This document shows positions 1 through 64,000 of a DNA stretch of 64,000 nt, piece by piece. The stretch is from Bradyrhizobium guangzhouense. GTDB taxonomy: Bacteria; Pseudomonadota; Alphaproteobacteria; Rhizobiales; Xanthobacteraceae. A model generated the notes under the pieces. The model ran no database searches. It saw only the letters and a list, made by a program, of their open reading frames with translations, and was not told where the DNA came from. Within the stretch, counting starts at the first letter, position 1, and each line of letters starts with the position of its first letter. Location of the stretch: positions 4,898,001 to 4,962,000 of the forward strand of contig NZ_CP030053.1 of the NCBI RefSeq assembly GCF_004114955.1. Direction: 5' to 3'. Both the position numbers and the translations under genes were made by a program.

Positions 1-1243
1 TACGGCCGGTCTCCGCCGAGGTCGAGGTGATCTGGACGATGTGATTCGAGACGTCGAGCGTGCCGCGCGCGGCGTCCTGGACGCTGCGGCTGATGTCCTG
101 CGTGGCGTTGCGCTGCTGGGCCGTGTCGACCTCGATCCCGGACATGATCGACGAAATCTCCGACAGCGTCTTCGAGATGGCGTCGATCGCCCCGCGCGTC
201 TCGGCGGTGATGCCCTGAATGCTGGCGACGTGCGAGGTGATCTCCTCCGTCGCTTTGCTGGTTTGGTCCGCAAGACTCTTCACTTCGGAGGCCACCACGG
301 CAAAGCCCTTGCCGGCCTCTCCTGCCCGCGCCGCCTCGATCGTGGCGTTGAGCGCGAGCAGATTGGTCTGCGATGCGATCGCCTGCACGAGCTGCACGAC
401 CTCGCCGATCTTGTCGGCGGCATCCGACAGCGTATGGATGGTGTCGCGGCTTTTCTCGGCTTGGGTCGCGGCGCCCTCGGCGCGCTGGGTCGCATCCGTG
501 ACGCGCCGGCTGATGGTGCCGATCGAGGTCGTCATCTCCTCGGCCGAACCCGCGACCGTTTGCACGCTGGCGCTGGCCTGGCCCGCAGCGCTCGCGACCG
601 CGTTGGCCTTGGTGCTGGTGTCGTTGGCGGTCTGCGACAGCGCGGCCGCGTTGCGTTTCAGGTGCACAGCCGATGATGCCACGCTGTCGACGACGCTTGC
701 GACGAGCTCGTTGAAACTTCTGATGCGGGCATCGAGATATGTCGACCGCTCGGCCTGGTGCCGGGCTTCATGCAGCTGCTGCTCGGTCAGACGCCGCCGC
801 TCGAGCCCGTTGGTCTTGAACACTTCCAGCGCGCCGGCGAGCAGCCCGATCTCGTTGGTGCCGCCGAGGCCCGGTACCGGCGTCTCGAACTTCTGGTCGG
901 CGACCTCGCGCATGGCATGCACGATGGCCGCAAGCGGATTGAGGATTCCGTTTCGTACTGCGAACCATGTGGTGAGGCAGATCGCGACCGCGATGGCTGC
1001 GATCATGCCGCAAGCAACCAGGAACCAGGAGAACGCGGTCTGCGCCTGCTGGTAGATCTGCATCGCGTGGTCGCGCGCCGGGCCGCTCAGCGCGGCAAAG
1101 TCAGACGACAGGCTGGTGATCTCGTTGTTGAGATAGAGCACCGCGACGAAGCCGGTGCCGCCGCCAATGCCCAGCAGGAACAATAATGCAGCGACGACGG
1201 CGCCAACCAGAAAGCGGATCGTCAGATTGCTGTTCGTGAACAT
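1..1243 (-). CDS. Methyl-accepting chemotaxis protein, 3' end outside window
   Basis: Membrane chemoreceptor that would signal to CheA/CheW. Translating back from an ATG at 1243 gives an N-terminal membrane segment (about residues 8-32), a short periplasmic stretch, a second membrane segment near residue 75, a HAMP-like linker with the NPLAAI motif, and the highly conserved signalling hairpin tip containing [17 protein letters not shown] and GKGFAVVA. The periplasmic domain is unusually short, so the ligand-sensing part is minimal. The gene runs off the left edge (414 codons seen), so the adaptation sites and C-terminus cannot be judged. It lies downstream of ccmH on the same strand with a gap of about 108 bp, so it probably has its own promoter. 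Confidence 0.92.
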
Positions 1244-1332
1244 CGCATGAGGACTCAAATCTGGAATCGAATCTTGCGACAAGCTTCCAGACAAAGGTCA
1301 ACAGAGCATGAAACGCGCTCCGTCCGAGACCT

Positions 1333-1348
1333 TACGTATCACTACGTA
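1333..1348. promoter_or_regulatory. Duplicated TACGTA palindromes
   Basis: Two TACGTA hexamers sit at 1333-1338 and 1343-1348, exactly 10 bp (one helical turn) apart, in the short gap between the ccmH stop and the receptor gene start. This geometry suits a dimeric regulator, but no binding protein is identified; inference only. Confidence 0.3.
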
Positions 1349-1351
1349 GAT

Positions 1352-1834
1352 TCAAGGGGACCTTGCGTCCTCGGACATCAACGCGGCGAGCTTCGCCTCC
1401 TCGTCGGGCGTCAGCGGCGGCGTCGGTACATCTGCACCTTCCTGCGCGCGACGGCGGTTCTGCCGCCACAGCGCGAAGCCGCCACCGGCGAGCAGCAGCG
1501 GCGCGAGCAGCCAGAGCAGCATGGTCTGGCGTTCGAAACGCGGCTTCAGCAGCACGAACTCGCCGTAGCGCGCGACCAGGAAATCGAGCACCTGCGAATT
1601 GCTGTCGCCGGCCGCGATCCGCTCCCGTACAAGCAGCCGCAGGTCGCGCGCGAGCGGCGCATCGGAATCGTCGATCGACTGGTTCTGACAGACCATGCAG
1701 CGCAACTCGCGCGACAATTCACGCGCGCGGGCTTCCTTGACGGGATCCGACATGATTTCGTCGGGTTGCACGGCCTGCGCCGCAGGCGCGGCCAGCAGCA
1801 TCAGCGCAACGAACGCGACCATCATCCGGCGCAT
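1352..1834 (-). CDS. ccmH: Cytochrome c maturation protein CcmH (CycL)
   Basis: Membrane-anchored periplasmic thiol protein that reduces apocytochrome c before haem attachment. From the ATG at 1834 the protein is 160 aa: signal sequence (about 1-21), the LRCMVCQNQS motif with the redox pair Cys46/Cys49, and one C-terminal membrane helix (about residues 103-122), the standard single-domain CcmH layout and length. A GTG at 1843 that overlaps the ccmF stop is an alternative start, but the ATG gives a clean signal peptide. It is the last gene of ccmI-ccmE-ccmF-ccmH, only 5 bp after ccmF. Confidence 0.93.
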   Translation of the reverse strand: MRRMMVAFVALMLLAAPAAQAVQPDEIMSDPVKEARARELSRELRCMVCQNQSIDDSDAPLARDLRLLVRERIAAGDSNSQVLDFLVARYGEFVLLKPRFERQTMLLWLLAPLLLAGGGFALWRQNRRRAQEGADVPTPPLTPDEEAKLAALMSEDARSP

Positions 1835-1839
1835 CAACG

Positions 1840-3822
1840 TCACTCCGCCGGTTGCAGGCGCTGCTTGGCCCGCGCCGGCTTCGGCGCACCGACCCGCAGG
1901 CGCCGGTCGGACAGCGACAGCATGCCGCCGAATGCCATCAGCACCGGTCCCCACCAGATCAACAGCACGAACGGCTTGTGATAGATGCGGACCGCGATGG
2001 CGCCCTGGGGGGTGACGTCACCGAGCGAGATGTAGAGCTGGCTCGCGCCGCGGGTCAGCAATGCAGCCTCCGTGGTCGAGGAGCCGCGGGTGGTAAAACT
2101 GCGCTTCGACGGCGTCATGACGCTGAGCGCTTCGCCGCCCCGACTGACGTTGAACTGCGCGACCATCTCGCGGTAGTTCGGTCCCTGACGCTCGAGCAGG
2201 CCATCGAGCTTCAGATCATAGCCGGCGACGTGCGCCACGTCGTTCGGCTTCATCGTGGCGATATATTCGCTATTCCAGGTGGTCTCGCAGACGATCCCGA
2301 TCAGCGCGATGCCAAGGCCGGCATGCGCAAAGGCGGTGCCCCAGGCCGAGCGCGGCAGGCCGCGGGCGCGTTGCAGCGTCGTCGTGAACGGAAGACGAAA
2401 CAGGCCGGTTCGCTCAGCGATGTCAGTCACGACGCCGGCGATGACGAAGACCCCAAGCCCGATCGCGAGCGGCGCCAGCGCGCTGCCGCCGCGCGTCCAG
2501 GCCCAGACGATGGCGACCACGACGAGGCCGGCGACGCCGGCCGCGAGCAGCCGCTGCGTGACGCCGAGCAGATCGCCGCGCTTCCAGGCCAGCATCGGCC
2601 CGAACGGCACCGCGAGCAGCAGCAGCGCGAACAACGGCACGAAGGTCAGATTGTAGAATGGTGCGCCCACCGACATCTTGAAGTCCGCGAGCACTTCCAT
2701 CGCCAGCGGATAGAGCGTGCCGAACAGCACGACCGCGCAGGCAACCGTCAGCAGCAAATTGTTCAGCACCAGCGCACCCTCGCGCGAGATCGGCGCGAAC
2801 AGGCCGCCCTGCTTCAGCGAGGTCGCGCGTCCCGCGAACAGCGACAGGCTGCCGCCGATGAACAGGCAGAGGATCAGCAGGATGAAGACGCCGCGGGTCG
2901 GATCATTGGCGAAGGCGTGCACGGAGGTGATGACGCCGGAGCGGACAAGGAAGGTGCCGAGCAGCGACAGCGAGAAGGTCAGGATCGACAGAAGGATGGT
3001 CCAGACCTTCAGAGCGTTGCGCTTCTCCATCACCAGCGCCGAGTGCAGCAGCGCGGTGCCGGCGAGCCACGGCATCAGCGAGGCGTTCTCGACCGGGTCC
3101 CAAAACCACCAACCGCCCCAGCCGAGCTCGTAATAGGCCCAGTAGGAGCCCATCGCGATGCCGAGCGTCAGGAAGATCCAGGCCACCAGCGTCCACGGAC
3201 GCACCCAGCGCGCCCAGGCCGCGTCGATCCGCCCCTCGAGCAGCGCTGCGATCGCGAAGGAGAACGAGATCGAGAAGCCGACATAGCCGAGATAGAGCAT
3301 CGGCGGATGCACGGCGAGGCCAATATCCTGGAGCACCGGATTGAGGTCGCGCCCCTCAATCGGCGGATTGGCGATGCGCAGGAACGGATTCGAGGTGATC
3401 AGGATGAAGAGATAGAAGGCACTGGCGATCCAGGCCTGGACGGCCAGCACATGCGCGCGCAGCGACAGCGGCAGGTTGTTGCCGAAGGCCGCGACCAGCC
3501 CGCCGAACAGGGCGAGGATCGACACCCAGAGCAGCATCGAGCCTTCATGGTTTCCCCACACGCCGGTGATCTTGTAGATCAGCGGCTTCATGGAGTGCGA
3601 ATTCTCGTAGACGTTCGCGACGGAGAAATCCGAGTTCACGTGCAACGTCACGAGCGCAATGAACGAGGCACCGACGAACAGCAGCTGCGCCAGCGCGGTC
3701 GAGCGCGCCACGTTCATCAGGGCGGGATCGCGCAGGCGGGCGCCGATGACCGGCACGAAGGACTGGATCAACGCCAGCGCGAGCGCCAGCACCAGCGCGT
3801 AATGTCCGGCTTCCGCGATCAC
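1840..3822 (-). CDS. ccmF: Haem lyase subunit CcmF (CycK)
   Basis: Large polytopic membrane protein that, with CcmH/CcmI, ligates haem from CcmE to apocytochrome c CXXCH motifs on the periplasmic side. It has 660 aa and many hydrophobic helices. The tryptophan-rich WWD signature ([20 protein letters not shown], about residues 234-253) is intact, and conserved His residues flank it (for example VHPPMLYLG near 171). Length is normal for CcmF. Its ATG overlaps the ccmE stop by 4 bp, indicating translational coupling. Confidence 0.97.
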
Positions 3823-4310
3823 CGCACCGCTCCCTGCGAATTGCCCTGCGCCGTCGTCGCCGCAGGCTTTCCAGCGTAATCGTCCTTCCAGTGCCCCTGC
3901 TTCTTCAGGGCATCGGCGACGTCCTTGGGCATGTAGGTCTCATCGTGCTTGGCAAGTACGGTGTCGGCCTTGAACACACCGTTGGCATCGAGCGCGCCCT
4001 CGGCGACGACGCCCTGCCCTTCACGGAACAGATCGGGCAAGATGCCCTTGTAGGCGACGGGCAGCTTGGCGCCGCCATCGGCAACCTCGAACGTCACCGC
4101 GAGATTGTCGCCGCGCTGGAGCGAGCCCGGCTGCACCAGGCCGCCGAGGCGAAAGCGCTTGCCGGGGGCGACATGCTTTTCGACCACCATGGTCGGGGTC
4201 GAGAAGAACACGATGGAGTCGCGCAAGGCATTGAGCACCAGCGCGGCCGCGAGCGCGAGCACGGCGAGCGAGCCGCCGATGATGGTCATACGTCGCTGCT
4301 TGCGCGTCAT
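3819..4310 (-). CDS. ccmE: Haem chaperone CcmE (CycJ)
   Basis: Periplasmic, membrane-anchored chaperone that carries haem covalently from CcmC to CcmF. The start at 4310 gives 163 aa with an N-terminal membrane anchor (about 9-28), an OB-fold region, and the haem-binding motif KHDETY, with His122 as the covalent ligand and Tyr126 as the axial-side residue. The longer upstream reading frame lacks family similarity and was rejected as N-terminus. The gene overlaps ccmF by 4 bp and follows ccmI after 37 bp. Confidence 0.96.
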
Positions 4311-4347
4311 GGCGTATCCGTTCTCCGCTCGTCTCGTGCTGCGACAA

Positions 4348-5463
4348 TCATCCGTCGAGCCCGAGATTCTTGAGGCCTTCGTTGAGCTGGCGCAGCCGCT
4401 CGGCATCTTTGGCGACCGCCTGGCGGGCATCCGTCGTGGCACCAAGCGCCTTGTCGCGATCGCCCATCACAAGATATGCGCGCACGAGGCGCAGCCAACC
4501 CTCGACGTCGTCGCCGTTCTGCTTGAGACGCGTGGCAAGACGCTCGACCATGCCGCGGATCATCGCGTTGCGATCGCCGTCATTCATCTCTTTGGATGCC
4601 GCGATGGTCTCGTCGGACAGCGCCGGCATCGTCACGCCGCCGCCGCCGACCCGCGCCAGCGAGGTCTGCACCAGCGGCCGCCACGGCGCATCCGCCGGCG
4701 CTTTCGCCAGCAGCGTGCGCCAGATGTTGGCTGCGTCGTCCTTGCGGCCGTCCTGCTCGGCGGCGAGGCCGAGGAAATAGTTCGCCTTGGGATCGTCAGC
4801 GCTCAGCGCGTGCGCGCGCTCGAACTCGGCCTTGGCTTCCGCCGTCACCACGCCGTTCGCGGCGGCCGTGATCGCCTCACCGAGATCGGAGCGGCGTTCC
4901 GGGCTCTCGCCATTGTAGGTGATCGAACTGCGATAGGCGCGCACGGCCTCGTCGAAGCGGCCGAGCCGCTCCAGCACCGGTGCAAGCACGTTCCAGCCGC
5001 GGCCGTCGGTCGGATTCTTCTCCAGATGCTGCTGAGCCTGCACGACGAGGTTCTCGAGCGACTGCGCCATGCCGGGAGCCGCGCCGCGCTGTCGCTCCGC
5101 CAGCGGGAAATCGCGAAGCGCAGGCGAGCCGAGCGGAACGTAAATCGCGACCGCCACCAAAGGCAGGCCGACGAGTGCCAGAACGGATGCCGCACGACGC
5201 CATTTGAGATTGGAATTCGGCGCGAGGGAAGGCTCGCTGCTGTCGGCGGCGAGCAGCCTCCGGCTGATCTCGATGCGCGCTGCCTCGGCTTCCGGCGCGG
5301 CGATCATTCCCGCGGCAAGGTCACGCTCGATCTCGGCCAGCTGGTCCTTGTAGACCGCGACTTCGCTGCCTTGACTGTCAGGACGCCCGCCACGCCCGAG
5401 CGGCCAGAGCACGGCGAATATCGCCGCGACCGTCATCAGCGCGAACACGAACCATAGCGTCAT
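4348..5463 (-). CDS. ccmI: Cytochrome c maturation protein CcmI (CycH)
   Basis: Membrane-bound TPR chaperone that binds the C-terminus of apocytochromes c for delivery to the haem lyase. From the ATG at 5463 it is 371 aa: a membrane helix at residues 1-22 ([20 protein letters not shown]), a cytoplasmic leucine-rich loop with [16 protein letters not shown], a second membrane helix near residues 95-112, and TPR-like helical repeats behind it. This is the CycH layout and length. It is the first gene of the operon; an 18-bp palindrome lies about 70 bp upstream. Confidence 0.94.
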
Positions 5464-5535
5464 CGGGCAAGCTTCCGGCAGCGCGCGAACCGCGCCTGTA
5501 TCTGATGGCTTTACACCACGGCCGGACGATGCGGC

Positions 5536-5553
5536 AATTGACAATTGTCAATT
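5536..5553. promoter_or_regulatory. 18-bp perfect palindrome upstream of ccm operon
   Basis: AATTGACAATTGTCAATT reads identically on both strands. It lies 73-90 bp upstream of the ccmI start and embeds a TTGACA-like hexamer in both orientations. An operator or overlapping promoter element for the ccm operon is the likely role (inference); no terminator-like T tract follows. Confidence 0.5.
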
Positions 5554-5597
5554 CAGCGCGAGCACACACCGTTCCGAAATGGTGAAAATCCAACAGC

Positions 5598-5867
5598 TTA
5601 GCCGATCTCGAAGTCCGCGCTCTGGGCAGCGTCCTCGCCGTGCCCGTTGAAGGCCCTGAGGAAGTATGTTCCCGGCTCGATGGCGTCAGGCACTCTGATC
5701 CGCAACGCTCCGACGGGAACAGGCGATGCGACCCGGGTGACCGTCTCAGATAGCTGCCGACCGCTCGCTTTTTCGACCAGCACGACCTTCGCGCCGACCA
5801 TCAGCCTTTGGTATTTGGCAACAATGACGCGGTTCTCAATTTCGATGGAGCTGATAATGGGTTTCAT
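5598..5867 (-). CDS. Small conserved-looking hypothetical protein
   Basis: An 89-aa protein if started at the ATG at 5867 (MKPIISSIEIENRVIVAKY); a longer reading from 5936 is possible. The sequence has alternating hydrophobic residues and ends FLRAFNGHGEDAAQSADFEI, which resembles an immunoglobulin-like beta-sandwich of the IPT or filamin kind, but I recognise no family. No signal peptide or membrane helix is visible with this start. It is an independent gene between the ccm operon and a larger hypothetical gene, all on the minus strand. Confidence 0.6.
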   Translation of the reverse strand: MKPIISSIEIENRVIVAKYQRLMVGAKVVLVEKASGRQLSETVTRVASPVPVGALRIRVPDAIEPGTYFLRAFNGHGEDAAQSADFEIG

Positions 5868-5966
5868 GCGCCTACAAATAGAAATTTCAAAGACTTGCAC
5901 GGGAGCGTAGGGCTCGCGACCCGCACCGTCAACCACAAATTGTGATCACGAAAAGATGCGCTTGAA

Positions 5967-7370
5967 TCAGCTTGCGCGCGTGGATTTGCGCTCGCCGGTC
6001 GCCGCGTTCTCCGCGGCGCGGCTCATCAACGAGGCGTAGTCATCCCCGAACAGCACCTGGCAGAAGCGGATCGCGGCCTGCACCTGTTGCTGCCGGTAGG
6101 CGCGGACCTTGTGGTCGGCGCCGCGCAGCGACTGCACCGCCTGCTCGGTCGAGCGTTCGACATATTGCTGGAGGTCGGAATAGGTGCGCAGCGTCACCTC
6201 GTTGATCGCGAGTTCGCTGGCGTAATTGCGGCAGGTCGCGACGAAGTCGATCAACGCCACGGTTTCCTCGACCTCGGTGGTGTCGATGCGCGCTCCGGGC
6301 GGGATGTCCTTTTCGGGGCGCTGGCGCAGGATACGGCGAACCCGGCCGGGAACGCTGTCGATCTCCGATTGCAGGGCATTGGAGATGTCGGCCCGGATCG
6401 AGGTCAGCTGCTTGCCCCAGGCGGAATCATTACGCAGGTCGAGCTCGGTGCGCAGGCCGCGCACGCCATCGTGCAGCGTTTTCAGATTGTCGGCGACGGT
6501 CTCGAAATGGCCGCGCTTGATGTCCATGCGCAAATTGGCGGCAACGCGGGACAGATCGTGCAACGCCATCGTCACCGCGACCCCATACGGCGTCGCCGCG
6601 ACGCGGATCTCGTCGTCGGACGCCGCGATCTTGATCGCGAGGCGAATGATCTGCCACGGCGCGGTCATGCGCTGGACCACCACGGACAGCGCGAAGGGCA
6701 GCATCTGCGGCGTCTGCAGCACGGGAATATTGAGCGCAGCGGTCACCGAGGCAATCTGCGGATCGCCGAACGCACGCAGGAAGCGCGGCAGCTTTTCATT
6801 GAGGGTGCCCAGGGCCTCGCGAACGGCGAGCACCGCTCCGATCGAATAGAGGTCTTCGATCACGTTGGGCGGACCGACACGGGCAAGAGCACGCGACTTG
6901 TCGCCGCCGCCCGGCCCCGTCAGCTCGAAGATGGCGTCCGCCGCCACGGCCTGGAGCTTGAGCGTGAGCGCCTCGACCTGTCCCGCGTTGTCTGAAGCAG
7001 CCATGCGCGCCAGCGCCGCCTCGAATTCGCTGATCTTGTCGGGGGCGCCATCGCGACCGAGCCATTGCCAGATCGGATGCAGCGATGAGCGGCGGATCTG
7101 GCCGACCCTGACAGGAGCGCCGGCCTCCACCAGGAACGGTTCCAGGATCTGGAACAGCAGCCGTGACAGATCATCGGTTCGCGGCGGCGGAGCTTCGTCG
7201 GCTTCGCTCTTGCGCACGATCTTGCGCAACTGCTCGAGCACAAGCGTCGCAACAGCCGTGTCCTGGCCGCGCTCGAGCGCGCGCTCGAACTCCCGCATCA
7301 GCAGCGCCTGCGCCTGCGGCGGGAGCTGCGCGAGATATTCCCTCAGCCGCTCGATCGATGTCTGGCTCAT
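5967..7370 (-). CDS. Conserved hypothetical protein, 467 aa, mostly helical
   Basis: A long intact gene of unknown function. The predicted protein begins MSQTSIERLREYLAQLPPQA and is rich in Leu, Arg, Ala and Glu with long amphipathic helices; no signal peptide and no convincing membrane helix are seen. A short hydrophobic stretch (LQTPQMLPFALSVVV, about residues 225-240) is the only candidate membrane contact. Repeated acidic and basic heptads in the second half (about 270-340) suggest coiled coil. No catalytic motif is recognised. Neighbours (a hypothetical protein and the two-component pair) do not indicate a role. Confidence 0.8.
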   Translation of the reverse strand: MSQTSIERLREYLAQLPPQAQALLMREFERALERGQDTAVATLVLEQLRKIVRKSEADEAPPPRTDDLSRLLFQILEPFLVEAGAPVRVGQIRRSSLHPIWQWLGRDGAPDKISEFEAALARMAASDNAGQVEALTLKLQAVAADAIFELTGPGGGDKSRALARVGPPNVIEDLYSIGAVLAVREALGTLNEKLPRFLRAFGDPQIASVTAALNIPVLQTPQMLPFALSVVVQRMTAPWQIIRLAIKIAASDDEIRVAATPYGVAVTMALHDLSRVAANLRMDIKRGHFETVADNLKTLHDGVRGLRTELDLRNDSAWGKQLTSIRADISNALQSEIDSVPGRVRRILRQRPEKDIPPGARIDTTEVEETVALIDFVATCRNYASELAINEVTLRTYSDLQQYVERSTEQAVQSLRGADHKVRAYRQQQVQAAIRFCQVLFGDDYASLMSRAAENAATGERKSTRAS

Positions 7371-7518
7371 GCGCCCGGGTGATGCACGGTAAAATGGCAG
7401 ACGTGGGATGCGTCCTTCCCGATCATAGGTGGGCGCGCCTTAAGAAGCCGTTGAGGAAGTCGCTCCGAAACCCTCCGGTTTCCCCCGGAAGTCCAAATAA
7501 TCGTGCCAGATCAGAGGA

Positions 7519-8943
7519 TTAAATTCCCGGCAGCACCAGCTCGGCGCGCAGGCCCCCGATCGGGGCGCTGCCGAGCGAAAGGCTGCCGCCATAAAGCGCG
7601 GCAAGGTCGGTCACGATCGACAGCCCGAGCCCGGAGCCGGGCTTGGATTCGTCGAGCCGCTGGCCGCGCCGGGAGACCTGGGCGCGCTCGGCCTCGGACA
7701 GGCCGCGCCCGTCGTCATCGACGATCAGCCGGAGCCTTGGCCCGGCGCCCGCCTGAGCAGGTGGTTCGACCAAAACCTCGATGAAGACCCGCGAGGCCGC
7801 CCATTTGCAGGCGTTGTCCACGAGATTTCCGACCATCTCCTCCAGATCCTGGCGCTCGCCCCGGAATTTCGCCGACGGATCGGCCTTGGCCTCGACCGCG
7901 ATGCCGCGGCCGCGATAGATCTTCTCCATGGTCCGCCGCAGCGCCTCGATGGCGGGGGCGACCTCCGTGACGGTGCCGACGATCGAGACCCTCGCCGCGA
8001 TGCGGGCCCGCTCCAGATGATGCGCGAGCTGGCTGCGCATCACGTCCGCCTGCTCCATCACCTTGGCCGCGAACGGATCGGCCGCGTGCGTTCCGGCTTC
8101 GTTGACGATCACGGAGAGCGGCGTCTTGATCGCGTGGGCGAGATTGCCGACATGGGTGCGGGCGCGCTCGACGATCTCCCTGTTGGCATCGATCAGCGCG
8201 TTGGTCTCGCGCGCGAGTGGCGCAATCTCGACCGGAAATTCGCCCTCGAGCCGCTCGGCTCTGCCCGAACGGATATCGGCGATGGCGTCCGAGATGCGCT
8301 TGAGCGGTGCGAGACCGAAGCGGACCTGGAACACGGTGGTCAGCAGCAGCACGATGCCGAGCGCGGTGAAGGTGCCGCCGAGGTAATAGTCGAAGCTTCG
8401 CGTTTCGTCGAAAATCTCGGTGGAATCGCCGGCGACGCTGACGAGATATTTGCCGTCTCCGCCGAGATCGACGGGCCGCTCGACCATGCGCAGATTCTGC
8501 CCTTCGGGCCCGTCGACGTAAGCGAGGCGAATGCCGGCGGCGGTGAGCTCGGTGCCCTGATCTTCCAGTTTCGGCAGCTTCTTGTCCCACAGCGAGCGCG
8601 AGGAGCGCACCTCCGGCTTCTCGGTGTCGGTGCGCGTGATCTGCCAGTACCAGCCCGACAGCGGCAGCTCGAACAGCGGCTCGCCGAGCGACTGGAACTG
8701 GCGATCCGGCGGCTCGTCGGGGGTGGCGACCTCGGCAATGAGGGTGCGCAGATAAAGGTTGAGACGGCGGTCGAACGCCCGCTCGGTCGCGTTCTTGTAG
8801 ACCGACGACAGCACCACGCCGGTGATGGCCAGGATCACCACGAGCCAAGCGGTCGCCGACAGGAACAGGCGATTGGCAAGCGAGCTGGCGGGCATCGGAA
8901 TCATCCCGGAAGCGCGAGGTGGCGGCATGGCGTCGGCGGTCAT
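7519..8943 (-). CDS. feuQ: Sensor histidine kinase, FeuQ/PhoQ type
   Basis: Inner-membrane sensor kinase. Two membrane helices (about residues 25-47 and 190-207) flank a periplasmic domain of about 140 aa. A HAMP linker follows, then the dimerisation box with the phosphorylated His270 in LAHAIKTPL, and an ATP-binding domain with the N box GNLVDNACKWA, DDGRGL and GSGLGLSIV. It lies 46 bp behind the response regulator in one operon. The HAIKTPL H box and pairing match the FeuP/FeuQ systems of rhizobia, where they control envelope and cyclic-glucan-export genes; the symbol is by family resemblance. Confidence 0.9.
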   Translation of the reverse strand: MTADAMPPPRASGMIPMPASSLANRLFLSATAWLVVILAITGVVLSSVYKNATERAFDRRLNLYLRTLIAEVATPDEPPDRQFQSLGEPLFELPLSGWYWQITRTDTEKPEVRSSRSLWDKKLPKLEDQGTELTAAGIRLAYVDGPEGQNLRMVERPVDLGGDGKYLVSVAGDSTEIFDETRSFDYYLGGTFTALGIVLLLTTVFQVRFGLAPLKRISDAIADIRSGRAERLEGEFPVEIAPLARETNALIDANREIVERARTHVGNLAHAIKTPLSVIVNEAGTHAADPFAAKVMEQADVMRSQLAHHLERARIAARVSIVGTVTEVAPAIEALRRTMEKIYRGRGIAVEAKADPSAKFRGERQDLEEMVGNLVDNACKWAASRVFIEVLVEPPAQAGAGPRLRLIVDDDGRGLSEAERAQVSRRGQRLDESKPGSGLGLSIVTDLAALYGGSLSLGSAPIGGLRAELVLPGI

Positions 8944-8989
8944 GTCAGGACCAAGGCCCGTGTCGGACCGCCCGTCAAGCCCAGACGTC

Positions 8990-9664
8990 TCAGGCGCCGG
9001 GGGCTGGCGGCGGGGTCAGGAGATAGCCAAGGCCTCGGACAGTCTGGATGATGTCGACATCGAGCTTCTTGCGGATGCGGCCGACAAAGACCTCAATCGT
9101 GTTGGAGTCGCGGTCAAAATCCTGGTCGTAGAGATGTTCGACCAGCTCCGTGCGCGACACCACGCGCCCCGAATGGTGCATCAGGTAGGCCAGAAGCCGA
9201 TATTCGTGCGAGGTCATCTTGACCGGATTGCCGGAGACGCTGACCCGGCCCGTGCGGGTGTCGAGCGTGACAGGGCCGCAGCTCAATTCGCTCTGGGCAT
9301 GGCCGGTCGAGCGGCGCAGCAGCGCGCGGATGCGTGCCAGCACCTCTTCCAGGTGGAACGGCTTGGGCACGTAATCATCGGCGCCGGCATCGAAGCCCTG
9401 CACCTTGTCGCTCCAGCGGTCGCGCGCGGTAAGGATCAAAACCGGCATGGTGCGGCCGTTGCGGCGCCAGGCCTCCAGCACGGAGATGCCGTCCTTCTTG
9501 GGCAGGCCGATATCGAGCACCACGGCGTCGTACGGTTCGTTGTCGCCGAGATAATGCCCCTCTTCACCGTCGAAGGCGCGGTCGACGACGTATCCGGCGT
9601 CCGTCAGCGCCTTGGTGAGCTGGCGATTGAGATCAGGGTCGTCCTCAACAACAAGCAGGCGCAC
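8990..9664 (-). CDS. feuP: OmpR-family response regulator, FeuP type
   Basis: DNA-binding response regulator of 224 aa: receiver domain (1-120) with acidic pocket EDD at 7-9, phospho-acceptor Asp51 in VVLDIGLPKKDG, and conserved Lys in VPKPF, followed by a winged-helix OmpR/PhoB domain (about 125-220) ending in the typical RGLGYLL motif. It is the first gene of the operon with the histidine kinase downstream. The assignment as FeuP rests on overall similarity and the partner; specific target genes cannot be read from this sequence. Confidence 0.92.
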   Translation of the reverse strand: MRLLVVEDDPDLNRQLTKALTDAGYVVDRAFDGEEGHYLGDNEPYDAVVLDIGLPKKDGISVLEAWRRNGRTMPVLILTARDRWSDKVQGFDAGADDYVPKPFHLEEVLARIRALLRRSTGHAQSELSCGPVTLDTRTGRVSVSGNPVKMTSHEYRLLAYLMHHSGRVVSRTELVEHLYDQDFDRDSNTIEVFVGRIRKKLDVDIIQTVRGLGYLLTPPPAPGA

Positions 9665-9731
9665 GCTTCTCTCCAGAAATAGGCCGCATCAACGCGCACC
9701 AGATGAGCAATTCCGGCGTGAACTGAATATG

Positions 9732-9760
9732 AACGCGGGGAACCGCCCGCGTTACTTTTT
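9732..9760 (+). terminator. Possible hairpin with T tract upstream of response regulator
   Basis: AACGCGGG (9732-9739) pairs with CCCGCGTT (9746-9753) around a 6-nt loop and is followed by AC and five T residues on the plus strand. No plus-strand gene ends here, so it may instead be a structured leader of the minus-strand regulator mRNA. Confidence 0.3.
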
Positions 9761-9893
9761 GGTCATATACCGGATGGTCTCAGTCGATGCGACTGCGCCC
9801 ATCAGGCCACCGGACGAACCGGCGGCGTGACGGGCGTGATCTGCCGCGTCTTGCGGCGCTTCGGAAGGTCCGCCCTTCCCGTCAGCTTTGCCG

Positions 9894-10049
9894 TCAGGTC
9901 CGGAAGAACACGAACCAGATGACGGCCAGGATCAGAATCGCAAGCCCGGTCGAAATGGCGAGCAGCGCGGCCACCGACGGCCCAGGTTCGCCCTGGCGTG
10001 CCTCGGTGGCAGTTTCGACGATCCGACGGTCCTCGCGCGTGGTTGCCAT
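9894..10049 (-). CDS. Small membrane protein with general-stress promoter
   Basis: A 51-aa protein (MATTREDRRIVETATEAR onwards) with a charged N-terminus and one C-terminal hydrophobic helix (SVAALLAISTGLAILILAVI) ending FFRT, the layout of a small single-pass membrane protein. The start at 10049 is preceded by a GAGG ribosome-binding site 5 nt away; a longer start at 10079 is less likely. A perfect GGAAC-N16-CGTT promoter lies 66-90 bp upstream, so it probably belongs to the EcfG general stress regulon. Function unknown; possibly an envelope stress peptide. Confidence 0.75.
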   Translation of the reverse strand: MATTREDRRIVETATEARQGEPGPSVAALLAISTGLAILILAVIWFVFFRT

Positions 10050-10114
10050 GGTGACCTCAATCTCTGGATGCCGTCTCATGGCCGCGACCTCCTCGCGGCC
10101 CTGCGTCCTGAGCC

Positions 10115-10139
10115 AACGCCCGATCCGATTTGATGTTCC
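10115..10139 (-). promoter_or_regulatory. EcfG-type general stress promoter
   Basis: Read on the minus strand, GGAAC (10139-10135) and CGTT (10118-10115) are separated by exactly 16 nt. This matches the established EcfG (sigma factor of the PhyR-NepR-EcfG cascade) consensus GGAAC-N16/17-CGTT of alphaproteobacteria. It points at the small membrane protein starting at 10049, with a leader of about 60 nt. Confidence 0.8.
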
Positions 10140-10282
10140 GGATTTTAGGACTGGATCGGCCCGAACTGTTGGGGTGAGCGACTGGTTAACGCAGTTACAA
10201 GATTCCGAGCTAAGGCGTGTATGATTCGCTGTTCCCCGATGGTATTCTCATGGGTCTGTCCCTGTTGCGTTTGGAGTAGCCC

Positions 10283-11272
10283 ATGGCCCCCCGCGCCAAT
10301 TGGAAGGGTTTTCTGCGTCTCTCGCTCGTGACCTGCCCGGTCGCGCTGTATCCGGCAACGTCCGATACCGAGAAGGTCTCGTTCAACCAGATCAACCGCA
10401 AGACCGGCCATCGGATCAAATATCTCAAGGTCGACGCCGAGACCGGCGACGAGGTGACCTCCGAGGACATCGTCAAGGGCTACAAGGTCGACACCGACAC
10501 CTACATCGAGGTCACCAAGGACGAGCTCGACGACATCGCGCTGGATTCGACCCATACGATCGAGATCGATGAATTCGTGCCGAAGGCCGACATCGACAAC
10601 CGCTACCTGATCCGCCCCTACTATCTCGTGCCCGACGGCAAGGTCGGCCACGACGCCTATGCGGTGATCCGCGAGACCATCCGCAGCATGGACAAGGTCG
10701 CGATCGGCCGCGTGGTCCTGACCAACCGCGAGCACATCATTGCGCTCGAGCCGCTCGACAGCGGACTGATGGGCACGCTGCTGCGCTACCCCTACGAGGT
10801 GCGCAGCGAGACCGAATATTTCGACGACATCCAGGACGTGAAGCTGACGAAGGACATGCTCGACCTCGCCAAGCACATCGTCGAGAAGAAGTCCGGCGCG
10901 TTCGAGCCCGAGCTGTTCGAGGACCATTACGAGACCGCGCTGATCGATCTCATCAACAAGAAGCGCGCCGGCACGCCGATCGCGGCGAAGGCCGCACCGA
11001 AGAGTGGCGGCAACGTCATCAATCTGATGGACGCGCTGAAGAAGAGCCTGGCAAACGAGAAGGATGCGGCACCGGCAGCGAAGGTCGCCAAGGAGACTGC
11101 CAAGGAAACTACGAAGGCCAAGAAGCCGAAGAAGCGCGTCGAGGGCCAGCGCGAGATGCTGCTGCCGATCTCCGGCAAGGGCGGCAAGGACGCCGCAGCC
11201 AAGGAAGCCGCGCCGAAGAAGGCCGACAAGCCGGTGCGCGCGACGACGGCACGGACCAAGAAGGCCGGCTGA
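10283..11272 (+). CDS. ku: Ku protein for non-homologous end joining
   Basis: Homodimeric ring that binds DNA double-strand ends and recruits LigD. The Ku core covers about residues 1-250, beginning WKGFLRLSLVTCPVALYPAT and including RYPYEVRSETEYF and the ELFEDHYETALIDLI segment. It is followed by a long Lys/Ala-rich C-terminal tail (about 255-329), typical of bacterial Ku and thought to bind DNA. At 329 aa it is slightly longer than minimal forms. No LigD gene lies in this window; rhizobia often carry several ku genes, not all beside ligD. The start at 10283 is well supported by the conserved N-terminus. Confidence 0.95.
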   Translation: MAPRANWKGFLRLSLVTCPVALYPATSDTEKVSFNQINRKTGHRIKYLKVDAETGDEVTSEDIVKGYKVDTDTYIEVTKDELDDIALDSTHTIEIDEFVPKADIDNRYLIRPYYLVPDGKVGHDAYAVIRETIRSMDKVAIGRVVLTNREHIIALEPLDSGLMGTLLRYPYEVRSETEYFDDIQDVKLTKDMLDLAKHIVEKKSGAFEPELFEDHYETALIDLINKKRAGTPIAAKAAPKSGGNVINLMDALKKSLANEKDAAPAAKVAKETAKETTKAKKPKKRVEGQREMLLPISGKGGKDAAAKEAAPKKADKPVRATTARTKKAG

Positions 11273-11334
11273 CCGCATTCACATCGCCGGCCGCGCCGTG
11301 ACGTCGTCTCCCCTTTCCGATCGAGCGGCCTGAC

Positions 11335-11571
11335 ATGCCCTGGTCGACGCCGTTCGCCGATCCGATCGGCTTGCGCGGCGGACGCAGCCTGCGCACCCTG
11401 CAGGAGGCGGCTGACTTCATCATGCGGCTGCCTGAAGACGAGCAGCAGGAGCCGCGCTGGCAGACCGCAATCGAGATGCTGATCAACGCAGCGGAGACCG
11501 GCGGCGGCTGGCTGCTGTTTGCCCGCATCGGCATGCTGCGCGCGTTGAATGGGAACGGCCGGCGCGATTGA
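11335..11571 (+). CDS. Small conserved-looking hypothetical protein
   Basis: A 78-aa protein starting MPWSTPFADPIGLRGGRSL. It contains TLQEAADFIMRLPEDEQQ and WQTAIEMLINAAETGGGW and ends with a basic tail. No signal peptide; the central part looks like a small helical fold. I associate this pattern with small rhizobial proteins of unknown function. It lies 62 bp downstream of ku on the same strand and could be cotranscribed. Confidence 0.65.
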   Translation: MPWSTPFADPIGLRGGRSLRTLQEAADFIMRLPEDEQQEPRWQTAIEMLINAAETGGGWLLFARIGMLRALNGNGRRD

Positions 11572-11758
11572 ACCATGATCGGCATGCTTGCCGACCGGTT
11601 GACGAACAGGCTCAACGATCTCTTAAGCGGCCAGGTCATTTTTGGCATCACGATGCCATCCTGCCGCACCGGGTATTCCTACGGGAGACGAAATTAACCG
11701 CTGATTGCCTTTGCGCACACCATGGTTCGCCATCGATTGAGCCAGGGTTCGCACCTCC

Positions 11759-11941
11759 GTGCCGCAGCAGGACGCCAGGAAGAACTACATCGGCATCGTG
11801 AGTGACACGGCCGAGGAAGAGAGCATCGCCGATACGGTGCTGCGGGCGCGGCCGCTTGTCATGCGCGATCTGTTTGGACGCCTCGCGGCAGCGCTCGGAC
11901 GTTCACGCAAGGGTGCGCCGGGACACACCGCCGGCAGCTGA
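11759..11941 (+). CDS. Possible small protein (GTG start)
   Basis: A 60-aa reading frame from a GTG, MPQQDARKNYIGIVSDTAEE followed by a hydrophobic and basic C-terminal half (RDLFGRLAAALGRSRKG). An in-frame stop just upstream fixes the earliest start. The ribosome-binding site is poor (AGGG about 11 nt away), no family is recognised, and it could be spurious; it is the only plausible gene in this 550-bp gap. Confidence 0.3.
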   Translation: MPQQDARKNYIGIVSDTAEEESIADTVLRARPLVMRDLFGRLAAALGRSRKGAPGHTAGS

Positions 11942-11987
11942 GGACGGGCTGCTTCCGCTCATTTGAAGCGGATAATGAAACCTTCGT

Positions 11988-12006
11988 TTAACGGCTATTG
12001 CGTTAA
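11988..12006. repeat. Inverted repeat upstream of pilin gene
   Basis: TTAACG (11988-11993) and CGTTAA (12001-12006) form an inverted repeat with a 7-nt spacer, about 120 bp upstream of the Flp pilin start. It could be an operator. The TTAA-to-TTAA spacing is 11, not the 7 required for a CtrA box. Confidence 0.35.
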
Positions 12007-12126
12007 GACTCGGCAGGCTGGGTCGGCCGGACTTGCAATTTGACGCGCCAACAGCGCCTCATCGATCGCTTTACCAGTTTGATAACGACGCGCGCCTACA
12101 TTGGACCGGATGAACAGGAGTTGGCG

Positions 12127-12291
12127 ATGATTGTGATCAGGTCTTTTCTTGCCGATGAGAAGGGCGCCACCGCGATCGAGTATGGCCTGATTGCCGCCGG
12201 TATCGCACTCGCCATCGTCACCGTCGTGACCAACACGGGCAGCGTCCTCCTGAGCAACAAGTTCAACTCGATCAGCGCGGCCACGAAGTAG
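12127..12291 (+). CDS. Flp/Fap-type pilin
   Basis: Small major pilin of 54 aa for tight-adherence (Tad) pili. After a short leader ending LADEKG, where a TadV/CpaA-type prepilin peptidase would cut, comes ATAIEYGLIAAGIALAIVTV, the class IVb hydrophobic stem with the conserved Glu-Tyr pair. The ATG at 12127 has an AGGAG site 8 nt upstream. No cpa/tad assembly genes are next to it, so it is an orphan pilin that would depend on a tad locus elsewhere. Confidence 0.92.
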   Translation: MIVIRSFLADEKGATAIEYGLIAAGIALAIVTVVTNTGSVLLSNKFNSISAATK

Positions 12292-12426
12292 GGCCACGCC
12301 TCGTCATCACGTCGCGTCATTGTCAGCCACCGGTCGCGCAAAGGCACGGCCCGTTGGCTTGCAATGCGCAGCCGATCTTGCGGACCATGATCTGAGTCAA
12401 GCCCGCCGGGACAGCGGCGGCTAAGC

Positions 12427-13998
12427 ATGACGGACCCAGCATCCTGCGGTCCGTTCATGAATCCTGATCCTTCGCGCTCCCAGCTCAAGATACGCCGTGT
12501 CCATCTCGATACGGGCCGCGAGAACGTCGTCGTCATTTCCAGGCGGTCGAAGGCGCTGCGTGCGGACATCTTTCGCGGCTTCAGCCGGGTCGAGCTTCGA
12601 CTGGACGACAAGACGCTGCTCGCGACGCTGCTGATCACCGATGATGACGCACTGGCAGCCCAGGACGAAATCGGCCTTTCCGAGCCTGCCTTCCGCCGCT
12701 TCGGCAAGCCGGTCGGCACCCTGGTCACGGTCGCGCCGGCCTCGCCGCCGGAAAGCCTCGAGGCGGTGCGCGCCAAGATCCGCGGGCGAACGCTCGATAA
12801 GGCGGAGATCGGCGCGATCATCAACGACCTCGCCCATTTTCGCTATTCCGACATGGAAATCGCCGCCTTCCTGATCGGCTCGGCGAGCTTCATCACCAGC
12901 GATGAGCTTCTCGCGCTCACCGGAGCCATGGCCCAGGTCGGCACGCAGCTGATCTGGCCGGACCCGATCGTGGTCGACAAGCATTGCATCGGCGGCATCC
13001 CCGGCAACCGCACCTCGATGGTCGTGGTGCCGATCGTCGCGGCCCATGGCCTGCCGATCCCGAAGACCTCGTCGCGCGCCATCACCTCGCCGGCCGGAAC
13101 CGCCGACACGATGGAGGTGCTGGCGCGGGTGAATGTCGGCGTCGAAGAAATGAAGTCGATCGTCTCGTCCTGCAACGGATGCCTGATCTGGGGCGGGCAC
13201 GTGAACCTGTCGCCGGCCGACGACGTGCTGATCTCGGTCGAACGCCCGCTCAGCCTGGACACCCGCGAACAGATGGTCGCCTCAATCATGTCCAAGAAGA
13301 TCGCGGCAGGATCGACGCATCTGTTGATCGACATCCCGGTCGGGCCGACCGCGAAAGTTACCACCGCCATCGACGCGATGCGGCTGCGAAAGCTGTTCGA
13401 ATTCGTCGGCGATCGGTTCGGCCGTTCGGTCGAGGTGATCACGACCGACGGCCGCCAGCCGATCGGCAGCGGCATCGGCCCGGTGCTCGAGGCCAACGAT
13501 GTGATGGCGGTGCTCGGCAACGAGGCGGATGCGCCGCACGATCTGCGCGAGAAATCGCTGCGCCTCGCTGCCCATCTGTTGGAATACGATCCGAAGCTGC
13601 GTGGCGGCGCCGGCTATGCGCGCGCGCGCGAACTGCTGGAGAGCGGCGCTGCGCTGAAGCAGATGCAGAAGATCATCGACGCCCAGGGCCCCTCGACATG
13701 CAGCACCGACCTCGGACCCATCAGCTTCGACGTCAGGGCGGCACACGACGGCGTGGTGTCCGCGATCGACTGCCTGCGACTGAACCGCCTCGCCCGTACC
13801 GCTGGTGCGCCGCTCGACAAGGGGGCCGGCATCCGCCTGTTCAAGAAGATCGGCGACCGCGTCGAGCAGGGTGAGCCGCTCTATCGTGTCTACACGTTCG
13901 ACGGACCCGAGCATGACTTGGCCGTGTCGGCCGCCCGGCAGGAGACCGGTTACATGCTCAACGGTCGTGAGGCTCTCCAGGGCGGGACGCAGTCGTGA
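12427..13998 (+). CDS. Thymidine/AMP phosphorylase family protein
   Basis: Phosphorolytic enzyme of the archaeal-type thymidine phosphorylase family. Members either cleave thymidine to thymine and deoxyribose-1-phosphate or, in archaea, cleave AMP to adenine and ribose-1,5-bisphosphate. The 523-aa protein has the family-specific N-terminal domain (about 1-90), a helical domain, the phosphate-binding and active-site block [14 protein letters not shown] near residue 180, and [19 protein letters not shown], plus a C-terminal beta domain. The next gene starts inside its stop codon region (GTGA). An ATG at 12457 is an alternative start. Which nucleotide is the substrate cannot be told from sequence. 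Confidence 0.88.
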
Positions 13999-14921
13999 GC
14001 ACGATCGCGCTTCAAGCCTTGCCCTCCAGCACCGGCGCGGCAAAGCGGCTTGCGGCGCGGTTTGGCTTTGGCCTTGCCTGCGACGAGATCGCCCTGCACC
14101 GCTTTCCGGATGGCGAGCTGCGCGTCACGGTCGCGCCGACGGCAGACACCACCATCCTTTTTGCCTCGCTCGATCAACCCAATGACAAGCTCATCGCCCT
14201 GCTGTTCGCCGCGGAGGCGCTGCGGCGCGGTGGCGCCAGGCGGCTGGTGCTGGTCGCGCCCTACCTCTGCTACATGCGGCAGGACATCGCGTTTCATCCG
14301 GGCGAAGCCATCAGCCAGCGCGCCATGGGTCGCTTGCTCGCTACGCTTGTCGACCGCGTCGTCACCGTGGACGCTCATTTGCATCGCACGTCCGACATCA
14401 GGTCCGTATTTCCAGGCATCGAAGCGGAGAACCTGTCCGCAATGCCGGCGATCGCGGATGCCCTCGCCGCCGAAGGCATCGATTCTGCGACGGTCGTGAT
14501 CGGCCCCGACGCCGAGTCCGGGCCCTGGGTGAGCGATCTCGCAGGCCGGCTGCGGCTGCAGCACACGGTGGCCCGCAAGAGGCGGCGTGACGATCGCTCC
14601 GTCGACATCGATTTTGCAGATCCAACGCTTCTCTCGGGGCGGCCGGCGCTGATGGTCGACGACATCGTGTCCTCGGGAACGACATTGATGGTCGCAGCGC
14701 GGGCGCTGCGGACAATGGGCGCAACGGCCATCGATGCGGTCGTGACGCATGCGCTGTTTCCGGCCGCGATGGTCACCGCATTCACCGACGCCGGCGTCCG
14801 GTCGATCCGCTCGACCGACAGCGTGCCGCATCCGACCAACGCGATCGCGCTCGACGAGGTTCTCGCCGCAGCCTTACAATCCGAACTCGGCACGACATGT
14901 TCGCGGGAGACGACAAGATGA
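13995..14921 (+). CDS. Ribose-phosphate pyrophosphokinase-like protein
   Basis: PRPP-synthetase family enzyme of 308 aa; housekeeping members transfer pyrophosphate from ATP to ribose-5-phosphate. Visible motifs are the ATP-loop region [19 protein letters not shown], the metal-site HLHRTSD, and the PRPP-binding loop [12 protein letters not shown] (about residues 218-229). It is divergent from the housekeeping Prs, suggesting a dedicated second copy. The GTG start overlaps the phosphorylase stop by 4 bp and its own stop overlaps the next ATG, so all three genes are translationally coupled, linking it to ribose-phosphate produced by phosphorolysis. Confidence 0.85.
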
Positions 14922-16513
14922 GCATCACGGTTCGCTTCTGCGGAGCCGCCCGCACCGTCACCGGCGCCAGCTATCTGTTCCAGACCGCCGCTGGCGCCTT
15001 CCTGGTCGATTGCGGCCTGTTCCAGGGACAGAAGACGCTCAAGGAGCTCAACTACGGCGCCTTCCCGTTCCGCCCTGCCGATATCCGGACGGTCCTGCTC
15101 ACGCACGCCCATATCGACCACAGCGGCCTGCTGCCGAAGCTCGTGCGCCAAGGCTTTGCCGGACCGATCCTGGCGACGCGTGGCACGATCGACCTCTGCT
15201 CCTACATGCTGCCGGACGCCGGCAGCATCCAGGAGTCCGAAGTCGCGCAGCTCAACCGGCGCAACAAGGCCCGCGGCCGCAAGGAAGTAGAGCCGATCTA
15301 CACGCAGGCCGACGCGGTTGCATCGCTGCAATCGTTTCGCCCGGTCGAATACGAACACTGGACCGACGTGATCCCGGGCGTCCGCGCCCGCTACTGGAAC
15401 GCCGGCCATTTGCTCGGCTCAGCCTCGATCGAGCTCGAAATCGCCGAGCAAGGTTCGCCACGCCCGGTTCGCGTGCTGCTCTCCGGCGATGTCGGGCCGG
15501 AGGCCAAGCTGCTGCAGCCCGACCCCGAAGCGCCTGTCAACCTCGACTATGTCATTGCCGAATCCACCTATGGCGACCGCTTGCGCGCCGCCACGACAAC
15601 TATGCTCCGCCGCCAGCATCTTGCCGCCGAGGTGCGCGAGGCCGCCGCGGCTGGAGGCGCATTGCTGATCCCTGCCTTCGCGGTCGAACGCACCCAGGAG
15701 CTGATCGTCGACCTCGTCGACCTGATGGAACATGGCGAGATCCCGACCGCGCCGATCTTCCTCGACTCCCCGCTGGCGATCCGGGCCACCGAAGTGTTCC
15801 GCCGGCACGCCGCGAGCCTCGACCCGAGCGTCGACGCCGACCGCCTGCTCAACTCGCCGCATCTCAAATTCACCGAGACCGCAGATGAGAGCAAGGCGAT
15901 CATGCGGCTCAGCGGATTTCACATCATCATCGCGGCCAGCGGCATGTGCGATGCCGGACGCATCCGCCATCATCTGAAGCGCTGGCTCTGGAACGAGCGC
16001 GCGACCGTGCTGCTCGCCGGCTTCCAGGCCAGCGGCACGCTCGGCCGCTTTCTGCAGAACGGCGCGAAGGCCGTGCGGATCCAGGGGGAGGAAATCCGGG
16101 TCGCGGCACGGATCCGCATGATCGATGAATATTCAGGTCATGCCGACGGCGCCGGCATGGCTGGCTGGATCGCGGCACGTCGCCCCATTTCCCGCGGGCT
16201 GTTCCTGGTCCACGGCGAGGAAAGCGCGATCGCGGGCCTGGCCGAGCGTGTCGCCGAACGCATCATTCCGGCGGCGAAGGTCTACCAGCCGATCCTGGAC
16301 GACATCTATGAACTCGCCGCCCCCGAACCGCGCGTGATCGACGTCGATCATCGCCGGCGGCTGGCGCCCGAAGCCGTGACCCGCCTCGACTGGCACAACG
16401 AGATGTCGGAGCTCACGCTCGACATCAACGACAGGCTTGCAGCAGCCGCCGACGACCGCGCCCGCGGCGTCATCATCCGACGCCTCCGCCGCGCCCTGGA
16501 CGAGAAGGCATAA
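14918..16513 (+). CDS. Metallo-beta-lactamase fold RNA nuclease, beta-CASP family
   Basis: Predicted zinc-dependent RNA-processing nuclease related to CPSF73 and RNase J-like proteins. From the ATG at 14918 (ATGA overlap) it is 531 aa. The metal motif THAHIDHSG (His63, His65, Asp67, His68) opens the lactamase fold; the beta-CASP insert includes FLDSPLA, and the late motifs ASGMCDAGRIRHHL and YSGHADGAGM are present. The C-terminal about 90 residues extend beyond the core. A substrate role in degrading RNA to supply the phosphorylase and PRPP-synthetase-like genes upstream is inference from coupling. Confidence 0.92.
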   Translation: MSITVRFCGAARTVTGASYLFQTAAGAFLVDCGLFQGQKTLKELNYGAFPFRPADIRTVLLTHAHIDHSGLLPKLVRQGFAGPILATRGTIDLCSYMLPDAGSIQESEVAQLNRRNKARGRKEVEPIYTQADAVASLQSFRPVEYEHWTDVIPGVRARYWNAGHLLGSASIELEIAEQGSPRPVRVLLSGDVGPEAKLLQPDPEAPVNLDYVIAESTYGDRLRAATTTMLRRQHLAAEVREAAAAGGALLIPAFAVERTQELIVDLVDLMEHGEIPTAPIFLDSPLAIRATEVFRRHAASLDPSVDADRLLNSPHLKFTETADESKAIMRLSGFHIIIAASGMCDAGRIRHHLKRWLWNERATVLLAGFQASGTLGRFLQNGAKAVRIQGEEIRVAARIRMIDEYSGHADGAGMAGWIAARRPISRGLFLVHGEESAIAGLAERVAERIIPAAKVYQPILDDIYELAAPEPRVIDVDHRRRLAPEAVTRLDWHNEMSELTLDINDRLAAAADDRARGVIIRRLRRALDEKA

Positions 16514-16629
16514 GCGTGCCGTCACCCATCCCACAAGATTCCCATTTCTGTCACCTTTGACGGCTATTTGAGTGCTGATACTCTTCGGCACGCGTTGATA
16601 ACCAGGTGAAGTTCTATTTGAGGATTCGG

Positions 16630-17019
16630 ATGAGACGTGCGGCGCTCCTGGCTCTCGGCCTCATGGTTGTCGGCATCTGCTGGCAAGACAGCGCGAGGGC
16701 TCAGACCTCGGCCACGCCGCCGGTTTCGCTGACCCCGCCCAAAGCGTCGCCACCTCGTGCGGGGACGAAGAGTTCGCCGAGAACGTCCGCCAGCGTGCCG
16801 TCGACCCCGGCGACCAGCGGGCCTCCACAATTGCCGAGCCCTGCAGCCGCCGCCGACTACGACGGCTTCAGCGTCGGTCCTGACGACCACGACGCACCGA
16901 GCCAGGTGACGCCGCCTGCGAGGTCGCGCGCAGCAAACGGCCTCGACGCGCAGTCGTTGGTCGATCAGGAAGACGAGGCTCTGAAGCGCAAGCTGACGAT
17001 CTGCAAGAACTGCAAATAG
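16630..17019 (+). CDS. Exported Pro/Ser-rich hypothetical protein
   Basis: From the ATG at 16630 the protein is 129 aa with a signal peptide (MRRAALLALGLMVVGICWQD, cleavage near ARAQ). A low-complexity Pro/Ser/Thr region follows (about 25-75), then an acidic segment and a C-terminal CKNCK containing a CXXC. Likely a periplasmic protein with a flexible linker; the terminal Cys pair could bind a metal or form a disulfide. A GTG at 16606 is an alternative start. No family is recognised. Confidence 0.65.
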   Translation: MRRAALLALGLMVVGICWQDSARAQTSATPPVSLTPPKASPPRAGTKSSPRTSASVPSTPATSGPPQLPSPAAAADYDGFSVGPDDHDAPSQVTPPARSRAANGLDAQSLVDQEDEALKRKLTICKNCK

Positions 17020-17035
17020 GACGGTCGCCTAACTC

Positions 17036-17058
17036 GTAGCCCGGCTCCTCCGGGCTAC
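17036..17058. repeat. Palindromic interspersed repeat (TAGCCCGG type)
   Basis: GTAGCCCGG (17036-17044) and CCGGGCTAC (17050-17058) form a perfect 9-bp stem with a 5-nt loop just after the exported protein gene. No T tract follows. The same core recurs at 52976, where it starts a longer repeat, so this is a repeat copy rather than a typical terminator. Confidence 0.6.
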
Positions 17059-17180
17059 AGCAGCGCACTGCATGGCAGACCTACCACGAACGTCTCCCGC
17101 CCGCGCTTTACCCTCCCCCGATTTCCTGATCCTCTCAGCCCAACAGCCGGAGCAACCGGCCAGCCTCAAGGAGAGACGCC

Positions 17181-18815
17181 ATGAAGCTCGGCACCGCCAT
17201 TGCGGAAATCATGCGGCGCGAGGGGATCGAAATCCTCTGCGGTTATCCCGTCAACCATCTGATCGAGCACGCGGCCAAGGCCGAGATCCGCCCCGTGATG
17301 GTGCGGCAGGAACGCGTCGGCGTGCACATGGCCGACGCGATCTCACGCGTCACGTCGGGACGTACGATCGGCGCATTCTGCATGCAGCACGGGCCCGGCG
17401 CGGAGAACGCGATGGGTGGCGTCGCGCAATGCTTTGGCGAATCCGTTCCCGTGCTGGTGCTGCCGATGGGCTATCAGCGCCGGCTTGCGCATATCGAGCC
17501 GAACTTCAATTCCAGCGAGGCGATGAAGCCGTTTGCGAAATCGTCCGAGCCGATCATCCTGGCCGCGGAGGTCGCCAACATCTTTCGGCGCGCCTTCACC
17601 AAACTGAAGAACGGCCGCGGGGGTCCCGTCATCGTCGAAATCCCCGCCGACATGTGGAACGAGGAGGTGCCGGAGCCGCTGAACTACACGCCGGTGCTGC
17701 GCACGCGTTATGGCGCCGACCCCGTGCATGTGAGGGAAGCAGCCGCCCTGCTCGCGGGTGCCAAGCGTCCGGTGATCTATGCCGGCCAGGGCGTGCATTA
17801 TGCGCAGGCGTGGCCGCAGTTGAAGCGGCTGGCGGAAAGGCTGGCCATTCCTGTCACCACCAGCTTGGGAGGCAAATCGTCATTTCCCGAGACGCATCCG
17901 CTCTCGCTTGGCTCCGGTGGCCTCGCCGTGCCGCGCGCGGTGCCCAAATTCCTCGCTGAAGCCGACGTCATCTTCGGGATCGGCTGCTCTTTCACCGAGA
18001 CCAGTTTTGGCATCGCGATGCCGAAGGGCAAGGCCATCATCCACTCCACGCTCGATCCGAACCATCTCAACAAGGATGTCGAAGCCAGGATCGGCCTCGT
18101 CGGCGATGCCGGCCTCGTGCTCGATGCATTGCTGGAGGAGATCGGCAAGACCGTCACCGCCGATCGCGATGCCTCGGCGGTCGCGGCCGAGATCGCGGCC
18201 TCGCACGAGGAGTGGCTGGCGAAGTGGATGCCGAAGCTCACCAGCAATGACGCGCCGCTCAACCCCTATCGCGTGCTGTGGGACTTGCAGCACACTGTCG
18301 ACATCGACAACACCATCATCACCCACGATGCCGGCAGCCCGCGCGACCAGCTCTCGCCGTTCTGGAAAGCGGTTGAGCCGCTCTCCTATCTGGGCTGGGG
18401 CAAGACGACGCAGCTCGGCTATGGCCTTGGGCTTGCGATGGGCGCCAAGCTGGCAAAGCCTGACAAGCTCTGCATCAACGTCTGGGGCGATGCGGCCATC
18501 GGTTTCACCGGCATGGATTTCGAGACGGCGGTGCGCGAGCGCATCCCGATCATGTCGATCCTGCTCAACAATTTCTCGATGGCGATCGAATTGAAGGTAA
18601 TGCCGATCTCGACCGAAAAGTATCGCTCGACCGACATTTCCGGCGACTACGCCGCGATGGCGCGCGCCTTCGGCGGCTATGGCGAGCGCGTGACAAAGCC
18701 GGAGGACATCATTCCGGCGATCAAGCGCGGCATCCAGAAGACCAGGGAAGGCGTACCCGTGCTGCTGGAGTTCATCACCAGCAAGGAGACCGAGGTGTCG
18801 CGACCGGGAACGTGA
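17181..18815 (+). CDS. Thiamine-diphosphate-dependent enzyme, acetolactate synthase-like
   Basis: Member of the acetohydroxyacid synthase/oxalyl-CoA decarboxylase superfamily, 544 aa. N-terminal pyrimidine-binding domain with the cofactor-activating Glu in VRQERVGVHMADAISR (near 55), a central domain, and a C-terminal diphosphate-binding domain with the GDAAIGFTG to LLNN metal motif (about residues 436-464). Typical ALS quinone/FAD determinants cannot be confirmed. An AAGGAGAG site precedes the ATG. No regulatory subunit gene (ilvN) is adjacent, so it is probably not the biosynthetic ALS but a related decarboxylase or carboligase of unknown substrate. Confidence 0.88.
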   Translation: MKLGTAIAEIMRREGIEILCGYPVNHLIEHAAKAEIRPVMVRQERVGVHMADAISRVTSGRTIGAFCMQHGPGAENAMGGVAQCFGESVPVLVLPMGYQRRLAHIEPNFNSSEAMKPFAKSSEPIILAAEVANIFRRAFTKLKNGRGGPVIVEIPADMWNEEVPEPLNYTPVLRTRYGADPVHVREAAALLAGAKRPVIYAGQGVHYAQAWPQLKRLAERLAIPVTTSLGGKSSFPETHPLSLGSGGLAVPRAVPKFLAEADVIFGIGCSFTETSFGIAMPKGKAIIHSTLDPNHLNKDVEARIGLVGDAGLVLDALLEEIGKTVTADRDASAVAAEIAASHEEWLAKWMPKLTSNDAPLNPYRVLWDLQHTVDIDNTIITHDAGSPRDQLSPFWKAVEPLSYLGWGKTTQLGYGLGLAMGAKLAKPDKLCINVWGDAAIGFTGMDFETAVRERIPIMSILLNNFSMAIELKVMPISTEKYRSTDISGDYAAMARAFGGYGERVTKPEDIIPAIKRGIQKTREGVPVLLEFITSKETEVSRPGT

Positions 18816-18834
18816 GCCTCGAAAGGGGGCCTCG

Positions 18835-20523
18835 ATGACGCTCGCGCGGTTCATTCGGCGGCAATTGCTTTCGCTGTCCGGCGTCGGCCTCATGCTGGGT
18901 GCGCTGTTCTTCGCGGCAGCGCTGACGCCGACGCTGATCCCGCGCAGCTATCTGACGCAAGGAGCGCTGGCTGGCGGCTGTTTTGCAATCGGCTATTTCG
19001 CCGGCGTGCTGTGGCGCCGGCTGTGGCACTATCTCGAGCTGCCCGAGCCATCGGCGCGCGCAAGATCCGTCGCGAACGCGCTTGTCGCTGCCAGCTGCCT
19101 GCTCGTCGTCATCGCCGCGCTCTGGCGCACGACCGCATGGCAGAACGCGATCCGTAGCGTGATGAAGATGGCGCCGGTCGAGACCGCGCATCCGCTCAAG
19201 GTCTGCATCATCGCCGTGATCACGTTCGCGGTGCTGCTGCTGCTGGGGCGGCTGTTCGCGCTTTTGGCCCGCGGCCTCGCTGCGGCCACACGGCGCGTCA
19301 TTCCGCGCAAGCTCGCCAACGTGATCGGCGTCATCGTCGCAGGCCTGCTGTTCTGGTCGATCGCGAGCAACGTCCTGATCCGCACCGCCTTCGACGCACT
19401 CGATTCCTCCTTCCGCGAGCTCGACGTCCTGCTCGAGCCCGAGCGGGCGCAGCCGACCGCGGCCGACAAGACAGGAAGCCCGGCATCCCTGGTGAAATGG
19501 AACGAACTCGGACGCATGGGACGCCGGTTCATTGCCTCGGGTCCGACCGCAGCCGAGGTCAGCGCCGTCACGAAACGGCCCGCGCAGGAGCCCGTGCGCG
19601 TCTATGTCGGCCTCGCTGCCCGCGACACGGCGCAGGCGCGTGCTCGGCTTGCACTCGACGAGCTCAAGCGCCAGCACGGTTTTGAACGCAAGGTGCTGAT
19701 CGTCGTTACGCCGACCGGCACGGGCTGGATCGATCCGGCCGCGATGGATACGGTCGAATATCTCCACCATGGCAATGTCGCCAGCGTCGCCATTCAGTAC
19801 TCCTATCTCAACAGTCCGCTGTCGCTGCTGTTTCAGCCCGAATACGGCGCGGAAGCCGCGCGTGCCCTGTTCGCGGAAATTTACAGCTACTGGACGACGC
19901 TGCCGAGGGACCACCGGCCGAAGCTGTATCTGCATGGGCTCAGCCTCGGCGCCATGAACTCGGAAAGATCCGCAGAACTGTTCGAGACGATCGGTGATCC
20001 CATCGCGGGGGCACTGTGGAGCGGTGCGCCATTCGCGAGCCGCATCTGGCGCTCGATCACCGACAACCGCAATCCGGGCTCACCGGCCTGGCTGCCGGAA
20101 TTCCGCGACAGCCGCTTCGTGCGCTTCATGAACCAGAACGGATCGACGGTGCCGCCGGAGACGCCCTGGGGACCGATGCGTGTCGTCTATCTGCAATATG
20201 CCAGCGATGCGATCACGTTCTTCGCCTACCGCGATGCCTACCAGGCCCCTGCCTGGATGAACGCGCCGCGCGGGCCCGACGTGTCACCGGAGCTGCGATG
20301 GTATCCAATCGTCACGATGTTGCAGCTGGCGCTCGACATGGCGGTCGCGACCCACACGCCGATGGGCTTTGGCCACGTCTACGCGCCCGAGCATTATGTC
20401 GATGCCTGGGTCGCGGTCACCGATGTCAATGACTGGTCGGCTGAGGCGCTGGCGCAGCTCAAGAGCCATCTTGCGGCCAGAGCACGACAGACGCCTGGCG
20501 AGGATCCTGACCGCGGCGGATAG
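18835..20523 (+). CDS. Membrane-anchored alpha/beta hydrolase family protein
   Basis: 562 aa with an N-terminal membrane domain of several helices (about residues 10-190, including TLIPRSYLTQGALAGGCFAI) and a C-terminal alpha/beta-hydrolase domain with the nucleophile elbow HGLSLG, Ser370. This architecture matches the paired Abhydrolase_9_N/Abhydrolase_9 families. The predicted active site would lie beside the membrane; a lipid or ester substrate is a guess. It follows the thiamine-diphosphate enzyme by 19 bp and is probably cotranscribed with it. Confidence 0.85.
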   Translation: MTLARFIRRQLLSLSGVGLMLGALFFAAALTPTLIPRSYLTQGALAGGCFAIGYFAGVLWRRLWHYLELPEPSARARSVANALVAASCLLVVIAALWRTTAWQNAIRSVMKMAPVETAHPLKVCIIAVITFAVLLLLGRLFALLARGLAAATRRVIPRKLANVIGVIVAGLLFWSIASNVLIRTAFDALDSSFRELDVLLEPERAQPTAADKTGSPASLVKWNELGRMGRRFIASGPTAAEVSAVTKRPAQEPVRVYVGLAARDTAQARARLALDELKRQHGFERKVLIVVTPTGTGWIDPAAMDTVEYLHHGNVASVAIQYSYLNSPLSLLFQPEYGAEAARALFAEIYSYWTTLPRDHRPKLYLHGLSLGAMNSERSAELFETIGDPIAGALWSGAPFASRIWRSITDNRNPGSPAWLPEFRDSRFVRFMNQNGSTVPPETPWGPMRVVYLQYASDAITFFAYRDAYQAPAWMNAPRGPDVSPELRWYPIVTMLQLALDMAVATHTPMGFGHVYAPEHYVDAWVAVTDVNDWSAEALAQLKSHLAARARQTPGEDPDRGG

Positions 20524-20529
20524 AGCGCC

Positions 20530-22119
20530 CTACTCCGCCATCTCCACAGATTGGGCCGTGGAGGGACCGGCCAGCGGCCGCTCCTCCATCATGATCAAGC
20601 AGAGCGAGGCGGTGGTCATCAGCGCGGTCGCAGCTGCAAAGACGTAGCGGAAGGCGTGCCGCATGTCTTCGGCCGGGATCGCCGGGATGCTGCCTCCGGC
20701 GTGATGCTCGCCGGCCAGCGGAATGTCGGCGCCGAGCGCGATCAGCAGGATGGCGGCGAACGCTGCAACCGTGAACGAGGACATCAGCGAGCGGAAGAAG
20801 TTCATCGCGCCTGTGATGGTGCCGACCAGTGGACGGGCGACGGAGTTCTGAAGCGAGACCACGCAGACCGGAAAAGTCGTGCCGAGGCCGAGCGCGAACG
20901 CGGCCATCAGCGTCAAGAGGCCCCACAGCGGCAAGGTCGTCAGCGTGAGGCCGAGCGCGCAGATGGCGGCCCACGACGTGCCGACGATGGCGACCCGCTT
21001 GTAATGCCTGGCGCGTGCCATGGTACGGCCGGCCACGGCCGCACCGATGGTCGAGACCGCAGCAAGCGGGATCAATGCAAGCCCAGCCTCGCTGGCGCTG
21101 AGATGATAGACCGACTCGTAATAGAGCGGCAGCTGCACGGTGAGGCCTGTGATGGCGCCGAGACCGCAGCCGCCGGCCGTCAGCGCGAAAGGCGCGACCG
21201 ATCCGCCAAGCAACGGCAACGGCAGGAACGGCTCGTCGGCGCGGCGCGCGTGCCAGACGAAGGTGAACGCGAGCGCGACGGCGCCGCCCACCATCGCCAG
21301 CACCGTCGGCGAAAGCCAGGGATAGCGCGTGCCGCCCCAGGTCAGCACCAGCATGAAGACGACGGCGGAGGCCATCAACAGCACGCCGCCGAGCCAGTCG
21401 ACCTTGCGCTTGCGGTGGAACACCGGAATCTTCTTCATCTTCGGCAGCAGCAGCGCCAGCGCTGCGGCTGCGAGCGGCAGGTTGATCCAGAAGATCATCG
21501 ACCAGTGCAGATGCTCGGCGAACACGCCGCCGATGACGGGGCCGAGGATGCCGCCGACCATCCAGACGCTCGAGAAATAGGCTTGGTACTGGCCGCGCTC
21601 GCGCGGGGAGACCACGTCGGAGATCACGGTCTGCACGACAGGCATGATGCCACCGCCGCCAAGCCCCTGGAGGCCGCGCGCGAGAATCAGCATCGGCATG
21701 CTCGGCGCGATCGCGCACAGGATCGAGCCGGCGATGAACAGGCTGAGCGAGACGATGATCATGGCCTTGCGGCCGTAAATGTCGCTCAGCGTCCCGAACA
21801 CCGGGGCGACTGCAGTCGAGGCGAGCAGATAGGCGGTGATCACCCAGGACAGGTTCGAGACGTCCTGGAACTGGCGCCCGATGGTCGGCAGCGCGGTGGC
21901 GACGATGGTCTGGTCGAGGGCGGCCAGGAACATCGTCAGCATCAGGCTGATGACGATGGTGCGGACCTCGTCCGAGGAGAGCGGCGTCGGCGGCGAGATC
22001 GGGGGCGCATCACCGACGCTGATGACCTCGCCCGGCAGGCGGGTCAGTTCCTCGGCGATATCGTCGGGCAATGTCTGAATATCGGCAGCCTGATTGCTCT
22101 GCCGTGTGAATTGGTTCAT
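20530..22119 (-). CDS. MFS multidrug exporter, DHA2 (14-TM) family
   Basis: Proton-driven exporter of the EmrB/QacA type. The 529-aa protein has a cytoplasmic N-terminus of about 50 residues, then 14 hydrophobic helices. It carries the N-terminal motif LDQTIVATALPTIGRQF and the antiporter motif C (GGILGPVIGGVFAEHLHW). No adjacent EmrA-like adaptor or TetR regulator gene is seen. It converges with the hydrolase gene, with stops 7 bp apart. Drug specificity cannot be inferred. Confidence 0.93.
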   Translation of the reverse strand: MNQFTRQSNQAADIQTLPDDIAEELTRLPGEVISVGDAPPISPPTPLSSDEVRTIVISLMLTMFLAALDQTIVATALPTIGRQFQDVSNLSWVITAYLLASTAVAPVFGTLSDIYGRKAMIIVSLSLFIAGSILCAIAPSMPMLILARGLQGLGGGGIMPVVQTVISDVVSPRERGQYQAYFSSVWMVGGILGPVIGGVFAEHLHWSMIFWINLPLAAAALALLLPKMKKIPVFHRKRKVDWLGGVLLMASAVVFMLVLTWGGTRYPWLSPTVLAMVGGAVALAFTFVWHARRADEPFLPLPLLGGSVAPFALTAGGCGLGAITGLTVQLPLYYESVYHLSASEAGLALIPLAAVSTIGAAVAGRTMARARHYKRVAIVGTSWAAICALGLTLTTLPLWGLLTLMAAFALGLGTTFPVCVVSLQNSVARPLVGTITGAMNFFRSLMSSFTVAAFAAILLIALGADIPLAGEHHAGGSIPAIPAEDMRHAFRYVFAAATALMTTASLCLIMMEERPLAGPSTAQSVEMAE

Positions 22120-22279
22120 CTCGGGCTGTCAGATTCGGGCGTGTTGCGGTGCAAAGCCGCGAAGGATTCGTTCTATCAGGCCAATCTAAACAGCAAACTT
22201 CTTCTCAGGCAGGCATTGCTGCGCATGGGTGCATCCCGCACCAGGGTCATCCCGAACACGTGATGAGAGAGCCGGCCGA

Positions 22280-22795
22280 TCAGTCGTTGGGACGTCGCTT
22301 CAGGCGTGCCCGTTTCGGCACCTGCCCCGGCCATTGCACCAGATAGTGCTCGAGCTCGTTGTCCGGGATCTCGTTCTCGGTGCCCGCGACCCGGCCGCGC
22401 ACGGAGACGCCGGCCTCGTGCACCGTATTGGGATCCCCTGAGATCAGCGGGTGCCACCAGTAGAGATCGCGGCCTTGTGCGACCAGCCTGTAGCCGCAGC
22501 TCGGCGGCAACCAGGACAGGGTGCGGACCTTTTCGGGCGTCATGACAACGCAGTCCGGCACGTAGTCGAAGCGATTCGCATAGTCCTTGCAGCCGGCGGT
22601 GCAGGAATCGAGCATCTTGCAGCTGACATCGGTGAAATAGATCTCGCCGGTATCCTCGTCCTCGAGCTTGTTCAGGCAGCAGCGGCCGCAGCCGTCGCAC
22701 AGGCTCTCCCATTCGGTGGTCGACATGTCCTCCATCTTCTTGGTTTTCCAAAAGAATCCATCCTGGTCCGAAGGTGGTTTGCGTGCTGCGGTCAT
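22280..22795 (-). CDS. YcgN family cysteine-cluster protein
   Basis: Cytoplasmic protein with the CxxCxxCC signature: [11 protein letters not shown] near residue 34 and further Cys residues ([20 protein letters not shown]), likely binding zinc or an iron-sulfur cluster. 171 aa from the ATG at 22795; a start at 22834 would add 13 residues that look unlike the family. The segment [12 protein letters not shown] and the C-terminal [18 protein letters not shown] match UPF0260 proteins. Biochemical role not established. Confidence 0.88.
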
Positions 22796-22883
22796 GCGCC
22801 TGATACTGATCCAAAGAGCTGCGGCCAGCGCCATCTAGGGTGCGCGGGCGTCCGACTGCAAGGAACACCCCTGCGAGGCCCGT

Positions 22884-22901
22884 ATTGAACCGGGGTTCAA
22901 T
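22884..22901. promoter_or_regulatory. Inverted repeat between ycgN-like gene and PBP gene
   Basis: ATTGAACC (22884-22891) and GGTTCAAT (22894-22901) form an 8-bp inverted repeat with a GG spacer, and a partial copy TTGTTCAA follows about 9 bp later. A dimeric regulator site in the divergent intergenic region is plausible; no known consensus is matched. Confidence 0.4.
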
Positions 22902-23090
22902 TAGGCCTGTTGTTCAAAATTGCGAGCCTGACCATTGGTTTATAGGCCCCGCTCGGCTAGAAGAACAGCAAGTCCGCTTGAGGTGCGCGAAACGGGTGCC
23001 TTGGGTTTGCCGCAACAATCCCGCAAGACGTCTCGATGCCGCCCCGGCCGGGTGCTTGAACGCTTTCGAACCGAGCCTCAAGGGTTCTAG

Positions 23091-25385
23091 GTGGTCCAGA
23101 ACACACCATCCAACTGGAAGAGTCGTATCAGGAACTTCTTCCTGGACCTCGACGCACGCATCGACTCCTCGCTGTTCTCCTCGGCGAAGGGCATCCGCGA
23201 ACTCTACGAGCGCTACTCGACCTTCATGGACCGCTTCTATGTCGGGCGGTGGAAGCGCTGGGTGTTCATCGAGCCGCTGTCGGAAGCCGCAACCATCGGT
23301 CTCGGCGGCATGGTGCTGATGCTGATCCTCGCCATCCCCGCCTTCCGCGAGACCGCGGACGAGGACTGGCTGAAGAAGTCCGACCTCGCGGTGACGTTCC
23401 TCGACCGCTACGGCAACCCGATCGGCAGCCGCGGCATCAAGCATAACGACTCGATCCCGCTGGAAGATTTTCCCGACGTCCTGATCAAGGCGACGCTCGC
23501 GACCGAAGACCGCCGCTTCTACGACCATTTCGGCATCGACATCGCCGGCACCGCCCGCGCGCTCGTCACCAACGCGCAAGCCGGCGGCGTGCGCCAGGGC
23601 GGCTCCTCGATCACGCAGCAGCTCGCCAAGAACCTGTTCCTGAGCAACGAGCGCACCATCGAACGCAAGATCAACGAGGCCTTCCTCGCGGTCTGGCTGG
23701 AATGGCGCCTGACCAAGAACGAGATCCTCAAGCTCTATCTCGACCGCGCCTATATGGGCGGCGGCACTTTCGGCGTCGACGGCGCGGCGCATTTCTACTT
23801 CAACAAGTCCGCGCGCGACGTGAACCTCGCCGAAGCCGCGATGCTTGCCGGTCTGTTCAAGGCGCCGACGAAATACGCGCCGCACATCAACCTGCCCGCC
23901 GCGCGCGCTCGCGCCAACGTCGTGCTCGACAATCTCGTCGATGCCGGCTTCATGACCGAGGGCCAGGTGTTCGGCGCCCGCCGCAATCCGGCCTTCGCGG
24001 TCGACCGCCGCGACGAGGCTTCGCCGAACTATTATCTCGACTACGCCTTCGACGAGATGCGCAAGCTGGTCGACACTTTCCCGAAATCCTATACCGAGCG
24101 CGTCTTCGTCGTTCGCCTCGCCATCGACACCAACGTGCAGAAGGCGGCGGAAGACGCGATCGAGAACCAGCTGCGCCAGTTCGGCCGCGACTATCACGCG
24201 ACCCAGGCCGCGACCGTGGTGTCGGATCTCGACGGCGGCATCCGCGCCATGGTCGGCGGCCGCGATTACGGCGCGAGTCAGTTCAACCGCGCGGTCGACG
24301 CCTATCGCCAGCCCGGCTCCTCGTTCAAGCCTTACGTCTACACCACCGCGCTGCTGAACGGCTTCACGCCGAACTCGGTCGTGATCGACGGGCCGGTCTG
24401 CATCGGCAATTGGTGCCCGCAGAACTATGGCCATTCCTATTCCGGCGCGGTGACGCTGACGCAGGCGATCACACGCTCGATCAACGTCGTGCCCGTCAAG
24501 CTGTCGATCGCGATCGGCCAGAAGGAGCAGCCGAAGGCGCCGAACCCGGCCAAGATCGGCCGCGCCAAGATCGTCGAGGTCGCGCGCCGCTTCGGCATCA
24601 AGGCGCCGCTGCCCGACACGCCGTCGATGCCGATCGGCTCGGACGAGGTCACCGTGCTCGAGCACGCCGTGGCGTATGCGACCTTCCCGAACCGCGGCAA
24701 GGCCGTGACGCCGCATGCGATCCTCGAGGTGCGGACCGGCGCCGGTGATCTGGTCTGGCGCTGGGACCGCGACGGCCCGAAGCCGAAGCAGGCCATTCCG
24801 CCGAACATTGCCGCCGACATGGCCGGCATGATGAGCCACGTCGTCAGCGAAGGCACGGCGCGCCGCGCCGCGCTCGACGGCATTCCGACCGCCGGCAAGA
24901 CCGGCACGACGAATGCGTATCGCGACGCCTGGTTCGTCGGCTACACCGGCAATTTCACCTGCGCCGTCTGGTACGGCAATGACGACTATTCGCCGACCAA
25001 CCGCATGACCGGCGGCTCGCTCCCAGCGCAGACCTGGCACGACATCATGGTCGCCGCCCATCAGGGCGTCGAGATCAGGGAAATCCCCGGCGTCGGCATG
25101 GGCCAGAAGCTGCCGCGGGAGCCTCTCACCAACGCGCAGGCCAATGCAGGACCGAAGGTGCTCGAGACCAAGCCCGGTCCGCCGCCGGTGCTGACCAAGC
25201 GCGGCGCCGACATCCTGGTGCACGTCGAGAAGCTGCTCGACGACGCGGCCAAGACCGCGAGCAAATCGGCTGCCGACGACAGCACGAAGCCGGCCAAGCC
25301 GACGGCGTCGACGAGCGCGCTCGCCTTCCCGCAGAATTATGCGGCGGAGGAGAACGCCAACGCATCCACCCCGCGCAAGAACTGA
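23091..25385 (+). CDS. Class A penicillin-binding protein 1A (transglycosylase/transpeptidase)
   Basis: Bifunctional peptidoglycan synthase, 764 aa. Cytoplasmic N-terminus, one membrane helix (about 66-86), then the GT51 transglycosylase domain with catalytic Glu139 in ATEDRRFYDH and GGSSITQQLAKN. The transpeptidase domain has the SSFK box (Ser410-Lys413), the SIN motif (463-465) and KTG (603-605). All active-site motifs are intact. The GTG start at 23091 follows an AAGGG site. The C-terminus is Lys/Ala-rich. Two DUF1214/DUF1254 genes follow within 10 bp, so they are probably cotranscribed. Confidence 0.95.
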   Translation: MVQNTPSNWKSRIRNFFLDLDARIDSSLFSSAKGIRELYERYSTFMDRFYVGRWKRWVFIEPLSEAATIGLGGMVLMLILAIPAFRETADEDWLKKSDLAVTFLDRYGNPIGSRGIKHNDSIPLEDFPDVLIKATLATEDRRFYDHFGIDIAGTARALVTNAQAGGVRQGGSSITQQLAKNLFLSNERTIERKINEAFLAVWLEWRLTKNEILKLYLDRAYMGGGTFGVDGAAHFYFNKSARDVNLAEAAMLAGLFKAPTKYAPHINLPAARARANVVLDNLVDAGFMTEGQVFGARRNPAFAVDRRDEASPNYYLDYAFDEMRKLVDTFPKSYTERVFVVRLAIDTNVQKAAEDAIENQLRQFGRDYHATQAATVVSDLDGGIRAMVGGRDYGASQFNRAVDAYRQPGSSFKPYVYTTALLNGFTPNSVVIDGPVCIGNWCPQNYGHSYSGAVTLTQAITRSINVVPVKLSIAIGQKEQPKAPNPAKIGRAKIVEVARRFGIKAPLPDTPSMPIGSDEVTVLEHAVAYATFPNRGKAVTPHAILEVRTGAGDLVWRWDRDGPKPKQAIPPNIAADMAGMMSHVVSEGTARRAALDGIPTAGKTGTTNAYRDAWFVGYTGNFTCAVWYGNDDYSPTNRMTGGSLPAQTWHDIMVAAHQGVEIREIPGVGMGQKLPREPLTNAQANAGPKVLETKPGPPPVLTKRGADILVHVEKLLDDAAKTASKSAADDSTKPAKPTASTSALAFPQNYAAEENANASTPRKN

Positions 25386-25394
25386 TCTGATCCC

Positions 25395-25973
25395 GTGCGG
25401 CTGCTCCTGATCACATTGACGGCCCTGCTGCTCGCGACCGTGGTCGGCGTCGGCGCCACCTGGATGACGACGACGCGCGGCACCGAGATCGGCGCGCTGA
25501 CCATCGGGGCCTGGACCGCCCGTCCCCGCACCGGCACCGCCGACGTCGATCCCTATTCGCGCGCCACCATCGTGCGCAACGGCGAGCTGCCGATCGGCAC
25601 CGGCGACGGTGTCGCCTTCACAGCAACGGCCGACGACAAGAAGAAGGCGCTCGACGGCCGCTGCGACGTCGTCGTCTCGGGCGTGACCCCGCCGGCGCGG
25701 TTCTGGACGCTGACGCTGTACGACCGCAAGGGCCATCTCGTCGCCAATTCGCTGCAACGTTACGGCTTCACCAGCCAGGAGATCGTGCGCTCCTCCGACG
25801 GCTCGTTCGAGATCCACATCGCCGCGCGCTCGCGCGCCGGCAACTGGCTGCCGACCGGCGGCATCGAACGCTATGCGCTGATGCTCCGCCTCTACGACAC
25901 GCCGGTCGGGGTGGCGACGCGCACCAAGCGCGACGCGCCGATGCCCAGCATCTCGACGGTCGGCTGCTCATGA
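25395..25973 (+). CDS. DUF1214 domain protein, exported
   Basis: 192 aa from a GTG at 25395. N-terminal signal or anchor helix (MRLLLITLTALLLATVVGVG), then a DUF1214-like beta domain: the RFWTLTLYDRKGHLVANSLQ and GSFEIHIAARSRAGNWLPT segments are typical. In many proteins DUF1254 and DUF1214 are fused in one chain; here they are separate neighbouring genes with overlapping ends (ATGA), suggesting the products form one complex. Located in the periplasm or on its membrane surface. Role unknown. Confidence 0.85.
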   Translation: MRLLLITLTALLLATVVGVGATWMTTTRGTEIGALTIGAWTARPRTGTADVDPYSRATIVRNGELPIGTGDGVAFTATADDKKKALDGRCDVVVSGVTPPARFWTLTLYDRKGHLVANSLQRYGFTSQEIVRSSDGSFEIHIAARSRAGNWLPTGGIERYALMLRLYDTPVGVATRTKRDAPMPSISTVGCS

Positions 25974-26554
25974 TCCGCCTGGCGTTCACGATTCTGGCCG
26001 GCGTGGTGTTGGGCCTCGTGGTCCATCTCGTCAGCGTGCTGGCGCTGCCGCGCATCGCAACGCAGGACGCCTATTCGCGGCTGACGCCGATGACCAAGCT
26101 CAACGGCGTGACGCAGCTGCCGCTGGCCGATCCCAACACCTCGCCGATGCCGTTCATGGACCCGGCCTTCGCGCTCGCGATCTGCCGCTATGATCTTTCG
26201 GGCGGGCCGATCAAGCTCGCGGTGCCGGTGAGCCAGGCCTATACGTCGGTGTCGTTCTACACCCGCAACGAGATCGCCTATTACGCCATCAACGACCGCT
26301 CGGCCGGCAAGAAGGTGATCGAGCTCGACCTGATGACGGAAGCGCAGCACAACGCCCTGCCCGAGGACGAAGAGGTGACCGCGGCCGACCGCCTGATCAT
26401 CGATTCCCCGACGACGACAGGCCTGATCCTGATGAAGGCGCTCGCCGCCGAGCCCGGCCTGATGCCGCAGGCGCAAGCCTCGCTTGCCGCTGCGACCTGC
26501 GCACCGCAGACCGAGGCGCCCGCCAAGGCCGAGACACCGCGCGCCCGGCGCTGA
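25970..26554 (+). CDS. DUF1254 domain protein, exported
   Basis: 194 aa with an N-terminal membrane helix (about 3-24) and a DUF1254-like domain (DAYSRLTPMTKLNG, LSGGPIKLAVPVSQAYTS and VSFYTRNEIAYYAIND). The C-terminal tail (about 160-194) is Ala/Pro/Lys-rich. The ATG overlaps the DUF1214 stop by 4 bp, so expression is coupled; together they look like the two halves of a DUF1254/DUF1214 protein downstream of a PBP. Confidence 0.82.
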   Translation: MIRLAFTILAGVVLGLVVHLVSVLALPRIATQDAYSRLTPMTKLNGVTQLPLADPNTSPMPFMDPAFALAICRYDLSGGPIKLAVPVSQAYTSVSFYTRNEIAYYAINDRSAGKKVIELDLMTEAQHNALPEDEEVTAADRLIIDSPTTTGLILMKALAAEPGLMPQAQASLAAATCAPQTEAPAKAETPRARR

Positions 26555-26754
26555 CGCGCACGCTGAGACGCCCTCAAAGTCAGAGCTTCGAAAACAACCC
26601 CATGCACAGTAGCGCGGGCATTGAAGCGATTGGCAATTTCCGGTTTCGCGCGGGAGAGGGTGTTTACCGTGGTGAGGCCCCCCCTGCCCGCCGGATTTTT
26701 CCGCTTTGACACGTCGGGCAAAACACTGGCAGAATGGCATCATCGGAAATTCCA

Positions 26755-26786
26755 AAAACCCGCGCGGAGAAATCCGCCGCGGGTTT
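26755..26786 (-). terminator. Rho-independent terminator of MFS gene
   Basis: Immediately after the stop of the minus-strand MFS gene, AACCCGCGGCGGA pairs with TCCGCGCGGGTT (one bulge) around a TTTC loop and ends in a T run on the minus strand. The flanking A run also gives a weaker terminator on the plus strand for the DUF1254 operon. Confidence 0.8.
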
Positions 26787-26788
26787 TC

Positions 26789-27991
26789 TCATGTCGGAGC
26801 TTCCGCTCTCACGATGGCTGCTTTTCCCAGCGCGCCATCCGCGCCCAGAGCAAAGGCCAATGGCCCGAGCAGGATTCCAGAGGCAAGCACCGCGAACACC
26901 AGCCGCCAGCCGGTCGCGCTCTCCGGGCCGCCCGCTGCGTCGAGCGCCGCGCCAGTGCCCCAGGCTCCAAGCGCGGACAGGCCGAAGCCGACGGTGGAAT
27001 GCAGGGCCAGCGTGGCGCCACGATGTTCGGATACGGCCGCAGCGGACATGCCGGCCGTCAGCGCGCCGGAATCGGCCGGCACCGTCAGGCCATAGATCAT
27101 CAGCAGCAATGCAAGCACCCATGCGGGCGCAGTCGCGTTGAGGCCGATGATGATCGCAACGCAGGCCGACGCCAGCATCACGATCGTGATGGTGCGATGT
27201 CGTCCGAATTTCAGCGCTGCCTCGTTGCCGAGGATGCTCGCGGGCATCGAGATCACCGCGAAGCAGAAGCTCATGGCGACAGGGCTGAGCCATGATGGCG
27301 CACCTTGATGCGCGATGACGAACGTCCAGAAGCCGACCAGCCAGGTGCGGATGCCGTAGAGCTCGAAGCAGTGCGCGCCGTAGCCGAAGATGTAGCCGAG
27401 CGCCTCGCGGTTGGCGAAGACGGGGGCGAAGTCGAGCAATCGCCCCACCTTCGGAACGGGTCGCTGCGCCTGCATCAGGAGGCACGCGACGACCATGGCG
27501 ACGGGACCGAAGCCGGTCACGACGAAGGCGGTCCGCCATCCCCAACGATCGGCGATGATTTGCGCCACCAGGAACGAGAGGCCGACGCCAACCGAAAAGC
27601 TCGACGTGTACAACGTGACGGCCCGCGAGGTGTCGCCGGCCGGCAACCGGTCCGTCAACGCCTTCAAACCCGGCATGTAAGCGCCGGCAAATCCGAGTCC
27701 TGCGAGGGACCAGATCGCCGCGCCCGACCAGAATCCTCGCGCGAAGATGCCAAAGGCCACGGTCGCAAGTCCGCTGAAGACCGAGCCACAGAGCAGCACG
27801 AGCCGCGCATCGATGCGGTCGGTCAGCGTCGTCAGCAAGGGCACCGCGAGCATGTAGCCGAACGCATAACCGCTCGCCATCAACCCGCCCTCCGCTGCGG
27901 AGAGTCCCCACGCCGGCATCAGATGCTGCGCGAGATTGGCCGACAACGTCACGTGCGGCAACAGATTGCCGACCTGTCCGATGCACATCAC
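26789..27991 (-). CDS. MFS transporter, 12-TM
   Basis: Major facilitator superfamily transporter, 400 aa, with 12 predicted helices and two half repeats; TDRIDARLVLLCG is the loop 2-3 motif A. Substrate unknown; the general look is of a small-molecule exporter or cyanate/nitrate-like transporter. The annotated start is a GTG at 27991, but the reading frame continues upstream (IRSLSGRSLIAV) to a GAGGGGG motif with only a rare ATT as a candidate start. The true N-terminus is therefore uncertain by about a dozen residues. A clear terminator follows. Confidence 0.88.
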   Translation of the reverse strand: MMCIGQVGNLLPHVTLSANLAQHLMPAWGLSAAEGGLMASGYAFGYMLAVPLLTTLTDRIDARLVLLCGSVFSGLATVAFGIFARGFWSGAAIWSLAGLGFAGAYMPGLKALTDRLPAGDTSRAVTLYTSSFSVGVGLSFLVAQIIADRWGWRTAFVVTGFGPVAMVVACLLMQAQRPVPKVGRLLDFAPVFANREALGYIFGYGAHCFELYGIRTWLVGFWTFVIAHQGAPSWLSPVAMSFCFAVISMPASILGNEAALKFGRHRTITIVMLASACVAIIIGLNATAPAWVLALLLMIYGLTVPADSGALTAGMSAAAVSEHRGATLALHSTVGFGLSALGAWGTGAALDAAGGPESATGWRLVFAVLASGILLGPLAFALGADGALGKAAIVRAEAPT

Positions 27992-28197
27992 CGCGATGAG
28001 AGACCGACCGCTCAGACTACGAATGGCTTCCCCCTCTTACCCTGGCGATTGCATATGGATTACACCATCGTGCGCGGGCTTCATCCGCCTCTCCCGCTTG
28101 CGGGAGCGGGAGCACATTGCCGCAGCGTCGTGGCACGCCATATGCGATTGCCATGCGCCTCTTACGACCAAAACGACGGCGCCCGAGCCGGCACGGC

Positions 28198-29565
28198 TTA
28201 AGCGCAACCACAGCCGGATGCGCCAGCCTTCTTGGCCGTTTCGTCAGCGGCACAGCACGCCGAGGCGTCTTGCTTCGCCGGCCCGCCGCAACATCCCGCG
28301 TCCCCGGCGCTCTCGACCCCGCCACGCGTGCAGACGCCGGTTTCCGGCAGCACGAGTTCGACCCTCGCCGCGGCCTTCTTGTCCCCGGCGATATCGGCGG
28401 CAATCGAACGGACCTGCTCGTAGCCGGTCATCATCAGGAAAGTCGGCGCGCGACCGTACGACTTCATGCCGGCCAAATAGAAGCCCGGCTCATCATGGGA
28501 CAGCTCGCGTGCGCCGTGCGGGCGCACGGTGCCGCAGCTATGCTCGTTGGGATCGATGAGCGGCGCCAGTGCGACCGGCGCCTCGATGGCCGGATCGAGC
28601 CGCATGCGCAGCTCGGACAGAAACGAAAAGTCGGGACGGAAGCCGGTCGATACGATCAGTTCGTCCACGACCACGCTGCGCGCACCACAACAGGCGCCGG
28701 CCGAGATCTTCAGGCGGCCTCCGGACTCGGACAGATGCGTGACGCCGAACTCGGTCTCGACCTCGATCCTGCCGGAGGTCACGAGCGCGGCAAAGGCACT
28801 GCCGAGCGCACCGCGCGCCGCAAGCTTGTCGTTGCGGCCGCCGCCGAACGCTTTTGCCGGATCGGCGCCGCGCACAAGCCAGACGGGCTGCGTCCCCGGC
28901 ACCTCGTCGGCAAGGCGCGCGAGGTCGATCAACGTGCCGACCGCGGAGTGGCCGGCGCCGAGCACGGCAACTTTCTTGCCGGCACATCTGGAACGTTGGG
29001 CGCCCCACACATCGGGCATGCCATAGGCGACGCGGTCGGCGCTGTCAGCCTCGCCGATCGCCGGCAGACCGTTGCTGCCGGCGGGATTGGGAGAGAACCA
29101 TGTCCCTGACGTATCGATCACGGCATCGGCGCGCAGAACCTCGGGCCCGCTGCCGTTCTGGTAGCGGATTTCGAAAGGCGCCTGCGCTCTGCCCTTCGTC
29201 TTCGCCTTGTCGAAGCCGACGCGGCTGATGGCCGAAACGCGGCTGGAGGTGCGGATGACCTCGCGCAGCGGCGTTCGTGTCGCGAGCGGCTCGAGATATC
29301 CCTCGAGCAGCTCGCCGCCGGTCGGATAGGCTTGAGGGTCCGGCGAATTCCAGCCCGTCGGCGCGAGCAGACGCGCAGCGGCCTTGTCGACATTGTATTC
29401 CCAGGGCGAGAACAGCTGAACGTGCTGCCACTGGCGGATCGCATGCCCCGCCTCCGGGCCGGCCTCGAGCACGATCGGAGACATGCCGCGTTCCAGCACG
29501 TGTGCGGCCGCTGCGAGGCCGACAGGCCCCGCCCCGATGATGGCCACCGTCTTCGCATCGCTCAT
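28198..29565 (-). CDS. FAD-dependent oxidoreductase with Cys-rich tail, arsenic island
   Basis: Flavoprotein of 455 aa in an arsenic cluster. Two Rossmann motifs are seen: AIIGAGPVGLAAAAHVLERG for FAD (residues 9-28) and VAVLGAGHSAVGTLIDLA for NAD(P)H (about 210-227), plus a late STGFRPD motif. It resembles flavin monooxygenase-like proteins found in ars operons. The last about 50 residues are unusual: several Cys in CCGG, ACC and GCGC stretches, suggesting metalloid or metal binding. An ArsR-type operator is 17-32 bp upstream and shared with the adjacent arsR, supporting arsenic control. Substrate and exact reaction unknown. Confidence 0.85.
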   Translation of the reverse strand: MSDAKTVAIIGAGPVGLAAAAHVLERGMSPIVLEAGPEAGHAIRQWQHVQLFSPWEYNVDKAAARLLAPTGWNSPDPQAYPTGGELLEGYLEPLATRTPLREVIRTSSRVSAISRVGFDKAKTKGRAQAPFEIRYQNGSGPEVLRADAVIDTSGTWFSPNPAGSNGLPAIGEADSADRVAYGMPDVWGAQRSRCAGKKVAVLGAGHSAVGTLIDLARLADEVPGTQPVWLVRGADPAKAFGGGRNDKLAARGALGSAFAALVTSGRIEVETEFGVTHLSESGGRLKISAGACCGARSVVVDELIVSTGFRPDFSFLSELRMRLDPAIEAPVALAPLIDPNEHSCGTVRPHGARELSHDEPGFYLAGMKSYGRAPTFLMMTGYEQVRSIAADIAGDKKAAARVELVLPETGVCTRGGVESAGDAGCCGGPAKQDASACCAADETAKKAGASGCGCA

Positions 29566-29581
29566 TCCGCTACTCCCATCA

Positions 29582-29597
29582 TTCTAGAATCATCGAA
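29582..29597. promoter_or_regulatory. ArsR-type operator, copy A (flavoprotein promoter)
   Basis: TTCTAGAATCATCGAA, whose left part lies in the perfect palindrome ATTCTAGAAT (29581-29590), is 14/16 identical to copy B at 29976-29991. It sits between the arsR stop and the flavoprotein start, so the flavoprotein likely has its own repressed promoter. Confidence 0.65.
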
Positions 29598-29614
29598 TAA
29601 GTCGGTAAAAAAAA

Positions 29615-29944
29615 TCACGCCGCCGATTGAGCGCCCCCGCATCCGACTTCGTCCGCACAGCACTCCGCTGCCAGGAAATCCACCAGCCCACGCATCGCGT
29701 CGAAGTTGGCGTGACAGACGAGGGTGGTGGATTCGCGGACCTGGCTGACGAGCCCGACCGCAACCAGAGATTTGATGTGGTGAGACAGCGTCGACGCCGG
29801 GATCTTCAGCTTGTCCTGCAAACGGCCGACAGGCATGCCGGAGTGTCCTGCCCGCACCAGGGCGCGATAGATCTGCAGCCGGGTCCGGTTACCCAAAGCT
29901 TCCAGACGGGCTGCTGCATCGTCGATCTTCATGGAGAGCATCAT
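29615..29944 (-). CDS. arsR: ArsR/SmtB family regulator (first copy)
   Basis: Winged-helix metalloregulator of 109 aa, expected to repress until arsenite or antimonite binds. Recognition helix region SGMPVGRLQDKLKIPASTLSHHIKSL. The protein lacks the classic ELCVCDL motif on the DNA-binding helix; instead candidate thiolates are Cys79-like (TTLVCHANF) and a C-terminal ECCADEVGC cluster. The ATG at 29944 follows a GGGAGG site. It is transcribed divergently from the second arsR and in the same direction as the flavoprotein, with a near-identical operator at each promoter. Confidence 0.9.
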   Translation of the reverse strand: MMLSMKIDDAAARLEALGNRTRLQIYRALVRAGHSGMPVGRLQDKLKIPASTLSHHIKSLVAVGLVSQVRESTTLVCHANFDAMRGLVDFLAAECCADEVGCGGAQSAA

Positions 29945-29975
29945 GCGCCCTCCCGGATCGGCCTGTCAACGATAT

Positions 29976-29991
29976 TTCTAGAATGTTCGAA
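29976..29991. promoter_or_regulatory. ArsR-type operator, copy B (arsR promoter)
   Basis: TTCTAGAATGTTCGAA contains two adjacent palindromes, TTCTAGAA and TTCGAA, 32-47 bp upstream of the first arsR start. It matches copy A at the flavoprotein promoter at 14 of 16 positions, indicating a shared regulator, most simply the first ArsR itself. Confidence 0.65.
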
Positions 29992-30031
29992 ATATTAACT
30001 CCCGGCAGCCGGCGCCGATGAAAATTCCGGA

Positions 30032-30074
30032 TTGACGCCCCGTTTATATTTCCATAAATCTGGATATATGGAAA
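30032..30074 (+). promoter_or_regulatory. Promoter and operator of second arsR, overlapping its start codon
   Basis: TTGACG at 30032-30037 could be a -35 box, with a weak -10 near 30055-30060, placing the transcript start almost at the ATG (30068). An inverted repeat TTTCCATA (30049-30056)/TATGGAAA (30067-30074) spans the -10 region and start codon, an ideal repressor position. No ribosome-binding site is visible, so the message may be leaderless. Confidence 0.5.
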
Positions 30075-30430
30075 CTGAAGAAGCCGTGCTGGCGCTCGCC
30101 GCCCTGTCGCAATCGACCCGTCTGGAGGCATTCCGGACGCTGGTCAGGCACGAACCCGACGGCCTTGCGGCCGGGGACCTGGCCCGGCAGCTGGAAGTAC
30201 CGCCGAACACGCTGTCGGCTCACCTGTCGATCCTGACACGCGCGCGTCTCGTGACCTCCGAGCGGCACAGCCGTTCGATCGTCTACCGTGCCAACCTCGC
30301 CGAGTTCCGCGATGTCGCGGTTTTCCTGCTGCGCGATTGCTGCGGCGGACGGCCGGAGGTCTGCGAGCCGGTCGTCGACAGCCTGCGAGCCTGCTGCACG
30401 CCAAAGCGAAAGGGGAGAGTCCGTGCCTGA
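30068..30430 (+). CDS. arsR: ArsR/SmtB family regulator (second copy)
   Basis: Winged-helix repressor of 120 aa heading the arsR-acr3-arsC genes. Helix-turn-helix region GLAAGDLARQLEVPPNTLSAHLSIL. Candidate arsenite ligands are the C-terminal Cys residues in RDCCGG, EVCEP and ACCTP, placing the sensor site in the C-terminal part, a type known in other ArsR proteins. The ATG at 30068 lies inside a palindromic operator and lacks a ribosome-binding site. It is divergent from, and only distantly similar to, the first arsR. Confidence 0.9.
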   Translation: METEEAVLALAALSQSTRLEAFRTLVRHEPDGLAAGDLARQLEVPPNTLSAHLSILTRARLVTSERHSRSIVYRANLAEFRDVAVFLLRDCCGGRPEVCEPVVDSLRACCTPKRKGRVRA

Positions 30431-30542
30431 TACCTTTGTGAACTTGCCGCTCAGGAGCATCGACAAGCTGTCGCTCGGCACCAGGCTGCGCGAGATCGGC
30501 CGCTCCGACGGGACCAAGTCCAACAGAAACGACGTGGCATAG
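30423..30542 (+). CDS. Possible 39-aa protein between arsR and acr3
   Basis: A GTG overlapping the arsR end by 8 bp opens a frame MPDTFVNLPLRSIDKLSLGT ending two bases before the acr3 ATG. The stop-start packing is operon-like and would allow translational coupling from arsR to acr3. The sequence matches no family I recognise, has no Cys, and may be a remnant or simply a leader. Confidence 0.3.
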   Translation: MPDTFVNLPLRSIDKLSLGTRLREIGRSDGTKSNRNDVA

Positions 30543-30544
30543 CG

Positions 30545-31603
30545 ATGAACATCTTCGAACGGTACCTGACCCTTTGGGTTGCGCTTTGCATCGTCGTCGG
30601 CGTGGCCCTGGGGCACGTCACGCCGGGCTTCTTCGGTACGGTCGCAGCCGCCGAGATCGCCAAGGTCAACTTGCCGGTAGCAATGCTGATCTGGCTGATG
30701 ATCGTGCCAATGTTGCTGAAGATAGATTTCGGCTCATTGGGCGAGGTGCGGCAGCACTGGCGCGGTGTCGGCATTACTCTTTTCATCAACTGGGCGGTGA
30801 AGCCATTCTCGATGGCGCTGCTGGGCTCATTCTTCATCGGCCACCTGTTCGCGCCGTGGTTACCCGCTGGCCAGATTCCGTCCTACATTGCCGGCTTGAT
30901 CCTGTTGGCGGCTGCGCCCTGCACCGCGATGGTGTTCGTGTGGTCCAACCTGTGCGAGGGAGAGCCTCATTATACGCTGAGTCAGGTCGCGCTGAACGAC
31001 GTGATCATGGTTTTCCTGTTCGCCCCGCTGGTGGGACTGCTGCTTGGGGTTGCCTCGATCAGCGTCCCATGGGGTACGCTGTTGCTCTCCGTTCTGCTTT
31101 ATATCGTGGTGCCGGTGATCGTCGCACAGGTGTGGCGCAGGGTGCTCTTGCGAACGGGCAAGGACGGTTTCGGCCGCGTCATGCGCGTGCTGCAGCCTCT
31201 TTCGCTGGTTGCACTGCTCGCCACGCTGGTGTTGCTGTTCGGCTTCCAGGGAGAGCAGATCGTCAGGCAGCCGGGCGTCATTGCCATCCTGGCCGTGCCA
31301 ATTCTCGTTCAAGTCTATTTCAACGCGGGCCTGGCCTACTGGCTGAGCCGACGGTTCGGCGTGGCGTGGTGCGTCGCGGCTCCAGCCGCCCTGATCGGCG
31401 CGAGCAATTTCTTCGAGCTGGCGGTCGCTGCCGCAATCAGCCTGTTCGGCCTGGACTCCGGCGCGGCGCTGGCAACCGTGGTGGGCGTCCTTGTCGAGGT
31501 GCCGGTGATGCTGTCGGTCGTCCGCATCGTCAAGGCGACCCGGAACTGGTACGAAGCCGGAGCCGGCAGGGTCTCGGCGTCACTGCAGCAGGATCATGGA
31601 TGA
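30545..31603 (+). CDS. acr3: Acr3-family arsenite efflux transporter
   Basis: Inner-membrane arsenite exporter of the BART superfamily, 352 aa, 10 predicted helices. The hallmark segment ILLAAAPCTAMVFVWSNLCEGEP is present, with the conserved Cys126 needed for arsenite transport in characterised Acr3 proteins. It is often annotated arsB in rhizobia but is unrelated to true ArsB. It lies between the second arsR and arsC and removes arsenite generated by arsenate reduction. Confidence 0.96.
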   Translation: MNIFERYLTLWVALCIVVGVALGHVTPGFFGTVAAAEIAKVNLPVAMLIWLMIVPMLLKIDFGSLGEVRQHWRGVGITLFINWAVKPFSMALLGSFFIGHLFAPWLPAGQIPSYIAGLILLAAAPCTAMVFVWSNLCEGEPHYTLSQVALNDVIMVFLFAPLVGLLLGVASISVPWGTLLLSVLLYIVVPVIVAQVWRRVLLRTGKDGFGRVMRVLQPLSLVALLATLVLLFGFQGEQIVRQPGVIAILAVPILVQVYFNAGLAYWLSRRFGVAWCVAAPAALIGASNFFELAVAAAISLFGLDSGAALATVVGVLVEVPVMLSVVRIVKATRNWYEAGAGRVSASLQQDHG

Positions 31604-31640
31604 GAGCAGCTGGCCCCTCCGCAACCGCAGAGACATTCCG

Positions 31641-32042
31641 ATGAGCGTCACGATCTATCACAACCCCGACTGCGGCACCTCGCGCAACACGCTGGCGATG
31701 ATCCGGCAGAGCGGCGTGGAGCCAATCGTCATTGAATATCTGAAGACGCCACCGTCGCGCGAGACGCTCAAGCGCCTCATTGCGGCGATGGGAATATCCG
31801 CCCGCGCCTTGCTGCGCGAGAAGGGCACGCCTTACAAGGACCTCGGTCTCGCCGAGCCAAAATGGTCCGATGACGAACTGATCGACCAGATGCTCGCGCA
31901 TCCCATCCTGATCAATCGCCCGATCGTGGTGACGCCGAAGGGCACGCGCCTGTGCCGCCCCTCGGAGGCCGTCGTCGATCTCCTGGACAATCCCGTCGGC
32001 CGGTTCGTGAAGGAAGACGGCGAGGTCGTCGAAGCGCGATAG
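31641..32042 (+). CDS. arsC: Arsenate reductase, glutaredoxin-coupled ArsC
   Basis: Cytoplasmic enzyme reducing arsenate to arsenite for Acr3 export. From ATG 31641 it is 133 aa with the catalytic Cys11 in YHNPDCGTSRNT and the substrate-binding Arg segment NRPIVVTPKGTRLCRP. Length fits the E. coli R773-type family, which uses glutathione and glutaredoxin. A start at 31596, overlapping the acr3 stop, would add 15 residues outside the family core. Last gene of the arsenic operon. Confidence 0.95.
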   Translation: MSVTIYHNPDCGTSRNTLAMIRQSGVEPIVIEYLKTPPSRETLKRLIAAMGISARALLREKGTPYKDLGLAEPKWSDDELIDQMLAHPILINRPIVVTPKGTRLCRPSEAVVDLLDNPVGRFVKEDGEVVEAR

Positions 32043-32305
32043 GCGGCTCTCGGGCCTGCCGCTCCCGATGCCAGCTCTTGTCCCTTCTCCGGGCCTCTGT
32101 GTTTCGCCCTCAGTGCCCGGCGCATTCTTGGCCAAATGAGTAAGTTGAGCGCTTCTTCGCCGTTCTCGCCCGCCACCGAAAGTCTTTTGAACCAACACGA
32201 CCTGTGGTAGTTTACCAGGCATCACCGGCCAAGGCTTTGCCGTAGGCGTCGGTGGCTGAGAGACCGAGCGCGCTCCCGCCTGCTTATGCAACGGGAGCGC
32301 TGTCC

Positions 32306-33031
32306 ATGCCGCACCAAAAGCTCATTGAACGTTTGCTTGCCGTCAGCAGGCTGTCGAAAAGCGAGCAGAATGCGCTGGTTGGTTTGCCGTACGCGGTACG
32401 CAATCTGGCGGACGGAGACATTGTCGTTCATCAGGGCGATCGCTCCTCCTGCTGCACCGTATTGATGAGCGGCTTCCTGTCGCGGCAAAGGGTGATTTCA
32501 GAACGAAATCAGATATCGGCATTTTACGTGCCCGGCGACATCCCGGATCTTCACAGCCTGCATGTGCCAATCATCGATCATGATCTGTGCAGCACCGGCC
32601 CGTCCACCATCGCCACCGTCAGCCACGTTGCGCTGAGACAGCTGTTACGGGATTTCCCCGCGCTCACTTACGCCCTCTGGGGAGAGACTGTCATCCAGGC
32701 GGCAATCTATCGAAACTGGGTGGAGAACCTCGGGGCACGCGCTGCCCTTCCGCGAGTTGCCCATTTGCTTTGCGAACTTGCAACGCGACTGCAACAGGTC
32801 GGCCTGGCGAGCGGTGGCAGAATGAATTTGCCGTTCACGCAAGGTGACCTTGCCGATGCTTGTGGCCTCTCGACCGTGCACATCAATCGCACAATTCAAG
32901 AACTTCGACGTCGGCGCTTGATCGACTGGCAAAGCCAAACGCTGGAATTGCTGGAGCGTGTAGAGCTGGAATTCATAGCGGAGTTCAATCAAGACTACCT
33001 GCTTGGAAGACCAAGTCTCGCGCAGCATTAG
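32306..33031 (+). CDS. Crp/Fnr family transcriptional regulator
   Basis: 241 aa from the ATG at 32306 (GGGAG site 8 nt before). An N-terminal cyclic-nucleotide-binding-type beta barrel (about 15-130) and a C-terminal HTH_Crp domain with FTQGDLADACGLSTVHINRTIQELRRR (about 185-210). There is no N-terminal Cys cluster as in FNR and the effector is unknown; this is the type abundant in Bradyrhizobium. A GTG at 32252 is a less likely start. It stands alone downstream of the ars genes and probably is not part of them. Confidence 0.9.
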   Translation: MPHQKLIERLLAVSRLSKSEQNALVGLPYAVRNLADGDIVVHQGDRSSCCTVLMSGFLSRQRVISERNQISAFYVPGDIPDLHSLHVPIIDHDLCSTGPSTIATVSHVALRQLLRDFPALTYALWGETVIQAAIYRNWVENLGARAALPRVAHLLCELATRLQQVGLASGGRMNLPFTQGDLADACGLSTVHINRTIQELRRRRLIDWQSQTLELLERVELEFIAEFNQDYLLGRPSLAQH

Positions 33032-33209
33032 TCAATGGGCCAGCTCATGGCCCATCTTTGGCACCGTCATTGCGGACCTTCGCCGATCGAGTTCCGGAGC
33101 GCTGGCCGGCTCTCCTGCCCCGCGGGCGTCGGCGAACGCCAAATGAGGCCGCCGTGGAACAACTTGACATTTGTTAGGTTGACCTGACGCCATCGCAGTG
33201 GGGTGCGCA

Positions 33210-33314
33210 ATGTCACAAGACGATTTGTCCAACAAGGCGGAGCGGGCCCTCGTGACGGTCGCGCTGAGCACTGCGATGCTCATCATATGCCTCGGATCCT
33301 TGCTTTACAGATGA
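33210..33314 (+). CDS. Candidate 34-aa single-pass membrane protein
   Basis: The ATG at 33210 opens a 34-codon frame starting MSQDDLSNKAERALVTVALS and continuing with a hydrophobic stretch (ALSTAMLIICLGSLLY) ending in Arg and stop. Charged N-terminus, one membrane helix and basic end are typical of bacterial small membrane proteins. A G-rich GTGGGG tract 8-13 nt upstream may act as the ribosome-binding site. Nothing else explains the 330-bp gap between the Crp/Fnr gene and the next gene. Confidence 0.45.
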   Translation: MSQDDLSNKAERALVTVALSTAMLIICLGSLLYR

Positions 33315-33363
33315 GCCACGCCTTCGCGCATGGATGGACTCGCGAACAGCCGCCTGCCCCGCG

Positions 33364-33789
33364 TCATCGCTCCTCCGTCGGATGCACCCATTTGTAGGGC
33401 GTGATGCTCCGCGTTTCCGTCAGCTTGATCATGTGAACAGGCGGCGCGGACCGTCCCCTCCGGCACGAGCGGCACTTCAGCGAGGCCTCCAGCTTCCAGA
33501 TCGGCGTATCGCGCGGGCGGCGGATCGCATCGAGCGGCAGGCTCGCGCGCGACTTGCACCTGTTGCATTCGACCTCGAGCCAGCCCATCCCGCCGTTGAG
33601 GCATTGCCCGATGGTCGGCGACGGCTGCGAGGGGCCGCCGTACCCCTCCATGCGCACCGACCAGGCCTCGGCCTCGGCACGATCGGCCTCGCGCACCGCC
33701 TTCTTCGCCTCCTCCCGCGCATGCTTGGCGGAAATCTCCGCGCCCATGATGCGGCCGCCCCAGATGACCTCGCGTGATTTGGTGCCCAT
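33364..33789 (-). CDS. Hypothetical zinc-ribbon-like protein
   Basis: 141 aa. The N-terminal third is a charged Ala/Glu/Arg helix (EISAKHAREEAKKAVREADR). A C-terminal metal-binding-like region has CNRCKSRASLPLDAIRRP and, about 28 residues on, LKCRSCRRGR, giving two CXXC knuckles as in a zinc ribbon. Unknown function; possibly DNA- or protein-binding. Single gene with its own strand orientation. Confidence 0.7.
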   Translation of the reverse strand: MGTKSREVIWGGRIMGAEISAKHAREEAKKAVREADRAEAEAWSVRMEGYGGPSQPSPTIGQCLNGGMGWLEVECNRCKSRASLPLDAIRRPRDTPIWKLEASLKCRSCRRGRSAPPVHMIKLTETRSITPYKWVHPTEER

Positions 33790-33913
33790 GCCGCGATCAA
33801 AGCAACGTGAAAGCGCCTTGGCAAATTATCGATGGGTGGTAGGTCGGATCGGCAGCTCGCTACTGCGCGTCGTGGGTGTGGACAAGTGTCGGTGCGCCGC
33901 TGTCCGCTCATGC

Positions 33914-33947
33914 AAAACCGCCCCTGACACGGGGTCAAGGGCGGTTT
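33914..33947 (-). terminator. Terminator of CsbD-like gene
   Basis: On the minus strand, AAACCGCCC and GGGCGGTTT form a 9-bp stem with an inner loop that can itself pair (TTGACCCC to GGGTCA-like), followed by TTTT, 16 bp after the stop of the small stress gene. Confidence 0.8.
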
Positions 33948-33962
33948 CCCAGATCAGGCCGA

Positions 33963-34139
33963 TCAGTGACCGGTGCCGGGCTTGCTGGTTTTCGGCGGCT
34001 TGCCGTCTTCCATACGACCTTCGTTGCGAAGATCGCGGCCCTCCTGGGCCTTGCGCAGGCTCTTCGGATCCTTGCCGTGCTCGTTCATCTCTTCCTTGAT
34101 GTAGCCGGCGCCTTCCTTGATCTTGCCTTCAACGCTCAT
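33963..34139 (-). CDS. CsbD-like small stress protein
   Basis: 58-aa hydrophilic protein starting MSVEGKIKEGAGYIKEEMNE, which resembles the CsbD family repeat (GK-K-G-K-E) of general-stress proteins; the C-terminal half is Lys/Arg/Asp-rich and disordered-looking. A strong AAGGAGG site precedes the ATG. A perfect EcfG promoter is 26-50 bp upstream and a terminator follows, so this is a complete monocistronic stress gene. Molecular function of CsbD proteins is unknown. Confidence 0.8.
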   Translation of the reverse strand: MSVEGKIKEGAGYIKEEMNEHGKDPKSLRKAQEGRDLRNEGRMEDGKPPKTSKPGTGH

Positions 34140-34164
34140 GACGTCCTCCTTCAATATGGGAGGC

Positions 34165-34189
34165 AACGCGCTGACCAACCCGGCGTTCC
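34165..34189 (-). promoter_or_regulatory. EcfG-type promoter of CsbD-like gene
   Basis: On the minus strand GGAAC (34189-34185) and CGTT (34168-34165) are 16 nt apart, a perfect match to the EcfG consensus, 26 bp upstream of the CsbD-like start. A second perfect element faces the other way 25 bp further on. Confidence 0.88.
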
Positions 34190-34213
34190 GGCGCTCGAAA
34201 TCCGTCTCGCACG

Positions 34214-34238
34214 GGAACGCTGGGACCTGCCCTGCGTT
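34214..34238 (+). promoter_or_regulatory. EcfG-type promoter, divergent
   Basis: GGAAC (34214-34218), 16 nt, CGTT (34235-34238): perfect EcfG consensus on the plus strand. The expected transcript start is about 34244-34247, almost at the ATG (34248) of the small downstream gene. Confidence 0.82.
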
Positions 34239-34247
34239 ACGGAGCAA

Positions 34248-34433
34248 ATGAGTGAGGTCCGACGAAAAGACCGGCAGGAAAAGACCTTGAGCGAAAGGCT
34301 CGCCGAGGCTGCGCGCGAAGCCCGAGCGCAGGCGCAGCTTCTGCCGGATGGACGGTTGCGAGACGTTCTGCTGGAAAAGGCGCGCCAGTACGAGGCGCAG
34401 ATACCGCTCAATGCATTTCTGGGACAGCGATGA
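34248..34433 (+). CDS. Small helical rhizobial protein, EcfG-controlled
   Basis: 61 aa, MSEVRRKDRQEKTLSERLAE then AREARAQAQLLPDGRLRDVLLEKARQYE. The pattern of Leu-Pro-x-Gly-x-x-Arg-Asp-x-Leu-Leu-x-Lys-Ala-Arg resembles a family of short rhizobial proteins of unknown function. Because the EcfG promoter ends 10 bp before the ATG, either the mRNA is leaderless or translation starts at an in-frame TTG at 34287 preceded by AGGAAAAG. Stress-induced by promoter inference. Confidence 0.65.
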   Translation: MSEVRRKDRQEKTLSERLAEAAREARAQAQLLPDGRLRDVLLEKARQYEAQIPLNAFLGQR

Positions 34434-34480
34434 TCGATCCGAGCTGCCGCGGATGTGGCCGCTCTCATCGCCGATAAGAA

Positions 34481-35107
34481 TCAGCTTCCGACGCCGCCGA
34501 CCAGCCGCGGCCGGCGGCTCGCGCGCGCCTTCGCATCCATCACCGTACGCAGCCATTCGCGAAAGCTGACGATCTCCGGGCAATCCGCAGTGCCCTCGGG
34601 CGCGATCAGCCAATCGCCAAGACCTGTCCTCTCGGTGATCCTGTCACAGCGATAACCAGGGTGATGGCCGAGGCTGCGGGCGATCAAGAGATCAACCTTG
34701 CCCTCGACGAGCTCATGCAGGCCGGCGGGCTGGAGCACGCGCAAGCCGATCTCCGCATGCGCGCTTCGAAACGCCGCGAGATCAAGGCGGCGCAGATCGA
34801 AGCTGGCATGGACGCCCAATTGCAGCAGCACGACACCTTCAGGCTTCAATTGCGAGGTCGCTTCCGCGATGTGGCGAAAGCCCTCCGACACCCCGGGCAG
34901 ATAGGCCTGACCTGCCGCAGTCAGGATGAGTTGCTTGTGCAGCCGCTCGAACAGCTGCACGCCGAGGCGCGCTTCCAGCGCTTTCACCTGCTGGCCGACG
35001 GCGGCGGGCGTCACGTGAAGTTCGTGCGCGGCCAGCTTGAAGCTGAGATGGCGCGCGGCGGCCTCGAAGGCACGGAGTGCGTTGAGTGGCGGAAGGGCGT
35101 AGGTCAT
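34481..35107 (-). CDS. LysR-family regulator with shortened effector domain
   Basis: GcvA-like LysR regulator: an intact N-terminal winged helix (PLNALRAFEAAARHLSFKLA to LEARLGVQLFERLHK, residues 6-57). The effector domain is short: it runs through DLLIARSLGHHPGYRCDRI and then directly to GDWLIAPEGTADCPEIVSF and a C-terminal FREWL region. At 208 aa it is about 90 residues below the family norm; the missing part is the middle of the effector domain, so an in-frame internal deletion is likely. It may bind DNA but not respond normally. It faces the ridA-like gene, its probable target. Confidence 0.78.
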   Translation of the reverse strand: MTYALPPLNALRAFEAAARHLSFKLAAHELHVTPAAVGQQVKALEARLGVQLFERLHKQLILTAAGQAYLPGVSEGFRHIAEATSQLKPEGVVLLQLGVHASFDLRRLDLAAFRSAHAEIGLRVLQPAGLHELVEGKVDLLIARSLGHHPGYRCDRITERTGLGDWLIAPEGTADCPEIVSFREWLRTVMDAKARASRRPRLVGGVGS

Positions 35108-35236
35108 CGCGCATCAGTTTGACACTGATGGCCCGCCGTCTTGCAATAGATTTTCTTGCGCTGAACCGCAGGAATCATGCTTTGCGCAGTAGCGATGTCG
35201 CCGGATACGGTCAAGTTCGCAATCCGGAGACAGGAC

Positions 35237-35629
35237 ATGCCCCAAGCTCACATCGTCAGTCACAATCCCGGAACGGTTCACCCTCCCGCCGGCGGCTACA
35301 GCCTTGGACTTGAAGTGACGCAGCACCGCCGCCTGCTCTTCATCAGCGGCCAGGTGCCGGAATGGTCCGACGGCTCCGTGCCCGAAGGGTTCGAGGCGCA
35401 ATGCGAGCAGGCCTGGCGTAACGTCATGGAGGTGCTCGCTGCTGCCGGCCTTGGCGTTGAACATCTGGTCAAGGTCACCACCTTCCTGACCGACCGCAGT
35501 CAGGTCGTGACCAACCGCATCGTTCGCCGCAGCATGCTCGGGGAGCATCAACCCGCGCTGACGGTCATGATCGCCGAGACCGTCGACAGCAAATGGCTGC
35601 TGGAGATCGAGGCGATCGCCGCAGAGTGA
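35237..35629 (+). CDS. RidA/YjgF/UK114 family protein
   Basis: 130 aa from the ATG at 35237 (GGAGACAGG site). RidA-type proteins hydrolyse reactive enamine/imine intermediates or act on related small molecules. Seen here: LLFISGQVPEW, LVKVTTFLTDR and a C-terminal IEAIAAE. The usual catalytic Arg of archetypal RidA appears in a different context (IVRRSMLGEHQPALTV), so this is a divergent subfamily member. It is followed by an ATC-hydrolase-like gene after 37 bp, suggesting a joint catabolic role. Confidence 0.88.
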   Translation: MPQAHIVSHNPGTVHPPAGGYSLGLEVTQHRRLLFISGQVPEWSDGSVPEGFEAQCEQAWRNVMEVLAAAGLGVEHLVKVTTFLTDRSQVVTNRIVRRSMLGEHQPALTVMIAETVDSKWLLEIEAIAAE

Positions 35630-35666
35630 AAACAGCTTCAACTATTTCCCAACCATCAGGTGCCCC

Positions 35667-36359
35667 ATGGCTCAAACCATCCATCCCTTCTACGAGGCCC
35701 ATCGCGATGCGATGGAGGCCGCGATGCGCCAGCGTCTCGACCTGGCCGAGCCGATGCTGCGCGAGCGCGCGCATCTCACCGACGTCGACGCCATCAGGCG
35801 GCAGGTGATGGACGAGTTCGCCATCGTGCTCACGCAGATGCCCTATGTCGGCGGCGCGGCCGGCCGCATGAGCGATTTCTTCATGCGCCTCACCGGCTTC
35901 ATGGCCATCAGCCGCGTGCTGCGGCGACATCGTGTGCCGGTGCCCGTGATCGGCGAGATCGAACGGCAGATCTACAAGGCGCAGCTGCTCACTGAGCCCG
36001 AAGCGGACCGTCTCGCCGCAGGAGATCAATTCATGTCGGCGGAGAACCAGATTTTGCTGCGCGAGCAGGCCGCAAAGAGCGTGACGGAAAGCCACCAGGC
36101 CGAATTTCCGGAGGACTTTGTCTATGATTTCGTCGAGCCCGGCCCGGCCGACAGTTTCGAGTTCGGCATCAACTACAAAGCCTGCGGCTTCTGCAAATTC
36201 GCCGGCCGTCACGGCGACAAGGATATTCTGCCGAATATCTGCGGGCTGGATTTCGACGCCTACGCGACGCGTGGCATTCATCTGGAGAGAACACAGACGC
36301 TGGCCGGCGGCGCAAGCCACTGCAATTTCCGCTTCTCGCGATTGCACCGGGAGGATTGA
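35667..36359 (+). CDS. L-2-amino-thiazoline-4-carboxylic acid hydrolase family protein
   Basis: 230 aa. The C-terminal half resembles the ATC hydrolase family (L-cysteine formation from 2-aminothiazoline-4-carboxylate in Pseudomonas): FGINYKACGFCKFAGRHGDKDILPNICGLDF with three Cys, and HLERTQTLAGGASHCNFRF. The N-terminal part is helical. No signal peptide. It sits in an apparent operon with the RidA-like gene opposite a LysR gene, so a small sulfur- or nitrogen-heterocycle pathway is plausible; the substrate is not established. Confidence 0.82.
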   Translation: MAQTIHPFYEAHRDAMEAAMRQRLDLAEPMLRERAHLTDVDAIRRQVMDEFAIVLTQMPYVGGAAGRMSDFFMRLTGFMAISRVLRRHRVPVPVIGEIERQIYKAQLLTEPEADRLAAGDQFMSAENQILLREQAAKSVTESHQAEFPEDFVYDFVEPGPADSFEFGINYKACGFCKFAGRHGDKDILPNICGLDFDAYATRGIHLERTQTLAGGASHCNFRFSRLHRED

Positions 36360-36389
36360 CTTGGTACCGCCGGCGCAACCGGCAATAAG

Positions 36390-37154
36390 CTATCCGAGCA
36401 GGCCCTTCAGGCCGGCATAGATCGAGCCCACCGCGGTCGCGGCGACGCCGGCGAGCGGGCCGACCGTCTGCATCAGGTCCTGGATCAGGCGCGCGCGGCG
36501 GCGGAGCTGTTCCTCGCCGACATGCTGCCCGAGCAGCCGCGCCATCCTGAAGGCGAACGCATTGGGCTTGCCGCCCTGGCCCAGAACGCGCGGCAGGACC
36601 TGGAAGATCACGACTCCCAATATGTTTCCGGACACGAAGGCGAGCAGGATGCTCGCACCGTATTCGAACACTTCGCGCCATTCGACCCACACGGTGGGCA
36701 GGATCGGAACGTCATCGTGGAATCCGGTCACCGTCAGCATCGCCTGGATGCTGACGCTGGCGAGCAGCAACGCCAGCACGAACGCACCCGATGTCGAGAC
36801 CCGGTGCAGCGGATAGGCCGCGAACCCGAACAGCAGCGGGATCACGATCGAGGCGATGCGGAGCGGAATCGGCGACAGATTGAAGGTGATGGTGACAAGA
36901 ATATGCGCGAGCGTCAGCAGCACGGACGGAATGACGACGTAGAGGACGGCATGCGTCCCGTAATAGCGCAGCGGATTCCTGTAGCGCTCGAGCCGGACGT
37001 TGACGCGGTCGAGATCACGCCTCAGCTTGTCCAACTCGGCGACGATGTCGTCGATCTCGAGCAGCGTCGGCCGCACGACGCGTAAGTCGCGCGAGCAATG
37101 CTTGCACGCGATGGCTTCGTCCTTGATCGTCTCGGCGCAGAACGGGCACTCCAT
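36390..37154 (-). CDS. Zinc-ribbon polytopic membrane protein in CHAT operon
   Basis: 254 aa from the ATG at 37154. An N-terminal zinc ribbon MECPFCAETIKDEAIACKHC (two CXXC knuckles) is followed by an amphipathic or coiled-coil segment (about 30-65, LDKLRRDLDRVNVRLERYR) and then four to five membrane helices (about 70-215). The C-terminus is cytoplasmic-looking with Gly/Ala (VGPLAGVAATAVGSIYAGL). Last gene of the CHAT operon, starting 3 bp after the previous stop. No family assigned; it would place a cytoplasmic metal-binding domain at the inner membrane. Confidence 0.82.
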   Translation of the reverse strand: MECPFCAETIKDEAIACKHCSRDLRVVRPTLLEIDDIVAELDKLRRDLDRVNVRLERYRNPLRYYGTHAVLYVVIPSVLLTLAHILVTITFNLSPIPLRIASIVIPLLFGFAAYPLHRVSTSGAFVLALLLASVSIQAMLTVTGFHDDVPILPTVWVEWREVFEYGASILLAFVSGNILGVVIFQVLPRVLGQGGKPNAFAFRMARLLGQHVGEEQLRRRARLIQDLMQTVGPLAGVAATAVGSIYAGLKGLLG

Positions 37155-37156
37155 CG

Positions 37157-37351
37157 TCAGCGCGACGCCCTGCGCCGCATGATGGTCTCGACCTCGTCTC
37201 TGGCCCGCGCCAGCTCGTCGCGCAACTGGTCGCGCTTGCGCAGGAGATCGTCGCGCTCGGCAATCAGCGTCGCGGGCACGGCGATGTCGCGCGAACAGGA
37301 TGCGCAGACCAGCGCGCGATCGGCATTCTCGGCCTGGCAGTAAGGGCACAT
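37157..37351 (-). CDS. Small zinc-ribbon coiled-coil protein in CHAT operon
   Basis: 64 aa: MCPYCQAENADRALVCASCS forms a zinc ribbon with two CXXC pairs, followed by a heptad-like helix (ERDDLLRKRDQLRDELARAR). The ribbon and coiled coil mirror the N-terminal end of the adjacent membrane protein, as if duplicated. The ATG shares its A with the upstream TGA (TGATG). Likely an adaptor that dimerises with the membrane protein; inference. Confidence 0.78.
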   Translation of the reverse strand: MCPYCQAENADRALVCASCSRDIAVPATLIAERDDLLRKRDQLRDELARARDEVETIMRRRASR

Positions 37352-37794
37352 CACTTGGGTGCGACCTTGAGGGTGAAGATGGCCGTGCCCGGCCGCCCGT
37401 CGCTGTCCTTGATGTCGACCCGCATGGTGTAATCGCCGGGCGGCAATTCCGCATCCAGCATGTTGATCCCATCGGCCTGCACGAACGGCTTGACCCGGGA
37501 CGTCAGATCGACGTTCGGCGTGCGGAGGAACATCACCTTGACCGAATCAGGATCGATCTTGGCGCCCCCGAACGACTCGAACTTCAGTTGGAGCTTCAAG
37601 GGAGAGGCGACGGAATCTCCGGGCGAGACGAACTCCACCTTGGGACCGCGCAGGATGCCGCGCCGGTCGGCGGCGACCGCACCCTTCGGCGGCGGCAGCT
37701 TGGCCTCCTCTTCCGTGATCAATTGTGTCGCCCGCGACGCTCCGGAAAACAGGAGACCCGCCGCAACCAGCCCGAGCAAGATATTCCGCGTCAT
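37351..37794 (-). CDS. Exported Ig-like hypothetical protein in CHAT operon
   Basis: 147 aa from the ATG at 37794 (GGAAGG site). Signal peptide MTRNILLGLVAAGLLFSGAS, then a single beta-rich domain: VEFVSPGDSVASPLKLQLKF, VKVMFLRTPNVDLTSRVKPF and LPPGDYTMRVDIKDSDGRPG, the pattern of an immunoglobulin/fibronectin-like fold with an interacting-face strand. Periplasmic. It is the second gene of the CHAT operon, 26 bp after the CHAT gene, and could bind or present the CHAT protein's target. Confidence 0.78.
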   Translation of the reverse strand: MTRNILLGLVAAGLLFSGASRATQLITEEEAKLPPPKGAVAADRRGILRGPKVEFVSPGDSVASPLKLQLKFESFGGAKIDPDSVKVMFLRTPNVDLTSRVKPFVQADGINMLDAELPPGDYTMRVDIKDSDGRPGTAIFTLKVAPK

Positions 37795-37820
37795 CGTCCT
37801 TCCAATCTTCTCAAGATCAA

Positions 37821-40800
37821 TCATCGCACGCCGCCATCACCGATGATCGTATACGGCGCCCAGAACAGCGGGTGCGCGTAGGCGAACTCGGTCTTGCCCT
37901 CGCCGTTCAGGTAGCCGGGACCGTCGACCAGGGCCATCATCGCCTGCCGCAGCGCTTCGCTCCGCGACAGCTTTGGATCGTCGGCCTGCCGCTTGAACAG
38001 GTCGGTCACGAGCTGGCGGGCCGATTGAGAATGCACCGACCAGTTGGTCACCAGCAGCGCCCGCGTTCCGGCATAGAAGAACGCGCGGCCGAGGCCGGAG
38101 GCCGCCTCGGCCCCGGCGCCCGCGCCTGCGCCGGTGTTGCAGGCGGACAGGATGACCCAGTCGGCGTCGAGCTTCAGGCCCAGGATTTCCTCCATGGTGA
38201 GCAGGCCGTCTCCGCCTTCGCCCGTCACCGCCGGCGAGGACAAGGCAAGAGCCGGCTGCGTCAGCCCGTTCAGCTCGCCCGGCACGAGACCATGGGTGGC
38301 AAACGCGATGATCCTGAAGCCGGACAGATTCATCGTCTTCACGGCGCTCTCGGTCGCGTTCTTGCCGAGGAACAGCACCTTCGAGGGATCCGCCTGCAAC
38401 GCCAGCGCGATCGATTTGAGCTCGTCGGCCGTATCAGGAAGACGGGGCAACAGGCCGAGCTCGGCGCTGTCGACGCCTTCGAGCTTCGGGCTGCTGCGGC
38501 GCTTCAGCGGCATGCCGCGCGTGACGTTGCCGCCGACCTCGGCAACCTGCACCTTGCTGTCCTCGCTTTCCGCCTCGGCTTGCTGATCCCGGTTGAAATA
38601 GGGATCGCCGAACGCCACGAGATCGCCGCGGCCGGGCTTGCCGGGCGGCAACTGCCGCAGCGTGCGCAGCGCAGCCGCAGAAGGCACCGTCGAGACGGCA
38701 TGGGTCCGCGCCAGCCACGGCACGTTGCGATAGCCGACGAACAGCGGATCCTCGTCCGCGGCCACTTCCGCAGGTGCGGTCGGCAGCAGCGACAGCGGCA
38801 AGAGGCCGAGCGCGCCGTTGGTCACCACGATCAGGTTCTTGGCCGGCTTCCATCCGCTCTCGACCGGCTTGAGCAACAGTTCGTAGAGCTCGTAGGCCAG
38901 CTTCAGATCAAACGGCGGAATGTCCGAGATCATTGCCGCCTGCGGCTCGAGCGCCTCGCGCAGCTTGCGGATCTTGGTCTCGATGTCGCCGCTCCTGGCG
39001 TTGACGGCGGCAAAGGCCACCGGACCCGATTTCGGCACGGCCCAGACGAAGCTGCCGTTCTGGCCGAAATAGAACGACAACATCGCTTCGTTGTCCGACA
39101 AGGTCGCGCGGATCTCGGCGACACTCGGCGGCTTCGGCGAAACGAGATCGGCATAAACAGGGAATTTCTGCTTGATCTCCTGCCGCGCCTTGTCGCGTTC
39201 ACCGCGCAAGGCCGTGATCGACGCCTGGATCTGCTGCACCCCCTTCTCGTCGCGCTCCGCCGAGGGAATGGCGAGGACGTTGTTGAGCGTGCCGAGCTGG
39301 GCGTTGACCTGTTTTGTCAGATCCTGCTCCTTGCGGACGAGCTCGGCGAGCGCGGGATCCTTGGCCGCCGCGCGCGCGCTCGAGGCCGCCAGCGCCTGCT
39401 GCACGGAATGGCCGCGGATGGCATCGGCCAGGCTGAACGTCTCCTCGCCGACGGCGCCGCCGGTGCCCTCGGCCCGCGCGAGCAGCAGCAAATAGCTCTC
39501 GACGATGGCCTGCAGCCGCTGGCTGCGCGCGGCCACGACGGTCGTGTTCTCGTCGTCGGCGTTCTCGTTGGCGTTCGCCATCATGATCGGTATGGCGGCC
39601 TTGAACTCCCTGATCGCGTCGGCATCGCGCCGCGCGCGCATCAGGCCGATCGCGAGGGTGCCGCGCGCCGAGGCCGCATCGAAATGGTTCTCGCCGACCC
39701 GCCCGATCTGCTTCTTGACCAGTTGCTCGGCGGCGGCGATGCCGGCGTCGAGCTGGCCGGAATTGTAGAGCGCCAGAATGCGCGCCGGATTGAGCTCGAT
39801 GACCTGGCGGCGCTGCGGATCCCAATTGGCGACCGCCTTGTCGATCTGCGCGAACATCTCGTTAGCTTCGGCATTCTTGCGCCGCAGGTTGAGAATACCG
39901 GCGAGCTGCGAGAGCAGCTGCACGGTCGATTGCGAGTCATCGGGCACGCCGACCGTCTTGTCGATCTCGAGCGCGACGCGGCCGAGCTGCTCGGCTTCCT
40001 CGTAACGGCCCTCATCGACCAGGACTCCGGCCAAGCCCATCACGTAACGCGGCATCACCGGATTGTACTTGCCGGTGTCCTTCAGGCGCGACAGCAGCGC
40101 CCGGCGCGCGTCGACCTCGGCCTCGGCGAGCCTGCCCTGCCGCGCCTTCATGCGAGCCTGGCTCAGCACCATATAGTCGATCGACTGTAGGATGACGGTC
40201 TCGGCGGGAGGATTATCCGAGTCCATGATGCCCTTCATGCCGGCGCGCTTGCGCTGCTCGGCCAGGCGATAGGCGGCTTCGGCTTCCTTGAACTGTCCGC
40301 GCGCCTCGAAGATCATGGCGCGGGTGCCCTCGATTTCCGCCTCCCAATTCTGCCCCATCTTCGCATAGGAGGCGCGCCATCCGGGAAGGCCGCTGGTGCG
40401 AGCCTCCTGGATGCCGGCCAGGCTGCGCCGCAGATAGCCTTCGGCCTGCGGGATGTCGCCCATTTGAATGAGAATGCCTGCGATCGAGCGATTGGCGTTG
40501 AACAGATACCCCTTGGCGCCCGGCATCGTGGCGACCTCGCGCAACTGCCTCTGCATGATCTCGAGGGCGCGCTTCGGATCGCCGGCGGCCGAATATTGCA
40601 GGGCGGTAAGCTGGGTCAGCCGGCCCAACATGCTTGCGCTGACGGCGCCGCGTCCCACCTCGACGGCCTTGTTGGCGTCAGCGATGGATTCGGCAAGCCG
40701 TCCAAGCTGGGCGCGCGCATTGGCGCGGTCGAAGTAGAGCTGGGCGAGATCCTCGCGGGACTCTTTGCCCGTCGGCGTCGAATCCGCATCCGCCTTCAAT

Positions 40801-41228
40801 TCCGCAATCAGCTTCTCGTTCGGCTTTTCGCTGTCGAGGATCGCGGTGATGTCGGAGATGGTGCGGGGCGGCGCGATGAAATCCTTCGGCAGTGCGGTCC
40901 CCGGCGCCAGCTTGGGCGCTTCTTCCTTCGGCACCTCGACGGCGACATTGGCGCGGCCATTGGCGGCGTTGAGGGCCGCCATCACACAGGCCTTGACCTG
41001 CGGCGAGGCCTTGGCGCGGCATGCTTCCCGATCGGCACCGCCGCCCGCATGCATACAGGCCTGCACGATCGGCCGGCCGACGGTCATCCGGCAGTTCTCG
41101 AGTGCCGCCTCCTTGGTCAGTGCGGCAGCCGAGCCTGATGATCCCAGGAGAACGGCGAGGACCAGCAGTTTTCGCGGCAGGGAAACATCCAGACGGCTCT
41201 TAACCGAACTTGCGGCGTAGAAGCTCAT
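37821..41228 (-). CDS. Exported TPR-CHAT protease-like protein
   Basis: 1135 aa. A signal sequence (KLLVLAVLLGSSGSAAA, about 20-36) is followed by a Cys-containing region (four Cys within about residues 46-82), then many TPR-like helical repeats (about 140-560) and a long helical linker. The C-terminal CHAT domain is caspase-like: His979 in FATHG and Cys1030 in SACNTG form the expected dyad. Such proteins are proteases in characterised cases (separase/caspase clan, and TPR-CHAT in type III-E CRISPR), but here the protein is apparently exported. First gene of a tight operon of four; unusual localisation and partners make it notable. Confidence 0.9.
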   Translation of the reverse strand: MSFYAASSVKSRLDVSLPRKLLVLAVLLGSSGSAAALTKEAALENCRMTVGRPIVQACMHAGGGADREACRAKASPQVKACVMAALNAANGRANVAVEVPKEEAPKLAPGTALPKDFIAPPRTISDITAILDSEKPNEKLIAELKADADSTPTGKESREDLAQLYFDRANARAQLGRLAESIADANKAVEVGRGAVSASMLGRLTQLTALQYSAAGDPKRALEIMQRQLREVATMPGAKGYLFNANRSIAGILIQMGDIPQAEGYLRRSLAGIQEARTSGLPGWRASYAKMGQNWEAEIEGTRAMIFEARGQFKEAEAAYRLAEQRKRAGMKGIMDSDNPPAETVILQSIDYMVLSQARMKARQGRLAEAEVDARRALLSRLKDTGKYNPVMPRYVMGLAGVLVDEGRYEEAEQLGRVALEIDKTVGVPDDSQSTVQLLSQLAGILNLRRKNAEANEMFAQIDKAVANWDPQRRQVIELNPARILALYNSGQLDAGIAAAEQLVKKQIGRVGENHFDAASARGTLAIGLMRARRDADAIREFKAAIPIMMANANENADDENTTVVAARSQRLQAIVESYLLLLARAEGTGGAVGEETFSLADAIRGHSVQQALAASSARAAAKDPALAELVRKEQDLTKQVNAQLGTLNNVLAIPSAERDEKGVQQIQASITALRGERDKARQEIKQKFPVYADLVSPKPPSVAEIRATLSDNEAMLSFYFGQNGSFVWAVPKSGPVAFAAVNARSGDIETKIRKLREALEPQAAMISDIPPFDLKLAYELYELLLKPVESGWKPAKNLIVVTNGALGLLPLSLLPTAPAEVAADEDPLFVGYRNVPWLARTHAVSTVPSAAALRTLRQLPPGKPGRGDLVAFGDPYFNRDQQAEAESEDSKVQVAEVGGNVTRGMPLKRRSSPKLEGVDSAELGLLPRLPDTADELKSIALALQADPSKVLFLGKNATESAVKTMNLSGFRIIAFATHGLVPGELNGLTQPALALSSPAVTGEGGDGLLTMEEILGLKLDADWVILSACNTGAGAGAGAEAASGLGRAFFYAGTRALLVTNWSVHSQSARQLVTDLFKRQADDPKLSRSEALRQAMMALVDGPGYLNGEGKTEFAYAHPLFWAPYTIIGDGGVR

Positions 41229-41322
41229 CGCGAAGGACCTTGGGTGAAAATCACTTGAAGAAACGGGCCAATCCTACCCCTATTGCCCGGGAGAACAATC
41301 ACCAATCGGTAGGGTGGTCGAA

Positions 41323-42297
41323 ATGCTCAAGAGGGTCAGCGGCAGCATTGGGGGCCGATTCCTCGGGCGCGCGCGCCAGAGGGGGCGACACAGGCTGATC
41401 GCGCTGGCTGTCGGGCTGCTCGCTGGATATAGCCCCGCAAGTGCCGTGGACGGGCCGGAATGGAAGGCGGCGGTCTGGGATGCCGAGGCGATCTATCGCG
41501 GAGCAACAATCGCCCCCGACCTCGTTCTTCCCGACATCGGCGAGACGGCCGACCGGCTGACCTCGCCGCGGATGGCACTGATCAAGCCTGATGGCTCCGG
41601 TCCGTTTCCGGCCATCGTCCTCATGCACCAATGCGGCGGGTTGAACGTCGCCGTTGCGGCATGGGCCGGCGTCGCCGCCTCGCACGGCTATGTCGTCCTG
41701 CTCGTCGACAGCCTGGAACCGCGTGGCGTCAAGAGCGTCTGCTTCGGTCCCAAGAACGGCGTGAACTTCTTTCGGGGCGCGCGGGATGCGCTGCAGGCGG
41801 CCGAACATTTGCGGCGAATGCCTGATGTCGATGCGCAACGAATTGCGCTCGTCGGCTTTTCATGGGGTGCGATGGTGGGCCTGCTTGCTGCCAGCCCTCA
41901 CTACGTCGAAGCCCTGAAGTCGGGCCCGGGCTTTGCGGCTGTCGCCAGTTTTTATCCCGGCTGCTTCCGCATCACGCCGCAACAACGGCCGCCCTACGAT
42001 CTGGTCAATCCAGACGTGTCGCGACCACTTCTGGTCCTGATGGGCGATGCGGACACCGAGACGCCCGCGCAGCAATGCCTCGACAGGCTCGAAATCCTCA
42101 AGCGAGGCGGCGCGCCCGTCGAATGGCATCTCTATGCGGGCGCAACCCACTGCTGGGACTGTCGGCAACTCGACGGCCTCAACAAGATCGACGTCCGCGG
42201 CGATCACGTCGCCTATCATTTTCGTCAGGACGTAACCGACGATTCCCGGCGCAGGCTGTTCGAGTTCCTTGACCGCGTCATGCCCAGACGACCGTAG
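41323..42297 (+). CDS. Exported dienelactone-hydrolase-like protein
   Basis: Alpha/beta hydrolase of the DLH family, 324 aa from the ATG at 41323, with a signal peptide-like N-terminus (LIALAVGLLAGYSPASA). Nucleophile elbow GFSWGA (Ser near residue 184) and a late His in GATHCWD. Extra Cys residues (HQCGG, VCFGP, YPGCF, HCWDC) could form disulfides, consistent with a periplasmic place. It is divergent from the CHAT operon with a 94-bp gap. Substrate unknown; DLH relatives hydrolyse cyclic or small esters. Confidence 0.85.
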   Translation: MLKRVSGSIGGRFLGRARQRGRHRLIALAVGLLAGYSPASAVDGPEWKAAVWDAEAIYRGATIAPDLVLPDIGETADRLTSPRMALIKPDGSGPFPAIVLMHQCGGLNVAVAAWAGVAASHGYVVLLVDSLEPRGVKSVCFGPKNGVNFFRGARDALQAAEHLRRMPDVDAQRIALVGFSWGAMVGLLAASPHYVEALKSGPGFAAVASFYPGCFRITPQQRPPYDLVNPDVSRPLLVLMGDADTETPAQQCLDRLEILKRGGAPVEWHLYAGATHCWDCRQLDGLNKIDVRGDHVAYHFRQDVTDDSRRRLFEFLDRVMPRRP

Positions 42298-42307
42298 CGG
42301 CCGGCGC

Positions 42308-43069
42308 TCAGCCCTTTGAGACGACCGCGCGTCCGTAAGGAGGCTGCGAGATGATGGGCGGATTGGTGGTTTGCGCGGCGAGCTCGCCGATCAGGCGATC
42401 GGCGTCGGCGGCCATGCCGTCAGGTGCCTGGATCACCAGCCGCTCCAGCGCCCAGCGATAGGACGAGACGCGCTGCTCGAGGCTCTGCTGCACCCACTGG
42501 ACGATCAGCGAGTTCTCCTGCATGCGCGCGACGGCGTCGGCCTTTTCCTGCGGCGACAGCGCGGAGACGCGCGCCATGCTGGCATCGCGTTTCCTGTCGA
42601 GATCGATGACGCGGATCGCGCAGGCAAAAAACGGCTCGAAGCGGGTGATGTCGTTGCGGACGTCCTCGATCAGCTGCGCATAGCGCGACGAATGCGAGCG
42701 ATGCGGCTCGTCGATCAGCGTGCGCCCATACATGGTGCGATCGAACACGACTTTCTGGTGCCATGGCGACGGCAGGGCCCGGTAATCGCCGAACACGCTC
42801 TTCCAGGCCGGCCGGGACAGCGGCGGCTCGATCATGGGATAGGCGAGATCGCGAAGCTGGCGCTCCTCGTCGGTCAACTGGAACTGGGAGGACTTCAGGC
42901 CGAGGCTGCCGGTGGCCTCAACGCCGAGCCAGCTGTGCATGTCGTCGCTGCGCATGTCGGCGCGAGTGCGGCCGAAATCACCGCCGCTGCAGCCAGCGAG
43001 CGAGGCGCCTGCAGCCGCGAGCAGAAGGGCCGATAGAACGGTGCGGATCTGGCGAATGGTATCGGGCAT
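42308..43069 (-). CDS. Hypothetical lipoprotein
   Basis: 253 aa with a lipoprotein signal peptide ending in the lipobox LAGC (Cys27) followed by SGGDFG. The mature part is helical and charged (DVRNDITRFEPFFACAIRV) and has no recognised domain. It would be anchored in the inner or outer membrane facing the periplasm. It converges with the DLH-like gene and lies just downstream of a small hypothetical gene on the same strand. Confidence 0.82.
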   Translation of the reverse strand: MPDTIRQIRTVLSALLLAAAGASLAGCSGGDFGRTRADMRSDDMHSWLGVEATGSLGLKSSQFQLTDEERQLRDLAYPMIEPPLSRPAWKSVFGDYRALPSPWHQKVVFDRTMYGRTLIDEPHRSHSSRYAQLIEDVRNDITRFEPFFACAIRVIDLDRKRDASMARVSALSPQEKADAVARMQENSLIVQWVQQSLEQRVSSYRWALERLVIQAPDGMAADADRLIGELAAQTTNPPIISQPPYGRAVVSKG

Positions 43070-43084
43070 TGCAAAAGCCGCGAC

Positions 43085-43273
43085 TCAGCGGCGACGACGA
43101 CGGCGCCCCGGCGCGGTGCCCTGCTCCGGTCCACGGTCGCCGCTGGTTTCGTCGCCGTCGCGCTCGATGCGGATGACGGGAAGGATCAGAATCGTTCCCA
43201 TGTCCGCGCGCGGTGTGACGTCCCCCGACGAGCCCACCCGGCGACCGGCCGGAAATTCGATGATGGTCCCCAT
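43085..43273 (-). CDS. Small hypothetical protein with basic tail
   Basis: 62 aa, MGTIIEFPAGRRVGSSGDVT and MGTILILPVIRIERDGDETS, containing a near-repeat (MGTII/MGTIL) and ending in seven Arg residues. It may be a nucleic-acid-binding peptide or a short adaptor. The ATG has no strong ribosome-binding site visible, but a CtrA-like box lies about 70 bp upstream. Moderate support only. Confidence 0.5.
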   Translation of the reverse strand: MGTIIEFPAGRRVGSSGDVTPRADMGTILILPVIRIERDGDETSGDRGPEQGTAPGRRRRRR

Positions 43274-43344
43274 GTCAGCTCTCTCGATTGCCGCGCGAGC
43301 GAACGCGCCCCAGCAACATGGGGGTCATTAGGATCAGTTTATGG

Positions 43345-43359
43345 TTAACGGGGTGTAAA
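43345..43359. promoter_or_regulatory. CtrA-like box (one mismatch)
   Basis: TTAA-N7-TAAA at 43345-43359 differs at one position from the CtrA consensus TTAA-N7-TTAA and lies in the divergent region between the small basic-tail gene and the DUF2336 gene, about 100 bp from the perfect box. Confidence 0.45.
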
Positions 43360-43458
43360 CATGGCCTTTCGACCGTAACCGCACGGACCGGCGCACACCG
43401 TCCCGCAACGACACGAGACGGCTTGAATTGAGCGGACTTGCTTCACATCTCGTTTTCC

Positions 43459-43473
43459 TTAACGAGCCTTTAA
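43459..43473 (+). promoter_or_regulatory. Perfect CtrA box upstream of DUF2336 gene
   Basis: TTAA-CGAGCCT-TTAA matches the established CtrA site (TTAA-N7-TTAA) exactly and lies 53-67 bp before the start of the DUF2336 gene, a position fitting direct activation. Confidence 0.7.
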
Positions 43474-43526
43474 AGGAACCCTTGATAGGCTGAGACAACA
43501 GTTCTTCCCGAGTTGCGTACGCCTCC

Positions 43527-44501
43527 ATGACCAAGTCGCTGTTTCCCGGATTCGACGGGCTGATGACACTCTCCCGCCGCGAGGGCGTCGATGTACGCCC
43601 CACTTTGCTGCGCGTGTTGACGGATCTCTATGTCCAGGCCAGCACTCACACCGAGGACGAGCAGCGGCAGTTCATCGAGCTTGCGACGCGGCTGATCGAC
43701 CAGGTCGACGATGCGACGCGCGCCTCCGTCAAGGCGAAGCTGGCGATCTATCCGCACACGCCCGTGCCGGTGCTGCAGAAGCTCGGGCTGGTCGCGGCGC
43801 AGGAAGGCCGCCGCGTGCCGCTGGCGCGCGCAATCCCGCAGCCCACGCCCGCCCCCTCGCCTGCCCGCACGCCGACCGACGCGGAAGCGCGCATGGCCGC
43901 CAATATGGCGATGCAGCCGAAGGAAGCGGCCGAGATCCACGACATGTTCTTCGGCGCCGATGCGAGCCAGCGCGCGCTGATCCTGCAAAATCTGGCGCAG
44001 ACGCCGCTGAAAGCCGCGCCGCGCATTCCAACCGTGCACGCCAAGCGCGCGATCCAGGTTCTGGAGATGGCGGCGATCGCGGGCGATGTCGACAGCTTCG
44101 CCCACGAGCTCGGCGACACCCTGATCCTGCCCTCGCGAGTCGCAGCGCAAATCGTCGACGATGCCGGCGGCGAAGCGCTTGCGGTTGCCGCGCGCGCGCT
44201 CGACATGCCGAGCCCGAACTTCCAGCGCATCCTCTTGTTCTTCAAGCCAGCGATCGGAACCTCCGTGAACGAGGTCTATCGGTTGTCGCGGCTCTATGAC
44301 CGCCTCAGCGACCGCTCGGCGCTGGTGATGCTCGCGGCCTGGCGCGGCTCGACGCTCGCCGTCACGCGCGCCAAGTACCAGCCGTCGTTGCACGACAGTG
44401 AGAGGCAGCGCGCACGCGGCGCATCCAGCCAGTCGCGGCCGAGCGTGCAGCCCGGGTCGAGCCCCGCGGTGCGGACAGGTTCAAGCGGATCAGAGCGCTA
44501 A
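43527..44501 (+). CDS. DUF2336 domain protein
   Basis: 324 aa, helical, resembling DUF2336 proteins: LATRLIDQVDDATRASVKAKL, HTPVPVLQKLGLVAAQEG and a central repeat-like alpha region (about 100-290) that may be HEAT/ARM-like. The C-terminal about 35 residues are Ser/Gly/Arg-rich and disordered. Intracellular. A perfect CtrA box 53 bp upstream suggests cell-cycle or motility control, fitting a family common in alphaproteobacteria with CtrA. Function unknown. Confidence 0.85.
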   Translation: MTKSLFPGFDGLMTLSRREGVDVRPTLLRVLTDLYVQASTHTEDEQRQFIELATRLIDQVDDATRASVKAKLAIYPHTPVPVLQKLGLVAAQEGRRVPLARAIPQPTPAPSPARTPTDAEARMAANMAMQPKEAAEIHDMFFGADASQRALILQNLAQTPLKAAPRIPTVHAKRAIQVLEMAAIAGDVDSFAHELGDTLILPSRVAAQIVDDAGGEALAVAARALDMPSPNFQRILLFFKPAIGTSVNEVYRLSRLYDRLSDRSALVMLAAWRGSTLAVTRAKYQPSLHDSERQRARGASSQSRPSVQPGSSPAVRTGSSGSER

Positions 44502-44513
44502 AGCCTCGACGTC

Positions 44514-44598
44514 GTCATTGCGAGCGCAGCGAAGCAATCCAGAGTCCCTTCGCGGAAGGATTCTGGATTGCTTCGTCGCAAGGGCTCCTCGCAATGAC
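44514..44598. repeat. Interspersed palindromic repeat (GTCATTGCGAG type)
   Basis: Outer arms GTCATTGCGAG and CTCGCAATGAC and inner arms GAAGCAATCCAGA and TCTGGATTGCTTC make an 85-bp nested hairpin between the DUF2336 gene and the DUF1491 gene. This is the pattern of interspersed repeats I know from Bradyrhizobiaceae genomes. Confidence 0.8.
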
Positions 44599-44610
44599 GG
44601 TGGGAATGCA

Positions 44611-44955
44611 TCACGTCTTCGCCAGATCCAGAAAATGCCGCCCGGCGCGGTCCTCGGTCTCGACGATCCAGGCATCCGGATCGAAGCGAAGCTCCTTGGT
44701 CAGGCGCTCTTCCACGGCGGGTTCGGGCACCGGCTGCGGCGCGATCGGCACGAAGAAGCGATCGACCGGGCGGCCGTCGTCATAAGAGGTCTGCGGGGCC
44801 GGCACGTAGAGCATCGCGTTGCCGTCGAGCAGCGACACCTTGACGAACACCGCGCCCGCCTCTTCGGCGCCACGACGGCGCACCGCGCCGAACACGCCCT
44901 CGGTCTGGCACCGGCGCAAATAGGCTGAGACCCAGATATTCGATTTCAAACGCAT
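44611..44955 (-). CDS. DUF1491 family protein
   Basis: 114 aa, small cytoplasmic protein resembling DUF1491: NIWVSAYLRRCQTEGVFGAV at the start, RRGAEEAGAVFVKVSLLDGN, then WIVETEDRAGRHFLDL at the end. No catalytic residues known. It is the last gene after the BrnT/BrnA pair, 2 bp after the brnA stop; it may be read through from their promoter. Confidence 0.85.
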   Translation of the reverse strand: MRLKSNIWVSAYLRRCQTEGVFGAVRRRGAEEAGAVFVKVSLLDGNAMLYVPAPQTSYDDGRPVDRFFVPIAPQPVPEPAVEERLTKELRFDPDAWIVETEDRAGRHFLDLAKT

Positions 44956-44957
44956 GA

Positions 44958-45251
44958 TTAACCCGTGGCAGAGCTGCGCTTGCGCTTCACCACCTTGACG
45001 AGGGTTTCATCAATCCGACTCTGCCAACCCGGGCCTTCGGCCTTGAAATAGTCGACTACGTCCGGGCTCAGGCGCAATGTCACTTGCTGTTTTGTCGGGG
45101 CTTTGTTGGGACCGCGGCCTTTCCGCATCGTCGGGAAGACCTCATCGAAAGTCCTTGCCTTGGCAAAGTCGCCCTTAGTCCATTCTGGATTATCGCTCAC
45201 CGCACGCAAGTCCCGCGCGGTGTACCCCTTCTTAGCGGCGGCTTTCTTCAT
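44958..45251 (-). CDS. brnA: BrnA-type antitoxin
   Basis: 97 aa antitoxin that binds BrnT and the operator. N-terminal basic region, central FDEVFPTMRKGRGPNKAPTK and a C-terminal ribbon-helix-helix-like segment KQQVTLRLSPDVVDYFKAEGPGWQSRI, the usual BrnA DNA-binding end. It overlaps brnT by 20 bp with the toxin first, the typical BrnTA order. Autoregulation via the palindrome upstream of brnT is expected from the family. Confidence 0.9.
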   Translation of the reverse strand: MKKAAAKKGYTARDLRAVSDNPEWTKGDFAKARTFDEVFPTMRKGRGPNKAPTKQQVTLRLSPDVVDYFKAEGPGWQSRIDETLVKVVKRKRSSATG

Positions 45252-45492
45252 AGAGCTTCCTTTCCTTCTTGCTGCCGGCGCGCATGCTGACGATGCTTAC
45301 GCCCTCGGATCCCCGGGTCGCAAAGATGACCGAGACGACACCACGAATTGTGACGCCGATCGCGCGCCAGCGGTTGCCATAGGTGGCCAAAACCAGGGCA
45401 TTGTCGAAGAAGGCCTCGTTGAGATCAGCGAAATCCATCCCGTGCTTGTCGAGATTGGCTCGGCGCTTCGGCTCGTCCCAAACGATTTTCAC
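45232..45492 (-). CDS. brnT: BrnT-type ribonuclease toxin
   Basis: 86 aa RelE-fold RNase toxin: MKIVWDEPKRRANLDKHGMD, then WRAIGVTIRGVVSVIFATRG and SIVSMRAGSKKERKLYEE, all typical. The start is a GTG at 45492 directly after a palindromic operator, so there is no normal ribosome-binding site; translation may be leaderless. Toxin and antitoxin genes overlap by 20 bp. Confidence 0.9.
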   Translation of the reverse strand: MKIVWDEPKRRANLDKHGMDFADLNEAFFDNALVLATYGNRWRAIGVTIRGVVSVIFATRGSEGVSIVSMRAGSKKERKLYEESRR

Positions 45493-45496
45493 AAGA

Positions 45497-45518
45497 TTAT
45501 TTTGTAACTACAAAATAA
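45497..45518. promoter_or_regulatory. Perfect palindromic operator of brnTA
   Basis: TTATTTTGTA-N2-TACAAAATAA: 10-bp arms with a 2-nt spacer, ending 4 bp before the brnT start codon. AT-rich against a GC-rich genome. It is the natural site for BrnA autoregulation. Confidence 0.8.
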
Positions 45519-45588
45519 CCTGAAGTCAATTGTGATCAGCGGCCGCCGCGCGGGGGTGACAAGCACTAACATCGCCGCAGAATGACGA

Positions 45589-46302
45589 TTATTCGACGGG
45601 ATGGCCGATCGCGGCGGCGAGCTCGCGCAGCAGGCGATCCGTCACCTGGCCGGTGACGGGCAATTTGTGCTGGCGCTCGAAGGTCTGGATCGCCGACTGG
45701 GTCTCGCCGCTCATCGTGCCCGTGATCTTCAAATTGCCATAGCCGTATTCGGACAGCGCGCGCTGCACGCCGGCCAGGCGACGCGCTGCCGGGCTCTGCT
45801 GCGGGATCGGCGCCGGCGGCCGCGCGACGGCTATCGCAGACGGTGACGGCGTGGGTGCCGTGGCCTTGATCACCAGATTGGTCATGGGATCGCCCGAACG
45901 CGGCGTCGAGGCGGTCGTTTCAGTGGGCTTCTCCGGCGCCTTCTCGGCCGATTTGGGTTCGACGCGAAACTCGGTGGCTTTCGGCTCGAGCGGCGAGGTA
46001 TCGGCGCCGACGGGGCGCGGGCGCGGCATGGGGCTGACCAGCGACGCCGGCGACGGCGCGGGAAGATTGATCACGTTGCCGAACATCGGCGCCGGATGCC
46101 GGCCGGTCTGCAGGAACAGCGCGTTGGCAACGATGGCGGCGATGGCTGCGGCGGCGACGAAGCCGGCCAGCGTATCCTTGGGACTGTGCAAGAGCACGCG
46201 CATCACGAGATTGCGCTCGGTCTCGACATCGATGACCGCAGCCTTGGCCTTGGCGCCGCGGCGGCGCGGAGCGGTTTCGTCGTTGGCAGACTTCCTAGGC
46301 AC
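45589..46302 (-). CDS. Membrane-anchored peptidoglycan-binding domain protein
   Basis: 237 aa: basic N-terminus, one membrane helix (about 46-64, LAGFVAAAAIAAIVANALFL), a long Pro/Ser/Thr linker (about 75-170) and a C-terminal PG_binding_1 domain (VQRALSEYGYGNLKITGTMS to TFERQHKLPVTGQV). Thus a cytoplasmic tail is linked across the inner membrane to peptidoglycan. The start overlaps the upstream kinase stop by 8 bp, indicating coupling; together they may sense the cell wall. Confidence 0.88.
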   Translation of the reverse strand: MPRKSANDETAPRRRGAKAKAAVIDVETERNLVMRVLLHSPKDTLAGFVAAAAIAAIVANALFLQTGRHPAPMFGNVINLPAPSPASLVSPMPRPRPVGADTSPLEPKATEFRVEPKSAEKAPEKPTETTASTPRSGDPMTNLVIKATAPTPSPSAIAVARPPAPIPQQSPAARRLAGVQRALSEYGYGNLKITGTMSGETQSAIQTFERQHKLPVTGQVTDRLLRELAAAIGHPVE

Positions 46303-48154
46303 TTTTCTTCACCAGAGCGGGTTGGTCCTGAACGTCATGACGCTGCGGCGTCAACGTCGCGATCTTGCTCGCCGCCGGCTTTGCTTGCGGCGGCGTGTAG
46401 ACGAGCGGCAGCTTGACGGTGACGGCGGTGCCCTCACCGAGCTTGCTTTGTACCGTCAATTCGCCGAGATGCAACGACACGAGGCTCTTCACGATCGAAA
46501 GCCCAAGGCCGGTGCCTTCGTGCCGGCGCTCATAGGTCTTGCCGCACTGGAAGAACGGCGCGCCGATGCGCTTGAGATCGTCGGGCGCGATGCCGACCCC
46601 GGTGTCGCTGATGCGCAGCGTGAGCTGCGAGGCCGACGCCGACGCTGACACCGTGACCTGGCCGCCGCGCTCGGTGAACTTGACGGCGTTGGCGACGAGA
46701 TTGAGCACGATCTGCTTGAAGGCCCTGGGATCGCCGGTCATCACGGGCAGATCCTGCGGCGCGTCGGTGATGAGATCGATGCCGCTCTCGCGCGCCTTCA
46801 GCGCCAGCAGATTGCAGCAATGCATCAGCGCGGCGCGCGGCGCGAACGGCTCCGACGCAATCTCGAAATTGCCCGATTCCATCTTCGACATGTCGAGGAT
46901 GCCGTTCACCACGGACAGCAGATGCTGGCCGGAGGCGTTGATCAGCTCGGCATATTCCTTGCGCTGGGACGCGGCCAGCATCAGGGCCTGCTCCTGCGCG
47001 ATCATCTCGGAGAACCCGATGATGGCGTTGAGCGGCGTGCGCAGCTCGTGACTCATGGTGGCGAGGAAGCGCGTCTTGGCGGCGTCGGCGGCTTCCGCCG
47101 CGCTGCGGGCCTGGTCGAGCGCCTGCTCGGACAGCTTGCGATCGGTGACGTCGCGCATCACCGCGACGACTTCGAGATCGGCGGCGACGTCGTTGTAAGG
47201 ATTCTGGCGCTGGTCCTGGTCGAGCGGCCGACAGCGCATCTCGACCCAAATGAAGTCGATCTGGCCACGCTCGGAACCGATGGGGTCGCGCCGGAGCCGG
47301 AATTCGACGCTACGGACATCGCCACGCGCGGCGTCCGACAGTGCGGTGAGATAGGCCGGGCGATCGGCAACATGGACGCGATCGAACAGGCCATGACCGA
47401 GCAGTTGCGCGGCCGGCATGCCGAGCATGGCTTCCGCCGCCGGCGAGATGAACTGCACCGCGCCGTTGCGCTGATGCCGCGAGATCACGTCGCTCATATT
47501 GCGCGCCAACAGGCGATAGCGCTCCTCCTCGCGCGAGAGCAGCGTGACGCTGGTGCGCGCAAGCGACTCGGCGCCGAAAGCAAGGCCGGCGGCATAGAGC
47601 GTCGCCGAGGCAACGCCGAACGCCATCATCATGCTGCGCCCGGTTCCGCTGAGCTCACCGGAAGGCAGCCAGCCGAACTGGCTGAGCAGGATCAACAGGG
47701 CCGCGCAGGACAATGCGAGCACAGAGGCAAAGGCAGCGACACGGCGCGAGGCCGACAGTGCAGCCTCGAGCGGAACCACGACCAGCCAGATCGCCGCAAA
47801 TGATTCGATGCCGCCGGTGGTGGCGGCGATCGCCATGATCAGACCGGCGAGCGCCAGCGACGACAGCACATGGGCGCCTTCATAGCGCCCGGTGCGCGAC
47901 AGGAACCAGGACAGCAGGATCGGCGCGATCAGCCAGGCGAAGGCCGCGACCTCGATCGCGCTCGGCGCGCCACGCAGGACGAGATAAACGGGAAATGCGG
48001 CAAAGGCGGCCAGGCTTCCGAGAAGCCGCGGCGCCATGAAGGCCCGATGCCGCGCACGCGTCAGCGCATCGTAACGCGCGGAGGGATGCAGCAGTGCATC
48101 GAGACAATCGCGGATGATACTCAAAACTGTCACGGGTCTCGCGCTTCGGCTCAC
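46295..48154 (-). CDS. PAS-domain sensor histidine kinase, PleC/DivJ-like
   Basis: 619 aa membrane kinase. N-terminal six-helix membrane domain (about 40-200), a PAS domain (about 212-340), a HisKA dimer with catalytic His369 in FLATMSHELRTPLN, and an HATPase domain with NLVANAVKFTERG and GTGLGLSIVKSL. The H box and domain order resemble the PleC/DivJ-like kinases of alphaproteobacterial cell-cycle control; the partner regulator is not in the window. A CtrA-like box lies 60 bp upstream. It is coupled to the PG-binding protein gene. Confidence 0.9.
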   Translation of the reverse strand: MSRSARPVTVLSIIRDCLDALLHPSARYDALTRARHRAFMAPRLLGSLAAFAAFPVYLVLRGAPSAIEVAAFAWLIAPILLSWFLSRTGRYEGAHVLSSLALAGLIMAIAATTGGIESFAAIWLVVVPLEAALSASRRVAAFASVLALSCAALLILLSQFGWLPSGELSGTGRSMMMAFGVASATLYAAGLAFGAESLARTSVTLLSREEERYRLLARNMSDVISRHQRNGAVQFISPAAEAMLGMPAAQLLGHGLFDRVHVADRPAYLTALSDAARGDVRSVEFRLRRDPIGSERGQIDFIWVEMRCRPLDQDQRQNPYNDVAADLEVVAVMRDVTDRKLSEQALDQARSAAEAADAAKTRFLATMSHELRTPLNAIIGFSEMIAQEQALMLAASQRKEYAELINASGQHLLSVVNGILDMSKMESGNFEIASEPFAPRAALMHCCNLLALKARESGIDLITDAPQDLPVMTGDPRAFKQIVLNLVANAVKFTERGGQVTVSASASASQLTLRISDTGVGIAPDDLKRIGAPFFQCGKTYERRHEGTGLGLSIVKSLVSLHLGELTVQSKLGEGTAVTVKLPLVYTPPQAKPAASKIATLTPQRHDVQDQPALVKKSA

Positions 48155-48213
48155 TCGTCAAAAGACGCGCCGGAACGCCTCCTTGTCGTTGAGCCACCGT
48201 GTCAGAGCGACCT

Positions 48214-48228
48214 TAAACGAGTGCTAAG
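48214..48228. promoter_or_regulatory. CtrA-like box (one mismatch) near kinase
   Basis: TTAA-N7-CTAA at 48214-48228 is one base off the CtrA consensus, 60 bp upstream of the PAS kinase start. Support is moderate on its own but fits the kinase's likely cell-cycle role. Confidence 0.4.
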
Positions 48229-48389
48229 GCGGATCGGCCGGCCGCCGAACTGCATGTCATCGCAGAGATTTTTAGGCGATTTGGCGATGTCATCATCGCA
48301 GATGGTGAACACAGGGTTTCGCCGTCCCGCTCATGGTTTCGAATTGGTGGATACACGGGGCCGGAGGACCACGGAGGCCGGCATCAATC

Positions 48390-48436
48390 GAAAATTTACG
48401 AGACTTCGTCTTGCGAAGATTTTTGCGTAAATTTTC
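48390..48436. repeat. AT-rich nested hairpin in long intergenic gap
   Basis: GAAAATTTACG (48390-48400) and CGTAAATTTTC (48426-48436) are perfect 11-bp arms; inside, CTTCG (48404-48408) pairs with CGAAG (48414-48418) around TCTTG. The 385-bp gap (48155-48539) otherwise holds only the CtrA-like box and no gene that I can see. Confidence 0.6.
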
Positions 48437-48539
48437 TGCGAATTAAGCTCAAGGCAATCACTTGCGATTTATCGAGAGTTGCTAGGTCGCTGGTCCCGCG
48501 GAGATCGCCGCGGGCAAGATCTAACTACAGGTCGATAAG

Positions 48540-48986
48540 ATGCGCTTTCTGCTCCGCATCACATTCTGGCTCGGGCTGGTGCTGGTGCTCCTGCCGCGGG
48601 ACAAGACGCCCGAATCGGAGAAGCTGCCGAACATCGGCGCTGCCGACGCGGTGCAGGCTGCGACCGCGGCCGTGTCCGACATGAGCCAGTTCTGCAAGCG
48701 TCAGCCGGCGGCCTGCGAGGTCGGCGGACAGGCCGCGACCATCATCGGCCAGCGGGCCCAGGACGGCGCGCGCAAGATCTACCAGATCATCAACGACAAG
48801 AAAGAACAGATCACCGACGAGAAGAACGAGAAGACCAACAGGAACGACAAGAAGGCCCCCGACCATACCGGCTCGATCACGGTGGCTGGCGAAGGCGATG
48901 CCACCGCGAGCGAGGCGCCGCAGGATACGCTGACCCAGGACGATCTCGCGCTGGAATGGCGCGGCCCCGAAGCGACCGCGAATTAG
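48540..48986 (+). CDS. DUF5330-like protein
   Basis: 148 aa, N-terminal membrane or signal helix (MRFLLRITFWLGLVLVLLP), then the conserved SQFCKRQPAACEVGGQAA motif with a Cys pair typical of DUF5330 proteins, a coiled-coil-like Lys/Glu region (about 80-105) and an acidic C-terminus. Likely periplasmic. It is 69 bp upstream of sufE on the same strand. Function unknown. Confidence 0.8.
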   Translation: MRFLLRITFWLGLVLVLLPRDKTPESEKLPNIGAADAVQAATAAVSDMSQFCKRQPAACEVGGQAATIIGQRAQDGARKIYQIINDKKEQITDEKNEKTNRNDKKAPDHTGSITVAGEGDATASEAPQDTLTQDDLALEWRGPEATAN

Positions 48987-49055
48987 GCCCCAAATCCTAT
49001 CGATTTCGACGCTTCGCGTGCCTATATTGGCCTGAATGGGAACCACGGGCCATCA

Positions 49056-49484
49056 ATGACTGAGATCGACGACATTCGCGAGAATTTCGAGCTTCTGGAC
49101 GATTGGGACGACCGCTACCGGTACGTCATCGAGCTCGGCCGCACCCTGGAACCGATGCCCGAGGCAGAGCACTCCGCCGAGAACAAGGTGAATGGCTGCG
49201 TCAGCCAGGTCTGGCTGCAGAAGACGGTCGATCGCGGCCATGGCGCGCCGATCCTGAGATATCGCGGTGACAGCGATGCACACATCGTGCGCGGGCTGGT
49301 CGCGATCGTGCTCGCGCTCTATTCCGGCCGCACCCCGCAGCAGATCCTCGATACCGATGCGATTGCCGTGTTCAACGAGTTCGGCTTCCGCGACCATCTG
49401 ACACCGCAGCGCTCCAACGGCCTGCGCTCGATGGTCGAGCGGATCAAGACGGATGCGAAAGAGGCGCTGGCGGAGGCGTCGTGA
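49056..49484 (+). CDS. sufE: SufE family sulfur acceptor
   Basis: 142 aa cytoplasmic sulfurtransferase accepting persulfide sulfur from the cysteine desulfurase SufS for Fe-S cluster assembly. The active Cys48 lies in NKVNGCVSQVW. The overall SufE fold pattern (FELLDDWDDRYRYVIELGRT) is intact and length is typical. It is not beside a suf operon here, so it may be the stand-alone copy (as often in rhizobia). Confidence 0.93.
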   Translation: MTEIDDIRENFELLDDWDDRYRYVIELGRTLEPMPEAEHSAENKVNGCVSQVWLQKTVDRGHGAPILRYRGDSDAHIVRGLVAIVLALYSGRTPQQILDTDAIAVFNEFGFRDHLTPQRSNGLRSMVERIKTDAKEALAEAS

Positions 49485-49504
49485 GAAGGTGCCGTAACGA
49501 AGTT

Positions 49505-49532
49505 GGTGGATTACGCCTTCGGCTAATCCACC
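49505..49532. repeat. Short palindromic repeat (GGTGGATTA type)
   Basis: GGTGGATTA (49505-49513) pairs with TAATCCACC (49524-49532) between sufE and mucR. It is the same type of repeat as the tandem unit at 54017-54156 (GGTGGGTTA/TAACCCACC). Confidence 0.65.
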
Positions 49533-49551
49533 CTACCGAGTTCGCATCGGA

Positions 49552-49968
49552 CTACTTCCCCTTCTTCCGCTGCTGCTGACCGAGGCCCATCTTCTTCGCC
49601 AGCTGCGAACGGGCCACCGCGTAGTTCGGCGCGACCATGGGATAGTCGGCCGGCAGGCCCCATTTCTCGCGATATTGCTCGGGCGTCATGTTGTACTGGG
49701 TGCGCAGATGGCGCTTCAGCGACTTGAAGCGCTTGCCGTCTTCCAGACACACGAGATAATCAGGCGCGATCGACTTTTTCAGCGAAACCGCGGGCTTTGC
49801 CGGCTCGTGCGGCGCCTCGACGCGGCCCGACGACACCCGCGTCAACGCACCATGCACCTGGCTGATCAGGTTTGGAATCTCGCCCGCCGGCGTCGGGTTA
49901 TTGCTGAGATAGGCCGAGACGATGTTCGCCGTCAGCTCGATGAAATTCTTAGCCCCTGCATCCGACAT
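49552..49968 (-). CDS. MucR/Ros-family transcriptional regulator
   Basis: 138 aa zinc-finger regulator (C2H2-like, prokaryotic Ros type). N-terminal oligomerisation region (IELTANIVSAYLSNN), then CLEDGKRFKSLKRHLRTQYNMTPEQYREKW, with Cys and two His of the zinc site, and a basic C-terminal tail. In rhizobia MucR proteins control exopolysaccharide, motility and other surface traits and act as H-NS-like silencers. The cysteine context (only one Cys visible in the finger) follows the reduced zinc sites of some Ros members. Confidence 0.92.
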   Translation of the reverse strand: MSDAGAKNFIELTANIVSAYLSNNPTPAGEIPNLISQVHGALTRVSSGRVEAPHEPAKPAVSLKKSIAPDYLVCLEDGKRFKSLKRHLRTQYNMTPEQYREKWGLPADYPMVAPNYAVARSQLAKKMGLGQQQRKKGK

Positions 49969-50129
49969 GGGCGCGACCTCTCTCCAATCCGGCTCCGTCG
50001 CGTTGCATTGGCGGCAGTGAAGTATTCTCTGTCAACAATACGTTTGACCGAAATACGACGACTGGCGATTATGAACTGATTACTGATCTCGCGACAATAG
50101 CCGCGCGACTTTACTTGATGGGAGCAGCT

Positions 50130-50999
50130 TCAGCCGCCGCGCTGGTCGAGATGCGCGCGCAGTTCGTCGATCGAGGCAAAGCGCATCATGCCCTCGGGCA
50201 TCTGCGCCTCGATCGAGCCGTCGGAATAGAGCGAATAGGCCATGCCGTCGACGATTCCGGATTTCAGCACCGTCACCTGCGGCTGTTCGGCCGACGGCGG
50301 CTCGGACGCAGGCGAGGCTGCGGTGGGCTGGGGCGCAGCAGGCTCGAACGTCGATGACGGACGCGGAGGCGGCGGCGGACGACGCGCCGCCGGCGGCTCC
50401 GGCGGCCGCCCGCGGTCCGGCTTCGGCCAGGCATCGTCGAAGCTCGCATGCGGCGCGTCCGGCGCGGCGGGTTCTGCGGAAGCTTGCGGCGGCGCGCCCT
50501 CGACGGCTTTCGCCTCGGCGCGCTCACGCTCCTTGCGCGAGCTCGAAGCGAACATCAGGTTCCGCTTGCGCGGTGGCTCCGGCGCTGCGGGCGGCGGTGG
50601 CGGGGCTTCCGGCTCGGCCGGCGCCTCGGCACGGGGGCGCGCGGGCGCTTCGGCCTGCCACGGCAGCGCGGCAGGCTGTGGCGGCTCTGGCCGCATGGCC
50701 GGAGCGGGCTCCGGCACAGGCGCGGCGAGCCCATTGGGCGAGGCAAGGCCCGGCGGCAGCACCGGCCTGACGCGAACCTCCGACGCCGCGGCTGTCCCGG
50801 CCAGCCTGCGGGCGATGGCCTGCAGCTCGAGCAGAACGACGTAGAGGCCTATCAGTAACATACCGGAGCAGACGCCGATCGTTCCGCTCTCTATGAGCGT
50901 GCTGCCGAGGCTGAAATCCCTGATGGAATAGCCAAACGCGACCGCAAGGAGGCCCGCCAGAACGGCGAAAATCCCTGCGATCAACAAAGCCACGCTCAT
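50130..50999 (-). CDS. Pro-rich membrane protein, EcfG-controlled
   Basis: 289 aa from the ATG at 50999. Two membrane helices at the N-terminus (about 2-22 and 43-65, MSVALLIAGIFAVLAGLLAV), then a long cytoplasmic or periplasmic low-complexity Pro/Ala/Glu region (about 75-235), and a C-terminal short domain (VTVLKSGIVDGMAYSLYSDGSIEAQM) that looks like a beta-rich adaptor. A perfect EcfG promoter is 75-99 bp upstream. I know no function; possibly a stress-induced envelope protein. Confidence 0.78.
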   Translation of the reverse strand: MSVALLIAGIFAVLAGLLAVAFGYSIRDFSLGSTLIESGTIGVCSGMLLIGLYVVLLELQAIARRLAGTAAASEVRVRPVLPPGLASPNGLAAPVPEPAPAMRPEPPQPAALPWQAEAPARPRAEAPAEPEAPPPPPAAPEPPRKRNLMFASSSRKERERAEAKAVEGAPPQASAEPAAPDAPHASFDDAWPKPDRGRPPEPPAARRPPPPPRPSSTFEPAAPQPTAASPASEPPSAEQPQVTVLKSGIVDGMAYSLYSDGSIEAQMPEGMMRFASIDELRAHLDQRGG

Positions 51000-51073
51000 C
51001 GAACTCACCCCCGGCCGCGCAACCATGCGCGACGCCTGCTACGCCACGATACCGTCATACTGCGTTCCACGCC

Positions 51074-51098
51074 AACGACCAATTGCCGCCACTGTTCC
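51074..51098 (-). promoter_or_regulatory. EcfG-type promoter of Pro-rich membrane protein
   Basis: On the minus strand GGAAC (51098-51094) and CGTT (51077-51074) are separated by 16 nt, matching the EcfG consensus, with an expected leader of about 65-70 nt. The rest of the 309-bp gap to the next gene (51309) shows nothing else I can support. Confidence 0.78.
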
Positions 51099-51308
51099 TA
51101 AAGGGAAGGATATCAGGGACTTATTCACATTCCCTTCAGCAATGGTCCGCTAGCTAACTTGTGCTCCAGATTGGAAATTGCTGCGTCGCATCAGGAATTT
51201 AGCCATAATGCCCAATTACTTGGTCATGGAACTGCGCTATAGGGATTCCGGGGAGCAGGCCCGCGCGCACCAGCAGGGCCACGAGGGGATTCCGGGTCAC
51301 CAATAGCC

Positions 51309-52958
51309 ATGACATCTATCACGACTTCCGCGATCGACACGCCTCAGGGGCGCTCGGTTGAGCGGACTTGCGACGACCTGGCCATGCTGGTGCTGGCTGC
51401 CGTCGCCGTCATCGCAGGCCTGACTTTCCGCGACTACGGGCTCGGCTGGGACGACTACACCCACGCCGAATATGCCGACCTGCTGCTGCGCATGTATGGC
51501 TCCGGCTTCAGGGACACCTCCGCCCTCTCCTTCGCCAATCTCTACATGTATGGCGGCGGCTTCGACATGGTCGCAGCCCTGCTGCACAAGATTATCCCGC
51601 TCGAGCTGTTCGAGACGCGGCGCCTGGTCGGCGCGATCGTCGGCGTGATCGGGCTCGCGGTGACGTGGCGGCTGGGTCGGCGCATCGGCGGACCTCTTGC
51701 GGGCCTGGCTTCGTTGTTGCTGCTCGCGCTCTGCCCGATCTTCTACGGCCACATGTTCATGAACCCGAAGGATGCGCCCTTCGCTGTGGCGATGATCATC
51801 CTGATGCTCGGCCTGGTCAGGCTCGCCGAGGAATATCCAAAACCCTCGCCGCGCACGATCCTGATCGTCGGCCTGGGAGCCGGTCTCTCGATCGGCTCGC
51901 GCATTCTCGGCGGGCTTGCGCTGGTCTATGCGCTCATCGGCTTCGTCCCGCTGTTCCTGGAGGAGCTGCGCAGCGAGGGCATCCGCGAGGCGGCCAGGCG
52001 TTTCGCCCATGTGATCTACGTGCTGCTGCCCGGCCTTGTGCTCGGCTATCTCGTGATGGGCCTGATCTGGCCGTGGTCGATCATGGAGCCCGGCAATCCC
52101 TTCGAGGCTTTGACCTATTTCTCGCACTTCTTCGAGAAGCCCTGGAAGGAAATGTTCGACGGCGCGCTCGTGTCCGTGCCCGACATGCCCTGGTCCTATC
52201 TGCCGACGCTGTTCGCGCTACAGCTTCCCGAAGTGATGCTGGTGTTCATGATCGGCGCCGTGGTCGGCACCATCGCCATGCTGCCGCGGCGCGCGATTCC
52301 GGCGCGCCGCAAGACCATCCTCTTGATGCTGACGCTGGCAGCGACCCTGCCGCTCGCGATCGCGATGGTGAAGCGTCCGGCGCTCTACAACGGCATCCGC
52401 CACTTCGTGTTCGTGATCCCGCCGATGGCGGTGCTCGGCGGCGTCGCCTTCGCCTGGACCATGGAACGCCTGCGCGCCAACCATCGGGCCTGGCAACCGG
52501 CCATGCTCGCACTGTTCTGCTTCGGCCTCGCACTGCCACTGGCCGAGATGATCCGGCTGCATCCGTATCAATACACGCATTTCAACCACATCGCCGGCAC
52601 GGTGCGCGCCGCCGACGACCGCTTCATGCTGGACTATTGGGGCCTCGCCTTGAAGCAGGCCTCCGACGAATTGCGCGAGCAGCTGGTCGAGCGCCAGGAG
52701 GTTCCGCCGCGCAATCGCAAATGGAAGGTCGCCGTGTGCGGTCCGCAGCGCCCGGCGCAAGTGGCACTCGGCCCCGACTTCACCATCGGCTGGGATTCCA
52801 ATGCCGCCGATTTCGCCATGACGCTCGGCGAATTCTACTGCAAGGGCCTCACCGCGCCCGTGATGGTCGAGATCAAGCGCGACGATGTCGTGTTCGCGCG
52901 CGTCTACGACATCCGCGGCCGCAGCATTTCCAGCCTGCTGTCGATCCCTGCACCGTAA
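51309..52958 (+). CDS. GT-C-fold glycosyltransferase, PMT/GT39-like
   Basis: 549 aa polytopic membrane protein with about ten helices. The first extracytoplasmic loop has GWDDYTHAEYADLL, the acidic DD pair expected for a polyprenyl-phosphate-sugar dependent GT-C catalytic site. Later segments (KRPALYNGIRHFVFVIPPMA) and a C-terminal soluble domain (about 430-549) are typical of family GT39/PMT-like bacterial proteins. Acceptor unknown (lipid A, O-antigen or lipid). Stand-alone gene. Confidence 0.85.
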   Translation: MTSITTSAIDTPQGRSVERTCDDLAMLVLAAVAVIAGLTFRDYGLGWDDYTHAEYADLLLRMYGSGFRDTSALSFANLYMYGGGFDMVAALLHKIIPLELFETRRLVGAIVGVIGLAVTWRLGRRIGGPLAGLASLLLLALCPIFYGHMFMNPKDAPFAVAMIILMLGLVRLAEEYPKPSPRTILIVGLGAGLSIGSRILGGLALVYALIGFVPLFLEELRSEGIREAARRFAHVIYVLLPGLVLGYLVMGLIWPWSIMEPGNPFEALTYFSHFFEKPWKEMFDGALVSVPDMPWSYLPTLFALQLPEVMLVFMIGAVVGTIAMLPRRAIPARRKTILLMLTLAATLPLAIAMVKRPALYNGIRHFVFVIPPMAVLGGVAFAWTMERLRANHRAWQPAMLALFCFGLALPLAEMIRLHPYQYTHFNHIAGTVRAADDRFMLDYWGLALKQASDELREQLVERQEVPPRNRKWKVAVCGPQRPAQVALGPDFTIGWDSNAADFAMTLGEFYCKGLTAPVMVEIKRDDVVFARVYDIRGRSISSLLSIPAP

Positions 52959-52975
52959 TCATTTTCTCCGGATCG

Positions 52976-53037
52976 GTAGCCCGGATGGAGCGACGCGAAA
53001 TCCGGGGACAGCGGTCCCGCATTGCGCTGCGCTCCAT
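52976..53037. repeat. Interspersed repeat (TAGCCCGGATGGAG type)
   Basis: Begins GTAGCCCGGATGGAGCG and closes with CGCTCCAT, forming a palindrome with ATGGAGCG/CGCTCCAT and CCGGA/TCCGG arms. It shares its head with the repeat at 17036. It lies between the glycosyltransferase and the aldolase gene. Confidence 0.7.
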
Positions 53038-53136
53038 GCAGGCTGCGCTTGGCTGCCGCGATTTCGTCGCCTTGCTGCCGGCTTCCCCGAAGACTAGGCT
53101 TCCTCCCCGCAACAACGAGGTTCGGAGAGATTTGCC

Positions 53137-53916
53137 ATGTCGCCAGCGGAAGCCCGCCTGAAGGAAGTACCGTCTGACATGACGGAGGCCGAGTGGCAGC
53201 AACGGGTCAATCTCGCCGCCTGCTATCGTCTCGTCGCGCTGTACGGCTGGGACGATCTGGTCGACACCCACATCTCGGCGCGCGTGCCCGGTCCGAACCA
53301 TCACTTCCTGATCAATCCCTATGGGCTGATGTTCGACGAAATCACGGCCTCGAGCCTGGTCAAAGTCGATTTGCACGGCAACCAGCTCTCCGAGAGCGAG
53401 TACAGCATCAACCCGGCCGGTTTCACCATCCATTCGGCCATCCATGAGGTGCGCGAGGACGCGATCTGCGTGCTGCATCTCCACACGCTCGATGGGACTG
53501 CGGTGTCGAGCAGCGCCGAAGGCCTGTTGCCGCTGAACCAGACCGCGCAGCTCGTCACCCACGACCTCGCCTATCACGACTATGAAGGCATCGCGCTCGA
53601 CCACGACGAACGGCCGCGGCTGCAGAAGGATCTCGGCAACCACAATCACATGCTCCTGCGCAACCACGGCACGCTGACCGTCGGCCGCTCGGTCGCCTCC
53701 GCCTTCGAGCGCATGTACCATCTCGAGCGCGCCTGCTCGATGCAGGTGCGCACCCGCGCGCTCGGCACGCCGGTCTATCCGGTCGAGGCGATCGCGATCG
53801 AGAAGAACAGCGAGCTGCTCGCCAACCGCGACAACGCCGAGCTGCGCGCGACCACCCTCGTGTGGCCGCCGCTGCTGCGCAAGCTCGACCGCGAGAGCCC
53901 GGGCTACCGGTCTTGA
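53137..53916 (+). CDS. Class II aldolase/adducin family protein
   Basis: 259 aa zinc-dependent aldolase-fold protein. Seen: LYGWDDLVDTHISARVPG, the early His-containing core, HLHTLDGTAVSS with two zinc-type His, and LRNHGTLTVGRSVASAFERM with the third His. Members cleave fuculose- or ribulose-phosphates or act on hydroxy acids; the sugar or acid substrate is not determinable here. A Rho-independent terminator follows 58 bp after the stop. Confidence 0.9.
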   Translation: MSPAEARLKEVPSDMTEAEWQQRVNLAACYRLVALYGWDDLVDTHISARVPGPNHHFLINPYGLMFDEITASSLVKVDLHGNQLSESEYSINPAGFTIHSAIHEVREDAICVLHLHTLDGTAVSSSAEGLLPLNQTAQLVTHDLAYHDYEGIALDHDERPRLQKDLGNHNHMLLRNHGTLTVGRSVASAFERMYHLERACSMQVRTRALGTPVYPVEAIAIEKNSELLANRDNAELRATTLVWPPLLRKLDRESPGYRS

Positions 53917-53974
53917 GATTTTCATGAATGTGAGGTAGTGTCTTCGTCGAACTACCTCTGCACGTCTTGGAATG

Positions 53975-54007
53975 AAACGCCGTCCAATCCCGGGCGGCGT
54001 TTTTGTT
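53975..54007 (+). terminator. Rho-independent terminator of aldolase gene
   Basis: AAACGCCG (53975-53982) pairs with CGGCGTTT (53994-54001) around a C/G-rich inner region and is followed by TTTGTTT, on the plus strand, 58 bp after the gene stop. Confidence 0.85.
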
Positions 54008-54016
54008 TGGGGCTTT

Positions 54017-54156
54017 GTAGGGTGGGTTAGCCCTGCGACTGCGCAAAGCGCAGTTCGCGCGGCGTAACCCACCATGTCGCAGCGATTGCGGAGCGAAGTT
54101 GGTGGGTTACGACGAGCAGATGCGCTTCGCACATCCGCTCGTCTAACCCACCCTAC
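54017..54156. repeat. Tandem palindromic repeat pair (GTAGGGTGGGTTA type)
   Basis: Two related units, the first from GTAGGGTGGGTTA to TAACCCACC (54017-54073), the second from GGTGGGTTACG to TAACCCACCCTAC (54100-54156), fill most of the gap between the aldolase terminator and the M20 peptidase stop. Inverted arms and shared GGTGGGTTA core mark it as an interspersed repeat. Confidence 0.75.
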
Positions 54157-54167
54157 AGCAGCTCGGC

Positions 54168-55562
54168 CTACTTCACCTCCGCCAGCGCCGCGAGGATGCG
54201 GGCCCAGGAGCGGATGCCTTTCTGGAAGCTGCGCAGATCGTACTTCTCGTTCGGCGAGTGGATGTTGTCGTCGTCGAGGCCGAAGCCGACCAGCAGCGAG
54301 TCGAGGCCGAGCGCTCGCTTGAAATCGGCAACGATCGGGATCGAGGCGCCGGAGCCCATCAGCACGGTCTCCTTGCCCCATTCCTCGGTCAGCGCTTGCT
54401 TGGCCGCAGCGAGCGGCTTCATGTTCCAGTCGAGCGCCACGGCCGGCGCGGCGGAATGGTCGCCGAACTCGACCTTGCAGTCGCCGGGAATCCTAGATGT
54501 CACGTAGTCGCGGAAGGCCTTGCGAATCTTTTGCGGGTACTGTCCCTGGACCAGGCGGAACGAGACCTTGGCCGAGGCATGCGACGGGATCACCGTCTTG
54601 GAGCCCTCGCCGATATAGCCGCCCCAGATGCCGTTGACGTCGCAGGTCGGACGCGTGGACGCCTGCTCGACCATCAGCCGACCCTTCTCGCCCGCGGGGA
54701 TCGACAGGCCGATCGGCTTGAGAAACGTCTCGGGCGTGAAGTTGAGCTTCTTCCACTGCTCCAGGATCTCCGGCGGCGTATCCTTCACGCCATCATAGAA
54801 GCCGGGAATGGTGATGTGGTTGTCCTCGTCGAACAGCCCGCCCAGGATCTTGGTGAGCACCCGGATCGGGTTCATCGCCGTGCCGCCGAACACACCGGAA
54901 TGCAGATCGCGACTGGCCGCGGTGATCTTCACCTCTTCATAGAGCAGGCCGCGCAGCGCCGTCGTGATCGCCGGCGTGCTGGGGTCCCACATACCGGTGT
55001 CGCAGACCAGCACGTAATCGGCCTTGAACTCGTCCTTGTTGGCCTCGACGAACGGCACGAAGTTCTTGGAGCCGACCTCTTCCTCGCCTTCGATCAGGAA
55101 GGTGATGTCGATTGGCAGTGAGCCCGTCACCTTCTTCCAGGCGCGGCAGGCTTCGACGAAGGTCATCACCTGGCCCTTGTCGTCCTCGGCGCCGCGCGCG
55201 ACGATGATTTTGCGGCCGTCGGCGTGATCCGTGACCACGGGCTCGAACGGCGGACGGTGCCAGAGCTCGAGCGGATCGACCGGCTGCACGTCGTAATGGC
55301 CGTAGAAGATCACATGCGGCCGTCCGCCTGCCTTGACCTTGCCGACGACTGCGGGATGGCCTGCGGTCGGCCTTACCTCGGTCGCGACGCCGAGGCTCGC
55401 AATGTCCTTGGCCAGATGCTCGGCTGCCGCCTTGCAATCCGCGGCATAGGCTGGATCGGCGGAAATCGACTTGATCCGCAGCAGCGAGAACAGGCGCTCG
55501 AGGCTGTTGTCGAAGTCCTTGTCGATGTGGTCGAGCACGGTTTGGAGCTGCGCATTGGCCAT
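54168..55562 (-). CDS. M20-family dipeptidase/aminoacylase
   Basis: 464 aa zinc metallopeptidase. Metal motifs YGHYDVQPVDP (His and Asp) near residue 87, GAEDDKGQ near 125, EGEEEVGSKN with the catalytic Glu pair (about 157-158), and a late His (EKYDLRSFQK region preceded by DDDNIHSPNE). Length fits the M20 dipeptidase (PepV/CNDP-like) subgroup. Cytoplasmic, with no signal peptide. It probably cleaves dipeptides or acylated amino acids; specific substrate unknown. The next gene downstream (minus strand) is nearly 100 bp away past the repeat. Confidence 0.93.
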   Translation of the reverse strand: MANAQLQTVLDHIDKDFDNSLERLFSLLRIKSISADPAYAADCKAAAEHLAKDIASLGVATEVRPTAGHPAVVGKVKAGGRPHVIFYGHYDVQPVDPLELWHRPPFEPVVTDHADGRKIIVARGAEDDKGQVMTFVEACRAWKKVTGSLPIDITFLIEGEEEVGSKNFVPFVEANKDEFKADYVLVCDTGMWDPSTPAITTALRGLLYEEVKITAASRDLHSGVFGGTAMNPIRVLTKILGGLFDEDNHITIPGFYDGVKDTPPEILEQWKKLNFTPETFLKPIGLSIPAGEKGRLMVEQASTRPTCDVNGIWGGYIGEGSKTVIPSHASAKVSFRLVQGQYPQKIRKAFRDYVTSRIPGDCKVEFGDHSAAPAVALDWNMKPLAAAKQALTEEWGKETVLMGSGASIPIVADFKRALGLDSLLVGFGLDDDNIHSPNEKYDLRSFQKGIRSWARILAALAEVK

Positions 55563-55587
55563 GGTCGGATGTTCCGCTTTTGGAGTC

Positions 55588-56916
55588 TCAAGATGACTGC
55601 GATTTTAGCCCTGCCGCGGCGTCGGAGCTAGCCGCATCAGGCGGATGCCGGATGTGCCAGGCGAGCGCGCCGCCGATGATGGCCGTGGCGACGAGGTTGT
55701 TGCCCCAGGCCTGGATGGCGTTAGGAAACGGCGGCAGCGACAGCAGCATGAGGATGCCGGCCGCGCCGAGCGCGAGCCAGGTTCCCAATTGCACCTTGGG
55801 CCTGATGTCGAAGGCGGCCCGATGCATCAGCACCGTCAGCGGCAGGAACAGCCACATGAAGTAATATTGTCGTGCCAGCGGCGAGGCCACCGTCATCAGA
55901 CAGAACAGGATGCCGAGCTCCTCGGCATCCGATCGCGCCGTTCGTTGCCGCTCTGACGGCATGACCGCGATAAATCCGAGCCCAAGCAACACGGATACCG
56001 CGAGCACGATCCAGTTCGCCGTCCTGTAGTCGACCTCGATGACATTCATCGTGCGCACCGGCTTGCTGGGGTCCTCCAGATTATAGTTGATCGGCCGGAC
56101 CAGCCGGTGCGTGACGGCGATGATGGACTGGTTGACCCACGACCAGTTCTGCTCGTCGCGCTGGCCAAAACCCTTTTCGGAGCTCGAGCCGACCATGCCC
56201 TGGTACCAGGTGTTGAGCTCGGCGGCGTTGCGCTCGAAACCGCGGATCGGCGCCGGCACGATGTAGAGCAGGATGCCGACAAAGGCGAGCATGCTGACGA
56301 CTGCCGCCCACTGCCGTCGCCACACCAGATAAGGCAGCACCGCGATCGGAAACATCTTGATGGCAGTGGCGAGCGCGAACATGAAGCCCGCCAACCAGGA
56401 CCGCCGATGCTGGAGGCTCCAGAAGCCGAACAGCATCATCGCCAGCAGAACGAGGTTCGGCTGGCCGAGATCGAACATGTCGAACACGAAGGTCACGGTG
56501 ACGAACGCCGGCAACGCTTCGAGCCACGGGCCCGGCCTGCGGTCCGACCCGGTCATGGCGTTGGACAGCATCCCGGTGTACCACCACGCCACGGCGTTCA
56601 GCACCGACAGCACGAGGTAGAGCGGGATCTTGCCAAACCAGCTCGGGATCGCGAGCAGAATCGCCGACAGCGGTGGATAGATGAACTCGAAATATTCGTG
56701 GACGTCGCTCGGATAGAGCGAGCCGCCATGCAGCACCTGCTGCCCGGCCCAGTACCACAGCGCATAGTCCTTGGTCTTGCCGTGGCTGAAGATCTCCGGA
56801 CCGAGAACATCGGCGGTCAGGATCACGCAGCAGACCAGGAAGAGCAGGTCGAGCGGCTCACGCAGCGACAGAACACGGAGCGCGCCTGGTTTCTTGGGCG
56901 ATAGGGCTGGGGTCAC
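55588..56916 (-). CDS. GT87-family polyprenol-dependent mannosyltransferase-like protein
   Basis: 442 aa membrane protein with about ten helices, DUF2029/GT87 type. N-terminal YALWYWAGQQVLHGGSLYPS, EFIYPPLSAILLAIP and FDLGQPNLVLLAMMLFGFW are family segments; acidic residues in the first loop are expected catalytic or Mg-coordinating positions. Sugar transfer from polyprenyl-phosphate-mannose in known mycobacterial members; here the substrate is unknown. Located just upstream of the M20 peptidase, with a 25-bp gap, same strand. Confidence 0.85.
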   Translation of the reverse strand: MTPALSPKKPGALRVLSLREPLDLLFLVCCVILTADVLGPEIFSHGKTKDYALWYWAGQQVLHGGSLYPSDVHEYFEFIYPPLSAILLAIPSWFGKIPLYLVLSVLNAVAWWYTGMLSNAMTGSDRRPGPWLEALPAFVTVTFVFDMFDLGQPNLVLLAMMLFGFWSLQHRRSWLAGFMFALATAIKMFPIAVLPYLVWRRQWAAVVSMLAFVGILLYIVPAPIRGFERNAAELNTWYQGMVGSSSEKGFGQRDEQNWSWVNQSIIAVTHRLVRPINYNLEDPSKPVRTMNVIEVDYRTANWIVLAVSVLLGLGFIAVMPSERQRTARSDAEELGILFCLMTVASPLARQYYFMWLFLPLTVLMHRAAFDIRPKVQLGTWLALGAAGILMLLSLPPFPNAIQAWGNNLVATAIIGGALAWHIRHPPDAASSDAAAGLKSQSS

Positions 56917-57053
56917 AATGCCTTCAATCTGCGGCCGGGAGAGGTGTCGATATATGTCTACCCGGACACAGGCCGCAAGTCCGCTTCCCCCTCCCGCGCG
57001 CGCGAGACAGGCTCCGGCAGTCCGGAAAGCGCTTCAAAAATGTCCTTGCCTGC

Positions 57054-58676
57054 CTACCGGCGGAGCAGCCCGCCGAGGGCGCCGCGGACCAACGCACGGC
57101 CGACCGAGCCGCCGAGCTGGCCACCGACCGATTTGCCGAGATCGGCCACGACGCCGCCGACGACCTTGTCGGTGACCGTGCGCGTGACGTCGCGCGCAAT
57201 GCGCTGTCCGGTCGTCAGCCGGTTGCGCCCGGTATTGGTGCCGAAGACGGTGCCGACGATCGAGCCGATCTGGCCGAGGATGCCGCCGCCGCTCCCACCC
57301 GCCTGACCATCGGCCGTCGCAGCGGTGCCCGCGATCCGCTTCTGGATAATCTCATAGGCGGACTCGGCATCAATGGCGGTGTCGTATTTGCCCTTGACCG
57401 GGCTTGCATCCATGATCGCCTTGCGCTCTTCCGCCGTGATCGGCCCGATGCGGGCCGATGGCGGCCGGATCATGACACGCTCGACCATCGCCGGCGTGCC
57501 GCTGCCTTCGAGGAACGACACCAGCGCCTCACCCTTGCCGAGCTCCATGATCACCTTGGCGGTGTCGAGCTTCGGGTTGGGCCGGAAGGTCTGAGCAGCG
57601 GCGGCGACCGCCTTCTGGTCGCGCGGTGTGAAGGCGCGCAGCGCATGCTGCACCCGGTTGCCCATCTGCCCGAGGACACGGTCGGGCACGTCGATCGGGT
57701 TCTGCGTGACGAAATAAACACCGACGCCCTTGGAGCGGATCAGGCGGACCACCTGCTCGATCTTGTCCATCAGCGCCTTCGGCGCATCGTTGAACAACAG
57801 ATGCGCTTCGTCGAAGAAGAACACCAGCTTGGGCTTGGGCAGGTCGCCGGCCTCGGGCAGCTCCTCGAACAGCTCTGACAGCATCCACAGCAGGAATGTC
57901 GCGTAAAGCCGTGGGCTCTGCATCAACTTGTCGGCAACGAGGATGTTGACCATGCCGCGGCCGTCGCGGTCGGTCTTCATGAAGTCCTTCAAGGTCAGCG
58001 CCGGCTCGCCGAAGAATTTGGTGCCGCCCTGGTTCTCCAGCACCAGGAGCTGGCGCTGGATGGTGCCGACGGTCGCCTTGGTGACGTTGCCGAACCCTTG
58101 CGCCGCTTTCCGGATCGGCGCGAGCGGATCCTCTTCCGCATCGGGCCCCTTCTTGCCGCTGTCGGGCACGATGGCATCGAGCAACGCCCGCAGATCCTTC
58201 ATGTCGATGAGAGCAAGGCCGTTGTCGTCGGCGACACGGAAGGCGACGTTGAGCACTCCCTCCTGCACGTCGTTGAGATCGAGCATGCGCGCGAGCAGCA
58301 ACGGCCCCATCTCGGTGATGGTGGCCCGCACCGGATGGCCCTGCTCACCGAACACATCCCAGAACACCGTCGAGAACTGGTCGGGCTGAAAATTCAGTCC
58401 CATCTCGCTGGCACGCTTGACAATGAAGTCTTTGGCCTCCCCGACCTCGGAGATGCCGGAGAGGTCGCCCTTGATGTCGGCTGCGAACACCGGAACACCG
58501 GCCCGCGCAAATCCTTCTGCCATCACCTGCAGCGTCACCGTCTTGCCGGTTCCGGTCGCGCCGGTGACGAGGCCGTGGCGATTGGCGAGCGCCAGTGTCA
58601 GCCAGGCCAGCTCGTCTCCCTTGCCGACAAAAATCTTGTCGTCGGTATCGCCGAGCTTGTTGTCCTGCGCCGTCAT
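57054..58676 (-). CDS. HerA-like ATPase (DUF853 family)
   Basis: 540 aa from the ATG at 58676 (GAGAG upstream). RecA-like ATPase with Walker A GATGTGKT (39-46), Walker [10 protein letters not shown] (about 284-292) and the downstream TQNPIDVPD sensor motif. Similar to YjgR/DUF853 helicase-HerA-like proteins whose partner (NurA) is absent. The C-terminal about 80 residues are Gly-rich repeats ([23 protein letters not shown]). Cytoplasmic, possibly DNA-translocating; role in bacteria not established. Confidence 0.9.
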
Positions 58677-58972
58677 CACACTCTCTATTGTTGGTTTCGC
58701 GTATCGAAAACTCGAGCCCGCCAATTCCGTAGTTTAACGCATGTCACGAGCCGATTGAAACCTTTCAGGACGCCGTCGACGTGCGACATTGTCGGAGACT
58801 TCGCGCGTGGCATGCGCCAAAAGTCGGATGCGCGCATTTGCACCGCGGTGATTTTTCACGAATTTCTGCTCTGCTCTTGCATCGCTGCAACACTTTTCAT
58901 GTCTTCGAGAATGAATCGGAACGTTGCGTGCGTTCATCGCTTGTATTTCACATCGCAGGGGCTCAAGATCAT

Positions 58973-58982
58973 TTTTCGAAAA
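58973..58982. promoter_or_regulatory. TTTTCGAAAA palindrome in intergenic gap
   Basis: A perfect 10-bp palindrome 40 bp upstream of the next gene (59022). The 345-bp gap between the HerA-like gene and that gene shows no reading frame with a convincing start. Confidence 0.3.
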
Positions 58983-59021
58983 TAATCTCCGGCATGTGAA
59001 CCGGCTGAGGGGCAGGCCCAT

Positions 59022-59387
59022 ATGGACGAGCTGATCGGACGGCTGGCGACAAACGCCAGCATAGATAGTGCTGTCGCTGAAAAGACCGTCGGCATTATCC
59101 TGGGATTCCTCCGCAGCGAAGGTCCTTCCGACAGCGTGCAGGCCTTGATCGACCAGATCCCTGGTGCAGAAGGGGCGATCGAGGCGTCCAGAAGCGGCGG
59201 CGGTCTGTCGCGGCTGATGGGCGGCGGCCTGATGGCCGTCGGCACGCGCCTGATGGGCCTCGGGCTCGGCATGTCCGACATCCAGACAATCGCCCGTGAA
59301 CTTTTTCGCTTCGGCCGAGACAAAATCGGAGCGGATCAGATGGGCAAGATCATCGCGGGGACGCCGGGCCTCAGCCAGTTCGCCTGA
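59022..59387 (+). CDS. Conserved hypothetical protein, DUF2267/DUF2780-like
   Basis: 121 aa. N-terminal helical MDELIGRLATNASIDSAVAE with KTVGIILGFLRSEG and a Gly-rich middle (SGGGLSRLMGGGLMAVGTRL) leading to FRFGRDKIGADQMGKIIAGT. No signal peptide; the hydrophobic Gly-rich stretch might associate with membranes. The general pattern is of DUF2780/DUF2267-like proteins, weakly. It is 24 bp upstream of the DUF4332 gene. Confidence 0.75.
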   Translation: MDELIGRLATNASIDSAVAEKTVGIILGFLRSEGPSDSVQALIDQIPGAEGAIEASRSGGGLSRLMGGGLMAVGTRLMGLGLGMSDIQTIARELFRFGRDKIGADQMGKIIAGTPGLSQFA

Positions 59388-59411
59388 GCGACGCTTTTCA
59401 TACCGAGTATC

Positions 59412-59819
59412 ATGACATATCCGATCTCCGAGATTGAGGGCCTGCCGGCCTTTGCCGCCAACAAGTTGAAGGCGCAGGGTATCCGCACCACCGACGCGCT
59501 GCTGGAAGCCGCGAGCACGGCCAAGGGCCGCAAGGCGCTCTCGGCCAAGACCGGCATCAGCGAGCAGCAGTTGCTGGAGTGGGCCAACGTCTCAGACTAC
59601 ATGCGTATTCCCGGCATGGGCCGGGCCAAGGTGGGCCTGGTCCGCGCCGCTGGCGTGACCACGGTGCGCGAGCTCGCCTATCGAAATCCGGCAAGACTGG
59701 CGCAAAGCATGCGCGAAGCGAACGATCGCAAGAGGCTCGTCCGCATTCTTCCTTCCGAGAAGTCGGTCGGCGACATCATCGCCAAGGCCAGGAAGCTGTC
59801 GCCGAAGATTACGTATTAG
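59412..59819 (+). CDS. DUF4332 helix-hairpin-helix protein
   Basis: 135 aa with two helix-hairpin-helix-like motifs: IEGLPAFAANKLKAQGIRTT (about 8-27) and MRIPGMGRAKVGLVRAAGVT (about 63-83), the pattern of DUF4332 proteins. Such motifs bind DNA or protein nonspecifically. Cytoplasmic. Cotranscribed with the preceding gene; a repeat and then the folate operon follow. Confidence 0.82.
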   Translation: MTYPISEIEGLPAFAANKLKAQGIRTTDALLEAASTAKGRKALSAKTGISEQQLLEWANVSDYMRIPGMGRAKVGLVRAAGVTTVRELAYRNPARLAQSMREANDRKRLVRILPSEKSVGDIIAKARKLSPKITY

Positions 59820-59858
59820 GCCTCTTGCGACACACCTTCTACGGCGTTGGCTCTCGGT

Positions 59859-59957
59859 GTCATACCCCGCGAAGGCGGGTTATCCAGTACGCCGCAGCTC
59901 CTCCGCGTCACGGCACTGCCTCGGAATACTGGATTGCCCGCTTTCGCGGGCAATGAC
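59859..59957. repeat. Interspersed repeat (CCCGCGAAGGCGGG type)
   Basis: Begins GTCATACCCCGCGAAGGCGGG and ends with CCCGCTTTCGCGGGCAATGAC; outer arms GTCAT/ATGAC and inner CCAGTA/TACTGG arms make a 99-bp palindrome ahead of folP. The pattern is familiar from Bradyrhizobium-type genomes. Confidence 0.75.
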
Positions 59958-60008
59958 AGAGAGGGGTTGGTCTTGACTCCCCTTCCCCGACCGCGCAAAG
60001 CCTCGCGC

Positions 60009-60869
60009 ATGAATGCCTCGCCCTCCCCATCCGTCCCGCCGGCCGGCTCGGCCGGGCCAGACGTGCTGCGGACGCTCGTGGGCCGGCCGCTGCCGGCGGT
60101 GATGGGCGTGCTGAACGTGACGCCCGACTCCTTCTCCGACGGCGGCGATTTCATCGCGCCGGAACAGGCGCTGGCACGGGCGCGGGCGATGATTGCGGAT
60201 GGCGTCGACATCATCGATCTCGGTGCGGAATCCACCCGGCCCTACAAGGGCGCGCAGCCGGTGACGGCCGCCGACGAGTTGGCCCGGCTCAAGCCGGTGC
60301 TGGCAGGCATCGTTGCGCTGGGCGTGCCTGTTTCGATCGACAGCATGAAGGCGGAGGTTGTCGCCTTCGCACTCGACCAGGGTGCCGCCATCGCCAACGA
60401 CGTCTGGGGGCTGCAGCGCGACGCCGCCATGGCTCCGCTGGTGGCGGCGAGAGGCGTCCCTGTCATCGTCATGCACAACCGCGAGACCGTCGATTCCGCC
60501 ATCGACATCGTCGCGGATATGAAGGCGTTCTTCATGCGCTCGCTCGACATCGCGGCCAAGGCCGGCATCGCGCGCGACAACATCGTGCTCGATCCCGGCA
60601 TCGGCTTCGGCAAGACCGCCGAGCAGAGCATGATCGCGCTGGCGCGCTTGCGCGAACTCGACATGTTCGGCCTGCCGATCCTGGTCGGCGCTTCGCGCAA
60701 GCGTTTCATCGCCTCGGTAGCGCCCTCGGAGCCGAAAGAGCGGCTGGCCGGCTCGATCGCCGCGCATCTGATTGCCGCGCAGAAGGGGGCGAGGATCATC
60801 CGGACCCATGACGTCGCCGAGACCCTGCAGGCCCTGCGGGTCGCCAACGCAATCGAGAGCAAACAATGA
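60009..60869 (+). CDS. folP: Dihydropteroate synthase
   Basis: Condenses p-aminobenzoate with 6-hydroxymethyl-dihydropterin diphosphate in folate synthesis. From the ATG at 60009 it is 286 aa. The signatures GVLNVTPDSFSDGG, DLGAESTRP, SIDSMKAEVV and the LDPGIGFGKT and GASRKRF loops (sulfonamide and substrate pocket) are all intact. A longer upstream frame is inside the repeat and rejected. First gene of folP-folB-folK, overlapping folB by 4 bp. Confidence 0.95.
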   Translation: MNASPSPSVPPAGSAGPDVLRTLVGRPLPAVMGVLNVTPDSFSDGGDFIAPEQALARARAMIADGVDIIDLGAESTRPYKGAQPVTAADELARLKPVLAGIVALGVPVSIDSMKAEVVAFALDQGAAIANDVWGLQRDAAMAPLVAARGVPVIVMHNRETVDSAIDIVADMKAFFMRSLDIAAKAGIARDNIVLDPGIGFGKTAEQSMIALARLRELDMFGLPILVGASRKRFIASVAPSEPKERLAGSIAAHLIAAQKGARIIRTHDVAETLQALRVANAIESKQ

Positions 60870-61234
60870 CAGATACGATCTTTGTGACCGGCCTGTCGAT
60901 CCATGCGCGCCATGGCGTGCTGGATCATGAAACCAAAGTCGGCCAGCGCTTCGTGATCGACCTCGAGCTCTACACCGATTTGTCGGAGCCTTCACGCAGC
61001 GACCGGCTTGGCGATACGGTCTCCTATGCCGACGTGGTGGCGACCACGACGGACGCGTTCAAGAACACCAATTACAAGCTGCTGGAGCGCGCGGCCGGTG
61101 CGGTCGCCGATGCCATCCTGTCGCACTTTCCGCGCATCCGCGCCGTGAAGATCACCGTGCACAAACCGCACGCGCCGATCGCCGCGATCTTCGACGATGT
61201 CGGCGTGATGCTGACGCGCTCGCGGCATCCCTGA
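60866..61234 (+). CDS. folB: Dihydroneopterin aldolase
   Basis: Converts 7,8-dihydroneopterin to 6-hydroxymethyl-dihydropterin and glycolaldehyde. 122 aa, octameric tunnel-fold enzyme. Conserved LSIHARHGVLDHETKVGQRF at the N-terminus, the SYADVVATTTDAF segment and the final VKITVHKPHAPI with the catalytic Lys. ATG overlaps the folP stop; folK begins 2 bp later. Confidence 0.95.
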   Translation: MTDTIFVTGLSIHARHGVLDHETKVGQRFVIDLELYTDLSEPSRSDRLGDTVSYADVVATTTDAFKNTNYKLLERAAGAVADAILSHFPRIRAVKITVHKPHAPIAAIFDDVGVMLTRSRHP

Positions 61235-61235
61235 C

Positions 61236-61727
61236 ATGGCGAGCGTGCTGATCGCACTCGGCGGCAATGTCGGCGACGTCCGCACGACCTTCAAAAAGGC
61301 GGTCGCCCATATCTGCGGCATGGCGCAGGCCGCATTGATCGCGCGCTCTTCGGACTATGCGACGCCACCCTGGGGCGACGAGGATCAGGACCCCTTCATC
61401 AATGCCTGCGTCGAGATCGAGACCGGCCTCGATCCGCATGCGCTGTTGTTCGTGATGCAGAAAGTCGAGCAGAAATTCGGCCGTACGCGCGACAAGGATC
61501 GGCGCTGGGGTCCGCGCACGCTCGATCTCGACATGATCGCCTATGACGATGTGTCGATGAACAAGCCCGACCTGACCCTGCCGCATCCCCGCCTGTTCGA
61601 ACGCGCTTTCGTGCTGGTGCCGCTGGCCGAAATCGCAGCCGATCGCGTCATCTCGGGCCTTCGCGTGCGTGACGCCCTCACCAGCGTCTCGACGCAAGGC
61701 ATTGAGCGGCTTTCGGATACCGGTTAA
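61236..61727 (+). CDS. folK: 6-hydroxymethyl-dihydropterin pyrophosphokinase
   Basis: Transfers pyrophosphate from ATP to 6-hydroxymethyl-dihydropterin. 163 aa with LIALGGNVGD at the start, the RDKDRRWGPRTLDLDMIAY motif with the Mg-binding Asp pair, and LPHPRLFERAFVLVPLAEIA. Last of the folate trio. Confidence 0.95.
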   Translation: MASVLIALGGNVGDVRTTFKKAVAHICGMAQAALIARSSDYATPPWGDEDQDPFINACVEIETGLDPHALLFVMQKVEQKFGRTRDKDRRWGPRTLDLDMIAYDDVSMNKPDLTLPHPRLFERAFVLVPLAEIAADRVISGLRVRDALTSVSTQGIERLSDTG

Positions 61728-61807
61728 CCAAAATCGACCGTTTGCAGAGGCGGCCCGCCGTGGCAAATTCGCTGCGAATGTCGAGATGTTCGGGAGCCCC
61801 TGACCGT

Positions 61808-63679
61808 ATGACCTCCGTGACTGACGATCTGCCGCTGGCGGCCGATTTTCCCAAGGCGACGGACGCGGACTGGCGCAAGCTGGTCGACGGCGTGCTGAAG
61901 GGAGCGCCGTTCGAGAAGCTGGTCGGCAAGACCTATGACGGTCTCAAGATCGAGCCGCTCTATCCGCGCGCCAAGGGCGCAGCGCCGGTGGCGGGGCGGC
62001 CGGCGGCCGCGCCATGGCAGGTCATGCAGCGGATCGATCATCCCGATGCGCTCGCAGCGAACGCGCAGGCACTGATCGATCTGGAGAACGGCGCCACGGG
62101 ACTTTCGCTCGTGTTCGCCGGCGGCGCCGGCAGTCATGGCTTCGGCCTGGAACCGACGGCGGATGCGGTTGCCAAGGTGCTGAAGGACATTCACCTCGAC
62201 GCCGGCATCGGCATCGAGCTTCAGATCGGTCCACAATCGCGGATGGCCGCGATCCATTTCGCGGAATATGTGAAGAGCAACGGCGTCGATCCCGCCGCCT
62301 GCGACATCCGCTTCGGGCTCGATCCGCTCGCGGCCTGCGCAGTGTGGGGAAGCAGCCCCTACAGCTGGGAAGAGATCGTTCCCGCCGTCACGGGCGGCAT
62401 CAAGGGCCTTGCCGCGCTCGGCTTCAAGGGACCATTTGCCTCCGCCGACGGACGCGTGATCCACGATGCCGGCGGCTCGGAGGTGCAGGAGCTCGCTTTC
62501 GTGCTTGCCTGCGGCGTCGCCTATCTGCGTGCGATCGAGGGCGCCGGCGTGCCGCTCGCGCAGGCGCAAGGCATGGTCTATGCGCGGCTCGCAGCTGACG
62601 CCGACCAGTTCCTGACCATGGCGAAGTTCCGCGCGCTGCGATTGCTCTGGGCGCGCGTCGAGGCCGCCTGCGGCCTGGCGCCGAAGCCGCTGTTCATTGC
62701 CGCCGATACGGCCTGGCGCATGCTGACGCAGCGTGACCCCTATGTGAACATGCTGCGCGCGACCATCGCGACATTCGCGGCCGGGCTGGCAGGCGCCGAT
62801 GCGATCACCGTGCTGCCGCATACGCTGGCGCTCGGACTGCCTGATCCGTTCGCGCGGCGCGTTGCACGCAACACACAAGCCCTGCTGCTCGAAGAAAGCA
62901 ACCTCGCCAAGGTCAGCGATCCCGCGGCGGGATCCGGCGGCATCGAGACGCTCACGGCGCAGCTTTGCGAAGCGGCCTGGGCGCTGTTTCAGGAGAGCGA
63001 GAAGGCCGGCGGCGCCTTTGCCGCGCTTCAGCAGGGCCTGTTTCAGGGCAAGGTCGCGTCCACGCGCAAGGCGCGCGAGGCCAACATCGCCAAGCGCCGC
63101 GACGTGCTGACCGGCGCCAGCGAGTTTCCGAACCTGCATGAGGGCGAGACGGCCGTGCTGAAGGCGATGCCCATCGCGCTCGCGCCTTATGGCGATGCCA
63201 AATACAAGTTTGACGCGCTTGCGCCGATCCGCCTGGCGCAGCCGTTCGAGGCGCTGCGCGACAAATCGGATGCGGCGCTGAAAGCGCAAGGCGCGCGGCC
63301 CAGCGTGTTCCTGGCCAATCTCGGCACGCCTGCCGATTTTACCGCGCGCGCGACATTCGCAAAAAGCTTCTTCGAGGCCGGCGGCATCCAAGCCATCGAC
63401 AGCGACGGTTTTGCCGATCCGGCCAAGCTGGCTGCGGCCTTCAAGGTATCAGGCGCGGAGCTCGCCTGCCTGTGTTCCAGCGACAAGGCCTATGCGGAAC
63501 ACGCCGAAGCCGCCGCGAAGGCCCTGCAAACGGCGGGCGCGCGACATATCTATCTGGCAGGCCGTCCGGCCGAGGCCGAGGCGGCCTTGCGCGCGGCCGG
63601 TGTCACGGGCTTCGTCTTCGCCGGGGCCGACGCGCTTGCGACGCTGCAAGACGCTTATGTCCTGATGGAGCTGGCATGA
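61808..63679 (+). CDS. mutA: Methylmalonyl-CoA mutase small subunit
   Basis: The non-catalytic beta chain of the heterodimeric B12-dependent mutase, which interconverts succinyl-CoA and methylmalonyl-CoA. 623 aa from ATG 61808, beginning MTSVTDDLPLAADFPKATDA. It has a TIM-barrel-like first part (FGLEPTADAVAKVLKDIHLD, DPYVNMLRATIATFAAGLAG) and a degenerate cobalamin-like C-terminal domain lacking the DxHxxG B12 motif, as expected for the small chain. The catalytic mutB is not in the window; the next gene is unrelated. Confidence 0.9.
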   Translation: MTSVTDDLPLAADFPKATDADWRKLVDGVLKGAPFEKLVGKTYDGLKIEPLYPRAKGAAPVAGRPAAAPWQVMQRIDHPDALAANAQALIDLENGATGLSLVFAGGAGSHGFGLEPTADAVAKVLKDIHLDAGIGIELQIGPQSRMAAIHFAEYVKSNGVDPAACDIRFGLDPLAACAVWGSSPYSWEEIVPAVTGGIKGLAALGFKGPFASADGRVIHDAGGSEVQELAFVLACGVAYLRAIEGAGVPLAQAQGMVYARLAADADQFLTMAKFRALRLLWARVEAACGLAPKPLFIAADTAWRMLTQRDPYVNMLRATIATFAAGLAGADAITVLPHTLALGLPDPFARRVARNTQALLLEESNLAKVSDPAAGSGGIETLTAQLCEAAWALFQESEKAGGAFAALQQGLFQGKVASTRKAREANIAKRRDVLTGASEFPNLHEGETAVLKAMPIALAPYGDAKYKFDALAPIRLAQPFEALRDKSDAALKAQGARPSVFLANLGTPADFTARATFAKSFFEAGGIQAIDSDGFADPAKLAAAFKVSGAELACLCSSDKAYAEHAEAAAKALQTAGARHIYLAGRPAEAEAALRAAGVTGFVFAGADALATLQDAYVLMELA

Positions 63680-64000
63680 CCGACGCAAGCAAACCCGTTC
63701 TGACCGGCGGCTGCCAATGCGGGGCGGTGCGCTTTGCGATTTCGGCAACACCCAACAAGGTGTCGATCTGCCACTGCCGGATGTGCCAGAAGGCGAGCGG
63801 CGCGCCCTTCGCCTCCTTCGCCGACATCAACCGGACGGATTTTGCCTGGACCAAAGGCACACCGTCCGCATTCCAATCCTCCACGATCGCGATGCGCGAT
63901 TTTTGTGCTGCCTGCGGCACGCCGCTGAGCTTCCGTCGCATCGACGGCGAGCGGATCGAGATCATGACCGGCGCGTTCGACCGACCTGACCGGCTGGTGC
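63676..64000 (+). CDS. GFA-family (glutathione-dependent formaldehyde-activating-like) protein, 3' end outside window
   Basis: Starts at an ATG overlapping the mutA stop (ATGA). Beta-tent fold with zinc ligands: GGCQCGAVRF, then ICHCRMCQKASGAPFASF and FCAACGTPLSFR, the three Cys clusters of the GFA/CENP-V family. Cut by the right edge after about 108 codons. The role of such proteins is not settled (glutathione adducts or metal binding). Confidence 0.9.
   Translation, partial: MTDASKPVLTGGCQCGAVRFAISATPNKVSICHCRMCQKASGAPFASFADINRTDFAWTKGTPSAFQSSTIAMRDFCAACGTPLSFRRIDGERIEIMTGAFDRPDRLV

Follow-up and report, generated by a model that had tools for sequence, protein, structure and literature searches.

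A gene for a CHAT-domain protease in Bradyrhizobium guangzhouense is followed by three small genes, and this locus raises two questions: whether the four genes constitute a unit, and what a protease that appears bound for the periplasm might do with zinc-ribbon partners. We analyzed the locus within a 64,000-nucleotide stretch of contig NZ_CP030053.1 (positions 4,898,001 to 4,962,000; hereafter the window); all features given below lie on its minus strand.

An operon headed by a TPR-CHAT protease

The four open reading frames are co-directional and follow each other in the order CHAT, IG, ZR1, ZRTM. The CHAT gene (41228..37821, 1135 aa) encodes a predicted exported TPR-CHAT protease; IG (37794..37351, 147 aa), a predicted exported Ig-like protein with a CopC-like fold; ZR1 (37354/37351..37157, 65/64 aa), a soluble zinc-ribbon coiled-coil protein; and ZRTM (37154..36390, 254 aa), a protein combining a zinc ribbon and a coiled coil with four predicted membrane helices. 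The open reading frame coordinates confirm the four-gene operon described in an earlier, sequence-only reading of the window, with intergenic gaps of 26, −1 (counting from the ATG of ZR1) and 2 bases. An ATG at 37351 is a possible start for ZR1; the GTG at 37354, which overlaps IG by four bases, is probably the likelier one, because several close orthologues read VMC, VIC, VTC or VRC at that position.

Assignment of the first protein as a CHAT peptidase follows from a domain match above the curated cut-off (PF12770, E 9.4e-51, 173.4 bits against a cut-off of 24; residues 776–1131, 37836..38903) together with a His-Cys dyad. Conservation within the protein peaks in the CHAT domain, which is preceded by a TPR region (about residues 156–577, 39498..40763) recognized by several Pfam TPR models, among them TPR_12 (E 1.7e-11). 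The putative catalytic His979 (38292..38294) lies in an ATHG motif and the putative catalytic Cys1030 (38139..38141) in a SACNT motif; the dyad, which the sequence-only reading had called intact, is so in 96/96 comparable rows. These belong to 97 CHAT rows drawn from overlapping locus sets, the remaining row being a fragment of an interrupted gene that does not reach the columns. At the N-terminus, a predicted Sec signal peptide (about residues 1–36, 41121..41228; hydrophobic segment 20–38) leads into a four-cysteine domain (residues 41–90, 40959..41108), present as a single copy in the genome, whose Cys46, Cys58, Cys70 and Cys81 are kept in 88–91 of the 97 rows; Cys1030 is the sole cysteine of the protein outside this domain. 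By a home-made heuristic, 71 of 78 CHAT matches have a start resembling a signal peptide; among the others are genes that are interrupted or cut off by a contig end. A cytoplasmic location, which would have undermined the sequence-only reading, is therefore not what is predicted; the protein is best described as a predicted export-destined protease with an intact dyad. A sequence search of the PDB for a solved relative of the CHAT part returned TPR proteins only, mainly kinesin light chains.

The closest described architecture is that of Csx29 in the type III-E CRISPR system Craspase, a TPR-CHAT protease that works through limited cleavage of its partner Csx30, which inhibits a sigma factor (PMC10028731). 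The window protease resembles Csx29, as described there, in joining TPR repeats to a CHAT domain with a His-Cys dyad. Csx29, however, is RNA-guided and works within a CRISPR effector complex, whereas the window protease is predicted to be exported and has Ig-like and zinc-ribbon membrane partners. PADLOC and Pfam place none of the Craspase partners Cas7-11, Csx30 and Csx31 among the four operon genes. All four proteins matched 0 families of the PADLOC 2.0 defence models at E 0.01, and a known anti-phage defence system is ruled out by profile.

Conserved partners, exchangeable protease

Does the gene set recur elsewhere? With ZRTM as bait, IG, ZR1 and a clan-CD cysteine protease were all present at 80/80 named loci; the protease was CHAT at 75 of these and a caspase (Peptidase C14) without CHAT at 5, and at 75/80 loci CHAT lay on the strand of IG and upstream of it. 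Most of these loci come from one family, the Nitrobacteraceae, and the counts are not independent. The sequence-only reading had made its proposal hinge on the small genes recurring beside CHAT genes, and this they do. Of 60 related genomes, 13 have ZRTM, every one of them in the window's own genus, where 23 of 36 genomes are without it; in 12 of the 13, ZRTM is adjoined, with the gene order unchanged, by a CHAT orthologue at 65% identity or more, and in the 13th (G012) CHAT is replaced by a caspase. Other orders of the class have versions of the module that lack a separate ZR1, as do the betaproteobacterium Variovorax and genomes of another class, the protease again being CHAT or C14; a ZR1 profile search detected no separate ZR1 frame in 17 loci outside the Bradyrhizobium/Afipia/Hyphomicrobiales set.

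Searches from the other partner gave a similar picture. With IG as bait, a CHAT or C14 gene was present in the fetched stretch of 8/10 matches across the class and at 12/14 places in the order of G992; three of the four misses (L204, L238, L247) lie on contigs under 9 kb, and the fourth is L207. The 8.14 Mb genome of the window holds 18 distinct C14/CHAT places (13 C14 and 5 CHAT, the latter being 7 matches minus two weak ones that overlap C14 matches), and by simple arithmetic about 4% of its positions fall within 8 kb of one. IG itself is a single copy in this genome, and the other 17 clan-CD places have no recognizable IG. An order-wide search matched 14 genomes; the contexts of 11 were read, 9 with CHAT and 2 with C14, leaving out G684, G713 and G741. 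The locus sets overlap (G527/L140 and G754/L077, for example, are apparently the same), and counts other than those of the linker motif below are kept separate. The four genes are a conserved module; the co-occurrence at 80/80 loci, the distant loci and the repeated exchange of the protease rule out a chance or purely local cluster.

The exchange of the protease is visible at 5/80 named loci and, in addition, at L170, L184, L186, L217 and L242–L245, where C14 replaces CHAT (assigned by Pfam for L170, L184, L217, L242 and L243, and by our own profile for L186, L244 and L245). The window's locus has CHAT and no exported C14 protease. Signal-like starts were detected in 7/7 C14 proteins by the home-made heuristic, and His and Cys motifs are present in all C14 matches examined; the Cys motif of L184, L202, L205 and L206, missed by a first pattern, was recovered by a later pattern in L184 and by eye in the others. 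The exported caspase of L117 shares its signal and four-cysteine N-domain with the CHAT protein (50% over 70 aa, E 2e-16), and from this match it reads as a direct swap. On trees built from 19 rows hand-picked for spread plus 9 (ZRTM) or 11 (IG) others, the protease label needs six changes along ZRTM (5–6 in bootstraps; 3 forced by well-supported, starred branches) and five along IG (4–6 in bootstraps; 2 forced by such branches). An earlier ZRTM tree had left out 6 of 85 rows as short or broken (L137, L144, L146, L148, L151, L171). The partners stay constant while the protease type changes; the core is therefore, as far as these trees and profiles tell, IG plus ZRTM, and the exported protease is the exchangeable part. 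The conserved set that the sequence-only reading had centred on CHAT stands, but its centre moves to IG and ZRTM. The partners accept CHAT and caspase alike, which suggests that the module conserves the cut itself and not the protease fold.

Prokaryotic metacaspases and orthocaspases include C14 proteins with TPR domains, many of them in rhizobia and some in operons, and 98 of 671 were classed as membrane proteins, the majority through an N-terminal helix that is possibly a signal peptide (PMC3501461). The main text of that survey contains none of the terms "zinc", "immunoglobulin" or "CHAT", and to that extent describes neither an IG–ZRTM partnership nor an exchange with CHAT. In NTP-dependent conflict systems, a single slot is filled by mutually exclusive trypsin or caspase peptidases, some near the membrane (eLife 52696, PMC7159879). 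The window module likewise fills one slot with differing peptidases; unlike those systems, as presented there, it has no MoxR, vWA or STAND component among its four proteins by Pfam, and the terms "CHAT" and "signal peptide" are absent from the main text of PMC7159879. The sequence-only reading had found the partner combination unfamiliar from described CHAT systems, and indeed, among the matches listed, we found no description in the open-licence literature of a CHAT protease or caspase combined with IG and a zinc-ribbon membrane protein.

The Ig-like and zinc-ribbon proteins

By the same heuristic, IG has a signal-like start in 78/80 cases. Its best Pfam match, Y_Y_Y, is below the Pfam cut-off; the AlphaFold2 model is a beta sandwich (pLDDT 83) whose best fold match in the PDB is CopC (5icu; Foldseek E 2.5e-4, TM-score 0.58 by target length and 0.42 by query), which points to a periplasmic Ig-like sandwich of the CopC kind. 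The copper ligand set of CopC is His-based. IG, in contrast, is without a conserved copper site of that kind, and a copper carrier was rejected on composition: the window domain has 0 His and 0 Cys, and 32 rows have 0–4 His and 0–1 Cys.

A flexible linker of IG (Arg45–Pro51, 37642..37662; mean pLDDT 62 over residues 41–50) carries a conserved Arg-(Gly/Ala/Ser)-Pro motif at Arg49. The motif is present in 102/102 ZRTM-linked IG rows against 1/8 unlinked rows at that position, and in 9/9 further linked rows; pooled, the counts are 111/111 linked against 2/12 unlinked, with the position in unlinked rows judged by eye and rows overlapping between the sets. This contrast is confounded by ancestry, the unlinked rows being mostly distant. 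The IG proteins of L218 (which reads R-A-P) and L237 carry the motif with no ZRTM in the fetched stretch. A strict R-G-P was discarded as a marker of ZRTM linkage (98/102 linked against 0/8 unlinked), L112, L114, L115 and L149 having R-S-P or R-A-P.

The zinc-ribbon Pfam matches of ZR1 and ZRTM are below the Pfam cut-offs. In ZRTM, the ribbon cysteines C3, C6, C17 and C20 are invariant in 26/26 aligned rows. ZR1 and ZRTM share homology along roughly their first 56 residues, with 36% identity between the two in the window's genome, so ZR1 is a soluble relative of the ZRTM N-terminus; the two zinc-ribbon proteins of the sequence-only reading are both there, its one imprecision being that this homology goes unmentioned. 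The heuristic gave signal-like starts for 0/80 ZRTM and, with far upstream starts allowed, for 10/81 ZR1 matches. The AlphaFold2 model of ZRTM (moderate pLDDT of 72, zinc ribbon mostly under 50) has helices at 24–59, 61–90, 96–117, 121–147, 156–191 and 214–253, and a fold search against the PDB returned no match with E under 1. The predicted topology is N-in/C-in with four membrane helices and a cytoplasmic zinc ribbon, in agreement with what the sequence-only reading had supposed. The N-terminal region is charge-balanced (11.5 K+R against 11.8 D+E), and it is the remaining loops that decide the N-in call; the C-terminal segment, also predicted to be cytoplasmic, comes after a stretch rich in basic residues (mean 7.6 K+R against 3.1 D+E). 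In the conserved, acidic loop 3, the residues D147, P153, W159, R160, E161, E164 and Y165 are invariant in 26/26 rows.

How the module might act

A model in which a periplasmic protease acts via IG on ZRTM and so changes the state of a cytoplasmic zinc ribbon has, in our estimate, a probability of about 45%. The protease, here TPR-CHAT and elsewhere a caspase, would be exported to the periplasm along with IG; ZRTM would sit in the inner membrane with its acidic loop in the periplasm and its zinc ribbon and coiled coil in the cytoplasm, where ZR1 would be a soluble relative of the ribbon. The TPR/N-domain part of the protease would sense or recruit something periplasmic, and IG would be the route by which the active protease acts, perhaps through a cut that follows the invariant Arg in the flexible linker. 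Such a cut would alter the IG–ZRTM contact at the periplasmic loop, and ZRTM would then switch the state of the intracellular zinc-ribbon/coiled-coil pair. The transmission from periplasm to cytoplasm that the sequence-only reading had envisaged fits the anatomy of the module, and constant partners with a swapped protease type hint at an undescribed signal route across the envelope. DegS, a PDZ serine protease, and RseA, a single-pass anti-sigma factor, offer a comparison. In their relay, a protease event in the envelope is conveyed to the far side of the inner membrane by a membrane protein (PMC10028731). The proposed module would likewise pair an envelope protease with an inner-membrane relay protein, but it consists of a CHAT protease or caspase, an Ig-like protein and a four-helix zinc-ribbon protein; Pfam detects neither a trypsin-like PDZ protease nor an anti-sigma factor in the four proteins, and no sigma factor or transcription factor is among the four genes.

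The same anatomy could serve other ends. IG might be dedicated to the protease as its inhibitor, chaperone or adaptor in the periplasm, with ZRTM and ZR1 only anchoring or assembling the complex and sending no signal inward. Ig-fold inhibitors of cysteine proteases exist, as in the chagasin family, and IG accompanies the protease at places where the stretch yielded no ZRTM (L218, L248, L202, L203, L205, L206); we nonetheless regard this as somewhat unlikely, since it leaves a conserved cytoplasmic zinc ribbon, and often a second, soluble one, unexplained and would ask a single Ig fold to bind CHAT and caspase alike. Another reading is a housekeeping role in the envelope, with proteins of the cell wall or surface trimmed by the protease and its partners forming a maturation or secretion apparatus. 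The caspase versions at L139, L150 and L218 have sub-cut-off peptidoglycan-binding matches, and an OmpA-domain gene lies within the L217 operon; the patchy presence (13/36 genus genomes) nevertheless speaks against an essential role, the cytoplasmic ribbon is again given no use, and we consider such a role improbable.

The conserved, acidic loop 3 and the conserved C-terminal segment of ZRTM, hydrophobic by eye in distant versions, could instead indicate an executioner, in which cleavage of the periplasmic loop frees a Gly/Ala-rich C-terminal helix to permeabilize the membrane as in a caspase–gasdermin pair. The position of that segment behind a basic stretch, predicted to be cytoplasmic, counts against this, as does the lack of a PADLOC match for the four proteins and of a PDB fold match for ZRTM, and we judge it distinctly improbable. 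That the genes are adjacent by inheritance alone gains from the Nitrobacteraceae majority among the 80 loci, but the same partners recur in other orders and another class with differing order and strand, and the protease has been exchanged repeatedly; there is very little chance that no functional unit underlies the locus. Several observations sit poorly with the transmembrane relay itself: the 17 clan-CD places without IG, the second CHAT of G021 (L191), which stands alone, the 23/36 genus genomes without ZRTM, the moderate quality of the ZRTM model and the lack of a transcription factor gene in the module.

A narrower form of the relay, in which the protease cuts the Arg-(Gly/Ala/Ser)-Pro linker of IG and ZRTM reads the cut and relays it into the cytoplasm as a transmembrane caspase pathway, is tentative and rather unlikely. 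Orthocaspases are described as cleaving C-terminal to basic residues (PMC6426788); the cut that Csx29 makes in Csx30 lies between residues 427 and 429, a site that its description does not establish as following an Arg (PMC10028731). If true, the linker cut would place a set of caspases and CHAT proteases that bacteria export in a single conserved pathway, common to Alpha- and Betaproteobacteria. To our knowledge, the exported caspases and CHAT proteases of Proteobacteria have no established role. In two classes, the proteases of this module are accompanied by the same two dedicated partners, which makes their substrate and pathway directly testable.

Components of the four-gene set

Four open reading frames lie on the minus strand at 36390..41228, and their number, strand and spacing match the sequence-only reading. 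The first encodes a 1135-residue TPR-CHAT protease (CHAT) in which a predicted signal peptide is followed by a TPR region and then by a CHAT domain that exceeds the Pfam cut-off; alignment confirmed its proposed catalytic dyad as His979/Cys1030. Signal peptides were called throughout by a home-made heuristic or by eye, and the heuristic also flagged 10 of 81 matches to the soluble zinc-ribbon protein ZR1 because far upstream starts were permitted. Of the five cysteines in CHAT, one is catalytic and the others fall within residues 46-81, where they are kept in 88-91 of 97 aligned CHAT rows; as these four lie in the N-terminal domain and there is no other free cysteine, we infer a pattern compatible with an oxidising compartment. 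The four-cysteine domain is single copy in the 8.1 Mb host genome. Two extra short matches to it lie between CHAT and the following gene in another sampled genome (G006, L042:8088-8417), which hints that the domain may exist by itself as well.

The second gene encodes a 147-residue protein (IG) that is predicted to be exported, for which a single-chain AlphaFold2 model built on 32 rows gave an Ig-like sandwich at pLDDT 83. The copper protein fold CopC is the best PDB match to this model, and conserved copper-type histidines were not found in IG. The sandwich is preceded by a linker modelled with low confidence (residues 41-50 average pLDDT 62), which contains Arg45 and an Arg49-(Gly/Ala/Ser)-Pro51 motif; Arg49 is invariant in two IG alignments (32 and 11 rows), and the residue after it is small. 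Arg-(Gly/Ala/Ser)-Pro occurs in 102/102 IG rows from loci that also carry the membrane zinc-ribbon protein ZRTM, in 9/9 additional linked rows, and in 2/12 rows from fetched stretches in which ZRTM was not found (L218, L237), where its position was judged by eye. Linked and unlinked rows also differ in ancestry, and the counts are therefore a lead, one that points to the linker as a candidate protease cut site; orthocaspases are described as cleaving after basic residues (PMC6426788).

ZRTM comprises an N-terminal four-cysteine zinc ribbon, a coiled coil and then four helices predicted to span the membrane, and ZR1 is a soluble homologue of its first ~56 residues. The window's ZRTM shares 98% identity with its counterparts in Bradyrhizobium zhengyangense and B. 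manausense. Loop 2 and the C-terminus are basic and loop 3 is acidic (mean 4.4 D+E versus 1.4 K+R), a charge pattern that supports a predicted topology with both termini inside and loop 3 periplasmic; the N-terminal region, charge-balanced at 11.5 K+R versus 11.8 D+E, does not decide sidedness. Loop 3 residues D147, P153, W159, R160, E161, E164 and Y165 are invariant in 26/26 rows; the structure itself is a single-chain prediction of moderate confidence. Broken copies were also seen: the ZRTM frame of Bradyrhizobium sp. Ghvi is lost after ~145 residues (L137:8195-8632, L043:9389-9913) despite complete CHAT, IG and ZR1 genes, and a metagenome-assembled genome has its ZRTM split between two frames (L150:8001-8764) beside caspase, IG and ZR1 genes.

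Constant partners and an exchangeable protease

Among 60 sampled genomes, ZRTM is present in 13, all within the 36 of the window's own genus, leaving 23 genus members without it. CHAT orthologues at ≥65% identity were detected in 12 of the 60, none lacking ZRTM, and the order CHAT-IG-ZR1-ZRTM is held in all 12, the window's own genome included. The thirteenth ZRTM genome (G012) carries IG-ZR1-ZRTM and a divergent caspase gene; a CHAT orthologue was not found there. Near the module, a lipoprotein-like gene (42308-43069) and a 324-residue open reading frame (43527-44501) recur in eight of 12 fetched related loci and were not found in the other four.

A ZRTM profile scan of named genomes yielded 86 loci, of which the best 80 were taken, from Bradyrhizobium, Afipia and further Hyphomicrobiales; these are mostly of one family and are not independent. 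With profiles for all five components, a protease, IG, ZR1 and ZRTM were all present in each of these best 80 of 86. The partner genes, set beside CHAT by the sequence-only reading, adjoin it elsewhere too: CHAT lies upstream of them on the same strand in 75 of the best 80 of 86. Three of the CHAT loci hold an additional CHAT match (L118, L123, L135); the CHAT gene of L118 is broken by an in-frame stop, and L135 also has a Peptidase_C14 caspase (C14) gene further downstream. One locus titled Frankia sp. RB7 (L077) falls inside Bradyrhizobium on the ZRTM tree and is probably a mislabelled assembly.

CHAT was not found in the other five of the 80, each of which carries a predicted exported caspase. 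Pfam Peptidase_C14 matched in L136 (two genes, E 4.2e-36 and 2.5e-36), L139 (1.4e-37; gene order IG-ZRTM-C14-ZR1), L150 (1.5e-33) and L117 (9.3e-35), and the L116 caspase was recognised by our own profile and by reading its open reading frame. The L117 caspase, which also contains TPRs and is divergent from IG-ZR1-ZRTM, opens with the signal peptide and four-cysteine domain seen in CHAT, at 50% identity across 70 residues (E 2e-16); one N-terminal domain thus precedes CHAT in one lineage and a caspase in another.

Mapping the CHAT/C14 label required six changes on a 28-row ZRTM tree (5-6 in bootstraps, 3 forced by strongly supported branches), five on a 30-row IG tree (4-6, 2 forced) and three on a 79-row ZRTM tree from which the other class is absent (3-5, 1 forced); long branches (L184, L170, L142 and others) leave some placements uncertain. 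The forced changes on the ZRTM and IG trees make at least two protease exchanges well supported. His and Cys motifs are retained in every C14 match examined (the Cys of L202, L205 and L206 by eye), and CHAT dyad motifs are present in L237, L239-L241 and L246; the dyad pattern gave no match in the L222 CHAT.

Distant versions

The order sample gave ZRTM matches in 14/397 genomes, and the 11 contexts read comprise nine CHAT and two C14 (L186 in G630, L184 in G789). ZRTM matched 4/385 genomes of the class sample, including two from other orders, one with C14, ZRTM and IG (G102, L170) and one in which CHAT is lipoprotein-like, IG is present and ZRTM is truncated at the contig end (G103, L171). With IG as bait, 10/385 genomes of this sample matched, four of these being the module. 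Distant IG relatives lie near predicted exported trypsin-C14-DUF4384 fusions in three loci of one genus (L202:13064-15877, L205:2812-5592, L206:12823-15516), the C14 part being assigned by Pfam in L202 (1.5e-17) and by our own profile (E 6e-4 and 8e-4) and sequence likeness in L205 and L206. Also near a distant IG relative, L203 combines a TPR-trypsin (L203:12117-13730) with a TPR-C14 protein (1.7e-12) predicted to be exported; in L207, likewise near a distant IG relative, a TPR-trypsin-like frame is present (L207:4153-5769) and C14 was not found in the fetched stretch, and L204 stops at a contig edge. Judged from these neighbourhoods, the partners of IG-like proteins may extend to further classes of exported protease.

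Across the phylum sample, whose matches overlap the other sets, 10/349 genomes matched at 12 places, with CHAT or C14 in 12/12 fetched stretches. In G992 (L217), of another class, IG-ZRTM-C14-OmpA-IG share a strand, and a C14 predicted to be exported is divergent to them; G527 (L218) has a second IG beside C14, where ZRTM was not found. The betaproteobacterium Variovorax paradoxus VAI-C (CP063167.1) carries adjacent genes for CHAT, a hypothetical protein that is IG, and a zinc-ribbon protein that is ZRTM. Within the order of G992, 12/300 genomes matched at 14 places: CHAT-IG-ZRTM in L239, L240 and L241, IG-ZRTM-C14 in L242-L245, two IG places in L217, CHAT and IG in L237, IG and ZRTM in L238 (a 7 kb contig, protease not found), and weaker IG relatives 2 kb from CHAT (L246), at a contig end (L247) and adjoining C14 (L248). 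A clan-CD protease (CHAT or C14) occupies 12 of the 14 places, and both misses are on contigs <9 kb. L242-L245 have two consecutive C14 frames downstream of IG-ZRTM, the second of another kind (LDACHSE motif). By profile search, a separate ZR1 frame was not found in 17 loci (L170, L171, L184, L217, L222, L237-L248), in which the ZR1 profile matches the ZRTM N-terminus only.

A possible relay across the inner membrane

That IG and ZRTM are constant, and the protease exchangeable but catalytically intact, suggests that a periplasmic cut or contact is what stays conserved, coupled to a cytoplasmic zinc ribbon. We favour a relay in which the exported protease would act on IG, with the IG linker and its Arg49 as candidate cut site, IG would then act on the ZRTM loop, and ZRTM would pass the effect to the zinc-ribbon pair.

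Rival readings would make IG the inhibitor or adaptor of a guarded protease, or would see the module as a membrane executioner or as a means of envelope trimming. Three observations count against the favoured relay. ZRTM is missing from 23 of the 36 genus members. IG has one copy in the window's genome, so that a recognisable IG is lacking at 17 of the 18 places with a clan-CD protease there; the module would serve a few of these proteases rather than all. In G021 another CHAT gene, 55% identical (L191:7690-8730), stands apart: IG, ZR1 and ZRTM were not found in a 19.5 kb stretch. The TPR-CHAT protein Csx29 is described as performing RNA-guided limited cleavage of a partner controlling a sigma factor, and DegS-RseA as the model for how the cytoplasm reads a cut made in the envelope (both PMC10028731). 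Operons and N-terminal helices are described in a survey of bacterial caspases, and zinc-ribbon partners, Ig partners and CHAT were not found in its passages and term counts (PMC3501461). The module is alike in outline to Csx29, DegS-RseA and the surveyed caspases, and on comparison is a member of none of them. The window's genome itself has 13 caspase-domain genes, and most of the N-termini printed resemble signal peptides by eye.
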